A stretch of DNA of 64,000 nucleotides, from the NCBI RefSeq assembly GCF_009829915.1, contig NZ_SZZW01000001.1, positions 248,001 to 312,000 on the forward strand, written 5' to 3'. How positions within the stretch are numbered: position 1 is the first letter of the stretch; every line of letters begins with the position of its first letter. The notes beneath the pieces are model-generated. The model made no database searches. It was not told where the DNA came from and was given only the letters and a program-made list of their open reading frames with translations. Both the position numbers and the translations under genes were made by a program. Origin of the DNA: Pantoea sp. Nvir. GTDB taxonomy: Bacteria > Pseudomonadota > Gammaproteobacteria > Enterobacterales > Enterobacteriaceae. This document shows positions 1-64,000 of the stretch, one piece after another.

Positions 1-1
1 C

Positions 2-550
2 TATTATAGCTTCATGCATCGTAATTTTTTTAATCATATTGACATTAAACAAGAAAATATCAATATTTTGAATGGTAATGCATCAGATATTGATACTGAA
101 TGTCTTCAGTACGAAGAAAAGATTCGCACTTTTGGTAAAATTAACCTATTCATGGGCGGCGTCGGTAACGATGGGCATATCGCTTTTAATGAGCCTGCCT
201 CTTCACTAGCGTCCCGTACCCGTATTAAAACATTGACACAAGAGACACGTATAGCGAACTCACGATTTTTTAATTGCAATGTCGATCAGGTACCAAAATA
301 TGCACTAACCATTGGCGTTGGCACGTTGCTGGATGCAGAAGAGATAGTAATTTTGGTGACCGGGCAAGCCAAAGCACAAGCGCTACAGGCAGCTGTCGAA
401 GGTAATATTAATCACATGTGGACTATCAGCTGCCTACAGCTGCACGAGAAATCTGTAGTGGTATGCGACGAACCTTCCACTATGGAATTAAAAGTTAAAA
501 CTATCAAATATTTCCTAGAAATGGAGAAGAAAAATATGCAAGGCGTGTGA
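2..550 (+). CDS. nagB: Glucosamine-6-phosphate deaminase, C-terminal part (5' end outside window)
   Basis: Converts glucosamine-6-phosphate to fructose-6-phosphate and ammonia in the cytoplasm. The reading frame is already open at base 2, so the gene runs in from the left; about 182 of the usual 266 residues are here. The motif [14 protein letters not shown] carries the family's catalytic Asp, His and Glu, and the end ENMQGV-like tail matches the normal C-terminus, so the gene is complete at its 3' end. The first Met in the window (base 14) is internal (SFMHRNFF in the family). It is followed 60 bases later by nagA on the same strand, as in the enterobacterial nagBACD operon. Confidence 0.95.
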
Positions 551-610
551 ATTAATCTTATAAATTTCTACCTGAAACATTAGAAAAATTCTAACCAGGG
601 AGAAATTAAA

Positions 611-1765
611 ATGTACGCATTAGTGAATGGCCGAATCTATACTGGTTATGAAGTTCTGATTAATCATGCTGTGGTCATCTTCGATGGTCTAATTGTGCGC
701 GTTTGCCCATACGGTGAACTACCTAGTCATGTAAGGTTACTGGATGTTTTAGGAGCAATTATTGCTCCCGGATTTATCGATTTACAGCTCAACGGCTGCG
801 GCGGCGTTCAATTTAACGATGATATTGATGCCCTAAGCGTGGGAACGCTGGAAATTATGCAATGTGCTAACGCAAAATCTGGTTGTACCAGTTTTTTACC
901 AACACTCATCACTAGTAGAAATGCATTAATTCAACAAGCGATTCATACCATGCGCGCTTACAAAATAAAACATAATAATCAAGCACTTGGATTACACTTA
1001 GAAGGTCCATGGTTGAATAAGATTAAGAAAGGAATCCACAATTCTGATCTAATCAGACCACCCAATCCGGAATTGGTGTATTATTTATGTGATAATGCTG
1101 ACGTGATCACCAAAGTAACTTTAGCGCCTGAAAAATCCGGCCTGCGTGTGATTCGCCAGCTAACAGAGGCAGGTATTATCGTATCTGCAGGCCATTCCAA
1201 TGCCACTTATGAGCAAGCCAAAGCAAGCTTCCGATCTGGTATCACTTTTGCGACCCATCTCTATAACACAATGCCCATATTAGTCGGCCGCAAGCCAGGT
1301 CTAATCGGTGCGCTGTTCGATTCACCTGAAGTATACTGCGGTATTATTGTAGATGGTTTACACGTCCATTTTGCTAATGTGCGCAACGCAAAACGCATTA
1401 AGGGTGATAAACTAGTGCTAGTTACCGATGCCACAGCACCTGCTGGTGGTAATGTTGATACGTTTATTTTTTCCGGAAAAAAAATATACCATCGCGATGG
1501 GGTTTGCGTAGACGAGCAGGGTATACTAAGTGGTTCCTCTATTACCATGATAGAGTCAGTATGTAACAGCGTTGAAGATGTAGGCATTCCACTAGATGAA
1601 GCACTGCGTATGGCAACGCTTTATCCAGCACAGGCAATAGGCGTAGATAAACAGTTAGGCTCTATTAACGCAGGGAAAGTTGCTAACTTAACTGTTTTCA
1701 ACCGTGATTTTGAAATACTCAGGACATTTGTCAATGGCGATGATGTCTTAGAGAGTAAAAACTAA
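611..1765 (+). CDS. nagA: N-acetylglucosamine-6-phosphate deacetylase
   Basis: Removes the acetyl group of GlcNAc-6-phosphate, feeding NagB. At 384 residues it is full length (E. coli 382). The amidohydrolase metal and catalytic motifs are visible: LHLEGP with the metal-binding Glu near 131, SAGHSN and THLYNT with the metal-binding His residues near 200-220, and VTDATAPAG with the catalytic Asp near 275. An AGGGAG ribosome site lies 10 bases before the ATG. In E. coli nagC (repressor) and nagD follow; here the next 519 bases hold no such gene and asnB comes next, so the pathway is kept but its local regulator is missing. Confidence 0.97.
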
Positions 1766-2284
1766 ATTACTGTTATCGATAATATACAAATAGCAGGCCC
1801 CTTTCGTCTTCTGTAACGGCCCCTGCTCCGAAGAAAAATTCGAACAGAATAATAATTCTATGTATGCGATATCTAGCCCTTATTTATTGCTTCATTGCAT
1901 ACCTTAAATGAATATAATAGTGATTTTCCCCAGGTGGGATCTTAGAGTGATTGAGAATTAGAGACGTTACATTGATAATGTAACATTTTATTTCAACTGA
2001 TTCTACGCTTGATCACTCATATATATTTTTAGTACTTCTATCTCACCTCCCTCTTTATTAGGCACTTTGCGTCATCTATTTATGATCCTTAAGATTTCAT
2101 TTAGATTAGAGAATATTTAAGATAACAGCATTATCAATAATATTGATGTCAGTAACAGAGCTGCATCTGATTGCATTAAATGCATTGAATAACACATTTT
2201 CTCATACATCATGTAGTTATCTATTACTCCCTTCCCATATTAAAAATAATATCGTCTACAAGAAGCAAGTTCAGGAGTCAAAAT
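1766..2284. other. Gene-free spacer where nagC and nagD stand in E. coli
   Basis: No reading frame here resembles NagC or NagD; both appear deleted. The only structure seen is a short perfect inverted repeat at 1966-1984 (listed separately) and an imperfect one near 1794-1829 (AGCAGG ... CCTGCT). The region is AT-rich with stops in all frames. Confidence 0.6.
1966..1984 (+). terminator. Possible terminator hairpin downstream of nagA
   Basis: GTTACATT pairs perfectly with AATGTAAC across a 3-base GAT loop and is followed by ATTTTATTT. The stem is AT-rich, so as a terminator it would be weak; it lies 200 bases after nagA. Confidence 0.3.
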
Positions 2285-3952
2285 ATGTGTTCTATTTTTG
2301 GTGTGTTAGATCTGAAAAGCGATCCGGTTGAATTACGCAAGAAAGCACTAGAAAGTTCTCGCATGATGCGTCACCGAGGACCAGATTGGTCCGGTGTATT
2401 CTCTGATGGAAAAGCAATCCTAGCGCATGAGCGTTTGTCTATCGTTGACATTGATAACGGTGCACAGCCGCTGTACAACGCTGATTGCAGCCATGTTTTA
2501 GCAGTTAACGGTGAGATTTACAATCATCAGTCGCTACGAGCCGAACTAGGAAATCATTACCAATTTCAAACCGGTTCAGACTGCGAAGTTATTTTAGCAC
2601 TCTATCAGGAAAAAGGTATCGATTTCCTTGACGACCTACAGGGCATGTTTGCTTTTGTGCTGTGGGACAGAGTTAAGCAGGAGTATCTGATAGGACGCGA
2701 TCATATCGGCATTATCCCGCTATATATGGGAAATGATGATTACGGCAACTTTTATATTGCTTCTGAGATGAAAGCCCTAGTGCCAGTTTGCAGTTCAATT
2801 AAAGAATTCCCACCTGGAAGTTATCTTTCCAGCACTGATGGTGAAATTCGTTGCTACTGGAAGCGTGATTGGATGGAATATGCTGCCGTAGAACATAATA
2901 TCACTAATACTGCCCTTCTGAAGAGAGCGCTGGAAAATTCTATAAAAAGCCATCTAATGTCAGATGTGGCTTACGGTGTGTTACTCTCAGGTGGTTTAGA
3001 TTCCTCCATCATCTCAGCAGTTACTAGGCGCTTTGCATCGAAGTGCATCGAAGATCAGAGCAATAGTGAAGCTTCTTGTTTTCACCTGCACTCCTTTGCA
3101 ATCGGCTTAGAAGGTGCACCGGATCTAAAAGCGGCAAAAACCGTAGCCAATTATCTTGGCACCGTACATCATGAAATACACTTCACTGCGGAAGAAGGTC
3201 TGGATGCAATACGTGATGTAATTTACCACATTGAAACATATGATGTTACTACCATTCGTGCTTCGACACCGATGTATTTGATGTCACGTAAAATCAAGGC
3301 AATGGGAATCAAGATGGTACTTTCTGGCGAAGGTGCGGACGAAATATTTGGCGGTTATCTTTACTTCCATAAAGCGCCAAATGCCAAAGAATTTCATAAA
3401 GAGAATGTACGTAAATTGCAGGCATTGCATCTGTATGACTGCGCCCGCGCCAACAAAGCCATGTCAGCATGGGGTGTAGAAGCACGTGTACCTTTCCTAG
3501 ACAAGGAATTTCTCGACGTTGCAATGCGCATCAACCCACAGGATAAGTTGTGTGGCAAAAACGGTAAGATGGAGAAACATATTTTACGTGAATGCTTTTC
3601 CTCCGATCTCCCAGAAGGGATTCTCTGGCGTCAGAAAGAACAGTTTTCTGACGGTGTTGGCTATAGTTGGATCGATAATCTGAAAAAGGCAGCATCAAAG
3701 AAGATAAGCGATCAGCAATTAGTGAGTGCACACTTCCGCTTTCCTTATAATACACCGACATCGAAAGAAGCCTATCTTTATCGAGAAATCTTCGAAGATC
3801 TATTCCCATTGCCTAGTGCGGCGGAATGTGTTCCGGGCGGTCCTTCTGTAGCGTGTTCGTCGGCCAAAGCAGTGGAATGGGATGAAACTTTTAAAAAAAT
3901 AAATGATCCTTCTGGCCGTGTAGTTAGTGTGCATCAGTCTACTTATCAATAG
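2285..3952 (+). CDS. asnB: Asparagine synthetase B (glutamine-hydrolysing)
   Basis: Makes asparagine from aspartate, ATP and glutamine. The protein is 555 residues (E. coli 554). Cys2 after the initiator Met is the glutaminase nucleophile (start MCSIFGV); HERLSIVD and VNGEIYN supply other glutaminase-site residues; the synthetase half has the pyrophosphate loop LLSGGLDSS near residues 230-240. The CAGGAG ribosome site 8 bases upstream of ATG 2285 fixes the start; an upstream ATG in another frame at 2143 is not part of it. The C-terminus (VHQSTYQ) is normal. A small 10-base tandem repeat near 3034-3053 adds no frameshift. Confidence 0.98.
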   Translation: MCSIFGVLDLKSDPVELRKKALESSRMMRHRGPDWSGVFSDGKAILAHERLSIVDIDNGAQPLYNADCSHVLAVNGEIYNHQSLRAELGNHYQFQTGSDCEVILALYQEKGIDFLDDLQGMFAFVLWDRVKQEYLIGRDHIGIIPLYMGNDDYGNFYIASEMKALVPVCSSIKEFPPGSYLSSTDGEIRCYWKRDWMEYAAVEHNITNTALLKRALENSIKSHLMSDVAYGVLLSGGLDSSIISAVTRRFASKCIEDQSNSEASCFHLHSFAIGLEGAPDLKAAKTVANYLGTVHHEIHFTAEEGLDAIRDVIYHIETYDVTTIRASTPMYLMSRKIKAMGIKMVLSGEGADEIFGGYLYFHKAPNAKEFHKENVRKLQALHLYDCARANKAMSAWGVEARVPFLDKEFLDVAMRINPQDKLCGKNGKMEKHILRECFSSDLPEGILWRQKEQFSDGVGYSWIDNLKKAASKKISDQQLVSAHFRFPYNTPTSKEAYLYREIFEDLFPLPSAAECVPGGPSVACSSAKAVEWDETFKKINDPSGRVVSVHQSTYQ

Positions 3953-4086
3953 ATAACCTAATACATACATTACTATTTCTTCATTTTTAAAGTAATTATG
4001 ATATAAAAGTCTTATGACGAATCATTCAATGATGAATAGTACTTAAAGACATAAGTAAGCTAAAAATAAAATCAGTCAAAAATATA

Positions 4087-4115
4087 TTGACGTTTCAGTG
4101 CTCGATACGCATAAT
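4087..4115 (+). promoter_or_regulatory. Sigma-70 promoter of the tRNA cluster
   Basis: TTGACG (4087-4092), a 17-base spacer and CATAAT (4110-4115) lie 40 bases before tRNA-Met. The -10 is followed by GCGC, the GC-rich discriminator typical of stable-RNA promoters under stringent control. No other promoter is seen before the next three tRNAs, so all four are probably one transcript. Confidence 0.75.
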
Positions 4116-4155
4116 GCGCACCATAACTCCAATGGAGGGAACGCGAAAAGAAGAT

Positions 4156-4229
4156 GGCTACGTAGCTCAGTTGGTTAGAGCACATCACTCATAATGATGG
4201 GGTCACAGGTTCAAATCCCGTCGTAGCCA
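4156..4229 (+). tRNA. metT: tRNA-Met (CAT)
   Basis: A full cloverleaf can be drawn: acceptor GGCTACG/CGTAGCC, anticodon loop CTCATAA with CAT at 4190-4192, and T loop TTCAAAT. It is the elongator-type Met tRNA that heads the enterobacterial metT-leuW-gln cluster. The bases after discriminator A are CCG, so the encoded CCA end has lost its last A and the 3' end must be repaired by tRNA nucleotidyltransferase. Confidence 0.96.
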
Positions 4230-4241
4230 CCGTGTTTTTTT

Positions 4242-4326
4242 GCGGGAGTGGCGAAATCGGTAGACGCACCAGATTTAGGTTCTGGCGCCGTAAGGTGTGC
4301 GAGTTCAAGTCTCGTCTCCCGCACCA
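4242..4326 (+). tRNA. leuW: tRNA-Leu (TAG)
   Basis: Class II tRNA of 85 bases with a variable arm; acceptor GCGGGAG/CTCCCGC, anticodon loop TTTAGGT with TAG at 4276-4278. The 3' CCA is encoded (4324-4326). Second member of the cluster, 12 bases after tRNA-Met. Confidence 0.97.
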
Positions 4327-4347
4327 TTTAAGTCTTCGGCAGCCGGA

Positions 4348-4422
4348 TGGGGTATAGCCAAGCGGTAAGGCACCGGTTTTTGATACCGGCATTCCGAGGT
4401 TCGAATCCTCGTACCCCAGCCA
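4348..4422 (+). tRNA. glnU: tRNA-Gln (TTG)
   Basis: Acceptor TGGGGTA/TACCCCA, discriminator G, encoded CCA (4420-4422), anticodon loop TTTTGAT with TTG at 4380-4382. The 5' U-A first pair and sequence match enterobacterial tRNA-Gln. Confidence 0.97.
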
Positions 4423-4463
4423 TAATAAAGACAATTTGAATAGTTTGAATAGATAGATAATAT

Positions 4464-4535
4464 TGGGGTGTCGCCAAGCGGTAAGGCACCGGATTCTGAT
4501 TCCGGCATTCCGGGGTTCAAATCCCTGCACCCCAG
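4464..4535 (+). tRNA. glnV: tRNA-Gln (CTG)
   Basis: Acceptor TGGGGTG/CACCCCA, discriminator G at 4535, anticodon loop TTCTGAT with CTG at 4496-4498. The T stem contains one G-T pair. After the discriminator the sequence reads CTA rather than CCA, so this gene also lacks an encoded CCA end. E. coli has three more tRNA genes in this cluster; they are absent here. Confidence 0.95.
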
Positions 4536-5174
4536 CTAAATTTCACGACAAGTCCTTTTTACTCATTCTATTTTTGTCGTTTAGTAAAATGCACTGTAGC
4601 TTGAGATTTTTATAGCTGAGAAGGGCTTAATGCTTTTCCCAATTCATAAAGGCTGCGTATAGCCTAGCTGTACTTTGAACTTCCTCTTGAAAAAGGAGGA
4701 TGGCGTTCTGTGCCGTCGCTGAAATTAAACCCTGTATATACACAATGTGATATGACTATACTTTACAAAGCGTACACTGCTCTGGTAGCGCAATTTAGAA
4801 AGTGACTCGAGTTATTTAACTCTTTGTGTACAATGGATCAATTGTACATGCTTCTACGTATTTACTAGGTATTTAATCTGTTTTAGCGGTTCACCGAAGT
4901 GCTGCTAATTGCAGATATGTGCATCATAGTATTGAATCACAGCGACGCGAAAATACTGAGTATAAGCCACATACGTAAGCAAGACATAGACTGTTCTCCT
5001 AAATTACTATACCCCATATTAAAGGGTATTCTGCCGATGCTTTTCTACCATAAAGTCCTGCAAGTAGTCTAGGGTAGTGGGCAGTTAGGTTAGCATTACT
5101 CAGTCTCATTAATTGTACAAGTATAATAACTATGCGCTACAATACGTGCATTTCACTTCACTGCACTAAAATAA
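4536..5174. other. Gene-free spacer between tRNA cluster and miaB
   Basis: No intact gene. In E. coli ubiF lies here on the strand opposite to miaB. A minus-strand stretch near 5000-5080 faintly resembles the UbiF C-terminus, but the match is too short and broken to claim. No tRNA remnants for metU or further gln copies were recognised. Confidence 0.5.
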
Positions 5175-6575
5175 ATGGCTAGTTTGGCGATGGAAAAATT
5201 ACATATTAAAACCTGGGGCTGCCAGATGAATGAATATGATTCATCTAAGATGGCTGATTTGCTGAATAGTACCCACGACTATATGTTAACCGAAGAAGCT
5301 GAAGAAGCAGACATTTTGTTACTGAATACATGTTCCATTCGTGAAAAGGCACAAGAGAAGGTTTTTCATCAGTTAGGTAGGTGGAAAACTCTTAAAGAAC
5401 GCAACTCTGAATTGATAATAGGAGTTGGCGGCTGCGTGGCAGCTCAAGAGGGGAATAATATTCGTCAGCGCGCCAGCTATGTGGATATTATATTTGGCCC
5501 ACAAACCCTGCATCGCTTACCGAAGATGATCAATACTGTTCGCAGTAGCAAAATCCCGGTCACAGATATTAGTTTCCCAGAGATTGAAAAGTTCAACTAC
5601 CTGCCTGAGCCACGCGCTGGTGGGCCGACTTCTTTCGTTTCTATAATGGAAGGGTGCAATAAATATTGCACCTTTTGCGTAGTTCCTTATACCCGAGGCG
5701 AAGAAATCAGTCGTCCATGTGACGATGTTTTATTGGAGATTGCGCAGTTAGCTGAACAGGGTGTGCGTGAAGTGAATTTACTGGGTCAGAACGTCAACGC
5801 CTATCGTGGCGAAACCTTTGACGGCAAGATATGCACTTTCGCTGAATTACTGCGTTTGGTTGCTGCTATTGACGGCATAGACCGTATTCGCTTCACCACT
5901 AGTCACCCGATCGAATTTACGGACGATATTGTTGATGTATATCGTGATACTCCTGAGCTAGTAAGTTTCTTGCATCTACCAGTACAAAGCGGATCAGACC
6001 GCATTCTAACATTGATGAAACGAGCATATACAGTACAAGAGTATAAAACTATCATCTACAAGCTACGAGCGGCTCGTCCCGGAATTCAAATAAGCTCTGA
6101 TTTTATTATTGGCTTTCCTGGCGAAACCCAGCAAGACTTTGAGCAAACCATGAAGCTAATATCTGATATTAACTTCGACATGAGTTTCAGTTTTATATAC
6201 TCCGAGCGTCCAGGTACACCAGCCGCGGATCTGCCAGATAACGTATCGGAAGAAGAAAAAAAACAGCGTCTTTACATATTACAGAATCGCATTAAACAGC
6301 AGGCGATGGCCTGGAGCCGCCGTATGCTCGGTACTGTGCAACGTGTTCTAGTGGAGGGTACCTCGCGTAAAATTTTGATGGAATTATCAGGCCGTACTGA
6401 AACTAACCGTATAGTGAATTTTGAAGGCTCTCCGGAAATGATTGGCAAATTTGCCGATGTAGAGATCATCGAAGTCTACGCAAACTCCCTTCGCGGTAGA
6501 GTCGTTCATACCGAAGAGGAAAGTGATATGCACATTATAGAAATGCCTTTCTGCGATGATTGCGCATGCATATAA
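5175..6575 (+). CDS. miaB: tRNA-2-methylthio-N6-dimethylallyladenosine synthase
   Basis: Radical-SAM methylthiotransferase that adds the 2-methylthio group to A37 of tRNAs reading UNN codons. Three N-terminal Cys (in WGCQMN, NTCSIRE and GGCVA) bind the auxiliary cluster; GCNKYCTFC near residues 157-165 holds the radical-SAM cluster; a TRAM domain follows at about 380-450. It has 466 residues (E. coli 474): the last 15-30 residues differ and are shorter, outside known domains. The start is uncertain: neither ATG 5175 nor the in-frame ATG 5190 (giving [10 protein letters not shown], closer to E. coli) has a clear ribosome site. Confidence 0.95.
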
Positions 6576-6769
6576 AGAAAATCAAATCAACGTTGATTCG
6601 AACCTTCTGACATTTAAATTTCCTTATAATGCTTAATAACGAACGTATTTTGCGGTGCTGCCCTTTCTTTTTTGTCGTATGGCGTGTTACACCGGTAGAT
6701 CTCTTTTAGTTTTTTATCTCAGCGAGATGCCATCTTTGTGGAATATTTATTGAACCAATTGACAATCAC

Positions 6770-7574
6770 CCATTGTTAGCCTGTCCGTAAGATTGAAAAT
6801 AAGGTAAAAGAAATTTAACAATTAGCTCGGCTTGTTGGGGTATTGAGATTTATTGTCATAATAACACATCATAACACATTCAAGCTAAGTATCTATTAGG
6901 ACTATTTTGCGTTAAAGCCTCTAAAAATATTAGCACACGCTCTATATCGATACCTTGTTGGTGCACGACACCACTCCAAATACTGAATCTAGTATAAGGT
7001 CTCTATGGGAATTAAAGAAAATCGTATTTTGGAATCATCATAACTACTAATAGCGTGTAGCGTACCAGGTATAGCAAAATTCGTGCGTTAGTACTGTATT
7101 GGTACGGATACAAAATCTATCGGAGGGCGTATTGTAATGACGAATCCAGTGATGGTAGAAGGTAGAAACTCTCCCTGCTAAAAGGAAGTGATCTAAAAGG
7201 TTGTTCCCTATTTACATCTATTTATACTTAAAGACCAACTGTTGTTAACAAACACTTGGTTTTAATCGCGTTAAGATGACAAAGTGAACGTTATTGAATT
7301 AACGCCTTTAATCTATATTATATGCTGTTGCACTTATAATTATCTTTCTTAAAGGTTTAATCATGTCTGCCGTGTAGTATCAATTATGGCATTTATCCAT
7401 TCATTAAAGTATTAGATGAGCTTAGCTTTAATTTCATTCATAACAGCAGGTACAGAAGTGGTGCTTTATCCGGTAGTAGTGCGTTTTATGATGCCTGTAA
7501 AAAAGCATCTCGAAATGCTGCCAGCGCCCAGCTAGTGGAAGCTCTAGAGGCACACATTGAGGTCAGAAGTATAA
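6770..7574 (+). pseudogene. ybeZ: Decayed ybeZ (PhoH-like ATPase)
   Basis: No open frame spans this stretch, but pieces of YbeZ appear in order across three frames: WGIEI (E. coli LGIEI) near 6838, KILAHALY (DILRSLY) near 6915, VSMGIKENRILE (IHLAIKEARVLE) near 7001, GRIVMTNPVMVEG (RRILLTRPAVEAG) near 7123, VLDELSFNFIH (VEEISFNFFH) near 7405 and EVVLYPVVVRF (EDVVRHPVVARI) near 7457. Stops and frame changes interrupt it, and the Walker A lysine region is degraded. It sits between miaB and ybeY exactly where intact ybeZ lies in E. coli. Calls are from recalled family sequence, so boundaries are approximate. Confidence 0.78.
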
Positions 7575-8048
7575 ATGAGTACGGTAATTCTTGATTTGCA
7601 GCTAGCTTGTAAGCAGACCAGGGGGTTGCCTGATAAAGCTGTTTTTCAACGCTGGCTTGAAGCAGTAGTGATTCCTTTTCATTCGGAATGCGAAGTTACT
7701 ATTCGCTTAGTAGACGAGGTAGAGAGCAATGATCTTAATATGACTTATCGAGGACAAGATAAGCCGACTAACGTACTTTCGTTTCCTTTTGAAATGCCGT
7801 TAAGTATTGATATACCTCTATTAGGCGATCTGATTATTTGTCGTCAGCTCGTTGAGCAAGAAGCAGCCAAGCAAGGGAAAAGCACCGAATCGCACTGGGC
7901 TCATATGGTAGTACATGGCACACTACACTTGCTCGGTTATGAGCACATTGAAGATCATAAAGCCAAAGAAATGGAAGCGATGGAGACAGAGATAATGCTT
8001 GCTCTTGGTTATCCTGATCCCTACTTGTTAGAAACAGAAGACTCATGA
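7575..8048 (+). CDS. ybeY: Endoribonuclease YbeY, rRNA maturation factor
   Basis: Zn-dependent single-strand RNase involved in 16S rRNA 3' processing and ribosome quality control. The signature [11 protein letters not shown] (three metal-binding His) is intact near residues 114-124. Length 157 (E. coli 155). The start [12 protein letters not shown] matches the family start. Its usual partner YbeZ, encoded just upstream in E. coli, is a pseudogene here; corC and lnt follow in the same direction. Confidence 0.97.
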
Positions 8049-8120
8049 ACCGCTGCTTTAGATTATCCTTTTTTCACCTACAGCAACCTACCTTCACCAG
8101 AGAGATCTATAAAAAATGCC

Positions 8121-9002
8121 ATGAGTGAAGAACATTCTCCAAACAGCGAGGCGCCCAATAGTAAAAAAGGATTTTTTTCTGATCTTATTAAGCAGATTTT
8201 TCATAATGAACCACAGAACCGTAATGAACTGATTGAGCTGATCTACAATTCCAAGCAAAAAGGACTTATTGACGAAGATACATGCGACATGCTTGAAGGA
8301 GTACTGGACATCTCAGAGCAGCGCGTACGCAGCATTATGATCCCACGTTCGCAAATGATTACCCTAAAGAGTAGTCAGACGCTGGATGAGTGTCTGGACG
8401 TCATTATCGAGTCAGCGCACTCACGGTTTCCGGTAATTAGTGAACACAAAAATCATATTGAAGGCATTTTTATGGCTAAAGATTTACTGCCGTTTATAAG
8501 AAATAAATCTGAACTTTTCGGTATAGAAAAATTATTGCGACCAGCGGTGGTAGTACCTGAAAGTAAACGGGTTGACCGTATGCTGAAAGAGTTTCTTTCC
8601 CAGCAATATCATATGGCGATTGTAATTGATGAATTCGGTGGCGTCTCTGGCTTAGTCACTATCGAGGATATTCTTGAGTTGATCGTAGGAGAAATCGCAG
8701 ATGAACATGATAATGCAGAAGATCATGATATCCACCGATTAAACTGCCAGACATATACAGTGCATGCTCTTACGACCATCGAAGATTTCAATGATGTATT
8801 CGGTACGCAGTTCAACGATGAAGAAGTAGACACAATTGGTGGGTTAGTCATGCAGGGATTTGGTCGCCTTCCCGGACGAGGAGAGAGTATTGACATACAC
8901 GGATATCACTTTAAAGCTGTAATAGCTGACAGCCGTCGTATTATTCAACTTCATGTAAAAGTTCCGAAAAAATCCTTATTACCCAAGCTAGATGACGAAT
9001 AA
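8121..9002 (+). CDS. corC: CorC/YbeX CBS-domain protein
   Basis: Cytoplasmic protein with two CBS domains (about residues 70-200) and a C-terminal CorC_HlyC domain (about 210-285), linked to Mg/Co efflux and, in E. coli as YbeX, to ribosome metabolism. 293 residues against 292. Motifs [10 protein letters not shown] and [12 protein letters not shown] are typical. It overlaps the start of lnt by 11 bases, suggesting translational coupling in a ybeY-corC-lnt operon. Confidence 0.95.
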
Positions 9003-10533
9003 ATTTATTTTTTTGTTCTCACTTTACCAACAACAACATATACGGTTATTGCTGGCATTATTCACAGGTGCCGTTGGTACGCTTTCTTTCTCGCCTTATG
9101 ATTCCTGGCCTACTGCGCTATTATCGCTGGGCGGTCTGCAATGCTTGACCCTCGATCGCCTCAAAGGGCAAGCGGTTGCTATTGGCTTCTCTTGGGGTTT
9201 TGGTCTTTTCATTACCGGCGTTCACTGGGTATACGTTAGTATCGCTACCTTTGGTGGCATGCCAGTTCTGGTTAACGTTTTTCTAGTGATTTTACTTACG
9301 ACCTATCTTTCGCTTTATCCAGCGTTATTTGCAGGCATGCTAAATCTTTTATGGCCGCTCACTACACTATGTCGTCTGACGCTGGCAGCTCCTGCTTTAT
9401 GGCAACTCAGCGAGTTTTTACGCGGCTGGCTATTGACTGGTTTTCCTTGGCTACAATTCGGCTATAGTCAGATTGACGGCCCTCTAAAAGGTTTAGCTCC
9501 TCTGATGGGTGTGGAAACACTTACTTTTGTACTAATGATTGACTCAGGGCTACTAGTCTATGCTCTTCGCAAACGTAGTATAAAAAGTGCAGTCGCTGCA
9601 ATAGCACTGTTGGTACTGCCTTGGCCGCTACGTTATGTCCAGTGGACACAGCCACAACCCGAACGTACCCTTAAGGTTGCTCTGGTGCAGGGTAATATTT
9701 TACAATCGATGAAGTGGGATCCACAACAACTTCTTATAACACTCAATATCTATAATAGTCTTAGCCAACCCTTAATAGGTAAAGTACCGCTAATCATCTG
9801 GCCGGAATCCGCTATTGCTGATCTTGAAAGTAGCCAGCAGCCTTTTCTACGCTCTTTAGATGCACTGTTACACAAGCATGGCAGTTCGCTTATCACGGGT
9901 ATTGTTGATTCCCGATTAGAGCAAAACCGCTATCATGACTATAATTCTGTGATTGTTCTCGGTAGTGGCGCATCTTACTCTCACCAGAGCATGAACCGTT
10001 ACCAGAAAAACCATCTAGTACCTTTTGGGGAGTTCGTGCCGTTAGAAAGCCTACTGCGTCCTTTAGCACCATTATTCGATCTGCCGATGTCGTCATTTAA
10101 TCGCGGCGACTATCTGCAATCGCAGCTCAGTGCCGCTGGTTACCATATTACCAGCGCTATCTGTTATGAGATTGTGCTAGGCGAGCAAATACGTAGTAAC
10201 TTCCGTCCGGATACTGATTTTTTACTAGCTATCTCCAATGATGCATGGTTTGGTCACTCTATAGGACCGTGGCAGCACTTCCAAATGGCACGGATGAGAG
10301 CCCTGGAATTAGGACGCCCGCTACTACATAGCACCAATAATGGCGTCACTGCTGTTGTGAATGCGCAAAGTAAGGTCGAAAAGATCCTACCACAGTTTAC
10401 CCGTGCAGTTTTGTTGGATAAGGTAGTACCTACCACTGGTAAAACACCTTACGCACAAGCTGGGTTATGGCCAGTCTGGTTATTGACTTTGTGCACAGCG
10501 CTAAGTGCACTATGGCAGTACCTTAAATCATAG
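8992..10533 (+). CDS. lnt: Apolipoprotein N-acyltransferase
   Basis: Inner-membrane enzyme that adds the third acyl chain to lipoproteins, the last step of lipoprotein maturation. 513 residues (E. coli 512). The first ~215 residues are hydrophobic membrane segments; the nitrilase-like domain follows with Glu in [10 protein letters not shown] (~267), Lys in [11 protein letters not shown] (~335) and Cys in AICYEIV (~387), the catalytic triad. The ATG overlaps corC. Its likely clients in this window include LptE, YajG and CyoA. Confidence 0.96.
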
Positions 10534-11434
10534 TATATTGCGTATCAAATAGCGTTTTGTCGTTGCTCCTTCCTCACTCTTAGATAACTTTTACGCCTTT
10601 GTCCCTCTATTTCTGATGTATTAGCTAACTGGCATTATGCCTTACTATTTGTGAAATATTTACCTCCCATAAAACTTTTGAAAGATTTATTAATCGAATA
10701 ATGTATTACGTTGACTACAGTTCTGTCATTATGGCTATGCCTTGACCTTATGAACAGCATGGTGATGTAGATGTAGAAATGATTTCTTTTTTAGTCTATT
10801 CTAAAATTAATCTAATAATTTCCCCATTTCAGCGATCTAATATAAAAAATAAAGAGTTGAATGATTCATTTAAAATTAATCTCGATATTAGCATTTTTAA
10901 GATGCTCCTTGCTTATATAATTAAAATTCAAAAAAAAAGGAATGTGTAGGGATATAAGGATCATACATCTTAAATAAATCTAACCTGATTAATTTTAACA
11001 GACAGAATGTATTTTGGTTAAAGATACAAAAACAGATAATCAAAAACCAATTTTTCTCAGATGATATTGCTGTAGCGTGATAAAGCTACCACTAATAAAA
11101 TGAGATTAGTCTTTGTTAAAAATTTTATAAATGTAAAGAAGAGTATTGAGAATAAATTCAAAGATACTTTCTTTAAATATTCTAGAAAATTTTGCGTTAC
11201 GCTATTTTTTAATATCAATTTTCTTTCTGCTGGAATAAGCCATTATTAATGGCTATCCGCTTTGTCCTCTTCTTTAACAAACTAAATCGGAAGCAGATAA
11301 TGGGGTTAGGATACGTCGTTACGTGAGAAATTACTACAATAGTACTGGGAAGTATTGTTGACTGACAGCCATATAGGTATGCTATGTGGATCTTGACGCT
11401 AAGCGTTATTTATTAACGATCACAGGCTGCTGCC
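10534..11434. other. Gene-free spacer before leuS
   Basis: About 900 AT-rich bases with no gene recognised in six frames. In E. coli the glutamate transport operon and several other genes lie between lnt and leuS; no remnant of them could be identified. A possible -35/-10 pair for leuS (TTGACT at 11358) has a poor -10 and is not claimed. Confidence 0.55.
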
Positions 11435-14014
11435 ATGCAAGAGCAATACCGCCCAGAAGAGATAGAACCCCGCGTCCAAAAGCACTGGGATGAAAACCAA
11501 ACATTCAAAGTAACCGAAGATAAAAATAAAGAGAAATATTACTGCCTCTCCATGCTACCCTATCCTTCAGGCCACCTACATATGGGCCACGTACGTAACT
11601 ACACTATCGGCGATGTAATTACCCGATACCAGCGTATGCTTGGCAAAAATGTTCTGCAACCTATTGGCTGGGATGCGTTTGGCCTACCTGCAGAAAGCGC
11701 CGCAGTGAAAAATAAAATCGCTCCGTCAACCTGGACGTACGATAATATTAAATATATGAAAAAACAGCTTAAGGCACTGGGATTCGGTTATGACTGGAGC
11801 CGTGAATTAGCAACTTGCAAGCCAGAATACTATCGTTGGGAACAGTGGTTCTTCACTAAGCTTTATGAAAAAGGTTTAGTGTATAAAAAAATATCAGCAG
11901 TGAACTGGTGTCCAAATGATCAGACGGTGTTAGCTAACGAGCAGGTGATCAACAACTGCTGCTGGCGTTGCGATACACAAGTTGAACGTAAAGATATTTC
12001 ACAGTGGTTTATAAAAATCACCAAATATGCTGATGAGTTACTTAATGACCTTGACACACTGGAAGATTGGCCAGAGCAGGTGAAAACCATGCAACGTAAC
12101 TGGATTGGCCGCTCAGAAGGAATTGAGATCACCTTTGACGTCGCTGACAGCGTAGAGAAAGTCACTGTCTACACTACGCGTCCAGACACCCTACTTGGTA
12201 CTACCTATATTGCGGTTGCGCCTGGCCATTTTCTCGCGCTGAAAGCCTCAATAGGCAATCCGGTGCTGGCTGAATTTATCGCTGAATGCCGTAATACCAA
12301 AGTAGCTGAAGCTGATGTATCTACTATAGATAAAAAAGGGATAGCGACGAGCCTGTATGCAATTCACCCGCTAACTAAAGAGAGAGTGCCAATTTGGATC
12401 GCCAATTTTATACTTATGGAGTACGGTACAGGCGCTATTATAGGAGTGCCAGCACATGATCAGCGCGACTGGGAATTCGCTAATAAATACGATCTACCAA
12501 TTAAGCCGGTTGTACTGAATCTGGACGGCAATGAGCCTAATACTAGCGTCGCCGCGGTAACAGAAAAAGGAACTTTGTTTAATTCAGGTGAATTTAGCGG
12601 TCTAAACCATGAACAGGGCTTTAACGCCATTGCTGATACGCTGTCGGCCAAAGGTGTAGGTGTTCGTAAGGTTAGCTACCGCCTACGTGACTGGGGTGTT
12701 TCTCGTCAGCGTTATTGGGGAACACCAATTCCGATGGTAACAATGGAAAATGGTACTGTGATGCCGACACCGGAAGAGCAGCTACCCGTCATTCTGCCAG
12801 AAGATATAGTTATGGACGGTATTAGTAGCCCTATTAGAACTGATCCTACGTGGGTAAAAACTATTATAAATGGCCAGCCTGCATTACGTGAAACGGATAC
12901 TTTTGATACCTTTATGGAGTCTTCTTGGTACTACGCACGGTACACCTGTGCTCACTATAACGAAGGCATGCTGAATTCAGATGCGGCTAACTACTGGTTG
13001 CCGATAGATCAATATATCGGTGGCATTGAACATTCTATAATGCACCTAATGTACTTCCGCTTCTACCACAAGCTGTTGCGCGACGCAGGCTTAGTAAACT
13101 CAAATGAGCCAGCGAAGCGCCTACTGTGTCAGGGCATGGTGCTAGCAGACGCATTCTATTTTCTCGGTTCCAATGGAGAGCGCCACTGGATTTCTCCTGT
13201 TGATGTTACGGTGGAGCGTGATAATAAAGGAAATATTATCAAAGCGAAAGATAATCATGGCCGTAAGGTAATTTACGCCGGTAGAAGCAAAATGTCAAAG
13301 TCGAGAAATAACGGCATCGACCCACAGTTGATGGTAGAGCGCTACGGCGCGGATACAGTACGTTTGTTTATGATGTTTGCTTCGCCAGCAGAAATGACAC
13401 TAGATTGGCAAGAATCTGGTGTACAAGGCGCTAACCGCTTCCTGAAACGCTTCTGGAAATTAGTCTATGACCACGCTAAAATAACAACCGTGGCGCTAGA
13501 CATTAGCAACCTTAATAATCGCCAAAAAAATCTACGTCGTGCGTTGCATAAAACAATTGCCAAAGTTTCAGATGATATCGGCCGTCGTCAGACCTTCAAT
13601 ACTGCTATTGCGTCAATCATGGAATTGATGAATAAACTAGCACGAGCACCGAAGAAGAGTGCACAAGATCATGCACTCTTACAGGAAGCGTTACTAGCCA
13701 TGGTTCGCATGCTCTACCCATTTACCCCACATGCTAGCTATGTGCTATGGCAGGCCCTGGGTGGTGAAGGTAGTGTAGATGATGCCGTCTGGCCGGTAGC
13801 TAATGAAGAAGCTATGAGGGAAGATTTTTTGATGGTAGTAGTACAAGTAAACGGCAAGGTACGTGGTAAAATTACCGTTGCCGCCGATGCAACACAGGAG
13901 CAAATTCAGGCTCGTGCTGTGAATGAGAACTTAGTCACTAAATACTTGGAAGGAGTGACTATCCGTAAAGTGATTTATGTACCTGGAAAACTGCTTAACC
14001 TAGTAGTAGGTTAA
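11435..14014 (+). CDS. leuS: Leucyl-tRNA synthetase
   Basis: Charges tRNA-Leu, including the leuW tRNA above. 859 residues (E. coli 860), collinear throughout. HIGH motif in PSGHLHMGH (~42-52), CP1 editing domain about 220-415 with the editing Asp in [15 protein letters not shown] motif in SKMSKSRNN (~618-626), and normal C-terminus KLLNLVVG. Start [11 protein letters not shown] agrees with the family. lptE starts 14 bases after its stop, so the two are probably cotranscribed with holA and nadD. Confidence 0.98.
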
Positions 14015-14028
14015 GTTTAGGAGGCATT

Positions 14029-14580
14029 ATGCGATATCTGATTATCAGGCTGTTTATTTTGCTGATAGTCATGATTAATACTGGATGTAATTTTCACCGA
14101 CATGGTACCACCCAGGTAACCAATAATAAACTGAAGACCCTTATTTTAACCAGCGCCGACGTTTATGGGCCGTTAGCCCGCACGGTAAGTCAGCAACTAC
14201 GTATTAACAACATCATTCTTGTTGAAGATAATAAGCAAAATAAAAATAATACCCCTATATTAAGACTTGATAAGGAAGTACAGAAAAGCGACACCGCCTC
14301 AATGTTTATCAACGGCACTACAGCGGAATATTCTCTGGTCATGAATGTCTCAGCACAAGTTGAGTTCCCGGGAAAAGGCATTTACCCGATAAGCACTACA
14401 GTTTATCGCTCGTTTTTTGATAATGCGAACTCTGTGATGGCGCATGATTTTGAGAAAAATATGATGGTGCAGGAGATGCGCCAGCGTGCTGCTGAACAGC
14501 TAGTCCGCACACTACTAACAACACTATATACCGTACGAATTAGCAACAATGATATGATACCAGTATCGTCTAGTGCATGA
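14029..14580 (+). CDS. lptE: LPS-assembly lipoprotein
   Basis: Outer-membrane lipoprotein that plugs the LptD barrel and helps insert LPS. 183 residues (E. coli 193). A signal peptide with hydrophobic core ends in NTGC, the lipobox, with Cys20 as the acylated residue. The conserved stretches TTQV, GPLAR, TAEYSLVM and YPISTTVYRSFFDN identify it although the tail is shortened. A strong AGGAGG ribosome site precedes the ATG. Its presence with lpxH implies an outer membrane with LPS. Confidence 0.93.
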   Translation: MRYLIIRLFILLIVMINTGCNFHRHGTTQVTNNKLKTLILTSADVYGPLARTVSQQLRINNIILVEDNKQNKNNTPILRLDKEVQKSDTASMFINGTTAEYSLVMNVSAQVEFPGKGIYPISTTVYRSFFDNANSVMAHDFEKNMMVQEMRQRAAEQLVRTLLTTLYTVRISNNDMIPVSSSA

Positions 14581-14620
14581 GTGATGCCAGTGGACCATTT
14601 CTTCTTCCTACCATCTTATA

Positions 14621-15652
14621 ATGATTAAGATCTATCCTGACAAACTTAGTACACAGCTCTGTAAAGGGTTACATGCCTGTTATCTATTAATCGGAAACGA
14701 ACCGCTGCTGTTGCAGGAAAGTGCTGATAAGATTCGTGCTGCTGCAACTTCATGGGGGTTTGAGGAACACTTAAATTTTACCCTCGATATTAATACTAAC
14801 TGGGAGGACCTGTTCGGCAGTTGCCAGTTACTTAGCTTATTTGCCCGACGTCAGATCATTACCTTGTACTTTCCAGAAACCGGGCCCAACTCCGCTATGG
14901 CCCATCAATTAAGCAAGCTAGCAAGTCTATTGCACAGCGATATACTATTGGTTTGCCACATGATAAAACTTACTAAAGCTCAGCAGAACAGTGCATGGTT
15001 TAAAGCATTTGCAGCATATGCCATCCTAGTTCCGTGCCAGACGTTGGAACATAGGCAACTACCAAGCTGGATTGCCACACGCGCCAAAAGCATGAAGCTA
15101 TTGGTGGAGGATGAGGTTATCCAGGTACTTTGCTACTACTATGAAGGCAATATGCTAGCTTTGGCACAGGCGCTAGAACGTCTATCACTAATCTGCCCCG
15201 ATGGGAAGCTTACACTGCCTCGCGTAGAAGAAGCGGTGAGTGATGAAGCACGATTTACAGCATTTCACTGGGTGGATGCGATGCTAGGGGGAAAAGGTAA
15301 ACGAGCTTTGCATATTTTGCATAAGTTGAAAAACGAGGATAGCGAACCGGTGATTTTAATGCGTACACTACAGCGTGATGTGATGACACTGCTACATCTG
15401 CAGCGCTATCAAACGCATCAACCGTTACGCCTGTTAATGGATCAGAGGTGCATATTGCAAACTCGTCGCACACTTTTTATCAAGACCCTACAAAGGGTGG
15501 ATAGTACACGTCTGCAACAAGCGATTCATCTGCTAGCTCAGATTGAATTAATCTTAAAAAAGGATTACGGGCAAGATATCTGGCCACAGCTGGAGACTCT
15601 TTCCCTCATCTTTTGTCATCAACACTTTCCAACGAACTGTGCTTATGTATGA
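14621..15652 (+). CDS. holA: DNA polymerase III subunit delta
   Basis: Clamp-loader subunit that opens the beta clamp; works with the DnaX products encoded at 38.9-40.8 kb. 343 residues, the same as E. coli. N-terminal start MIKIYPDKLSTQL and YLLIGNEPLLLQES are characteristic. It overlaps the start of nadD by 8 bases. Confidence 0.95.
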   Translation: MIKIYPDKLSTQLCKGLHACYLLIGNEPLLLQESADKIRAAATSWGFEEHLNFTLDINTNWEDLFGSCQLLSLFARRQIITLYFPETGPNSAMAHQLSKLASLLHSDILLVCHMIKLTKAQQNSAWFKAFAAYAILVPCQTLEHRQLPSWIATRAKSMKLLVEDEVIQVLCYYYEGNMLALAQALERLSLICPDGKLTLPRVEEAVSDEARFTAFHWVDAMLGGKGKRALHILHKLKNEDSEPVILMRTLQRDVMTLLHLQRYQTHQPLRLLMDQRCILQTRRTLFIKTLQRVDSTRLQQAIHLLAQIELILKKDYGQDIWPQLETLSLIFCHQHFPTNCAYV

Positions 15653-16289
15653 AATGTATGCTGTGTTCGGAGGCACCTTTGATCCAGTGCATTTTGGCCA
15701 TCTATTTCCAGTTGAAGCACTAGCGCAGCAGGCCAAACTAACGCGCGTATTGTTACTACCAAATAATGTACCACCTCATCGTCCACAGCCGGAAGCTAGT
15801 GCTGTACAGCGTATGAATATGCTCCGCTATGCCATTCGCAATCGACCACTTTTCGAAATTGATTCCCGCGAACTCATGTGTGACACTCCATCGTGGACAG
15901 TGGCAACGTTGGAGGTTCTACGTAATGAGCGTGGTCCGCAGGCGCCTTTAGGATTAATCATTGGTCAGGACTCGCTATTATCCTTATCAAAATGGTACCG
16001 CTGGCAGGATTTGCTGTCACTTTCTCATCTACTAGTTTGTAAACGTTCAGGCTACTCTGTGGAGCTGGGATCTCCGGAGATACGGCGCTGGCTGGATAAA
16101 CATATCACCACTCAAATAGAGCAATTGCACCAGCATCCCGCCGGTTTTATCTGGATGGCTAATACGCCGCTTGTTAATATCTCTGCCACTGGAATTCGTC
16201 AGCGCCGTCTTCAAGGATTGGACTGCAATCACCTCTTGCCTGCTGATGTTTTTGATTATATCAATCGCGCAGGACTCTACTTGAAATAA
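15645..16289 (+). CDS. nadD: Nicotinate-nucleotide adenylyltransferase
   Basis: Joins nicotinate mononucleotide and ATP to form deamido-NAD. Nucleotide-binding motif FGGTFDPVHFGH is at residues 8-19, ISATGIRQR near 180. An alternative GTG at 15639 is in frame, but ATG 15645 puts seven residues before FGG exactly as in E. coli; this gives 214 residues (E. coli 213). Overlaps holA. In E. coli cobC follows; here it is missing and rsfS comes next. Confidence 0.95.
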   Translation: MYEMYAVFGGTFDPVHFGHLFPVEALAQQAKLTRVLLLPNNVPPHRPQPEASAVQRMNMLRYAIRNRPLFEIDSRELMCDTPSWTVATLEVLRNERGPQAPLGLIIGQDSLLSLSKWYRWQDLLSLSHLLVCKRSGYSVELGSPEIRRWLDKHITTQIEQLHQHPAGFIWMANTPLVNISATGIRQRRLQGLDCNHLLPADVFDYINRAGLYLK

Positions 16290-16409
16290 CTTCACCTTGG
16301 TTATATATCGCTTAGATAAAGGGCGTGCTATACTATTTAGCTTAATTTTTAGCTACTTTATCAAGGTCAGAGAACAGGCAATCACTTATCCGAATAAAAG
16401 GGGAACCTT

Positions 16410-16727
16410 TTGCAAGGCAAAACTCTACAAGAGTTCATTATTAATAAAATTAATGATCTTAAAGGTCAGAATATCGTCTCACTTAATGTTCAAGGTAAAT
16501 CTAGTATTACCGACTGCATGATTATCTGTACAGGTAAATCTATGCGTCACGTGATTTCAATTGCTGATCATGTGGTGCATGAATCCCGTACAGTAGGCAT
16601 AGTGCCATTGGGCGTAGAAGGTAAAAATACGGCTGACTGGGTAGTGGTTGATCTGGGGGATGTTATCCTGCACGTGATGCAGGATAACATCCCCCAAATT
16701 TATGAGCTGGAAGAACTTTGGAGCTAA
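16410..16727 (+). CDS. rsfS: Ribosome silencing factor
   Basis: Binds ribosomal protein L14 and blocks subunit joining when nutrients are low. 105 residues, equal to E. coli, starting with TTG (TTG CAA GGC, M-Q-G-K) at 16410; an AAGGGGAA ribosome site lies just upstream. [22 protein letters not shown] and [11 protein letters not shown] are diagnostic. Residues after HVMQ read DNIPQI where E. coli has EESRRL; this change coincides with one arm of a perfect inverted repeat (next entry). Confidence 0.95.
16654..16696. repeat. Perfect 19-bp inverted repeat inside rsfS
   Basis: Left arm 16654-16672 (TGGGGGATGTTATCCTGCA) is the exact reverse complement of right arm 16678-16696, with a 5-base CGTGA loop. 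The left arm encodes the conserved LGDVILHV; the right arm encodes MQDNIPQ, of which only MQ is conserved. So the right arm seems to have been rewritten to match the left. No T run follows, so it does not look like a terminator. Confidence 0.9.
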
Positions 16728-16730
16728 TAT

Positions 16731-17202
16731 ATAAAATTACGGCCTATATCCGTAGATACTAAAATGTTTGACTGATTAAAAAAAGATACCTTATATTCCA
16801 GTCGCTTTTCCACAGATATATAGACGAACCTGTAGTAAGATTGCCTGTGATAAAACATGGCAAGGGTACTAATATCAAGTGTATTCTGGAAAAGAGAGTG
16901 AAGAGATGCCAGCTGCAATGTACAAATATAACGGCATCCCGTGTTACATTGAGGCTTCTGAAATACAAGTGGAAAACGTCTCTGATCGAGTATCAGAGCG
17001 GAATTCTAGTAATTTTAGCTTTTAGCAATGAGATGGCTTCCACTGAGTTAGTTTGCTGCTCAGTAGAAAAGCTTAGCTAACAATAATTTAAGATCCTTTA
17101 AATGCTCCCTGTACCCCGGTTACACTTACAATTTGTTATTAAGAGCATTTATCAAGCATTGTTGAATGCATCACCACCAATTATTCTTATTATCGTGAAT
17201 AA
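16731..17202 (+). pseudogene. rlmH: Decayed rlmH (23S rRNA pseudouridine-1915 methyltransferase)
   Basis: Begins 4 bases after rsfS, as rlmH does in E. coli, but with ATA in place of the start codon: ATA AAA TTA reads KLRPISVDTKM (E. coli KLQLVAVGTKM). The Trp codon after KMFD is a TGA stop. Further on, in other frames, LPVIKHGKGTNIKCILEK matches IPAGKRGKNADIKRILDK, SRVTL matches NRIVTL, KSIYQAL matches ESLYRAW, and ITTNYSYYRE followed by TAA matches the exact C-terminus ITTNHPYHRE. The total span (472 bases) is nearly the intact length (468), so decay is by point changes and small indels. Confidence 0.87.
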
Positions 17203-17236
17203 ACAGTGAGACTAACCCCGATATTTTAAGTAGCGG

Positions 17237-19153
17237 ATGAAATTACAAAGCAACGCCTTTCGCGATTATAGTACTGAACAGAAAATCTTTGTCCGCCGGG
17301 CATTAATTGCTTTTTTTGGAATTTTAGTGCTTTCTAGCATATTAGTAGTCAATCTTTACCACCTACAGATTATACGCTTTAAAGATTATAGTACCCGTTC
17401 TAATGAAAACCGCATTAAGTTAGTACCAGTAGCACCGAGCCGTGGCATTATTTACGACCGCAACGGTACTGCACTGGCGCTTAATCGCACTATTTATCAA
17501 ACGGAGCTTTTACCAGAAAAAGTTAATGATATTAAGCAAACACTACAGGATCTTCGGCCCATCCTCGATCTCACTGAGGAAGATATAGACTCTTTTGAAA
17601 AAGAACGCAAGAGATCACATCGCTTTACCGCGGTCCCTGTCAAAATCGGTCTTAATGATGTACAGGTAGCACGCTTTGCCGTTAACCAGTATCGTTTTCC
17701 CGGCGTCGAAGTTAAGGGATACCAACGTCGCTATTACCCTTACGGTGCTACCTTGACCCACGTTGTTGGATACGTCTCCAAAATTAATGACCGCGATGTT
17801 ATGCGACTCGAGAAAGAAGGCAAGTGGCCGAACTATGCTGCAACACATGATATCGGCAAGTTAGGTATAGAAAGTTACTACGAAGATATTCTACATGGTA
17901 TTACTGGCTATGAAGAAATTGAAGTTAATAACCGTGGACAGGTGATCCGTCAGCTACATGAACAGTCACCACACGCGGGACGCGATATATGGCTGACCAT
18001 CGACCTCAATCTTCAGCAGTATATTGAAACCCTACTATCTGGTAGCCGTGCTGCGGTGGTAGTCAGCGATCCGCGTACTGGTGAGATTCTAGCAATGGTC
18101 TCTACGCCCAGTTATAATCCCAATTTATTTGTCGATGGCATTTCAGGTAAAGATTACCGCGCATTGCTCAACGACGAGAATCACCCACTTTATAACCGCG
18201 CCATTCAGGCTTCTTATCCTCCTGCTTCTACGGTAAAACCTTATGTGGCTATCTCTGCACTGAGCACAGGAGTGATTAACCGTAACACCACACTATTTGA
18301 TCCTGGTTGGTGGCAACTGCCAGGCTCGGAAAAACGCTATCGCGACTGGAAAAAATGGGGCCATGGACGTGTGAACGTAACAAAATCGCTAGAAGAATCT
18401 GCTGATACCTTCTTCTACCAAGTAGCTTATAATATGGATATTGATCGTTTATCGGAGTGGATGAACAAGTTTGGCTATGGCCAGCGTACAGGCGTCGATC
18501 TACCGCAGGAGAGTGCTGGCAATATGCCAACTCGCGAATGGAAGATGAAGCGTTTTAAAAAGCCATGGTATCAGGGAGATACAATTCCGATCGGTATTGG
18601 TCAAGGCTACTGGACAGCAACGCCACTACAGATGAATAAGGCTCTAATGATTCTAATTAACGATGGTGTAGTAAAAGTGCCTCATCTGTTGCGCGCTATA
18701 CGCGAAGGATGCAGTATAGTACCTTGGCGTCAACAGCTGATTGAGTCGATCGATGATGTTTATTCCGGTTACTGGGAAATTGCCAAAGATGGTATGTACG
18801 GGGTCGCTAATCGCCCTAATGGCACGGCACATAAAAGTTTTGCCGACGCACCTTATAAAATAGCCGCTAAATCTGGTACGGCGCAAGTTTTTCGTCTTAA
18901 AGAAAATGAAATCTACAATGCGAAAAAAATCGCAGAGCGATTGCGCGACCACAAACTAATGACAGCTTTTGCTCCTTACGATAAACCACGTGTCGCCGTT
19001 ACCATGATTCTAGAGAATGGGGGCGCTGGAGCGGCAGTGGGTACTATGATGCGGAATATTCTCGACCATATTATATTGGAGAATAAAAATACGGATCTTT
19101 CGGATGCCTCCCTAACGCCCCGTACTACGAAGGTAAACAAGAGATGTCCATAA
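17237..19153 (+). CDS. mrdA: Penicillin-binding protein 2 (elongation transpeptidase)
   Basis: Cross-links peptidoglycan during rod elongation, in complex with RodA. 638 residues (E. coli 633). One N-terminal membrane anchor (~22-44), pedestal domain, then transpeptidase: active Ser in PASTVKPY (~330; E. coli has PGSTVKPY), SAD in ESADTFFYQ, and KSGTAQV near 545. Start [13 protein letters not shown] agrees with the family. mrdB overlaps its end by 10 bases. Keeping mrdAB implies a walled, probably rod-shaped cell. Confidence 0.97.
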
Positions 19154-20262
19154 ACGACAATACGCAGAAAAGATCTATGTGGATTCGTATCCATATCGAT
19201 CCAATGTTTATGCTGATAATCCTTGCGTTGCTCACCTACAGTGTCGTAGTTATCTGGAGCGCCAGTGGGCAAGATTCGAGCATGATGCAGCATAAGATTA
19301 TTCAGATTGCGATTGGTCTGGTGATAATGCTATTACTTGCACAAGTACCGCCGCGCGTGTATGAGGGCTGGGCTCCCTATTTATATATTGTTTGCATGAC
19401 ACTGCTTATTACGGTGGATGCCTTTGGACATGTCAGTAAAGGGGCACAGCGCTGGCTCGATCTAGGAATAATACGCTTTCAGCCATCGGAAATTGCGAAA
19501 ATCGCTGTCCCTCTCATGGTGGCTCGCTTTACCAACCGCGATATTTATCTACCAACTTTTAAAAATACCAGTATTGCACTCATTTTGATTGCTATACCGA
19601 CGCTGCTAGTAGCAGTACAGCCCGATCTTGGGACTTCGTTTCTGATTGCTGCATCCGGGCTCTTTGTGCTATTCCTTTCTGGTATTAGCTGGAAACTAAT
19701 TGGTACATCGGTGTTTCTGGTGGCGGCTTTCATTACTGTGTTGTGGTTTTTTCTCATGCACGACTACCAGCGTGACCGTGTCATGATACTGTTCGATCCA
19801 GAAAGCGACCCACTCGGTGCTGGCTATCATATTATTCAGTCAAAAATTGCCATCGGCTCTGGGGGGCTACGAGGAAAAGGATGGTTGCACGGTACTCAAT
19901 CACAGCTGGAATTTTTACCTGAACGGCATACTGACTTTATTTTTGCCGTACTTGCCGAAGAGCTCGGGTTGGTAGGCGTACTGATTCTACTCGTGCTTTA
20001 TCTTCTACTGATTCTGCGTGGGCTAATGATTGCTACACGTGCGCAGACTACTTTCGGACGTGTGATGGCGGGTGGGTTAATGCTGATTTTGTTTATTTAT
20101 ATTTTCGTTAATATCAGCATGGTAAGTGGTATTTTACCGGTGGTTGGCGTGCCTCTGCCCCTAGTCAGCTATGGAGGGTCTGCTCTAATCGTGCTTATGG
20201 CGGGATTTGGCATCATAATGTCGATCCACACTCATAGAAAAATGTTATCTAAAAGCGTTTAA
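19144..20262 (+). CDS. mrdB: RodA, peptidoglycan glycosyltransferase (SEDS)
   Basis: Polytopic inner-membrane SEDS glycosyltransferase that polymerises glycan for elongation with PBP2. 372 residues (E. coli 370), about ten membrane segments; the conserved block [17 protein letters not shown] (~250-266) includes the functional Asp, and [13 protein letters not shown] is a SEDS signature. Starts inside the 3' end of mrdA, suggesting coupling. In E. coli rlpA and dacA follow; both are gone here. Confidence 0.97.
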
Positions 20263-21487
20263 GAAGATGCATATGTATAAAAAATAGCCTCGCTATTACT
20301 ACATATTGTTGGTTTTGTCTGTTTGTACACACTCGAACCTTATAATTTATAGTATCGTTACCAACCTAGAATAGCGGCAGGCTTGTTCCAGATATGAAAA
20401 TTCTAAGGGCGATAAAAATAGTGAATGATTAATCGAGGAATATCTAAAATGAGAGTGAATATAATGGATATTAGCTTCTCATGGAAGATTTCACTAGTGC
20501 TAGCGAAAAAACATAGATAGCTACCTGGTGCAACCTTAGGGAGTACTGGGACACTGCAAAGTAATCGATTGTAAAAGATAAGATTCCGAATGAGCTAATC
20601 GACAGTGGAATACTTTCCAAGTTTCTATTTTTTAGTGATGTATATACGACGTTATTTGTTAACGTTATTTGTTAAAAGTCATGAGATCGTAGCGCGTGTT
20701 AAAAATTGATGGATATCCCTATTGATATCCAGTACATCAGTAACTTATAGGACATACGCAGATTGTACATGGTAGCAATTTCTAAACTTCAGCAACTAAG
20801 CATAGTAGATTATTAGCTTATTCTAGGTATCTCTATTAAAAATAGAGATTCTACGATAAGACATAGTAAAATAAGTAGTTATTATGGTGAATTATTTTCC
20901 TAACTTATAACTCATTGCCATAAATATTATGTTCCATAATATAGAACAGTACATAAATGTATGTAGTATTTTCAAATACCTAACATAAGAGTACACTCTC
21001 TTTCTTATAAGAAAGTTCACTTCAATACTATAATCCAAAGTATGTCGGAGATTAATTCCTAAAAGTGCCTTTTGAAAAACTATAAGGCTAGAAAGTGCTT
21101 GTTAAAAACAATGCAGACGTAATTCACTATCCTCCTCATTCTGCCATAATAATAACCAACTAATGTATGTATGCATTGGGCGATTAAAGAGCAAAGAATA
21201 TTCACCAAGACGACTCTTCAAAGTAGGCAGAGACTCTTGAAATATCCTAACAATGTTATTTAAAAGTTTCTTACTAATGTTCTTCAATTCTAGTTACCGA
21301 CTCACTAGTTTCCCAACTGACGTGAGATCTTAACTCTAAATTACGGTAATAATGCTTGTTTAATAAAAATGGATTACTTTATTGTGCGGTAGGATGCTTT
21401 TATCTACATAATTAACGACCACATTAACATTAATATGATAGTCCTTTTACTTCGATATTAGCCTGTTTTTATTCATACGGATTTAAT
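20263..21487. other. Gene-free spacer where rlpA and dacA stand in E. coli
   Basis: About 1.2 kb, AT-rich, no intact frame. A perfect 9-bp hairpin (ATCTCTATT, 3-base loop) is at 20829-20849. A plus-strand stretch near 21340-21395 (GNN...KMDYF) is faintly like the DacA C-terminus (GNFFGKIIDY) but too short to claim. A minus-strand frame at 21102-21287 shows no family resemblance and is taken as chance. Confidence 0.5.
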
Positions 21488-21751
21488 ATGAAAACAAAAC
21501 TAAATGTACAGCTTGAATTTCCTACCCCTTTTACTTATAAAGTACTAGGGTTAGCGCAGCAGGAGCTTGTTGATCGAATAGTTGAAGTAGTGCAACACCA
21601 TGTACCGGGTGACTATTTGCCAAATATAAAATCGAGTAGTAAAGGTAATTACTACTCGGTCTCAATCACAATTCATGCTACCCACATAGAGCAGATAGAA
21701 ACCTTATATGAAGAGCTGGGCAAAATTGATATCGTGCGGATGGTGTTATAA
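21488..21751 (+). CDS. ybeD: YbeD, DUF493 family protein
   Basis: Small cytoplasmic protein with an ACT-like fold; exact role not known, possibly linked to lipoate metabolism by its position next to lipB. 87 residues, same as E. coli. [24 protein letters not shown] and [17 protein letters not shown] are nearly invariant. Confidence 0.95.
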
Positions 21752-21823
21752 GCGCCAACCTTAGCAAAAGAGATCTTCTTGCCATTTTTTTCTAACATCC
21801 TAACCTTTATTAGGACTGCCGTT

Positions 21824-22483
21824 TTGTTAGCGAATAAGCTTTTAATTCGAAAACTAGGTAAACGCAGCTGGCAACCCGTTTCCGATGCAATGCATGAATT
21901 CACTGATCGTCGCAATGATAAAAATCACGACGAAGTTTGGTTAGTCGAACATCATGCAGTTTTTACCCAGGGCCAGGCAGGCAAGGCCGAACACCTGCTA
22001 ATGCCAGGCGATATTCCGGTAATGCAAAGTGATCGCGGTGGTCAGGTAACTTATCATGGCCCTGGCCAACAGGTCATGTACGTATTGATTGATATCAGGC
22101 GACGTAAGATAAGTGTTCACCAATTGGTAACCGTGCTGGAAAAGACAGTACTGGCCACTCTGGCACAATTCGATGTAAAGGCGCACACGCGTCTTAATGC
22201 GCCAGGTATTTATGTGGGAGAAAAAAAAATCTGTTCTCTTGGCCTACGTATCCGTAAAGGCTGCTCTCTTCATGGCTTAGCGCTCAATGTGGCGATGGAT
22301 TTAACACCATTTCTGCGCATCAATCCCTGTGGCTATATCGGCATGCACATGACACAACTGAGCGCCTTTCAAACTAACGTTAGTCTTGCCGATGTCCAAT
22401 TGCTACTAGTAGCAGCCTTCGCACAATATCTGGGTTTTAGCCAAGTAGAATGGCTGACAGCTGAAACGAAGTCCCTACCTTAA
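21824..22483 (+). CDS. lipB: Octanoyl-(acyl carrier protein):protein N-octanoyltransferase
   Basis: Transfers octanoate from ACP to lipoyl domains of 2-oxoacid dehydrogenases; LipA then adds sulphur. Conserved [14 protein letters not shown] (~75-88) and INPCGY with the catalytic Cys (~172). No ATG is available. The frame could start at TTG 21779, but TTG 21824 aligns with the family start ([12 protein letters not shown] against MYQDKILVRQLG) and has AGGA 8 bases upstream, giving 219 residues (E. coli 213). The last ~25 residues diverge from E. coli. Confidence 0.93.
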
Positions 22484-22590
22484 ACTTACATAAAATATTA
22501 CAAAATGATAAACTTTTCGTTACGGAATAGTTGCTTCTTCTAAGCAGAACTGATGTAATTATTAATGTTTTTTTAAAAAAAGTTTTTCAA

Positions 22591-23538
22591 ATGGAACGTA
22601 ACATTAAATATTCTGACATAGATAAGACGGCGCTTATCCCAGTACAACCTGTTTTGCTTGAAAAGCAAAACCTATTACCTAAACCTGAATGGTTAAAAAT
22701 TAAGCTACCTGCAGATTTTAAGCAAATACAAAAAATTAAAGGAGCAATGCGCAAAAACGGCCTGTATTCAATATGTGAAGAGGCCTCATGCCCTAACCTA
22801 GCTGAATGTTTTAACCACGGAACCGCAACTTTTATGATCCTTGGTTCTACCTGTACTCGCCGATGTCCCTTCTGCAACGTGGGGCACGGCCGCCCCACCA
22901 TGCCAGATGGTAATGAGCCACTTAAGCTCGCGCAAACAATTTTTGATATGGAGTTACGCTACGTAGTTATTACTTCTGTAGCCCGTGACGATCTTCGAGA
23001 CGGCGGTGCACAACACTTTGCTGACTGTATTACTGCCATTCGTAAAAAAAATCAGTCAATCAAAATTGAAACACTATTACCCGATTTTCGAGGCTGTATG
23101 GATCGTGCTCTGGACATCCTTCAAACCATACCGCCTGATGTTTTTAGTCATAATCTTGAGACTGTACCGCGTATATACCCCAAAGTCCGTCCTGGTGCAA
23201 ATTACAAGCAATCACTAAAATTGTTAGGGCGTTTTAAAGAAATACATCCTGGTATCCCAACCAAATCGAGTCTGATGCTCGGACTAGGAGAAACCAATAT
23301 GGAAATTATGGAAGTTATGCGTGATTTACGTTGTTATGGTGTCAATATGCTAACTTTAGGTCAGTATTTGCAACCAAGCCGCCACCATCTTCCAGTCCAG
23401 CGTTACGTCAGTCCTATAGAATTTGAGAACATAAAAAAAGAAGCGTTAAAAATGGGTTTTACCTATGCTGCATGTGGTCCTTTTGTTCGATCTTCCTATC
23501 ACGCAGATATGCAGGCAAAAGGGCTGGCAGTAAAATAA
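22591..23538 (+). CDS. lipA: Lipoyl synthase
   Basis: Radical-SAM enzyme inserting two sulphurs into protein-bound octanoate. Both clusters are present: [12 protein letters not shown] (auxiliary) and CTRRCPFC (radical SAM); RSSYH near the C-terminus holds the Ser ligand. I chose ATG 22591 (MERNIKYSD, matching Met7 of E. coli LipA), giving 315 residues against 321; a TTG at 22531 in the same frame would add 20 non-conserved residues. ybeF, between lipB and lipA in E. coli, is missing. Confidence 0.95.
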
Positions 23539-23582
23539 ACCAGAAGATTACACTCTTTAAGACCTTATTTATATCACTCTTT

Positions 23583-23786
23583 TTATTTTTTATGCGTCAC
23601 GCGCTCTGCTGGAACATCTTCAACAGCTGTTTTAGTCGCTGTAGATTCATCATCTTTCATAGCTTTTTTAAACCCTTTAATTGCAGAACCTAAATCGCTA
23701 CCTAATGAACGCAACTTATTAGTACCAAATAACAGTACAATAAGCGCACCAATGAGCAGTAATTTTGCAAAACTGATACCTTCCAT
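23583..23786 (-). CDS. tatE: Sec-independent translocase protein TatE/TatA
   Basis: Single-pass pore-forming subunit of the twin-arginine translocase. 67 residues, the exact length of E. coli TatE; one membrane helix (~5-20), hinge FGTNKL, then the amphipathic helix [19 protein letters not shown]. The length and position next to lipA favour TatE rather than TatA. It needs TatC, which is not in this window; if tatA is lost elsewhere TatE could serve as the sole A subunit. GGTAAAG before the ATG is a fair ribosome site. Confidence 0.92.
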
Positions 23787-24184
23787 ACTTTACCTTTCGA
23801 CCTCAAAAAAAATAATACTTCCATTTACGCTTAGATCAGCAAAAAGCTCAACAAAAAATTGCAACAACTTAAGAAGTTTGTGTTGTATTAAATACATCCG
23901 TTCACCCATGAACCTTATCAATACGTAATTGCAGATACTGTGTCATAGTTGTGAATTTAAGCTTGGTTCAAAAACTATTTCTGTAATAGAGCTTTGTGAA
24001 TTCATGTTATCTTTGCACGTGAGATAAACCTAGTAGGTTAGAGATATATTATTTTTTTTACGTGATTAATTTGGAAGATTTGATAACTTAATCTGGCTGC
24101 TAACTTTAGCATGATGCTGCTACTCTATGTACAAAATATTGTATATTGATTATGGATGAAACTAATTTTGTTTTTTAGTAATAA
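23787..24184. other. Gene-free spacer between tatE and cspE
   Basis: Roughly 400 bases upstream of tatE and downstream of cspE. No gene or clear promoter was recognised. Confidence 0.5.
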
Positions 24185-24210
24185 AAAAACCCGCCATATG
24201 GCGGGTTTTT
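24185..24210 (-). terminator. Rho-independent terminator of cspE
   Basis: AAAAACCCGCC, loop ATAT, GGCGGGTTTTT: a perfect 11-bp palindrome 18 bases after the cspE stop. The T run on the minus strand (plus-strand A at 24183-24189) fits termination of cspE; the symmetric T run would work on the plus strand too. Confidence 0.9.
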
Positions 24211-24227
24211 GAATTCTGACTGTTAAC

Positions 24228-24437
24228 TTACAAGCTGATAACGTTAGCAGCAGATGGGCCTTTAGCTCCTTCGGTGATTTCAAACTCTACACGCTGACCT
24301 TCAGCCAGAGTTTTAAACCCGTTGCTTTGGATAGCAGAGAAGTGTACGAATACATCCTTGCTCCCATCTTCTGGAGTAATGAAACCGAATCCCTTAGACT
24401 CATTAAACCACTTAACGTTACCTTTGATCTTGGACAT
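24228..24437 (-). CDS. cspE: Cold-shock-family RNA chaperone CspE
   Basis: Single OB-fold protein that binds single-stranded RNA and melts secondary structure. 69 residues; RNP1 KGFGFIT and RNP2 VFVHF are intact, and the start [16 protein letters not shown] together with [16 protein letters not shown] identifies CspE rather than CspC. It is one of the most conserved proteins in the window. Confidence 0.96.
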
Positions 24438-26249
24438 CTACATTACCTTTACATGAAAAATGAACACTAAAACTGTGTCAACGCCTAGTACAGCAATTGC
24501 TGTGCCATTTGTCCAGCAACAATTGATGAAAAAGTGATAAATCTAGTTCTTTTGTCGTTACTACGCATTTTTTTGGCGGAGATATTTATATTGGGACTAT
24601 TACAGTTAATAAAATAAGTACTTCCGTAGTTATAACGCTATAAAACATAGATAATCCAGCAGATGATAATGCTATTCTTTTAACAAAACGAGAGGAAAGG
24701 CCCACACCCATACAGCAAGTTCAATTGCTACGTGCCTTTGCACCTAAAGTAAACTTTATACTAAGATGAGGATGTTGATCGCTCATTAACTAAGGTGCTT
24801 TTAAGCAGCCATAGTGAACAAAATTAGTACTAATTAATAAATCTTTAAATCCATCGGATATGGGGTTAATTGCTCCTAGTACTGTAACCTAATAAATTAT
24901 TTTATAATTTATTAGGTTGCTCTTTCTCGTTGCAGATGTGCTCGTCATATTAAGAACAACACTGTAGAATCATTATGCACACAAAAATAAAATAATGTCA
25001 AATGAAGTTTCACAGCTAGTTTAAATTAACTAGATTTTAGTAACATTAAAAAAATAGCGTTAACGTGTTTTTAACAAAATGGGCGACACACTACTTTTTT
25101 AGAAAAAACTAGATTAGTTAGTAAAAGATTAAATAAAAACTACAAAAGATTAGGTATATTAATTATTAATGATTTTAGAGAGGGTTAAGGGAATTTTTTG
25201 CCAAAAAATCACCTCCTGGGTTCAGAAAAAAAGAGATTATATGGTAATGAAAATTTGATTTACTATCTACGGGAACGTAAAGTTCACTTTTGTCTATGAA
25301 TCTTTGACACCAGTAACCTTTCATGGGGCGCACTCTAGTAACTGTTTTAAACGCCTCCATGCACGGGTTCTAGCGCTGCTATCACTACGTACGTTACTTA
25401 ATTTCATTTTGTGCTCATCTTATTTCACAAATGAAAAAAGGATACGAACAAAGGTACAGCAGTATCCATGTACTATGTTGATTAAAAAGTTAATTTAATA
25501 CCTTCGATCGATAATTCTAAGATAAAACCAATTATTTTTTAAAAAATCATAATTTCTTTGTAACAAAAGACTCAATAATTAATCTTTTAGAGACTTTATA
25601 TTTTATTCAATACTATTTTTATTTATGGAGAGGGTGTTGACTGAGCGAATAGAAAAAGTTTGAAGAATACTTGTATGAATTTGATATTACTCAGTAAAAT
25701 ATGTATCATAAATTTTACGGAATATTATTATTGATGTACTCGATACGGTAGAAGGTAAGGAAGAGGGGCTATACTATCTAAATATAATCAATTTTAAATA
25801 ATTAAGATATAAAAAAGGAAGATTGTTAAATACATCAAAAAATGTAAAGGAAAAGAGCGATTAGCATTATACTAAGGGATCTTTCTTTCAACGATCTAAA
25901 AAAACACAGTTTTTTACAATCATGTCTGCTTTACTCATACTACAGTGAGACACAAAACAGAAGGAAATATTAGAATCTAAGAAACTTAGCACGGCTGATA
26001 ACCTATCCGGAATATACTGACTAAACGCGCTTAAATGTAAAAATTAGTGATATGTGTCATAGTGTGTCAAACTAATAGTAGTCAGAATTCTATTATCTAA
26101 TTTTCAACAAATGAAAGGCTAAAAATCTATTACAAAGTAGACCTTTACGCACCAGAAAAATTAATAGTGTGGTAACAATCCATGTCATTAATCTGACTCT
26201 TTTAAAAAGAGTCGCGGAAAATTAACATACATTGTAACATATTTATTAA
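24438..26249. other. Long gene-free spacer between cspE and tRNA-Arg
   Basis: About 1.8 kb with no recognisable gene; the longest empty stretch in the window. In E. coli a large block of genes lies between the cspE region and argU, so this is a deletion junction. Short frames (for example 25304-25498) show no family resemblance. A 15-bp perfect hairpin is at 24886-24918. A minus-strand AGGAGGTGATT near 25207 looks like a ribosome site but no convincing gene follows. Confidence 0.5.
24886..24918. repeat. Perfect 15-bp inverted repeat
   Basis: AACCTAATAAATTAT (24886-24900), loop TTT, then its exact reverse complement (24904-24918). It sits in gene-free DNA some 450 bases from cspE, all AT-rich, with no T run. 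Confidence 0.85.
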
Positions 26250-26251
26250 GG

Positions 26252-26325
26252 TACGCCCTATAGGACTTGAACCTATGACCTACGGCTTAGAAGGCCGGTG
26301 CTCTATCCAGCTGAGCTAAGGGCGC
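26252..26325 (-). tRNA. argU: tRNA-Arg (TCT)
   Basis: Read on the minus strand: acceptor GCGCCCT/AGGGCGT (first pair G-T), anticodon loop CTTCTAA with TCT at 26291-26289, T loop TTCAAGT. It reads AGA codons and lies next to folD as argU does in E. coli. The discriminator is A and the following bases are CCT, so the encoded CCA is incomplete. Confidence 0.95.
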
Positions 26326-26505
26326 AGAGAATGACAAGAATTATACAATCAGTGCTTAATCAGTCAATGATTTTGGCAGTTCATGCCATCACAGATCCTA
26401 AAGATTTAATGACAGTAAGCGATGTAACAACTGACAGCGTATCACGTTTCTGACAGAATTATTGCCTTTCTTAGATGTAATATCGTATAGTGGATTTTCT
26501 ATCTG

Positions 26506-27384
26506 ATGGCAGCAAAAATTATTGACGGTAAAAAGATTGCGCAGCAAGTGTGCCTTAAGGTAGCGGAAAAGGTAAAGCAGCGTCTAGCATTCGGTAAACG
26601 CGCGCCTGGTTTGGCGGTTATTCTAGTAGGTGAAAATTCCGCATCGCAAATCTATGTTGGCAACAAATGCCGAGTCTGCAAACAAGTGGGCTTTGTGTCA
26701 CGCTGTTATAATCTACCCGTAACTACCAGAGAAGACGTGTTACTACAGCTAATTGATGAACTGAACAACGATAGGGAGATCGACGGCATCTTGGTGCAAC
26801 TGCCGCTGCCAGCTGGCAGCAATAACGTCAAAGTACTTGAGCATATTAGACCAGACAAAGATGTCGATGGTTTTCATCCTTACAACGTAGGACGTCTCTG
26901 TCAGCGTGTACCAACGCTGCGTCCATGTACCCCATTCGGTATCATTACTCTTTTGAAGCGTTACAATATTGACACCTACGGCTTGAATGCGGTTGTAGTA
27001 GGCGCATCTAACATAGTAGGACGCCCTATGAGCATGGAGTTATTGCTGGCAGGCTGTACCACCACTGTTACGCACCGTTTCACCAAAGATTTATATCATC
27101 ACGTTAAGAACGCTGATCTACTAGTAGTAGCAGTAGGTAAACAGGGCTTTATTTTAGGAGAATGGATCAAACCTGGCGCAGTAGTCATAGATGTTGGTAT
27201 CAATCGACTGGAGAACGGAAAATTAGTGGGCGACGTTGATTTTAATGTGGCTTCAGAACGTGCCTCTTATATAACGCCAGTGCCAGGAGGTGTGGGTCCT
27301 ATGACCGTTGCTACACTAATCGAGAACACGATGCAAGCGTGCGAAACTTACCATGATAGTGAGGCGGCAAATAATAATTGGTAA
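26506..27384 (+). CDS. folD: Bifunctional methylene-THF dehydrogenase / methenyl-THF cyclohydrolase
   Basis: Interconverts methylene- and 10-formyl-tetrahydrofolate, giving one-carbon units for purines (purE-purK lie downstream) and formyl-Met. 292 residues (E. coli 288). Catalytic Lys in YVGNKCRVC (~56), substrate motif [11 protein letters not shown] (~94-104), Rossmann motif [11 protein letters not shown] (~164-174) and the C-terminal [12 protein letters not shown] are all intact. Divergent from tRNA-Arg. Confidence 0.97.
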
Positions 27385-27996
27385 ACCTAGAGTTATAGAA
27401 CTGGCTTTGTTGGTCTAAACCTCTAGTACTGGTAATAAATCCTCATATATGCTGTTTCATAGCTAGGTAAGCGCCACGAAAATGTAACATGCTATCAACA
27501 AAACTCGGGTACCATCGCTCAGACATGAAAAGTCTACTACTTCGATGTCGGGAAATGTTTGAGAAAGTCATTCGTAGATCAAATCATAATAACCGAATTT
27601 GAAACATTTACCTAAGAAGTATAGGTAGCATACAAGGTTGCTCTTATCATGCACCAGAGTAGTATTAGTACACAAATACTACTCTATCTGTGGCGTGGAC
27701 ATCTCGGAGAAAAGGCCAATCCCTATCTATATGTATATTTATTGTGTGCACTTACTATAGAGAAACAGCCACCGGCACAATTATGACAACTTTATGAAAA
27801 CTTAGGATAACAATTTAGATTACCTAAACGATCAAATGGGGTTTCTACAAGATGTAGACACCCATATCAATGTATATATACAAGCTGTTAGGCTGATGCA
27901 TAGATTATAGAAGAAGTTAAATTTATTAACCTTTTAGTCTTATAATCACCTTTGGCTACTTACTTTAAATACAACTATACAACCTCTTTTAACATT
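27385..27996. other. Gene-free spacer between convergent folD and cysS
   Basis: About 600 bases. E. coli has ybcJ and ybcI here; no remnant was recognised. No strong terminator hairpin was found for either gene. Confidence 0.5.
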
Positions 27997-29388
27997 TTAC
28001 TTTCGACGCCAAGTAGAGCATTCTGGCCTATCTTCCACAATCACACCCAGTTTATTGAGCTGATCGCGTGCAATATCAGCTTGCACCCAATTTTTTTCTT
28101 CACGTGCCACTGCGCGCTCTTTCATCCACTTTTCGATTTCAGCAACAGTATTGAAACTAGACTGTACACTTCTCTGCAGGAACTGCTCTGGATTTTGTTG
28201 CAGAATACCCAGTACGTTAGCGAATTCGCGCAGCTTCACGGCTAGTACACTAGCAGCTAAGGCATCTTCTTTTTTTAGACAATTCACTTTGTGTGCCATA
28301 TTAAAGAGCACAGAACATGCTTCCGGAGTGTTAAAATCGTCGTCCAACGCTGCGCGGAAATAGCTATTAAATTCTTCCCCGCCGCCTGCTGCTACCACAC
28401 TGAGATCTGTATAACGTAGTGCAGTGTAGAGACGTTCCAGCGCTGTTCGCGCCTGATTCAGGTTGCTTTCGCTGTAATTAAGCTGGCTACGGTAGTGTCC
28501 TGAAATTAGAAAGTAGCGTACTGTCTCTGCATCGTAGTGTTTTAGTACTTCACGTACAGTAAAGAAGTTTGCGAGAGATTTAGACATCTTTTCACGATCT
28601 ACCATTACCATACCTGAGTGCATCCAGTAGTTAACGTAGGGACAATCATGAGCACAGGTTGATTGAGAGATCTCATTTTCATGGTGTGGGAATATTAAAT
28701 CTGATCCGCCGCCATGAATATCAAAGTGTGCACCAAGATATTTGAAATTCATGGCCGAGCACTCAATATGCCAGCCCGGCCGACCACTGCCCCACGGAGA
28801 AGGCCACGCTGGTTCGTTCTCTTTCGACATCTTCCACATCACGAAATCCATTGAGTTGCGTTTAACAGAAGAGATCTTAACTTCCATGCGTGCCCTGTGC
28901 AGCTGTTCCAAATCTTGGCGCGACAGCAGACCATAATTAGGGTTACTTAGCACGTCGAACATTACGTCGCCATTTTCGGAAATATAAGCATAATCACGTT
29001 CAATGAGACGCTCTATCAGAGCAATGATCTCAGGAATATGGGACGTAGCGCGTGGCTCCTGATCTGGCGGTAGAATGTTGAGGGCAGAGAAATCGTTTTG
29101 CATCTCATCAATCATACGGTCAGTCAATGTCTTAATACTCTCGTCGTTCTTTTGAGCGCGTTTGATAATTTTATCATCGATATCAGTGATGTTACGAACA
29201 TATCGCAAGCGATATCCGATATATCGTAAGTAACGGGATATTACGTCAAACGCCACGAAAGTGCGCGCATGGCCGATATGACATAGGTCATATACAGTGA
29301 TACCACACACGTATATGCCGACTTCACCAGCATGAATAGGTTTAAATTCCTCTTTACGTCTACTCAAGGTGTTATAAATCTTTAGCAT
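27997..29388 (-). CDS. cysS: Cysteinyl-tRNA synthetase
   Basis: Charges tRNA-Cys. 463 residues (E. coli 461). Zn ligands include Cys28 in YVCGITVYD and the His and Glu of [13 protein letters not shown] motif is HIGHART (~37), KMSKS motif is [11 protein letters not shown] (~267-277). Start [15 protein letters not shown] and C-terminal [16 protein letters not shown] are typical. It is transcribed away from the decayed ppiB, the same divergent layout as in E. coli. Confidence 0.97.
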
Positions 29389-29579
29389 TTGAAGAATTCC
29401 ATTCCCTTTTGTTAGATGATTTAGTTTTCATGCCGCTTTTTGCACTAGTGCGATACTTTTATAATAACAGTAGCACTGTACGCATAAAGCATAATCAGAA
29501 CGAATGATATTTGAACAGGGCGCTTTATGAAGCAGTCAGAGGAGATGATTGAAGGTATACTATTTGTAAAATAGTAATA

Positions 29580-29852
29580 ATTGTTAACTTCAAAATCAAC
29601 TGCAGCAACATAGTAATTAAAAAATTCGAAGATAAATCACCTACTAAAGTACAAAAATTTCTTGAATGCTGCTGTGAAGCTTTTTATAACAGCAGTATTT
29701 TACAATTTATTATCAATGGTTTTATCATATATGATGGTTATCATAATCTAGGTACGACAGAAAAAGGTGCTAAAGCGAAAACAATAAAAAGATAATAAAT
29801 TCATAAAAATAATCGAAGCACTTTGAATATTACACGTAGTTCCGGTACTTAA
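29580..29852 (+). pseudogene. ppiB: Decayed, truncated ppiB (cyclophilin B)
   Basis: An unbroken 71-codon frame from 29580 matches the N-terminal half of PpiB: NIVIKKFEDKSP (E. coli DIVIKTFDDKAP), VQKFLECCCEAFYN (VKNFLDYCREGFYN), IINGFIIYDG (VINGFMIQGG). The start codon is ATT and the catalytic FHR is replaced by LQF. Two TAA stops follow at 29793 and 29796, after which KNNRSTLNITR (KNTRGTLAMAR) continues in the same frame to 29852. The C-terminal half is missing. It lies between cysS and lpxH as ppiB does in E. coli. Confidence 0.87.
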
Positions 29853-29948
29853 TTATCTAGCGTGCAAGTCTTTATAAATATGTCTAGCAAACATCAAAAC
29901 GCACCGAAAAGATCACATTGACATGCAGAATCTAATTGTTAACGAGTA

Positions 29949-30668
29949 ATGTCGCGCATACTGTTTATTTCAGATTTACATTTATGCCAAGAAAAACCGA
30001 TGATTACTGCAGGTTTTTTAAGTTTTCTAGCACGTGAATCACTAAACTGCGATGCGCTATACATTCTTGGTGACCTCTTCGAAGCTTGGATTGGAGATGA
30101 TGATTCTGACTTACTCCATAAACAAGTTGCTAGCGCGCTGCATGATCTGCCTTTCCAGGTCTTTTTTATTTACGGCAATCGCGATTTTCTAATTAGCAAA
30201 GATTATAGACGTGCCAGCGGCATAACTCTTTTACCAGAAGAGTATGTACTAGATTGTTATGGCCATCGAGTATTGATCTTGCACGGCGATACTCTCTGCA
30301 CTGACGATACCGGCTATCAGCGCTTTCGAGCCACAGTACATCAATACTGGATACAAAAACTCTTCCTCGCGTTGCCTCTCTTTATTCGAAAATTAATTTT
30401 ATCGCGCATGCGCGATGGTAGTAACCAGGCGAATCAGCATAAATCCCTAACTATTATGGATGTCAACGCAAAGACGGTAGAAACGATGATGCTACGCCAA
30501 CATGTCAGGATAATGATCCACGGTCATACTCATCGTCCAGCCATTCATTACTTTGAACTAAACGGCACGCTCTGCGAGCGTGCCGTTTTAGGTGCATGGC
30601 ATCATACATGCGGCTCAATGATTCAACTTGATAATAACGGCATTAGCCTTATTGATTTCGAATTTTAA
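29949..30668 (+). CDS. lpxH: UDP-2,3-diacylglucosamine diphosphatase
   Basis: Membrane-associated metallophosphatase making lipid X in lipid A synthesis. 239 residues (E. coli 240). The calcineurin-like metal motifs are complete: FISDLHL (Asp8/His10 equivalents), [24 protein letters not shown] and HGHTHRP. Start at ATG 29949 ([12 protein letters not shown]). Indicates lipid A is still made. Confidence 0.96.
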
Positions 30669-30796
30669 ATTTCGACATAAATTAAGGAACCTGAGGAGCA
30701 CAACCATTTTTCCTTATATCTTTCTCATGATATCCTATGTGCCATTCTTGATTTTACTAGACGGTTTAGATTTGTTTATTTACAGGAGTGAAAAGC

Positions 30797-31306
30797 ATGT
30801 CATCCAACGCTGTCCCGGTCTACATTGCGATTGTAATGGGTTCCAGAAATGACTGGTGCACCATGCAGTTTACTGCGGACATTCTCACCAGTCTAGACGT
30901 AGCCTTCCATGTTGAAGTGATTTCCGCCCATCGCACTCCGGACAAACTTTTCAGCTTTGCTGAAGCAGCGGCTGACAACGGTTATCAAGTAATCATCGCG
31001 GGAGCAGGCGGTGCGGCACATCTCCCAGGTATGCTCGCGGCAAAAACTCTAGTGCCGGTGCTAGGTGTGCCTATACAGAGTGTAGCGCTGAGTGGTATCG
31101 ATAGCCTCTATTCTATTGTACAGATGCCTCGTGGCATTCCAGTAGGCACTTTAGCAATCGGTAAAGCAGGCGCGGCCAATGCTGGTCTACTGGCAGCGCA
31201 GATTATAGCAATTCACGATACACAGTTGACATTCCGACTTGGTAAGTGGCGACAAGCGCAAACTGATGAGGTGCTAAATAGCTCCCTCTTAGGAAAGGAA
31301 TTATGA
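30797..31306 (+). CDS. purE: N5-carboxyaminoimidazole ribonucleotide mutase
   Basis: Rearranges N5-CAIR to CAIR in purine synthesis. Motifs [16 protein letters not shown] and [11 protein letters not shown] are intact. The frame also opens at GTG 30788, but AGGAG lies 9 bases before ATG 30797, and that start gives 169 residues, the same as E. coli. Overlaps purK by 4 bases (ATGA). Confidence 0.97.
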
Positions 31307-32367
31307 AAACAGTGTATGTGCTGGGCAACGGCCAGTTAGGCAGAATGCTACGTCAAGCAGGAGAGCCACTAGGTATCACTGTTTATCCAATCGGCTTTGA
31401 TGCCAAAGCGGACACATTGCCGATTGCACAGAGTGTGATCACTGCTGAGATTGAACTCTGGCCGGAAACTGCGCTGACGAGTGAACTAGTGCAGCATTCC
31501 AATTTTGTAAACCGCGATATCTTTCCTTACTTAGCCGACCGCCTAACGCAAAAACAGCTGCTTGATAGGCTTCAACTTGCTACTGCACCTTGGCAACTGC
31601 TTAAAGATGAAAACGAGTGGCCGCATATATTCTCCTCACTCGGTAATTTAGTGATCATTAAACCTCGCACCGGAGGCTATGACGGCCGCAAGCAGTGGCG
31701 GCTGAGTAAGGATAAAACTACCTTACTGCCAAACAAATGCTACGGAGAATACATTGTCGAAAAAATCATTAACTTTTCCGCTGAAATATCACTAATAGGA
31801 GCACGTGGTTATGATGGATGCACAGTATTCTATCCACTGACACACAACCTACACCAAGAAGGCATATTGCGTACTAGTGTCGCCTTTCCACAACCAGATC
31901 AAATGCAACAGGCACAGGCCGAAAGGATGCTAAGTACTATTATGCATGAACTGAAATATATTGGTGTAATGGCTATGGAATGTTTCGTAACACCGAACGG
32001 TTTGATAATTAATGAACTGGCGCCGCGTGTACATAACAGCGGTCACTGGACACAGAACGGTGCCTCCATCAGCCAATTTGATCTACATCTACGCGCCGTG
32101 CTAGGTCTACCTCTTTCACAACCGGTGATATTAGCGCCATCGGTGATGTTAAATTTGATCGGCGTATCCATAAATAACGATTGGTTAAAGCAGCCACTAG
32201 TACATCTGCACTGGTATGATAAAGAGGTACGACCCAATCGTAAAGTCGGCCATTTTAACCTTACTGATAGCGATAGCAAGCGGCTTACCATAGCGTTAAA
32301 AGAATTGGTGACAATACTACCTCCAGAATACTCTAGCAGTATTTCTTGGGCAATAGATAAGTTCTAA
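31303..32367 (+). CDS. purK: N5-carboxyaminoimidazole ribonucleotide synthase
   Basis: ATP-grasp enzyme making N5-CAIR from AIR and bicarbonate, the substrate of PurE. 354 residues (E. coli 355). N-terminal [22 protein letters not shown]-grasp core with [13 protein letters not shown] (~121-133) and [14 protein letters not shown] (~238-251). The stop-start overlap with purE gives a tightly coupled two-gene operon. Confidence 0.97.
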
Positions 32368-33451
32368 AAATTAGACGTATTACGCTTTATCATATTTGAA
32401 ATACACGGATATCGATTTGCCATATCTAGAACGTAAAGCTATGTCGAAACTCACTGTCAGTGAGTTGAATTAACTCTCTTTTTATCCGGAGTACCAAACT
32501 AGGAATATATATGAACGAACTAATTAAAACGTACCTGTTAGATTTGATATATCAATAATGTATGAATATTTTCCGATTTTACTTAGTCGCTGAACGAATA
32601 TGACCTACGATATCTTGGCGCTAATCAGGTTACCTATTGGTGAATAAGAAGAGAATATGGGTGCTTACTCAAATGGAAATGTACTTGAGTTTTCGCCGGT
32701 TGCGTGCACAGACTCTCATGCAGGTCATGTCGTTCTAGACGAAATTTAATATTTCTGGCCATTCAAATTACTATTGAGGTGCTCCCGTATATTTATGAAT
32801 GTATTGCTCATAAAACATACCTCTATGTTTAGCTATCATTGCCATTTTTAATTTAGTGTTTCCAATTTGCCGGTTCTAGTTAGTAAAAATCTAATAACAA
32901 CTCGCTGGTTATGTTACATAAGATCTCCCTGTTGCCGACGAATCCTTTGCGAATCGTTACCAATAATCTTGACACTACTCACGGTTGTATACTGGAAAAT
33001 CAGTATCTGATTTTAAATCTTTTTTGTTCAAGCAATCTCAATCCATGTTAGTAAAAACACTACGGTTATCACTGGCTCAGTAACACTTTCAGTACGCATA
33101 TAAGGTGTTACCTATTTGTCTGATGGATGACAAAGGAGCACTTCATATCCCCGCCACTTCTTAAGATAAGACAGTGGATAGAGTTCCTAAACACAGCCCT
33201 AAAAATACTTAATATTTAAATTTATTTAAAATCTAAAATTAACTAGATTCTAGTGACTCTCAACTACTTATCTTCCCTTTTTTCACACCATGACAAGAAA
33301 TATGCACATACAAACAAATAGTGATACTAACAGAAAACAGTTTTAGACTGATGTTTAATGCGTGCCATAAAGTGCAATGTCAAATAAAAAAGCACTGAAT
33401 TTTATCTATAAGTGGTGGGCCATACCTAAGTATTTAGACTGTGCTAAAATG
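32368..33451. other. Gene-free spacer between purK and hemH
   Basis: About 1.1 kb with no gene recognised. A 9-bp palindrome AACTCACTG-T-CAGTGAGTT at 32448-32466, followed by a CTCTCTTTTT run, lies 80 bases after purK and could be a weak terminator. In E. coli a large gene block separates these genes, so this is a deletion scar. Confidence 0.5.
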
Positions 33452-34411
33452 TCAACTACGCCCGTTCACTAGTTGTACCATCATGTCGATGTGCTCGGTA
33501 TTGGCATTTAGCGCTGGGATATACTCAAACTTTTCACCTCCGCTGCGCAGGAAAAACTCGCGGTTCTGTACACTGATTTCTTCCAAAGTTTCTAAGCAGT
33601 CTGCCGCGAAGCCTGGAGCTATTACCTGCACATGCTTAATACCATTCTTCACCAATGTCTGTATAGTTTTGTCGGTATATGGCTGGAGCCAAGGCTCACA
33701 ACCAAAACGTGATTGAAAAGTCATTATGATTTGATCATCCCGCAGCCCCAGGGCCTTCTGTAGCAAGATAGTGGTGTCGGAGCAACGCTGTGGATAGTCG
33801 TCGCCCTCGTTAGCAAAACGCTGTGGAATGCCATGATAGGAGAACACCAGAAGATCCGGTTTCCCATGCACTACAAAGAATCGTTCTACTGATGCTTTTA
33901 ATGCAGCTATATAAGCTGGATGTTCGGCATAATCACGAATAAATTCGATATCCGGCAGGGTGCGTGTCATTTTAAATGCTCGGTACAGGCCGTCCCATAC
34001 CGCCGCAACAGTAGAGCAGGAGAACTGTGGATAAAGCGGCAGCACAATCATACGCGTTACACCTTGTATCATTAGGCGAGTGACCGCACTTTGTAAGCAA
34101 GGATTACCGTAACTCATGCCCAGTTCGACTGGCATATCGACCCGCGCTGTCAGTGCCTCAAGCTGCTGCTTGCTGTAGACCATTAATGGAGAACCACCGT
34201 CCATCCATACAGAAGTATAACTTTTTGACACACGAGGTGCACGAAATGGTAGGACGATACCGTTAAGGATCAGCCACCAAAGCCAGCGTGGGGTATCAAC
34301 AACTCGGGGATCACTAAGAAATTGTTTTAGGTAGCGCTTTACCGCAGCCGTATTAGGCGCGTCTGGAGTACCTAAATTAGTCAGTAATACGCCAGGTTTA
34401 TTTTCCCTCAT
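33452..34411 (-). CDS. hemH: Ferrochelatase
   Basis: Inserts iron into protoporphyrin IX, the last step of haem synthesis; haem is needed by the cytochrome bo3 encoded at 62.3-64 kb. 319 residues (E. coli 320). Active-site His in [10 protein letters not shown] (~193) and Glu in [13 protein letters not shown] (~263) are present. It lies directly downstream of adk on the same strand, as in E. coli. Confidence 0.97.
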
Positions 34412-34467
34412 TGTGCATCCTTGATAGCGTACATATGCTAGGTATTAGCAATACCACCTAAGTAGCG

Positions 34468-36055
<1,588 letters not shown>

Positions 36056-37930
36056 TTACGCTATTAGCAACTGATTCATGCGTTGGATAAACTGATTAGG
36101 ATCATCCAGAGTCCCACGCTCGGCCAGTAGCGCCTGATCAAATAAGAGCTCTACCCATTCACCAAAGATAATGTCATCTTGTTTATCGGCAACGCTCTTT
36201 ATTAGAGGGTGATCCGGATTGATCTCGAAGATATACCGAACTTCAGGTACTGAATGACCTGCGGTTGCATAGAGTTTTGCCATCTGTGTACTTATTTCTT
36301 TAGCGTCGGTGGTAACAATAGACGGCGTATCGGTTAGACGGTGTGTAACGCGTACCTCTTTCACACGGTCTCCCAGTAAACTTTTCACGCGGACTACAAA
36401 GGGCTCTAGAGTTTTTTCCATCTCTTTTTGCTCTTCGCTATTTTCATCTGCTAACTTACTCAGCGATTCGTCTACTTTGCTGACTGACTGGAAAGATTTA
36501 CCATTAAAATCAGTAAGGTGACTCATCATCCATTCGTCGATACGATCGAAAAGTAACAACACCTCAATGCCTTTTTTACGGAATAGTTCCAGATGTGGGC
36601 TACTCTTCGCTGCAGCGTATCCGTCAGCTGTAATATAGTAAATTTTCTCCTGACCTTTCTCCATACGTTTTACATAATCGTCCAGAGACACATTTTGCTC
36701 GGCACTGTCGTTGTTCGTCGAGCTAAAACGCAGTAGTTTGACAATTATTTGCTGATTAGTAGGATCTTCTCCAGGACCCTCTTTCAGTATCAAGCCAAAT
36801 TCTTTCCAGAAGTCCTGGTATTTTCCCGGATAGTCTTTCGCGAGTTTCTCGAGCATTTGTAGTATGCGTTTGCTCAGCGCTGAGCGTAAAATCTGGGTGA
36901 CCCGGCTATCTTGTAGAATTTCACGCGAAACGTTCAGTGGCAGATCGTTTGAATCGACTAGGCCGCGAACGAATCGCAGGTAACGCGGCATAAACTGCTC
37001 GGCGTCATCCATAATAAAGACACGCTGAACATAAAGCTTCAGACCATGTTTATAGTCACGGTTCCATATGTCGAAAGGTGCACGCGATGGAATATAGAGC
37101 AGAGTTGTGTACTCCTGCTTGCCTTCCACGCGATTGTGGCTCCAAGTCACTGGATCGCTAAAATCGTGTGTAATGTGCTTATAAAACTCCTTGTACTCTT
37201 CATCACTAATATCAATTTTATCGCGAGTCCAAAGAGCCTGAGCTTTATTGACTTTCTCCCAACTAGTAGTATTATTCTCTTCATTTGTAGTTTCAATTTC
37301 GACCGGCAGTGAAATATGATCAGAGTATTTGCTAATGATACTGCGTACACGCCAAGCGTCGAGAAACTCATCTTCGTTTTCACGCAAATGCAGCTTAATT
37401 TCTGTACCGCGATCGGCCTTAGTAATATCAGCGATAGTATACTCTCCTTCGCCCACCGATTCCCAGAAGACTGCTTCATCTTCTGTAGCACCAGCTGCAC
37501 GAGTACGTACTGAAACTTTGTCTGCTACGATAAAAGCTGAGTAGAAACCAACGCCAAATTGACCAATTAACTGACTATCTTTAGCTGATTCCGGTCCTAG
37601 GGACTCAAAGAACGATTTAGTGCCAGATTTGGCAATAGTGCCTAAATTTTCAATCACCTCTTCTCTACGCATTCCTATACCATTATCGGATAGTGTCAGG
37701 GTACGTTTTTCCTTATCAACAGAAAGACGTATGCGTAGCTCGCTATCTCCTTCATAGACGCTAGCATCAGACAGCGCCCGAAATCGCAGTTTGTCTACTG
37801 CGTCTGAAGCATTTGAGATCAGCTCTCGTAAGAAAATCTCTTTGTTTGAATATAGGGAATGGATCATCAGGTGCAGAAGTTGTTTTACCTCTGACTGAAA
37901 GCCATGTGTCTCTTGCCCTTTCATAGTCAT
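36056..37930 (-). CDS. htpG: Hsp90-family chaperone HtpG
   Basis: ATP-dependent dimeric chaperone. 624 residues as in E. coli (626 if the second Met is not the start). GHKL ATPase motifs: [16 protein letters not shown] and GQFGVGFYS; middle-domain [12 protein letters not shown]-terminal dimer region intact. ATG 37930 follows GAGGTAACA; the family start MKGQETHGF corresponds to the in-frame ATG 37924 two codons on. A well-kept heat-shock promoter lies upstream. Confidence 0.97.
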
Positions 37931-37975
37931 TGTTACCTCAAGAAAATCAGGCAGGTTGAACGAATGCTCGCATCG

Positions 37976-38004
37976 ATATTGGGGATAGTGCGGAAAATTT
38001 CAAG
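37976..38004 (-). promoter_or_regulatory. Sigma-32 heat-shock promoter of htpG
   Basis: On the minus strand CTTGAAA (38004-37998), a 13-base spacer and CCCCAATAT (37984-37976) match the sigma-32 consensus CTTGAAA...CCCCATNT closely. It lies about 46 bases before the htpG start, the expected distance. This implies rpoH is still present elsewhere. Confidence 0.78.
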
Positions 38005-38034
38005 ATAACTTCACTCATGAGGTCCTTCCGCCAG

Positions 38035-38481
38035 AAACTAGTATGGTTAGCATTTGTAGCGAGCATTGCTTTTTTAATCGACCTGTTTTACAACGGCTGT
38101 TTAAATTAATCGAAATCAATGTCTCTAGGACTAAGCCTATTTATTTTCTTCAGAAGAAATACATAATCTGTCAGCAAGATAATACTACCTTGAGAGTAAA
38201 TTTTTACTCAGTGAGTTTGATAGCTGCTAGACTTTCCACCACGAAAATTTGCTTGTTTTAATGCTATTACAAATTGCCATAGATGGTACAGATATCTTGT
38301 TCGGTAAAAGTACGGCAATCTACATAGCGTCTTTTCGACATCACACGTGTCAAACATGTGCTAGTCGTGTTACACGATTGTGATCCCATGCAGCAGCTTG
38401 AAATTCATGCGTTACTCTAACTTCAACGCAACTTAAGTTAGGCATCTCCATCAAGGCTTTAAGCAGTGCACTAGTTTGTGT
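38035..38481 (-). pseudogene. recR: Decayed recR
   Basis: Between ybaB and htpG, the position of recR in E. coli. Read on the minus strand: [12 protein letters not shown] (E. coli MQTSPLLTQLME, start codon now ACA) overlaps the ybaB stop; CRTFTEQDICTIYGN (CRTFTEQEVCNICSN) near 38285; VESLAAI (VESPADI); then LSPRDIDFD near 38120 and MLATNAN (ILATNPT) near 38045. Stops and frame changes separate them, the zinc-finger and Toprim regions are broken, and the C-terminal ~50 residues are missing. Confidence 0.87.
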
Positions 38482-38810
38482 CAAAATGGCATCTTAAAGC
38501 CCGGAAGTAACTGCATTCCGTTGGAAACAGAGGCCATTTTCTCTTTCTGTGCTTCATCAATGCGACGAACGGCATCGTTAAACGCGGCGGCGATTAAATC
38601 TTCCAGCATATTTTTTTCTTCCTCCAAAAGGCTGGGTTCGATCTCTAAGCGACGGCAGTTATGCGCACCATTAATTGTTACTTTTACCAAACCGGCACCT
38701 GACTCTCCGGTTACTTCTAGCGTCGAAATTTCTTCCTGCACTTTGGCCATTTGGTCCTGCATCTGCTGAGCCTGCTTAAGTAGATTACTTAGTCCACCTT
38801 TACCAAACAT
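38481..38810 (-). CDS. ybaB: Nucleoid-associated protein YbaB/EbfC
   Basis: Small DNA-binding protein forming a tweezer-like dimer. 109 residues as in E. coli; [41 protein letters not shown] and LPPGFKMPF-like end (LLPGFKMPF) are conserved. Lies between dnaX and the recR remnant on the same strand. Confidence 0.96.
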
Positions 38811-38866
38811 AGTTTTCTCTTTTTAAGTTGGGCCGCATTGCCATCCATCAGACAGCTGCAGCGTGG

Positions 38867-40783
38867 TCAAACTGGTCGGATACTTTCTTCATCTAAATCG
38901 GCATCAAAGAGCCGACATATTGTCTGAACGTGGGTATCTTTAATAATAGACTGACGCGCTCGCATCAGCTTCTCTTCGTAAATGGCCTGCTGCCACTCAA
39001 GAGGAGTCAATACACTAGTATTATCATCTTCAATAATAGTCAATTCAACTTTATTACCGCTAACATCGCTCATGGCAGCACCGAGCGCTTGCCGTGCTGC
39101 CGCAGAATCAAGGTGGCGCTGATTTGAGCGTAGATGTAAACAGACACCCTGCTTTGTGGTCTCTTTCCAGGCATTAAGAGCTAGCTGCTGCACTAGCTTA
39201 GGCAGTTTCAGCATGGCGATCTCCGCTGTCCAAGTATCGCGCTGTTTAGCTTCTTCCATCAAACATTCTACCAGTTCAGTGTTCTTCTCATGCTTAAGCG
39301 CTGCATCCCAAAATTTTGATCTTGTGGCCTTAGATGTCGCTTTAAAATCAGTTTGTGCTTTCCAGCGGTATGCCTCCTCTTTTTTCACTATCGTATCTTG
39401 TGTATGTTTAGTGACGCAAGTTAGGTGCTTTAACGTAGAATTAACAGGCCGTGTTAGACATGCTACTAGCTTATTTTTTTTTTGTACGTTAGTTTCCTGA
39501 CGCAGTAGCTGGGTACGTGCCTGTAGTAGTTGACGACCGGTGGTATTAGATGGCAAACTGCTCTGTACAGTAGCTAGGGGCCCAGTACTTTCCGGTGGAA
39601 GTAAGGCTACTCCACTATTAACGTGTAAAGGATCTGGTTGCCCAGCCGCTTGCGAATTTACCGTCGAAGGCACTATTGGCTCCATAATCTCCGTTTGAGG
39701 ATGGAAAACAAGTGCACGCAGCAAGGTCATCTCAACTCCCATACGAAGATTAGGAGCTAGCGACAGATCTTTACGACCCATCAACAGTGTCTGATAGTAA
39801 AGTTGAATATCAGCAGGGTGCGTTATACGCGCCAGCTCAAGTAAAAGCGGCGTATGTGCCTCTTCTTCATCACTCATTAAACTAGGCAAAACCTGTAACA
39901 TCGCAATACGGTGTAGCAGACGTAGCATTTCTACAAGTAATGCATCCCATTCTACTCCATAGGATGCGGCCTTATTGAGCAATGTTATCATCTTTTCAAT
40001 GCTGCCGTCCACTAGCGCTTTAATTAGGCCCACTGGATGATGATCATCATCCAAATTGCCTAGCATTTGGCTAACGATACTACTGCTAACTACTCCCTGC
40101 CCCATCGCGATTGCTTGATCGGCTAGGCTGAGTGCATCACGCATACTGCCGTCAGCGGCGCGCGATAGTAGCTGTAGCGCCCGCGGCTCGCTTCTAATAT
40201 GCTCCTGCTGCAGAATATAATCAAGTTGATTACTTATCAACTCAACATCTAATGCTTTGAGGTGGAACTGCAGGCAGCGGGACAAGATAGTTACAGGCAG
40301 CTTTTGCGGATCAGTAGTAGCAAGCAGGAATTTAACATATGACGGCGGCTCTTCAAGAGTTTTTAGTAGTGCGTTAAAGCTATGACGCGATAGCATATGC
40401 ACTTCATCAATTAAATAAACTTTGAAACGGCCACGTGCAGGCATATACTGTACGTTGTCTATTAGATCGCGGGTATCTTCAACTTTGGTGCGCGAAGCAG
40501 CGTCAATTTCAATCAAATCTACAAAGCACCCGTGCTCTATTTCACGGCAACTGTCGCACTTTGCGCATGGAATAGCAGTAATGCCAGTCTCACAATTGAG
40601 ACCCTTCGCCAATAACCTCGCGATGGTAGTCTTGCCAACACCGCGCGTTCCAGAGAAAAGATAAGCATGATGAAGACGTCCTAGTGACAGTCCGTTCTTT
40701 AAAGCTGTCAGGACATGGTTTTGACCAATGACGTCAGCAAACGACTGAGGACGCCATTTTCTGGCAAGCACCTTATATCTCAT
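38867..40783 (-). CDS. dnaX: DNA polymerase III subunits tau/gamma
   Basis: Clamp-loader ATPase; the tau form also links polymerase and DnaB helicase. 638 residues (E. coli 643). Walker A GTRGVGKTT (~45-53), Zn Cys in CAKCDSC (~67-79), Walker B LIDEVHML, sensor SRCLQFHL. The C-terminal tau region is less conserved. An A10 run at codons 434-437 stands where E. coli dnaX frameshifts to make gamma (separate entry). No apt gene follows upstream as in E. coli. Confidence 0.96.
   Translation of the reverse strand: MRYKVLARKWRPQSFADVIGQNHVLTALKNGLSLGRLHHAYLFSGTRGVGKTTIARLLAKGLNCETGITAIPCAKCDSCREIEHGCFVDLIEIDAASRTKVEDTRDLIDNVQYMPARGRFKVYLIDEVHMLSRHSFNALLKTLEEPPSYVKFLLATTDPQKLPVTILSRCLQFHLKALDVELISNQLDYILQQEHIRSEPRALQLLSRAADGSMRDALSLADQAIAMGQGVVSSSIVSQMLGNLDDDHHPVGLIKALVDGSIEKMITLLNKAASYGVEWDALLVEMLRLLHRIAMLQVLPSLMSDEEEAHTPLLLELARITHPADIQLYYQTLLMGRKDLSLAPNLRMGVEMTLLRALVFHPQTEIMEPIVPSTVNSQAAGQPDPLHVNSGVALLPPESTGPLATVQSSLPSNTTGRQLLQARTQLLRQETNVQKKNKLVACLTRPVNSTLKHLTCVTKHTQDTIVKKEEAYRWKAQTDFKATSKATRSKFWDAALKHEKNTELVECLMEEAKQRDTWTAEIAMLKLPKLVQQLALNAWKETTKQGVCLHLRSNQRHLDSAAARQALGAAMSDVSGNKVELTIIEDDNTSVLTPLEWQQAIYEEKLMRARQSIIKDTHVQTICRLFDADLDEESIRPV
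39474..39483 (-). promoter_or_regulatory. dnaX: A10 slippery run, possible tau/gamma frameshift or transcriptional slippage site
   Basis: On the coding strand the zero-frame codons are CAA AAA AAA AAT AAG (codons 434-438). The -1 frame meets TAA directly after the A run and the +1 frame meets TAG after two codons, so any slippage ends the protein at about 436-439 residues. E. coli gamma ends at 431 after A-AAA-AAG. No downstream hairpin was verified. Confidence 0.6.
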
Positions 40784-41436
40784 ATAAATAATATTAATTA
40801 ATGTCAGTTAAACAAAGAGCACAGACGCTACATAACTTCTGCATATCATTCCTGTATGTTAACAGCAACTATGAGACATTGACTCGTCATTTTTCTCTGC
40901 ATGCGCGGAGATCGTCTCCTTATGCAGAGAGCGAAAAATTGATTAGATGAACTACTACAGTAGTCTAATGGATTAGATCCAAGATCTTTAAAATAAAAAA
41001 ACGCTGATTATATAGTTAAAAGGGTTAATAAAAAAAGCGATACATTTTACCTCACTATCCACACGACAGATTAGTGTAATCGCCTATTCAACTAGGCCCG
41101 CTGTGTCGCCGTAGATAGATATCAGCCACCACTAAAACTACATTGTACAGCTTAATGGAATTTGTGCGTATTGCTAACATATCAGTACAGTACTCTAGTT
41201 CATAAAATTCACTGAAAGTTTCAAACGACAAAATATAATATTAGTGTTACGAAGTACGAGTTCGCTGCGTATCTCGCTTGACCTATATTTAGTGCTTCTT
41301 GTTAAAAGTGGTAATTGATTTGATTTAGTTGCTAGTGGAAAAAGGGGAGCCTACTGTCCATTGACACGGTGCTTGCGGTACTGGTGATTTTGCAGTATGC
41401 ACTATGGAAAAAAGCACACAGATTTAAATATCTTTA
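40784..41436. other. Gene-free spacer where apt, priC, mscK and acrR stand in E. coli
   Basis: About 650 AT-rich bases. None of these four genes could be recognised on either strand; mscK in particular would need far more space, so most of the block is deleted. Confidence 0.5.
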
Positions 41437-42300
41437 ATGCGCTGCAGTCATCAGCAAGAATTTAATATAGCAACTTTCTTAATACTTTCAGACGTCTTTA
41501 TCTTAATAAGATGTAATAACTATAAATCTGAACAGGGTTACCCTTCAAAAAACTCCAAAATCAATGTTGTTAATTTAAAAAGCAAAACCCTAAAGATTAT
41601 TAAAGACCTACTAGGTCGCATCTAAGCCTATCATTAGAACAATCTTGCTTACGATCTACTAGTACTAAGTTATTTACGATAACTTTAAATGAGATCTCGC
41701 GCAAGTAGAAGCTAACGCATCCTTTCATTAATTGACAGTTAACAGGTATAAACTATTGAGTAGCAACAAATATATTCGTGAACAATATTATGATAAGGAA
41801 GTGGCCGATTTTTTGAACGTTGCTAACGCTAATGTAGAAATAGCTCGCATCTTGTCTTGTACTACGGTCACTTTTCTATCAACGGCCACATTGATAAAGC
41901 CACAGTGATTAAAGTGAGCTAGTGCAGAAAGGTATGCTGGAGTTTTTGACATCGCTGTTGACGAAATAAACGACCGGCTCAATTACATTGAGTGCCGTGT
42001 TCTTGAACTTAGAATATTCTCTTTTACCAGGAAGAATCGTTCTGCCTTTCTGCCTTCTAGAAGAAGGAACTAACTTGAATGCACCCACTAGTGTCACAGT
42101 AATCAGTGATATACTCGTCAACTTGGGAAGCAATAGTAATCGTATTCAGCGTGAACAGCAAAGTTTAATTATGTAAGATTTATATCTTTCAGGAGCACAG
42201 CGATAAAGAGCAGATGAATGCCTTATTATCAGCATTTGTAGCCATTATGCTAACCCGGGCAGGTGATGTGCTACAGATAGACCTTACTGATTAAAGCAAG
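41437..42300 (+). pseudogene. acrA: Decayed acrA (RND efflux membrane-fusion lipoprotein)
   Basis: Fragments of AcrA follow in order. The first frame (41437-41625) keeps a signal peptide ending in a Cys at the lipobox position (ILIRC), then INVVNLKSKTLKI (VGVVTVKTEPLQI) and LLGRI (LPGRT). After a stop come DLAQVEAN (DLAKAQAA) and LTVNRYKLLSSNKYIREQ (LTVNRYQKLLGTQYISKQ) near 41690-41780, VEIARI (VETARI) near 41835, KGMLEF (DGTLEF) near 41928 and TTGSITLSAVFLNLEYSLL (TTGSITLRAIFPNPDHTLL) near 41965-42020. At least three internal stops and several frame changes. Confidence 0.9.
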
Positions 42301-42303
42301 TAT

Positions 42304-43120
42304 TACAGGGCGATTTTTATCGACTGACCTATCTTTGCATGGGTAATATCCATTACCTTAATGCTAGTTAGTGATCTATAATAGAGTCATATATCTTGAC
42401 ACCCACAGTACAAATCCATGTATTTTATCCTAGTACGGATGCAAAAAAGTTGCACAAGTGAGTAACGTAATTTATTGAACAGAATATGCAAGGGATTGAT
42501 ATATTAATTTTATTAATATAGCTACTTTTCTAGCACCTTTAAGTTGACGTTACGCTCTGAATCCGGTACCGCATCTTGATGCCTTGCACGTATCAGGTGA
42601 ATAATAAATTGCAAATTGCATTGTTACCGTAGATAGGTAGGCATTAACAACAAAATATTGAGGTGAAAAAATCTTTTAAATGCTGGGGATGTAGCGTGGC
42701 GTTATTATCGTGCTGATTTTCACAACGATGTACGAGATAAGTGATAATCTCTACCTTATGTTAGAGATGCTAATTACTATTGGCCTGTCGGCAATAGAAT
42801 ATGGCTGCTTTTTCATGAAAATTCAACAAAAAACTTGATGGAGAAAGAAGACATGTGCTGTTAACAGCTAGTATCAAGCATCTCTTGTTTACGTTCTATC
42901 CTAATGACTTCTCTAAATTTTATCTGGGTAAATTGCCGCTAGCGATCAGTACTATCTTCAGCTCTAGTGCATAGAGCTCTATCGGAACTGCATAATGGAT
43001 GGCATGGCTACGGCGATTGCATGTGTGATTTTCTTTATCCCAGCGTTCTTCATATTAGTGCCGTGCTGTTCTAGCAATAAGAAATTAAAATTAATTTTTC
43101 TATATTATTTAACTATGTAA
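42304..43120 (+). pseudogene. acrB: Decayed acrB (RND efflux transporter), mostly deleted
   Basis: Starts just after acrA. AIFID-stop-PIFAWVISITLML matches FFIDRPIFAWVIAIIIML (Arg CGA became TGA; start codon lost); FYPSTDAK (SYPGADAK) and FIEQNMQGID (VIEQNMNGID) follow to about 42510. The next pieces, from 42680, are from the far C-terminal end: MLGM-stop-RGVIIVLI (MLVVPLGVIGALL), MLITIGLSA (LLTTIGLSA), RSILMTSLNFI (RPILMTSLAFI), LPLAIST (MPLVIST) and MDGMATAIACVIFFIPAFF (MGGMVTATVLAIFFVPVFF). Roughly 800 residues of the middle are missing. Confidence 0.9.
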
Positions 43121-43295
43121 ACTTTAATTATTATTTTGGCCTCTTTTTTAAAAAAAAGCGGAATAAAAATTCACTAACTTTGGGGGAAATAAGAAAAGAA
43201 GAGATATAATCTTGCGTTTTGCAAGAACACCTTTTTAATTGATAAAGTGATAAAGCGAATCCGATTCTTAAAAGAGGTAAGTAAGGTGGTTCTAC

Positions 43296-43454
43296 ATGTT
43301 AGATCCAAAAGTCAAGATAATTAATGGAATGGGTTTTACCTTCCTCGATAATATAGAGGTGACTATAATCTCCCTCTATAACAAAGTTTTTGCTACTAGT
43401 GATGGACTGATCGGTCCACTAAACCGCTTAGAAATTCAACAGCTGCTACCATAG
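43296..43454 (+). other. Short open frame of uncertain nature
   Basis: A 52-codon frame with a plausible ribosome site (AAGGTGG, 6-7 bases before ATG). The protein begins MLDPK and has LNRLEIQQLL near its end; this is loosely like UbiK/YqiC (start MIDPK; VNREEF...QVLL), and IDKLEIMA in the next frame could continue that match. UbiK is not found at this locus in E. coli. It may be a decayed ubiK-like gene or a chance frame. Confidence 0.2.
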
Positions 43455-44386
43455 ATAAATTAGAGATCATGGCAATCTATTTTAATAATAGCACTTCATA
43501 CTACGGAGTATCACTTAAAAGTTTTATGGTCCATAATGCATTATGGATGAAATTAAATTTAATGTATAGTGACCAACCATCCATTAAACGTTCAAATACG
43601 GTTAGCCTTACTAGTATATACGATCAATCTCTTGCTAAGAAAATAGCAAATCACGGACATACTTAGATTTACTGGAGTCATCTGTAAATCCATCATCCTA
43701 CCTTGTGCTAACTCAACACTAATAATCGAATTTATTGCTATGTCGGGATAGCCAATTATTATGTTCTTGCAATAAGACAAGAGATTCATTACGACGATTA
43801 TCCATCCGCCTAGGTAGTGCTATATTGCAATATACTATAAATTATGAGTTTATCGATAACAAAAGGCCTATAAAGTTATTGAACAAAATCAATGATGGGT
43901 TTAATGATCAAAGTACGCGATGTGCCAAGACTTTGACAGTAGATTGAAAACAACCTGTTTTAGAAAAATTACAATAGAGGAATTCACTGTACTTATTAAC
44001 CCGAATTTGTTTAAAATAACTTCACTTCTATCGGGTTAGAGACGGGACAAGTGAAAATATTTCAAGTAAAAAATTAACTAACAGTCATTTTAATAAACTT
44101 TGTTAATTTAATAATAGATATTTATTATCTTCCTGTACTTAAATAAAATATTTATTAGAAAAACAGTTTTTGTTACTAAGTTTTATCTAGTAATTTAATT
44201 TCTTGAGAACTCAGCATCCTCTAGGGTGATTAATTGTAATATTTGGTAATTTAGATAAGCATATCCAACGATTGCATCTTATATTTGATGTGTCCTTAAA
44301 TATGCACATTATTTAAAATCGCTTCCTAGCTATTAACCTTAATTTGCAGTCCTACATTATCCCTGTAACCTATAGAAGGAAAAAAG
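43455..44386. other. Gene-free spacer before tomB
   Basis: About 930 AT-rich bases. Frames at 43469-43666 and 43735-43947 have no family resemblance. E. coli also has a sizeable non-coding gap between acrB and tomB. Confidence 0.5.
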
Positions 44387-44764
44387 ATGGACGAGTACTC
44401 ACCAAAAAGGCATGATATTGCCCAATTAAAATTCTTGTGTAAGAACCTATTTGATGAAAGTATGTCGAATCTGACCAATAGTTATCATGGCTGGGTTAAT
44501 GATCCGACTTCAAAGAATAATTTACAGCTTAATCATTTGATTGAACACATAGCTTCTTTCACTATGAACTACAAAATAAAGTATGCTGAAGATGAAACCT
44601 TAATTACGCAAATTGATGACTACCTTGATGATACCTTTATTTTATTCACTAATTACGGTATCAATGCGCAGGAACTTAATCGGTGGCAAAATTCTGCATT
44701 ACGCGTATTTAATATCTTTAAGGAAGAGTGCTCTTTCCTTCAGCAACCCAGTCAATCCACCTAG
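44387..44764 (+). CDS. tomB: TomB (YbaJ), Hha toxicity modulator
   Basis: Antitoxin-like partner of Hha. 125 residues (E. coli 124). The first ~100 residues are close to E. coli (start MDEYSPKRHDIAQLKFLC, then HGWVNDPTS and YLDDTFILF); the last ~20 differ. GAAGGAAAAA provides the ribosome site. hha starts 22 bases later, same layout as E. coli. Confidence 0.95.
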   Translation: MDEYSPKRHDIAQLKFLCKNLFDESMSNLTNSYHGWVNDPTSKNNLQLNHLIEHIASFTMNYKIKYAEDETLITQIDDYLDDTFILFTNYGINAQELNRWQNSALRVFNIFKEECSFLQQPSQST

Positions 44765-44786
44765 TTAGAAAAGAAACGGTTTATTT

Positions 44787-45005
44787 ATGAATAATAAAGC
44801 CCTTACTAAAAATGATTATTTAATGCGGCTGAGACGTTGCCGCTCAATCGATACGCTGGAACGCGTTATCGAAAAGAATAAGTATGCATTATCTGATGAT
44901 GAACTAGCAATATTCTATTCAGCTGCTGATCACCGTCTTGCTGAACTCACAATGAACAAGCTTTATGACAAAGTGCCCAGATCGGTATGGAAATTTGTAC
45001 GTTAA
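44787..45005 (+). CDS. hha: Hha, haemolysin expression modulator
   Basis: H-NS/StpA co-regulator that binds nucleoid proteins and alters gene silencing. 72 residues as in E. coli; [27 protein letters not shown] and the C-terminal RSVWKFVR are conserved. No H-NS gene is in this window, so whether Hha still has a partner cannot be judged here. Confidence 0.96.
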
Positions 45006-45110
45006 TAACTTATTTTTTGAAAAACTAATTTAATCCTAGATACCTTTATACATAACCACGGAATAAACAGCAGGAGATATATTCCACTTTTTTAAAAAGA
45101 TGCTAAATAT

Positions 45111-45224
45111 GGCGGAGGCCCTGCCAGTGAGTCTCAGCACACGTTTCACCTGCTGCGGCTGCTTCCTTCCGGACCTGACCGAGTTCACAAGTTAGTACAT
45201 TGCTGGAGAACTAACAGAACCCCC
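45111..45224 (-). ncRNA. ffs: 4.5S RNA of the signal recognition particle
   Basis: Minus-strand 114-base RNA, the same length as in E. coli. The universally conserved apical part GGTCAGGTCCGGAAGGAAGC is present (near 45163-45182), and the 5' GGGGGTTCTG pairs with the 3' CAGGGCCTCC to close the hairpin. With Ffh it forms the bacterial SRP. Position next to hha agrees with E. coli. Confidence 0.96.
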
Positions 45225-45863
45225 ATTGGAGGCCATTCTTACGAATGGGAATGGTCATTATCGAAGAAGTCCTTGGTAATTACAACCACGGTTTCTAGAA
45301 AATCGTTATTTTCTTAGATAGTATACATTGTCTTCTTATCCTATATCTGTACTAGAGTGGCGATTTTTCTCTGATCCAAACGTCATGCTGTCATCAATGG
45401 ACAAAATTTTTTCACAACTCATCTGGCTCATGATTCTCTACAACTTTGCCAAGCACAATACTAATATGACAACATCTCCAACTGATAACTTCTCCCTATC
45501 TACTAACAGCTGAGATCGCGTTTAAACATTTTTCCTATTTTCTAGAGATATAGCTTATGACATAAGCATTAGTAGCAATGTTGTACTTCAATGACCATAC
45601 ATACTAATAAGTATGTATGGTCATTGTATCACATCAATATACGAGCATTGTATTCTCATTGGAGAGTAGTGAAACGGTGTTTCAACTAAAAGATAAAAAA
45701 GAAGGGGTGCATATTCTTTGTAGGCCGCTGTAACCATTTACAAAATATACACGAGGAAATATTATGGACTAAGGGAACAAAAACGCAAAGAAAAGCTATT
45801 TCCAATAATTTTGGAAAGTGAACAAATAAAGAAATTAAAAATTAACCAGCGGTATTTATAATT
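45225..45863. other. Gene-free spacer between ffs and mdlB
   Basis: About 640 bases. E. coli has ybaZ, ybaY, tesB, amtB and glnK here; none could be recognised, so ammonium transport and its PII protein GlnK seem to be deleted from this locus. A long perfect hairpin is at 45589-45626. Confidence 0.5.
45589..45626. repeat. Perfect 17-bp inverted repeat
   Basis: CAATGACCATACATACT (45589-45605), loop AATA, then its exact reverse complement (45610-45626). It lies in gene-free DNA, more than 230 bases downstream of mdlB, without a T run. It is longer than a typical AT-rich terminator stem. Confidence 0.88.
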
Positions 45864-47621
45864 TTATTCGGTACAATTAATTGCGTCACCTGCTTGTTGT
45901 AACTGGTACATCTGCCAGTAGAGTCCCTGACGCGCTAGCAGCGCGGTATGATCACCCTGCTCTACCACCTCCCCGTGGTGCAGCACTAGGATAGTATCAG
46001 CTTCTGTAATAGTGGAGAGACGATGGGCGATAACTACCAACGTAGTATGCTGACGCAACGTGCGTAAGGTGTTTTGAATTGCCTGCTCCGTACCTGAGTC
46101 AATATTAGCTGTAGCCTCGTCGAGAATAAGTATCTGTGGCATTGCTACTAGTACGCGTGCTAAAGCTAGCAACTGCTTTTGCCCAACCGATAGATTGTTT
46201 CCCTGTTCCCCTAATCGAGTTTGAATACCATCAGGCATATTACGTGCTAGAGAAGCAAGCTGTACCTGTTCCAGCGCCTGCCATATTGCCTCTTCGCTAA
46301 TATCACGGCCGAGACGTATATTTTCTAGCAGAGTATCTGCTAAAATTACAGGGTCCTGCTGGACCATAGCGATGCCGCCGCGTAAAGTATGATGGCTAAG
46401 CTGACTGATAGGGCGATCGTCAAGGCGTATCTCGCCGTAAGTTACCGGATAGTACCCCATTAATAAACTAGCGAGAGTACTTTTCCCGCTTCCAGTATGC
46501 CCTACTAAAGCGACAAAACCACGTGCAGGAACTTCTAGATTTATATCACTTAGTACATTGCAATGAGGGTGATAAGCAAATCTAAGATGACGCAGAATGA
46601 TACTTCCAGTTTGCAGAGGGCGATCATCACTACCGTAAGTTTGCTGTACCGCATCCATTAGCTCAAAAATACGCTCTCCCGACACCACTGCCTGTTGCAA
46701 CATAGACTGCTGCGTAGTAAGTTCAATCAGCGGCTCATTCAAACGCCCAAGATAAGTGATAAAAGCATAGAGTACCCCGACTTTAAATGCACCCGATGAC
46801 GAGAAGCTAAATAACATTAGTAAACTACACAATATGAGCGCCGAAAAAAGGCTGAGCAGTGGACGCAGCAAAAAACCATCAAGACGTAGAGTTTCCATAC
46901 GTGCAAGATAGTGTGACCAGCTGGCCGCCTTCATACGTGCACCAAAGCGAATCTGCTGACGAAACTGCTGAATAACGCTCATACCGTTAATTACTTCATT
47001 AAAGCCGTTGTTGATATCTGCTAGATAGCTGCGCACACGGCGCGCAATAGGTGTACTATGGCGCTGATAAATCAACATTACCGTTATAACGAGTGGAAAA
47101 ATTACCATTGCTACTAGTGCCATATGCCAGTTAAGGCTGAACATCGCCACTATCATTGCGCTAATTAAAACCGCGCTGTGTAACACCGTAGCTAACACGG
47201 TAACATAGAGATCTTTAATTACTTCTGTGTCATTTGTAACACGGGAAATAATTTGTCCAACTGGCTGAGTATCAAAGGCGCTAAGTGGTTGATGAAGTGC
47301 CGCATCCATTACATCACTACGTAGGCGATGTACCACACCAATCGCTGCGCGGTTAAAGAGCAAGGCCTGAAAATAGTGCAGCCCTGCCGCTAGTATCTGC
47401 AGAAAAATAAAGCTAAATCCCAGAACGGAGAGGATCTCCCAGGACATTTGGCGTTTAGCTACCATATTATTAATAAAGTTGCTGACTAGCATTGGCCCAG
47501 TCACTTCAGCTGCAGCAGCGACCCACAACATTCCTACCGCCAGTGCTAGTGATTTGCGCCAATACTTGCCGTAGGCCAGTAATCGTTTGAGTGTCGGCCA
47601 TAGACTTTTATATTTCGCCAT
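45864..47621 (-). CDS. mdlB: ABC transporter, permease-ATPase fusion MdlB
   Basis: Half-transporter of the multidrug/lipid exporter type: six membrane helices (~1-300) followed by an ATPase with Walker [11 protein letters not shown] (~375-384), signature LSVGQKQ (as in E. coli MdlB, a variant of LSGGQ) and Walker B ILILDEAT. 585 residues (E. coli 593). Twelve bases after mdlA, forming the heterodimer MdlAB; substrate not established. Confidence 0.95.
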
Positions 47622-47633
47622 AGGCAGTTCCTT

Positions 47634-49382
47634 TTACCGATTTTTTTTATCTAAAGCTGCCTCAAGCTGCTGGTAGCGGTACATATCACGATACCATCCA
47701 GGTTGAGTAACTAGCACGTCGTGATCTCCGCACTGGACAACCGCGCCCTGCTGCAGAACCAGAATTTCATTGGCCTGCGTCAGTGCTGACAGGCGATGCG
47801 CACTAATTAAAAGGGTGTGTCCTTTGCCCCAAAGTCGCAAGTTATGGAGAATATCATGCTCAGTACGGCTATCAACTGCCGATAGAGCATCATCCAGGAT
47901 TAAAATTTCTGCATTTATTAACAGCGCACGTGCAATAGAAATACGCTGCTTTTGTCCGCCTGACAGCATCACTCCACGTTCGCCTATTTCGGTATCATAC
48001 CCCTGTGACAGACGTAAAATATCTTCATGCACGCACGCTAGCTTCGCCGCACGCTCAATCTCATCCTGACTAGTATTAGGCTTACCCAAAGCTATATTGT
48101 TTGCAACGCTATCGGAGAATAGGAAAGGCATTTGGCTGACTACCGCTAGCCGACTATGCCAGCTGTCGATACGTAGCTGGGTCAGGGGATAATTATGGTA
48201 GCGAATATCACCTTGATTGACATCGAAATGACGTTGCAGCAAGCTGAGCAAAGTACTTTTTCCGCTACCGGTGGGGCCACATAATCCAAGCATTTGACCT
48301 GGTTTTAGCTGAAAATGGATTTGTTGCAATACCGGAGTAATACCAGCCGGGTAGTAGAACGCCTGAATCGATACTTGCAATACGCCAGGCGTTGCAGGTA
48401 GCTCTACTTCCCCATCTTCTACGGTGGGTACTTCCTCCAGTAGCACCTTTATACGACTCCAGGCAGCGCTGCCTCGTTCTACGATATTAAACATCCATGC
48501 TAGCGCTAGCATCGGCCAAATCATTAAGCCAAGGTACATAACGAAACTAGTTAGCTGCCCAAGAGTAAGCCGATCGTGCCATACCATCCAACTGCCACCA
48601 CCAATAGCTAGAAGATTCGAGAAACCAATAGCGATATAGATAGTTGGATCAAAAAGAGCATCAACGCGAGCAACACTGAGGTTCTTCATTCCGGTGTCGT
48701 ACGCGATAGCGGAAAATTGCTTTGACTGATATGACTCTAAGCCAAAAGCCTTAATCATACGGATGCTAGTCAGACTTTCCTGTGTCTGATCATTAAGGCT
48801 AGAGAAAGCTGCCTGAGCTAGTTTGAAACGATCATGAAGCTGGTTACCGTAGCGGTGAATGAACAGTGCCATAATCGGCATCGGAACTAGTGACAATAAG
48901 GTAAGCTGCCAGCTAATTTTCAGGCTCATTACTAGCAGCACCACGCAACCCATTACTAGAGAATCTACTAATGTCAATACACCTTCACCAGCCGCAAAAA
49001 CAACGCGATCCACATCATTAGTGGCACACGCAATAAGGTCGCCAGTACGATGGCTGAGATAAAAGGCCTGATGCTGTCGGCTGAGTTGGTAGTAGATATC
49101 TTCACGTAGCTCGACAGCAAGTTGATAAGAGGCACCAAACAATAGTACACGCCAAACATAGCGCAGTAGATAGGTTGCCACGGCAGTGATCATAATTAAG
49201 CTGATCCACGTCATGATTGTGCCTGCACTGATTCTTCGATGTATCATGCCATCAACGATTATGCCCACCAGATGCGGTGTTAGCAACTGAAGGATGGCAA
49301 TAATGATTAGGAGAGTAACAGCGCCTAGATAGCGCCGAAGCTCTCGGATAAAATACCAACTTAACTGGCTAAATAGTCGCAC
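47634..49382 (-). CDS. mdlA: ABC transporter, permease-ATPase fusion MdlA
   Basis: Partner of MdlB. 582 residues (E. coli 590), start [15 protein letters not shown]. Membrane domain ~1-310, Walker [11 protein letters not shown] (~362-371), signature LSGGQKQR, Walker B ILILDDA: in this subunit the residue after Walker B Asp is Asp rather than the catalytic Glu, so MdlB carries the consensus site. The 5' end lies directly after the decR remnant. MdlAB is commonly kept in reduced symbiont genomes. Confidence 0.95.
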
Positions 49383-49411
49383 TACGCTCTTCTCTTTCTT
49401 TTGCCTTAGGG

Positions 49412-49656
49412 CGGGTAACAGGTAACGCGCCGTGTGTATGCATGTATTCCATTTCTTCCATAATAAATCTAGAGGTAATGCTAAGAAGCCACGGTATGCG
49501 CTGTTGACAGATGATTCTAAAAGTTATCATAACGCTTCTTCACCCTATGAATACACATTGTAGTCGTACTCGCTTGCTATATGAGTTAAGGGCAGTGCTT
49601 CTAGCACGATTGACATATACTACCTTAATGAAGCGCTGATATGGTATTTCTACGAC
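49412..49656 (-). pseudogene. decR: Decayed decR (Lrp-family regulator), C-terminal part
   Basis: Just upstream of mdlA on the same strand, the E. coli position of decR (ybaO). Minus-strand pieces: YQRFIKVV (YCRFVTVV) near 49640, EALPLTHIASEYDY (EVLGFWRMAGEYDY) near 49600-49560, RYDNF (RYDEF) near 49530, [12 protein letters not shown] (VTSSFAMEQIKY) near 49470 and ALPV (SLPI) near 49424. Stops and frame changes lie between. The N-terminal DNA-binding half was not found. Confidence 0.76.
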
Positions 49657-50008
49657 AGCATCTATCTGGGATTGTACTATCTTGCATGCTCGTATACTGT
49701 AGCAAAACATATTTTAATGGTAAGTAATTGGCTAATTGGCCATGTGCTCATCTTTACGTTAGTGAGTCAGCTAAAGATTAACTCACTTAGGCAAGCTGAA
49801 AACAGCTGATATAATCACAAGCTGCTGTTAGCCATACAATAAATAGTTGGTTAACTACATCTATGTTAATACGTTATGCTAATTTTCCGACTACTTAAAG
49901 AAAGATTTAAAATTGTGATTAATGATATAAAACATTACTTAAGGCTGTTTAACGTCCTAGAATGCTAATTAAAATGTGTGAAAATTTCTGATAGAGGGCA
50001 TATATATA
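49657..50008. other. Spacer between decR remnant and queC
   Basis: About 350 bases, AT-rich. E. coli cof lies here and was not recognised. A GAGGGC ribosome site for queC is at its right end; no clear promoter. Confidence 0.45.
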
Positions 50009-50707
50009 ATGAAGCGCAGTGTTGTGGTATTTAGCGGTGGACAAGACTCTACTACCTGCTTAATTCAATCATTGCAACAGTATGACGAAACACACTGCGT
50101 TACCTTTGACTACGGTCAGCGTCATAGTAAAGAGATCGAAGTTGCTCGCGAGCTGGCGCTTAAGCTAGGGGTACACACACATAGTATTCTTAACGTTACC
50201 ATGCTGAATGCACTCGCAGTAAGCAGTTTGACACGCGATAATGTTCCAATGCCATCTTACGATCCTGCTGCCACCAACATACCCAATACCTTTGTGCCAG
50301 GACGTAATATCCTATTCCTGACTTTAGCATCGATTTATTCTTATCAAGTTGACGCAGAAGCAGTAATTACTGGTGTTTGCGAGACCGATTTTTCCGGTTA
50401 TCCTGACTGTCGTGATGAATTCGTGCAAGCTCTAAACCGTGCTGTCATTTTAGGCATGGCGAGGGACGTGCGTTTCGAAACTCCGCTAATGCGGCTGAAT
50501 AAAGCCGAAACATGGGCACTGGCTGATTACTGGAAAAGCATGACGCTAGTACGCGAAGAAACATTGACTTGTTATAACGGCGTGAAAGGTGACGGCTGCA
50601 ACAAGTGTATTGCCTGTCATCTCCGTTCCCGCGGGCTGAACGCTTATCTCAATGACCGTAATGGTGTCATGGCAGCCATGAAAAGAAAAAGCAGTTTACT
50701 ATTTTGA
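50009..50707 (+). CDS. queC: 7-cyano-7-deazaguanine synthase
   Basis: Makes preQ0 from carboxydeazaguanine, on the way to queuosine in tRNA. 232 residues (E. coli 231). PP-loop [10 protein letters not shown] (~8-17) and the zinc site [16 protein letters not shown] (four Cys, ~189-204) are intact. Stands alone here, its E. coli neighbours being deleted. Confidence 0.97.
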
Positions 50708-51396
50708 AGATTATTCATCCTCATAGCGATTTTACGCATCTTTGCAGCATGAAAATAAATCGCTTAGCGATAATGTCCCATATGTAATCTCTAATCACCC
50801 TCCTAGCACAATTGTTTATCAGTGCAGACAAAATGAAGTGCTGTATTCGGTACTATAATCTCATCGCTTTCCAGTTTCATCACTCAGAGATGATAGAGAT
50901 ACCAAAATGACAGGCGCTGATCTGTTTTAAATACCAGCTAGAGGAACGCCTCTCTTTTCGAGAGATTTTTCAAAAGTATTTCTCTGCCAAAACCTTTAGA
51001 TCTAGTATCATATGAGTTTAATGTCATCTTAGTAACCCCTCTTCAAAGTACAAAAGTGCTCCCCTCAAGGCAAAAAGCCTATAGTTAGTAATACTTATCC
51101 TGTACTTCAGTCGTCTGAAGTAACGTTTGATGCGCCAGTGACTATGTCTAGTACCCCTTATAATTCTACTTGATAACAGTAAACTATACCATTAGAGGTA
51201 TATGACTTGCTTTCCTAGGAGCGAGGAAACCACTTAATACTTAATTATGTAGATTTATACTAAATCCTTAATCTCTTTAACAAAAGATACATAATGGCAT
51301 GTAAAACACTAAAACTCAAAATGTAACTATATAAAAAATAAAAGGCCGTTTAAGCTCCCTGTTTTGATCAGTTTTCATTATAAAAAATCAAGAACG
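50708..51396. other. Spacer between queC and ppiD
   Basis: About 690 bases. E. coli has ybaE, fadM and ybaV here. Only a possible fadM remnant (51050-51195) was seen. A short CTCTC...GAGAG hairpin followed by TTTTT at 50950-50970 might end queC transcription. Confidence 0.45.
51050..51195 (-). pseudogene. fadM: Possible fadM remnant
   Basis: On the minus strand a frame reads NG...QVE...V..A...T with nearly the spacing of FadM NGKSGILSQVITLEPEGQ (and following VVADALIT), and AFCLEG (ALALEG) follows in another frame. Strand and position agree with E. coli fadM. The matches are spaced identities rather than runs, so this is tentative. Confidence 0.38.
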
Positions 51397-52926
51397 TTAT
51401 TGTATTTGAGTCATAGCGCCATATTTAATCTTGGCCTCTTTGCGTAGGTTAGCGAGTATCGCGTTGAACTCTAGTTGTGTATTCTCTTGCTTTAAGATTT
51501 TTATAATTTCATCAATCTGTTCCTGCGGTAGGCTACCTCTGTTGACTTTAGTCAAAGCCACTAGCACCACATTGCCCTGCATATCTTTACTTAAACCCCA
51601 TGATGGTTTGCCATCGATCGGGGGCGGCAGATTAAAGGCGGTTTGGGCTATTGGATCCTGACTGTTACGATCGACGGTTTTGCTAGCACTTAGATTAAGC
51701 TCGGCCATACTCAGCGCATTCAGCTTTCCTGCCTTGATATAGGCCAGTATTTTAGCACCCTGAACTTTTGCCTGCTCTTCAGCTTTATTACGCTTTATAA
51801 TACCAGTAATTTGTGCTTTCACTTTGACAAGTGATTTCACTCCTGCAGGCTTATGTTCCCTAATATTCAATACTAATAAGCCTCTATCCAAGGTAATAAT
51901 CTTAGGGTTATTACCTAGTGCTCCTTTTTTGCTACTCAGTTCGCTATTAAAAATCACATTTTTCACAGCATCAAAGTCGAGCTCCCGCGGCACGTTATCA
52001 CGGCTGAACCAACTAGTTTCCTTGATTTTCACACCCGCATCTTGCGCTGCTGCCACGAGCGCATCATTGTTGTTACTTGCTGCTTCTCTCTGTTTCTGCT
52101 GCTGGAAAAATGCTTCGAAAGCATTCTTCTGGTTGATTTTATTCGTCTTATTTTGGTCATGCCAGCTCTGTTTTTTCGAGTGATTGACATTCTTTTGCGA
52201 CTCAATATCATCTATCTTGATATAGCTGACGCGAAACTGCTCCGGTTCTATAAAAGAATCTTTGTGCTGTTGGTAGTATTCCAATAATTCATTATCTGTG
52301 ATATTTTGTTTTGCTGTTAATGCATTGATGTCAATGGTTGAGTGTCTGATATCGCGTTTCTGGGACACTAGGTCAATGAGATTACCAGTTTCATCTGGTA
52401 GTATAAAATCGGTGTTAGCGATAGTATTAATCAACTGTTGGGCAGCCAGATGCTTACGTAGTGCTTCTGCATAACGATCAGCGTTAGAGCCCATACTGTG
52501 AAGTATGGCATTGTATTTTGCATTGTCGAATTTGCCGTTAGTCTGGAATGCTTGTTGTAAGAATATTGCCTGTCTAACTTCATCATCACTGATACTGATG
52601 TGTAGATCCTTGATATATTGATCAAGAAGAGCTTGATCTATCAAATTTGATAGAGTTTGCTGACGAAGACGCTGCAAATAGCCGTTATTACTCGTAAGTC
52701 GCAAGAACTGATCGCCTAAAATCTGCTGCTGACGCCTCTGTTCGTTGCTAAACATCATATCTAGATATGCCCTACTAATTTCCTGTCCGTTGACTTTTGC
52801 AGCATAGTCACTTTTGTCACTTCTGATATAAGTGCCGACGCCTGTTAGCACAAAGGAGAGAATAATCAACCCTAAAATAACTTTGGGCACGAGATGATTA
52901 GATGCCGCACGTAAATTGTCTATCAT
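51397..52926 (-). CDS. ppiD: PpiD, periplasmic chaperone, lacking its parvulin domain
   Basis: Inner-membrane-anchored chaperone near SecYEG that receives exported proteins. One membrane helix (~15-36), then SurA-like N-domain (SYIKIDD ~231-237) and C-domain. E. coli PpiD has 623 residues; here 509. The text goes from QSWHDQNKTNK (QSYYDQHQDQF) almost directly to NAFEAFFQQQKQREAASNN (KALDAYYALQQKVSDAASN), so the whole PpiC-type domain (~100 residues) is missing in frame. ATG 52926 (MIDNLRAASN, family MMDSLRTAAN) is preferred; the frame opens further up at 52965. Confidence 0.92.
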   Translation of the reverse strand: MIDNLRAASNHLVPKVILGLIILSFVLTGVGTYIRSDKSDYAAKVNGQEISRAYLDMMFSNEQRRQQQILGDQFLRLTSNNGYLQRLRQQTLSNLIDQALLDQYIKDLHISISDDEVRQAIFLQQAFQTNGKFDNAKYNAILHSMGSNADRYAEALRKHLAAQQLINTIANTDFILPDETGNLIDLVSQKRDIRHSTIDINALTAKQNITDNELLEYYQQHKDSFIEPEQFRVSYIKIDDIESQKNVNHSKKQSWHDQNKTNKINQKNAFEAFFQQQKQREAASNNNDALVAAAQDAGVKIKETSWFSRDNVPRELDFDAVKNVIFNSELSSKKGALGNNPKIITLDRGLLVLNIREHKPAGVKSLVKVKAQITGIIKRNKAEEQAKVQGAKILAYIKAGKLNALSMAELNLSASKTVDRNSQDPIAQTAFNLPPPIDGKPSWGLSKDMQGNVVLVALTKVNRGSLPQEQIDEIIKILKQENTQLEFNAILANLRKEAKIKYGAMTQIQ

Positions 52927-53063
52927 GGTATGATTCTGCTCCATTTTAGTGTGAATGTAAATCATAGAAGTAACTTTCTATCGGATACAAAAATCATTAC
53001 ACCACTGCTATTTATCCAGACAGCTTCAGTTGAATGAAGACCAGTATTATTCTCACTAAACCG

Positions 53064-53101
53064 AACATAAAGGCACATCACATTTGATGTGCCTTTATGT
53101 T
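53064..53101 (-). terminator. hupB terminator-like hairpin
   Basis: AACATAAAGGCACATCA (53064-53080), loop CATT, then its exact reverse complement: a perfect 17-bp stem 74 bases after hupB. E. coli has a hairpin in the same hupB-ppiD gap. There is only a short T stretch, so termination strength is unclear. Confidence 0.65.
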
Positions 53102-53174
53102 ATATGAGAGCACACAAGAAAACTTTTCCTCTAATCTAAGCAAGAAAATACTTCTGTATATGGAGGATGCGTTG

Positions 53175-53450
53175 TCATGCATTAACAGAATCTTTCAGCG
53201 CTTTACCTGCTCGAAATCCTGGTACTTTGCTTGCAGCAATAGTAATTTCTTTACCGGTCTGAGGATTACGACCGGTGCGTGCGGCACGTTTACGTACAGA
53301 GAAAGTACCAAAACCTACCAGAACCACTTCTTCACCACCCTTTAGCGCGTCGGAGACAGAACTAGTGAATGCTTCTAAAACACGCCCTGCTGCTGCTTTA
53401 GAAATATCAGCGTCTGCAGCAATTTTATCGATCAACTGTGACTTATTCAC
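53175..53450 (-). CDS. hupB: DNA-binding protein HU-beta
   Basis: Nucleoid architectural protein. The start is GTG 53450 ([10 protein letters not shown]), preceded by GGGGAG 9-10 bases away; an ATG at 53459 is too close to that site and adds three unrelated residues. 91 residues (E. coli 90). DNA-binding arm [10 protein letters not shown] and LVGFGTF are intact. Lies between lon and ppiD as in E. coli. Confidence 0.95.
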
Positions 53451-53599
53451 TATCTTCATCTCCCCATTTTATTATTTCACTTCACATCTGCGAGTCCTAA
53501 CGGATATGAATATAGGCACGCTGAATTGAAACCTGTTAAGCCAAAATAATCGAATTTATCTTACTTACCGTCCCTCAAGTTACATAAATTATCAAGACT

Positions 53600-53636
53600 A
53601 AAAAAAAGCTGGCAAGCAATCATTAGCCTGTCAGCT
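53600..53636 (-). terminator. Rho-independent terminator of lon
   Basis: On the minus strand AGCTGACAGGC pairs with GCTTGCCAGCT (two mismatches) and is followed by eight T. It begins 55 bases after the lon stop. Confidence 0.75.
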
Positions 53637-53690
53637 CCGCTTTTAATGCTTTCTGTCGCTAATCACTCGTTTGCAACAACGAGTTACCTA

Positions 53691-56024
53691 CTATAAGTAA
53701 GGGGCATTTACTAGTGCCAAGTTCAATACTTCCTCAATGCGTTTCACAGGATGGATATCTAGATCAGCTACAATATTAGCTGGAATTTCTTCCAAATCTC
53801 GTTTGTTATCGCTCGGAATCAGAACCACTTTAATTCCCCCCCGATGCGCTGCTAGCAGTTTCTCTTTTAAACCGCCAATAGGCAGAACCTGACCACGCAG
53901 GGTAATCTCGCCGGTCATTGCCACGTTGGAACGTACCGGATTATTGGTTAGACAGGAGACCATTGCGGTACACATGGCGATCCCAGCACTTGGGCCATCT
54001 TTCGGAGTAGCTCCTTCTGGCACGTGCACATGAATGTCACGCTTCTCATAGAAGTCGCTGTTGATTCCTAGCTTATCAGAACGAGCACACACCACCGTTA
54101 ATGCTGCCTGAATCGACTCCTGCATCACCTCGCCAAGTGAGCCAGTATAAGTCAACTTACCCTTACCCGGTACGCAAGCAGTTTCAATAGTCAATAAATC
54201 ACCACCTACTTCCGTCCACGCTAAACCGGTTACCTGCCCCACACGATTTTCGCTATCAGCCCTACCATAATTGAAGCGCTGTACTCCTAGATAATTTTTT
54301 AAATTCTCACCGTTAATGACAATGTGCTTTTTTTCTTTATCTAGAAGCAGCATTTTCACCGCCTTGCGGCAAATCTTTGATAATTCACGCTCAAGGCTAC
54401 GTACACCTGCTTCACGGGTGTAGTAACGAATGATGCTAATAATTGCACTATCTTCTACTGTCATTTCCTTTTCTTTCAATGCATTACGCTCTATCTGTTT
54501 AGGTAATAGATGCTGTTTTGCTATATTGAGCTTTTCATCTTCGGTATAACCGGACAGGCGAATGACTTCCATGCGATCAAGCAGCGGTGCAGGAATATTC
54601 ACAGAATTAGAAGTCGCGACAAACATTACATCAGAGAGATCATAATCCACTTCTAAGTAATGATCGTTAAAAGAGATATTCTGCTCAGGATCGAGTACTT
54701 CAAGAAGTGCAGAAGCAGGATCACCACGCATATCTGAAGATATTTTGTCGATCTCATCCAGCAAGAATAGCGGATTTTTCACACCTACCTTCGCCATTTT
54801 CTGGATCAGTTTACCTGGCATCGAGCCAATATAAGTACGGCGGTGACCGCGAATTTCGGCTTCGTCACGCACACCACCTAACGCCATACGCACATATTTA
54901 CGTCCGGTTGCTTTGGCGATAGATTGGCCTAACGAAGTTTTACCAACGCCTGGCGGCCCCACTAGGCAAAGAATAGGTCCTTTAATTTTGCTAACTCGGC
55001 TCTGAACAGCAAGGTATTCTAGGATACGGTCTTTAACACGCTCTAGACCATAATGATCGGTATCCAGTGTTTCTTGAGCTTTACACAGGTCTTTCTTTAC
55101 CTTACTACGTGCATTCCACGGCACCTGTACCATCCAATCGATATAGCCGCGCACTACTGTTGCTTCAGCAGACATCGGCGACATCATTTTTAGTTTTTGC
55201 AGCTCAGCTTCCGCTTTTTCACGCGCTTCAGAGGGCATTTTCGCCGCGTCTATTTTTCGCTTCAAGACTTCATACTCATCAGGAATGTCGTCCATTTCTC
55301 CTAACTCTTTCTGAATAGCCTTCATCTGTTCATTGAGGTAGTACTCGCGCTGACTTTTCTCCATCTGCTTTTTCACACGATTACGAATGCGTTTCTCAAC
55401 CTGTAGCAGGTCGATTTCAGACTCCATCATCGCCATAAGGTATTCAAGACGCTCGTTTACATCTGACATTTCCAATACTGATTGTTTATCTGATAATTTC
55501 AATGGCATATGCGCTGCAACAGTGTCGGCTAAACGCGCTGCATCTTCGATATTATTCAGCGAATTCAGTACTTCAGGCGGAATTTTTTTATTTAACTTGA
55601 TATAGCCTTCAAACTGGTTGATTGCTGTGCGTACTAGCACTTCTTGCTCACGTTCATCAATTTCCGGTGAGATTAAGTATTCTGCCTGCGCAGTAAAGTG
55701 ATCACCGTTATCCACAAAATTGGTGATGTGAGCGCGTTGCAGGCCTTCTACTAAGACTTTAACAGTGCCATCAGGCAGCTTAAGCATTTGTAATACAGAG
55801 GATACCGTCCCCACAGAAAAGAGATCATTCATGCTAGGTTCATCTGTTGACGCTGCTTTCTGAGCCACCAAAATGATTTTCTTGTCATGATCCATTGCTG
55901 CTTCGAGGCAACGAATCGATTTTTCCCGACCAACAAATAACGGAATTACCATGTGCGGATAAACTACCACGTCACGCAAAGGCAATACTGGGATTTCAAT
56001 ACGTTCAGGACGCTCAGGATTCAT
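53691..56024 (-). CDS. lon: ATP-dependent protease Lon
   Basis: Hexameric AAA+ serine protease degrading damaged and regulatory proteins. 777 residues (E. coli 784), collinear; the last ~10 residues are replaced by NAPYL. N-domain ~1-310, Walker [10 protein letters not shown] (~356-364), Walker [10 protein letters not shown], protease domain with catalytic Ser in KDGPSAG (~679) and Lys ~722. Start [18 protein letters not shown] is standard. Promoter and terminator are both seen. Confidence 0.98.
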
Positions 56025-56105
56025 AGAGCTCTCTCTTAGTTAGAGTCCGCCAGGTGATGGCCACTGCATAATGATAAGAATATACAGTTAGACCCACAGA
56101 TTATG

Positions 56106-56135
56106 AGTATATAGTGATGATCATCAGACATTCAA
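56106..56135 (-). promoter_or_regulatory. Promoter of lon
   Basis: Minus strand: TTGAAT (56135-56130), 17 bases, then ATATAC/TATACT (56112-56106). The same spacing and flanks as the E. coli lon heat-shock promoter (GTTGAATGT...CCCCATATACT), but the CCCC before ATATA is now CACT, weakening the sigma-32 -10. It still reads as a sigma-70 promoter. The spacer holds a 12-base palindrome TGATGATCATCA. Confidence 0.6.
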
Positions 56136-56150
56136 CGTCATGGAAGCGAG

Positions 56151-56177
56151 AAAAACAAAAGGGGAAATCCTTTCCCC
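56151..56177 (-). terminator. Rho-independent terminator of clpX
   Basis: Minus strand: GGGGAAA, loop GGA, TTTCCCC, followed by TTTTGTTTTT. It lies 37 bases after the clpX stop and just upstream of the lon promoter. Confidence 0.85.
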
Positions 56178-56213
56178 CTTTATTAATGATATCAATACCA
56201 TTACTGTGGTGAA

Positions 56214-57491
56214 TTATTTACCAGATGCCTGGGATTCATGTTTGCAGTAGATTAATATTGGCCTTGATTGCCCATCGATCACAGATTCGTCAATCACCAC
56301 TTTCTCTACGTCTTCCATAGAAGGTAGGTCATACATGGTATCTAGCAGCGTACCCTCTAAAATGGAGCGCAGGCCGCGAGCACCAGTTTTGCGCGCTACC
56401 GATTTTTTCGCGATGGCGCTAAGGGCTTCGTCGCGGAACTCAAGAGAGACGCCCTCTAGATTGAATAATGCTTGGTACTGTTTCGTCAGTGCATTCTTCG
56501 GCTCATGCAGGATCTGAATCAGCGCCTCTTCATTCAACTCGTTCAACGTAGCAATGATCGGCAGACGACCAATAAATTCCGGAATTAACCCGAATTTAAT
56601 TAAATCTTCCGGTTCAACCTGCAAGAGTAGTTCGCCTTCAGTAGCTCTCTGAGACTTACCTTTTACCTTTGCACCAAAGCCTATGCCAGAGCCTATTTCC
56701 ACGCGCCGTGAGATCACTTTATCTAGACCCGCAAACGCACCACCGCAGATAAAGAGGATATTAGAGGTATCGACCTGTAAAAACTCCTGCTGCGGATGCT
56801 TACGGCCTCCCTGAGGTGGAACCGCTGCTACAGTGCCTTCAATCAACTTTAGTAAAGCCTGCTGCACACCTTCGCCGGAAACGTCTCGCGTAATGGACGG
56901 GTTATCTGATTTACGCGATATTTTATCGATTTCATCAATGTAAACAATGCCACACTGCGCTTTTTGTACGTCGTAGTCGCACTTCTGCAAAAGCTTTTGA
57001 ATAATATTCTCAACATCCTCACCTACGTAACCAGCTTCAGTCAAAGTGGTAGCATCAGCCATGGTGAAAGGCACATCCAGCTGACGAGCTAATGTTTCCG
57101 CAAGAAGAGTTTTACCGCTACCGGTTGGTCCAATTAACAAAATGTTGCTTTTGCCTAGTTCAATACCACTGCTGGTATCACCATTGCGCAGGCGTTTATA
57201 GTGATTATAAACCGCAACCGCCAGTACTTTTTTTGCCTCTTCTTGGCCAATAACATAATCATCGAGGTGATGACGGATTTCATGTGGCGTAGGCAGCGCA
57301 CTACGTTTTTTGTTATGTGGGAAAACTTCTTTTTTAATTTCTTCGCAAACGATGTCATTGCATAGAACAATACACTCGTCGCATATATAAACTGAGGGCC
57401 CAGCAATCAGCTTGCGCACTTTATGCTGGCTTTTGCCGCAAAAAGAGCAGTCCAGTAGTTTTTCTGAACTATCTTTGCGCTTATCTGTCAT
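56214..57491 (-). CDS. clpX: ClpX, ATPase subunit of ClpXP
   Basis: AAA+ unfoldase feeding ClpP. 425 residues (E. coli 424). N-terminal zinc domain with CSFCGKSQ and CDECIVLC, Walker A GPTGSGKT (~120-127), Walker B VYIDEIDK, pore and IGF-loop regions (IGFGAKV). Downstream of clpP on the same strand. Confidence 0.98.
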
Positions 57492-57613
57492 CTGTTAACC
57501 TCTTATTAATGCTAATAACACCATATCAGAGCACGATGCTTAGCGCGCTGATATTCATTCAACTCAAACCATTATCTCAGTAACTATAGCTTAAGGAAAG
57601 AATCAAACGAGTC

Positions 57614-58237
57614 TTATTCACGATGTGTCAAGATGGAGTCAACTAAACCATACTCTGTCGCTTCTTTTGCCGAGAGAAAACGATCACGCTCAGTATCGTG
57701 TTCAATTTGTTCTAGCGACTTTCCTGTATGTCCTGCCATCAATTCGTTCATGCACCGTTTTACTTTAAGTATTTCTTTAGCATGAATTTCAATGTCAGAT
57801 GCCTGTCCCTGATAACCGCCCAGTGGCTGGTGGATCATGACACGTGCATTTGGTAGGCAAAAGCGTTTGCCTTTAGTCCCTGCCATTAGCAAGAATGCAC
57901 CCATTGAACAAGCTTGGCCTATACAAATGGTGCTAATGTCAGGTTTGACAAACTTCATGGTGTCATAGATTGACATGCCAGCAGTGATAACCCCACCAGG
58001 GGAATTAATATAGAGATAAATATCTTTCTCAGAATTCTCCGCTTCCAGAAATAGCATCTGAGCAACGATCAGATTAGCCATATGCTCTTCAACCTGACCT
58101 GTAAGGAAGATGACACGTTCTTTAAGCAGGCGTGAATAGATGTCATAAGAACGCTCTCCGCGTGAAGTCTGCTCAACCACCATAGGCACCAGCGCATCGC
58201 GCGGCGCAGTAAATCCACGATCGCTACTGTATAACAT
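57614..58237 (-). CDS. clpP: ClpP protease subunit
   Basis: Serine peptidase tetradecamer working with ClpX. Catalytic Ser111 in ACSMGAF, His136 in MIHQPLGG and the Asp near 185. The frame stays open up to 58330, but ATG 58237 has AGGAG 6 bases upstream and gives 207 residues, the E. coli length. GQACSMG has Cys where E. coli has Ala before the active Ser. The 330-base gap up to tig holds no gene. Confidence 0.97.
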
Positions 58238-58564
58238 TACAGTCTCCTGGAGATATTCATTATTTTTACTAATTTCATTTAAAAAAAGCCTAGAAGTTGA
58301 CTGTGTTCTACTTCTTTTAGAAACTTTCAAGGACGGCTGATCAACTAATCTAGTTTTATCATGGATACTTTCTTTAATCTGGGGATGCTATCCAGTGATT
58401 TCAAGCATAAGAAAATTTCTCTATTCGCTAACAGGGAAAAAATCTTATAGCAAATAATGTGACGTTTAAATAAACAAATAACAGAAAATCTAGAGCATAT
58501 CGCCCCAAAAAATCCCATTGCTTGACAGTCGTCGTGGATTTATGCATGGCTAGTAGCCTAGCTA

Positions 58565-59869
58565 TTACGCCATAGTAGCTTGATACATTAGCTCCTGGAA
58601 GCTAGTCTCTTTCTCCGTTACTTTTGCTTTTTCTAGAACAGCTTTAACTGCCTGTTCTTCCAGTTCAATGTGATACATATCATTCATCATCTCGTTATTT
58701 TTTCTATATAAATTAATTACTTCTTGCGGTTCTTCATAGGCGGAAGCTATTTCTTCAATTAATGCGCTAACGCGTGCTTTATCGGCTTTAAGCTTGTGGA
58801 TGCGAATTACTTCGCCCAGCAGCAAGCTAGCGATAACACGTTGTCGCGCCGGCTCTTCGAATATCTCTCGCTTTATTTTAGTAACTTGCTTCTTTTTGCC
58901 GTGGAAACGCTTCTGATCTTGGCGACGTAATATGTCAATTTCACGATCAATCAGTGCAGCAGGTACCTCGATTTTGTTAGCTTTTAATAGACCGTTGATC
59001 ACCTGTGTTTTCACACAATGGCGGATAGCACCTTTCAACTCTCGATCCATGTTTTTACGTACTGCCTCACGCAGCTCTTCAACAGAGCCATTTTTCACCC
59101 CGAAAAGTTTGATAAAATCTTTAGTAAGTTCTGGCAATGTGCGCGTTTCAATTTTCTTTAGCAAAATCTCAAACTTCACATCTTTGCCTTGTAGGTAGTC
59201 TATATGGTAGTCTTCCGGAAATTTAAGGTCGATAGTAAAAATTTCTCCCGCTTTATGCCCGATGATGCCCACTTCAAAACCAGGGATCATGATATTTTGT
59301 CCCAAGTACAAAACGAAGTTGGAAGCTTTGTGGCCTTCAAATTCTGCACCATTAATAAAACCAGTGAAGTCGATAGTGGCGCGATCTCCATTTGCTGCAG
59401 TCGACTCACTATTTTTCCAAGTAGCTTGCTGATTACGTAGAGTGTCTAGCATCGCATCGATGTCAGCTTCAGTGACTTTAACCAGTGGTTTTTCCACTTC
59501 GATGCTGTCCAGACCCTGTAAGTTAACTTGCGGATAGACTTCAAACTCTACTGAATATATAAAATCTTCTCCTTGTCTATACTCAATCGGTAAATAGTGA
59601 GGTGTACTAGCCGGATTGATTTTTGCTTGAATAATGGCTGCCACGAAGTTGTCCGTCATCAGTTTTCCTAAGATCTCCTGGCGAACAGAGGCACCGTAGC
59701 GTTGTATAATAATACTAGCCGGTACTTTCCCTTTACGAAAACCATCTATACGGACTTTCTTCGCTACTTCCGTCAGTTCTTTTTTTACCGCTGTTTCAAT
59801 GCTGTCAGAAGGGATAGTAATCGTAATGCGACGGCCCAGACCCTGAGTAGTTTCTACTGAAACTGTCAT
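58565..59869 (-). CDS. tig: Trigger factor
   Basis: Ribosome-bound chaperone and peptidyl-prolyl isomerase. 434 residues (E. coli 432). Ribosome-binding loop GFRKGKVP (~43-50), FKBP-type domain (~150-245; [28 protein letters not shown]), then helical arms. More diverged from E. coli than lon or clpX. With ppiB decayed and PpiD without its parvulin domain, Tig is the only evident isomerase here. The 309 bases between tig and bolA hold no gene. Confidence 0.96.
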
Positions 59870-60178
59870 CTTGTTACCTCAAACAATCACGTGGTCAGTC
59901 AACTTCAGACACCATACATTAAGTAATGTGCCGTATTCAAATAACCCGGAATAGCTTCTTTCATAGAAGGGCCACTTATCTCTGTTTCTAGAGGCTCCTA
60001 AAAGCATTCCGGAAAAATAAAAAAATCGCGTTATAATGGTATCATCTTCATGAGTCGAGGAAGTAAAATACCCACTTTAAAATGGTTTTTCTGCTTTTTA
60101 CGCTTGAGAGCACCTCATTGATAGATAGAATCAACTGCTTGCGGGTCTTTTTTCTTTAGACTTTAGAAAAGAAGGTTT

Positions 60179-60496
60179 TCATGCAAAAGTGCCAGTACCA
60201 CCACGGCAATTAGGGGAAGCGAGTACTGTATCCTGTAACCCTTCCCATTCTTTTATAGTATAGGTATGTAATGCCAGCGCGTGGACTCCACCTATGAACT
60301 CTGCAGCAAGCTCTCCATAAATAGCTCGATGGCGAGTTAAAAATCGCTGGCCAACGAAAAGATCACTGACAATAACTACTTTGAAATGGCTTTCTGAACC
60401 AGCGGGCACATTATGGCGATAACTTTCGTCATGCACTTCCAGATGAGCCGGCTGGAAAGCCAGACGTAGCTTCTCTTCAATTTGTTCGCGGATCAT
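60179..60496 (-). CDS. bolA: BolA-family protein
   Basis: Stress-linked regulator and partner of monothiol glutaredoxins in Fe-S handling. 105 residues, as in E. coli; [33 protein letters not shown] with the ligand His, and [14 protein letters not shown] are conserved. Located upstream of tig on the same strand. GAGGAAAAAAG precedes the ATG. Confidence 0.95.
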
Positions 60497-60721
60497 TACT
60501 CTTTTTTCCTCAATGGTGAACGCTGTGCCCCATCTAGTTAAATATTAGTATGTTTTTATACACCTCCATATAGATGTGTAAAAATATTTCTGCTTTTATT
60601 TGGGCCGTCCGGCATAATAGCGCAGTAAGAAAGAAGATCAACTGAGAGTTCTTTATGTTCGGTGAATAAGTCATTTGCAATCCCATTACCTTGCTTAAAA
60701 GACTTTTTTACTACTGGATTA

Positions 60722-60730
60722 TGCTATGAT
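60722..60730 (+). promoter_or_regulatory. Possible extended -10 promoter of yajG
   Basis: TG-C-TATGAT is an extended -10 motif about 50 bases before the yajG start; no good -35 is present, which such promoters tolerate. Confidence 0.45.
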
Positions 60731-60778
60731 AGCCGTAGTTTTTTGCAAACTAACCCATAACATTAATAAGAACAAAGC

Positions 60779-61357
60779 ATGTTAATAAAAACGTTATTTC
60801 TTCTGCTGGTTTCTTTCGCTTTAGGTAGTTGCACAGAAAACAGTAATACTTTGACTATTCAGCCAAATATTGAATTACCGCAGCAGGATCCTAGTATGAG
60901 TGGCGTGATTATAAGCGTTAACGGGGCTGATCAACGCCGTGATCACTCGCTAGCAAAAATCAATCGTGACGGCAAGCTGGTTGTTTTGACCCCATCACGT
61001 GATTTGCGCTTCCTGCTACAGGAAGCACTGGAGAAACAGATGACCGCACGCGGCTACATGATTAGCCCAGACGGCGCCGTTAATCTGCAGATTGTGCTAA
61101 ATAATCTTTATGCAGATGTTGCTCAGGGTAATGTGCGTTATAACATCACTACCAAAGCTGATATTTCTGTTATCGCTACTGCGAAAAACGGTAATCAGCA
61201 GGTGAAGAACTACTGCCAAGTCTATAGTGTAGAAGGCGCGTTCAGCGCCACTAACGAAAAGATTACTAATGCGGTTAACTCAACGCTGAGCGATGTGATC
61301 GCTAGTATGGGTCAAGACTCTAGCATCCTGAGTTTCATTAGGAAAAACGCGCACTAA
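60779..61357 (+). CDS. yajG: YajG family lipoprotein
   Basis: Envelope lipoprotein of unknown function. 192 residues as in E. coli. Signal peptide ends LGSC with Cys19 as the lipidation site. ISVNGADQRRDHSLAKI, SRDLRFLLQEALEKQMTARGYM and NVRYNITTKADI are strongly conserved. In E. coli ampG follows; here that gene is missing. Confidence 0.94.
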   Translation: MLIKTLFLLLVSFALGSCTENSNTLTIQPNIELPQQDPSMSGVIISVNGADQRRDHSLAKINRDGKLVVLTPSRDLRFLLQEALEKQMTARGYMISPDGAVNLQIVLNNLYADVAQGNVRYNITTKADISVIATAKNGNQQVKNYCQVYSVEGAFSATNEKITNAVNSTLSDVIASMGQDSSILSFIRKNAH

Positions 61358-62290
61358 TCCGCCTTAGTTAGATTCTAGAGAGGTCACCTGGCATTTGTTT
61401 CCAAACTAGAATCAGGCATTATTTATTTTTACCTCAATCATTACAAATACCTACTAGCTGCTTCTGTTGCATAACAGATATCGCTGACATAAAAATGGTT
61501 GCTCTGAAAATCATTTTTTTAGATGGGCGCTTACATCTCCGCACTAGCTATGCTGGTTGTTTCCTTTCCTTACTTATAAGTACCTTATTAGAAGTATGTA
61601 AATCAGACTTGTTGTACGTCTTAAAGAGCTAGTCAAATATGCATTTTTATCATTGTACTCGTTACCAGTGCGGTATGCTGATTGATGAATTTTAGTACTC
61701 CAACTAGCTGTATCGCTATTTCAGTGTGGTAAAGGCGATCTATTATCTGACAATAATTCTAGTGAGCATACTACGGCATTAAACTTATTAACTGTCTGGA
61801 AAAATAAAAAAACATGGCAGAGATGCTTTTCTGATGAAGTAAATTCAGGTACCCTCCCCCCTCTATACAAGATTGCATTTGGCACAGGCATTATAATGGA
61901 TATATTGATATTCTGATATCATGTGTTATTTGTACTTTACTATCAGCTAAAATTTTACACATATTGTAAATACATTTACAAATGTTGAGAAATTACTTTG
62001 TCATTATTGTTATCAACAATAATGACTCGGGTATTTTAAAGGAATTAAGTACTAAAATTATTGGTTGTTTTTTAAATTTCTTTAAAAAAAGACTTTTATC
62101 TATTTTACTAAATTTTCACCAATTGCTTGTTATAGTTGATTATTTTTTGCTGCAAGCAACATCTATGCTGCCCTCAGTAAAAAGTATTAACACTAATCTC
62201 AAACATACTTGTTCTGGTTTACACTGCATAAGTCTTCTCGTAAAATGCGTATACTTAAAAGAGAATCAGTCTTTTCATTGGGGTCGTTAA
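61358..62290. other. Gene-free spacer where ampG stands in E. coli
   Basis: About 930 bases before cyoA with no AmpG piece recognised. Two inverted repeats lie close together near the right side: an imperfect one at 61957-61984 (ACATATTGTAAAT/ATTTACAAATGT) and a perfect one at 62000-62026. The cyo promoter is presumably in this spacer but was not located. Confidence 0.5.
62000..62026. repeat. Perfect 12-bp inverted repeat upstream of cyoA
   Basis: GTCATTATTGTT, loop ATC, AACAATAATGAC. Starts 291 bases before cyoA. It could be an operator or a transcript hairpin in the cyo leader; no known binding motif was matched. Confidence 0.8.
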
Positions 62291-63217
62291 ATGATACTCA
62301 AGAAATACAATAAAATTTTTAGAATTTTGTCATTAATTGCAGGCGTTTTTTTAATTAGTGGTTGCGATAGTGCGTTGTTAAATCCTAAAGGACAGGTTGC
62401 GGTTGAGCAACGTTCATTAATTTTGACAGCCTTTGGATTAATGTTGATTGTTGTTATTCCTGCAATCTTAATGACTATAATATTTGCGTGGAAGTATCGT
62501 GATTCCAACACTTCAGCAAAGTACACACCGAACTGGTCTCACTCCAACAAAGTGGAAGCTGTAGTCTGGACCGTTCCGATTCTTATTATTCTTTTTCTTA
62601 GCGTGCTAACCTGGAAATCAACTCACTCACTGGAGCCAAGCAAACCGCTACTATCTGATGTGCAGCCGATTGAGATCAATGTTATTTCTCTGGACTGGAA
62701 ATGGTTGTTTATTTACCCTAAACAGGGTATTGCTACTGTCAATCAGATTGTTTTCCCAGCTAACACGCCGTTGAACTTTAAAGTTACCTCTAATTCCGTT
62801 ATGAACTCCTTCTTCATTCCGACGCTCGGAAGCCAGATCTACGCCATGGCAGGTATGCAAACTAAATTGCACTTAATAGCTAATGAGCCAGGCATATTTG
62901 ACGGTATTTCTTCGAGCTTTAGTGGTCCAGGTTTTTCTGGTATGAAGTTTAAAGCAATTGCAACTAAGAATAATGCGGAATTTCAGCAGTGGGTTACCAA
63001 AGTTAAAAAATCACCTAATTTACTAATTACAATGGAAGATTTTGAAAAACTAGCTGTGCCAAGCCAAAACCATCCAGTGACATATTTCTCTGCAGCAAAT
63101 TCTAAAATATTCAAGCAAGTTATTGATAAATTTATGACTAGCCATAGTCAGATGGACATGATTCATCAAGAAGGCATGGATATGAGCAATACTAATTCCG
63201 CGAAAGTCGAGGGATAA
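62291..63217 (+). CDS. cyoA: Cytochrome bo3 ubiquinol oxidase subunit II
   Basis: Subunit II of the proton-pumping quinol oxidase. 308 residues (E. coli 315). Lipoprotein signal peptide ending ISGC (Cys25), two membrane helices (~45-70 and ~90-110), then a periplasmic cupredoxin-like domain with [20 protein letters not shown]. As in E. coli CyoA there is no copper-binding set. The C-terminal Met-rich tail is shorter. Four bases separate it from cyoB. Confidence 0.97.
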
Positions 63218-63221
63218 TACG

Positions 63222-64000
63222 ATGTTTGGAAAATTAACATTAAGTGCAGTACCGTACCATGAACCTATTATCATGATTACGGTTACTGGGATCATTATGG
63301 CTGGTCTGGTAATCATCGCTGCCCTCACCTATTTTGGTAAATGGCAATATTTATGGACTGAATGGCTGACATCTGTTGATCATAAAAAATTGGGCATCAT
63401 GTACATCATCACAGCGTTTATCATGCTGCTGCGTGGCTTTGCAGATGCGATTATGATGCGTACTCAACAGGTAATGGCTTCAGCTGGGGAAGCTGGTATA
63501 CTGCCGCCGCATCATTACGACCAGATCTTTACCGCACATGGCGTTATTATGATTTTTTTTGTAGCGATGCCTTTTGTGATAGGTCTGATGAATATTGTGG
63601 TACCTTTGCAAATTGGTGCGCGCGACGTTGCCTTCCCGTTTTTGAACAACCTAAGTTTCTGGTTTACCGTGAGCGGAGTAGTACTAGTTAACCTGTCGCT
63701 AGGCATAGGCGAGTTCGCACAAACCGGCTGGTTGGCCTATCCGCCGCTTTCAGGCACGGAGTACAGTCCTAGCGTCGGGGTCGATTACTGGATATGGAGC
63801 CTCCAACTTTCCGGTATTGGAACCACACTAACTGGCATCAACTTCTTTGTAACTATTTTGAAGATGCGTGCACCTGGCATGGAATTATTCAAAATGCCGG
63901 TATTTACTTGGGCTGCACTCTGCACTAACGTCCTAATTATCGCAGCTTTCCCAGTTCTAACAGTTACGTTATCTCTGTTAGCTCTTGATCGTTATCTTGG
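63222..64000 (+). CDS. cyoB: Cytochrome bo3 ubiquinol oxidase subunit I (3' end outside window)
   Basis: Catalytic haem-copper subunit. ATG 63222 opens a frame that stays open to the window end, giving about 259 of the expected ~663 residues: [15 protein letters not shown], then [26 protein letters not shown] (quinol-site region), [11 protein letters not shown] with the haem-binding His near 106, and [16 protein letters not shown]. Collinear with E. coli CyoB with no breaks. Confidence 0.97.

Follow-up and report, generated by a model that had tools for sequence, protein, structure and literature searches.

Quasipalindrome mutation, in which the nascent strand is used as template and an imperfect inverted repeat is made perfect, is well shown in E. 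coli lacZ reporters and is interpreted there by the Ripley model (PMC7202029). In coding genes of Saccharomyces cerevisiae, homogenization of repeat arms is reported to give rise to clusters of substitutions that replace up to five neighbouring residues (PMC8604942). Mitochondrial protein genes of Nematomorpha contain perfect inverted repeats, for which the authors of that report consider template switching together with weakened selection (PMC6649704). In surveys of bacterial genomes, endosymbionts are over-represented among those richest in inverted repeats, with 28 of them in the top 200, and E. coli ORFs are reported to contain fewer small repeats than randomised controls (PMC10434271, PMC6060812).

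We analysed a stretch of 64 kb, referred to here as the window, from a genome of 1,425,354 bases in 11 contigs (G000). This genome appears to be that of SoNv, a Pantoea that lives as a gut symbiont in the stink bug Nezara viridula and is described with 1.425 Mb in 11 scaffolds, 40.6% G+C and 70x coverage (PMC8032781). The rsfS gene of the window contains a perfect hairpin and, as in the lacZ reporters, an imperfect repeat seems to have been made perfect with the nascent strand as template; the mutations there are selected reversions, whereas the change here is natural, fixed and length-preserving and lies in a conserved gene (PMC7202029). Neighbouring residues are replaced as in yeast, but the yeast events were placed among near relatives and resolved ancestors, while our bacterial symbiont has distant relatives only (PMC8604942). 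The repeats of Nematomorpha, which likewise lie in protein genes, measure up to 284 bp and hold conserved residues on both arms, whereas those described here measure 13-20 bp and change conserved residues (PMC6649704). Unlike our counts in coding genes, those of the bacterial surveys cover repeats from 6 bp upwards and extend to non-coding DNA (PMC10434271, PMC6060812). In the limited collection of literature that we consulted, no report of such homogenization in coding genes of symbionts was found. The mechanism is known; what seems to be new is how frequent and far-reaching it is among the coding genes of a single reduced bacterial genome.

The rsfS hairpin

The gene for the ribosomal silencing factor, rsfS (16410-16727, forward strand), is an intact ORF of 105 amino acids with a TTG start, and in a profile search it matches the TIGR00090 equivalog at 112.3 bits (cut-off 56.9). 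The original prediction had described a perfect inverted repeat at 16654-16696, close to the 3' end of this gene, with arms of 19 bp and a loop of 5 nt. We found that this hairpin is real: the left arm (16654-16672), which codes for LGDVILH, and the right arm (16678-16696), which codes for MQDNIPQ, lie on the forward strand on either side of the loop CGTGA (16673-16677) and pair at 19 of 19 positions. If one mismatch is allowed (C16653 against A16697), the repeat reaches 22 nt at 95%. The chance expectation of such a repeat, calculated from base composition for arms of at least 19 bp and loops of 0-20, is approximately 9e-6 per 64 kb, and in 20 simulated 64-kb sequences (order-2 Markov model, loops of 0-12) the arms did not exceed 12 bp. 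A chance origin was set aside on the basis of these expected counts and the codon-conditional simulation described below. No second copy of the arm sequence was found within the 64-kb window at up to 3 mismatches.

Downstream of rsfS, the approximately 500 bases up to mrdA (16728-17236) contain no long ORF recognised as rlmH. In E. coli, rlmH lies between rsfS and mrdA, so that rlmH has probably been lost here.

Comparison with relatives

Matches to rsfS were found in 96 of 99 relatives, in 60 of the 61 genomes of the genus and in 277 of the 392 genomes of the family; the only genome of the genus that lacks a match (G014, 2.4 Mb) has an xseA match with stop codons. The protein is 70-78% identical to the copies in the genus. 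Since the closest protein among the matches listed, its own copy aside, is only 78% identical, many independent changes separate the window from its relatives. The comparison set comprised 117 loci, of which all but L102 and L105, which the search pattern missed, were readable (115); these gave 96 distinct sequences, or 95 without the window. The arms were compared in detail with four Pantoea genomes, i.e., G027, G048 (Pantoea piersonii), G007 (P. septica), and G041 (Candidatus Pantoea persica).

We found that the arms pair at 6-11 of the 19 positions in the 95 distinct relatives, and at 10 or 11 in the four compared Pantoea. The right arm of the relatives encodes an EESR-like protein sequence, in line with the original prediction, and the protein sequence of the window's right arm, encoded without complementarity, occurs in 0 of the 95. 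Val87, Ser94 and Arg95 are each invariant in all 95 distinct relatives, and Glu or Asp is found at position 92 in 94 of them and at position 93 in every one; the window carries L87, D92, N93, I94 and P95. The rewritten tract in the right arm (16685-16693, forward strand) comprises five changed bases within nine nucleotides (16685, 16686, 16688, 16690 and 16693), all of which complement the left arm, and results in E92D, E93N, S94I and R95P. The earlier contrast of QDNIPQ with QEESRR is correct for E. coli, but Q96 is not new because the nearest compared Pantoea carry QEESRQ. The short palindrome core TGCA-N5-TGCA, also part of the original prediction, is present in 27 of the 95 distinct relatives. 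The length of the protein is constant across 24 aligned sequences, and the reading frame and native C-terminal end continue past the repeat. Under independent codon change, modelled on the codon replacements in 141 orthologue pairs, the rsfS segment itself excluded, the log10 probability of the four new codons in the right arm is -8.96 (approximately 10^-9).

The left arm is also altered. It was thought to encode conserved residues, which holds only in part: a G to C change at 16668 (forward strand) gives L87 in place of the Val of all 95 distinct relatives, and the new base pairs with a G in the right arm that is shared by the relatives. Compared with all four Pantoea, the left arm has derived bases at 16658, 16661, 16664 and 16668. 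Against G027, G048 and G007, four changes are confined to the right arm and fit the left (16685, 16688, 16690 and 16693), and four are confined to the left arm and fit the right (16658, 16661, 16668 and, depending on the relative, 16667 or 16670). Against G041, there are again four on the right and four on the left. Three left-only sites (16658, 16661 and 16668) are the same against all four Pantoea, and the pair 16664/16686 changed on both sides, from C-G to T-A. The expectation that the left arm is intact and that one rewrite ran from left to right is therefore not supported in the form first stated. Despite an identity of only 40% among codons aligned with G027, the 38 arm bases contain zero mismatches, which suggests that the event was probably recent or that the repeat has been re-corrected.

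Other coding hairpins

Our data indicate that the rsfS hairpin is not an isolated accident, since six more genes in the sampled DNA contain such repeats. We scanned 506 kb of G000 (the window plus 20 segments from contig 2 and three from contig 1; approximately 36% of the genome), of which 346 kb lie in ORFs, for perfect repeats with loops of up to 20, and three shuffles of each kind (synonymous and codon) served as controls. ORFs contained 7 repeats with arms of at least 13 bp, compared with 0.3 in synonymous and 0.0 in codon shuffles. With arms of at least 11 bp there were 21, compared with 2.0 and 1.3, respectively, and with arms of at least 10 bp there were 37, compared with 7.0 in synonymous shuffles. 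The genes that hold the seven repeats with arms of at least 13 bp were all recognised; they are epmB (20 bp), rsfS (19), potA (15), opgH (14), uvrB (14), lpxH (13) and yhbP (13).

The second gene of the window with such a repeat is lpxH (29949-30668, forward strand; an ORF that matches TIGR01854 and NF003743), whose 13-bp perfect repeat with a 3-nt loop (30560-30588, forward strand) has mostly its left arm changed; the residues LQGAPA of G027 are LNGTLC in the window. The longest coding repeat found is that of epmB, with 20-bp arms and a 6-nt loop (contig 2, 425674-425719; L135:5674-5719), in which both arms are changed. Around the 14-bp perfect repeat of opgH (L124:12617-12648, reverse strand), four residues are altered, so that the segment FPVWPQWRPELA, identical in G027 and E. 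coli, reads FLFGPHWRPEQA in G000.

Six of the seven repeats, all but that of yhbP, were compared with orthologues, and no alignment gaps were reported across them. Changes in one arm that fit the other numbered five on the left and one on the right in lpxH against G027 (two and two against G041), four and none in uvrB (against G027), four and five in epmB (against G048) and two and two in potA (against G027); opgH had one on the right plus four pairs altered on both sides (against G027). Among the shorter repeats, an alignment gap lies near that of prfA, those of sufB, sufC, sufD and secD show 1-3 changes per arm, and those of efeB, kdsD and fabF were not comparable at the site.

In the codon-conditional simulation, each codon was redrawn according to the replacements observed for the G027 codon in question, in 30 runs over 141 orthologue pairs (48,835 codons; epmB, kdsD and yhbP were left out). 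Seven repeats with arms of at least 12 bp were observed, compared with a mean of 0.17 and a maximum of 1 in any run, and four with arms of at least 14 bp were observed, compared with 0 simulated. In the same columns, G027 itself has 1 arm of at least 12 bp and 0 of at least 14 bp.

Perfect hairpins also lie outside the longer ORFs of the window, at 45589-45626 (17 bp), 53064-53101 (17 bp) and 24886-24918 (15 bp); these may be terminators or products of the same process. By subtraction, there are 21 non-ORF repeats of at least 13 bp in approximately 146 kb of G000 and 4 in approximately 35 kb of G027, with no clear enrichment per kb.

Control genomes

Arms of at least 13 bp were rare in the ORFs of the Pantoea controls, with 0 in 714 kb of G027, 1 in 178 kb of G048 and 1 in 340 kb of G041, i.e., 2 in 1.23 Mb overall, and the latter two may lie in spurious ORFs. 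With both counted, the difference between G000 and these controls has a one-sided binomial p of 6e-4. At arms of at least 10 bp, the same controls show a mild excess over synonymous shuffles (36 vs 15.0, 15 vs 4.7 and 28 vs 13.0), which differs from the deficit of small repeats described for E. coli ORFs. An excess of small repeats is reportedly general, as the title of a 2008 article by Ladoukakis and Eyre-Walker is said to claim. Among reduced genomes of other genera, G247, G152 and G114 have no repeats of at least 13 bp in 38-48 kb of ORF each. G135, which has one, looked raised, but this repeat, its longest (17 bp), closes a short ORF and resembles a terminator.

Origin of the hairpins

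We are confident that the rsfS hairpin is best explained by quasipalindrome template switching, i.e., homogenization of the arms. The ancestor would have contained an imperfect inverted repeat within rsfS, and the V87L change perhaps lengthened its core stem first and so primed the fold-back. During replication, the nascent strand would have folded back on itself at the TGCA core stem, its just-copied arm would have served as template for the other arm, and synthesis would then have returned to the true template at the paired outer ends; a return where the outer ends pair would keep both length and frame. We infer the fold-back step itself, as well as the number and direction of events and the strand copied. 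In favour of the switch that was originally predicted are the imperfect repeat and EESR-like sequence of the relatives, a length-neutral rewrite complementary to the left arm and the excess of similar hairpins in other genes of G000, while the single left-to-right copy that went with it fared less well. Given that the left arm was also altered to fit the right at 16658, 16661 and 16668, such a copy is possible rather than proven, and one copy alone does not predict these left-arm changes. One left-to-right copy after drift of the left arm fits all rsfS sites, since the copied arm takes the complement of the left arm as it then was. The chance that three of the four changed left-arm sites fit the right arm is approximately 0.11 (hand arithmetic, one third each), which is a mild coincidence. 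Alternatives to a single copy are events in opposite directions or mismatch repair in an extruded hairpin. A point against the template switch is the mild excess of arms of at least 10 bp in samples of free-living Pantoea. GC skew was negative in 18 of 21 contig 2 pieces, and the donor arms, read against the skew, appear to point to no single strand.

A mosaic origin, in which the mismatches of an extruded hairpin or cruciform stem are repaired singly, towards either arm and with no copying tract, would account for the fact that rsfS, epmB and potA each have both arms changed to fit the other, and mutS is intact; several template switches in opposite directions would look the same. We consider it unlikely, as the changes in uvrB, and in lpxH when compared with G027, fall almost entirely on one arm, and rsfS is accounted for by one copy after drift as well. 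Independent point mutations might instead have been retained because selection favoured an RNA hairpin acting to slow translation, stabilize the mRNA or end transcription. The 71-nt rsfS stretch does fold into a strong stem (-39.8 kcal/mol, z -7.2, compared with z of -1.0, -2.4 and -1.5 for the equivalent stretch in three relatives) near the end of a gene that is followed by no rlmH-like ORF. However, no intrinsic terminator was called at the stem by the criterion of a stem followed by a T run, invariant residues of the protein are altered, six other genes have hairpins of unrelated sequence at different positions, and independent codon change is itself very improbable, all of which leaves such selection very unlikely. 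No evidence was found for or against the effect on translation or decay of rsfS that the original prediction had considered possible.

Perfect hairpins are also a known shape of foldback artefacts in assembly or amplification. A foldback read would duplicate sequence, not replace it, whereas rsfS keeps its frame, length and native protein end and the pattern recurs in seven genes, six of them compared without a gap; if the genome is SoNv, it was moreover assembled from Illumina reads at 70x (PMC8032781). We therefore regard an artefact as highly improbable. An in-frame palindrome in a host-associated bacterium could likewise recall the insertion of a mobile palindromic element, an origin that is hardly credible given that the length is unchanged relative to relatives, that the window holds no other copy and that each gene's repeat has its own sequence.

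A possible role of nuclease loss and wider meaning

Template switching therefore remains the preferred reading, and G000 offers a candidate cause for its frequency. We found no match to xseA or sbcC in G000, while xonA, recJ and mutS are intact. Exonuclease VII has a role in quasipalindrome mutation. RecBCD has been proposed to limit such mutation (PMC6357072). It is possible, if doubtful, that in this degenerating symbiont the loss of hairpin-processing nucleases, namely the exonuclease VII subunit XseA and SbcC, made repeat homogenization a standing, genome-wide source of in-frame changes of several residues, recurrent, in both directions and in otherwise conserved genes. For such mutations to become fixed in a symbiont, small population size and weak selection may suffice. 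The causal link between nuclease loss and hairpin excess is weak. There is no match to xseA in G135, G152, G114, G154, G128 and G112 either, and the gene is decayed in G136; sbcC, xonA, recJ and mutS were searched for in few of the other reduced genomes. G152 and G114 lack xseA and show no repeat excess (43 and 38 kb of ORF, which are small samples), so that loss of xseA alone does not predict the pattern. In G041, where the part sampled shows little repeat excess, there is no match to sbcC.

Template switching has been studied mostly as rare selected mutations in reporters. Here, in one natural bacterium, conserved residues of several housekeeping genes seem to have been rewritten, and in the six comparable genes neither frame nor length was altered. 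If this is general, such clusters in evolving symbionts could pass for positive selection or for numerous independent changes, and a visible mutational signature might mark the loss of certain nucleases. That link can be tested in symbiont lineages that differ in whether they have them.

Consequences for the RsfS protein

The protein change in rsfS is most likely a tolerated by-product that was fixed in a host-restricted symbiont and not an adaptation. In the AlphaFold model of the protein, whose confidence is moderate (a mean pLDDT of 75.8, compared with 41-47 for the other four models), residues 92-95 lie between a strand (85-91) and a helix (96-104), so that P95 may be tolerated there. The match to the RsfS family (TIGR00090) is retained despite the changed residues.
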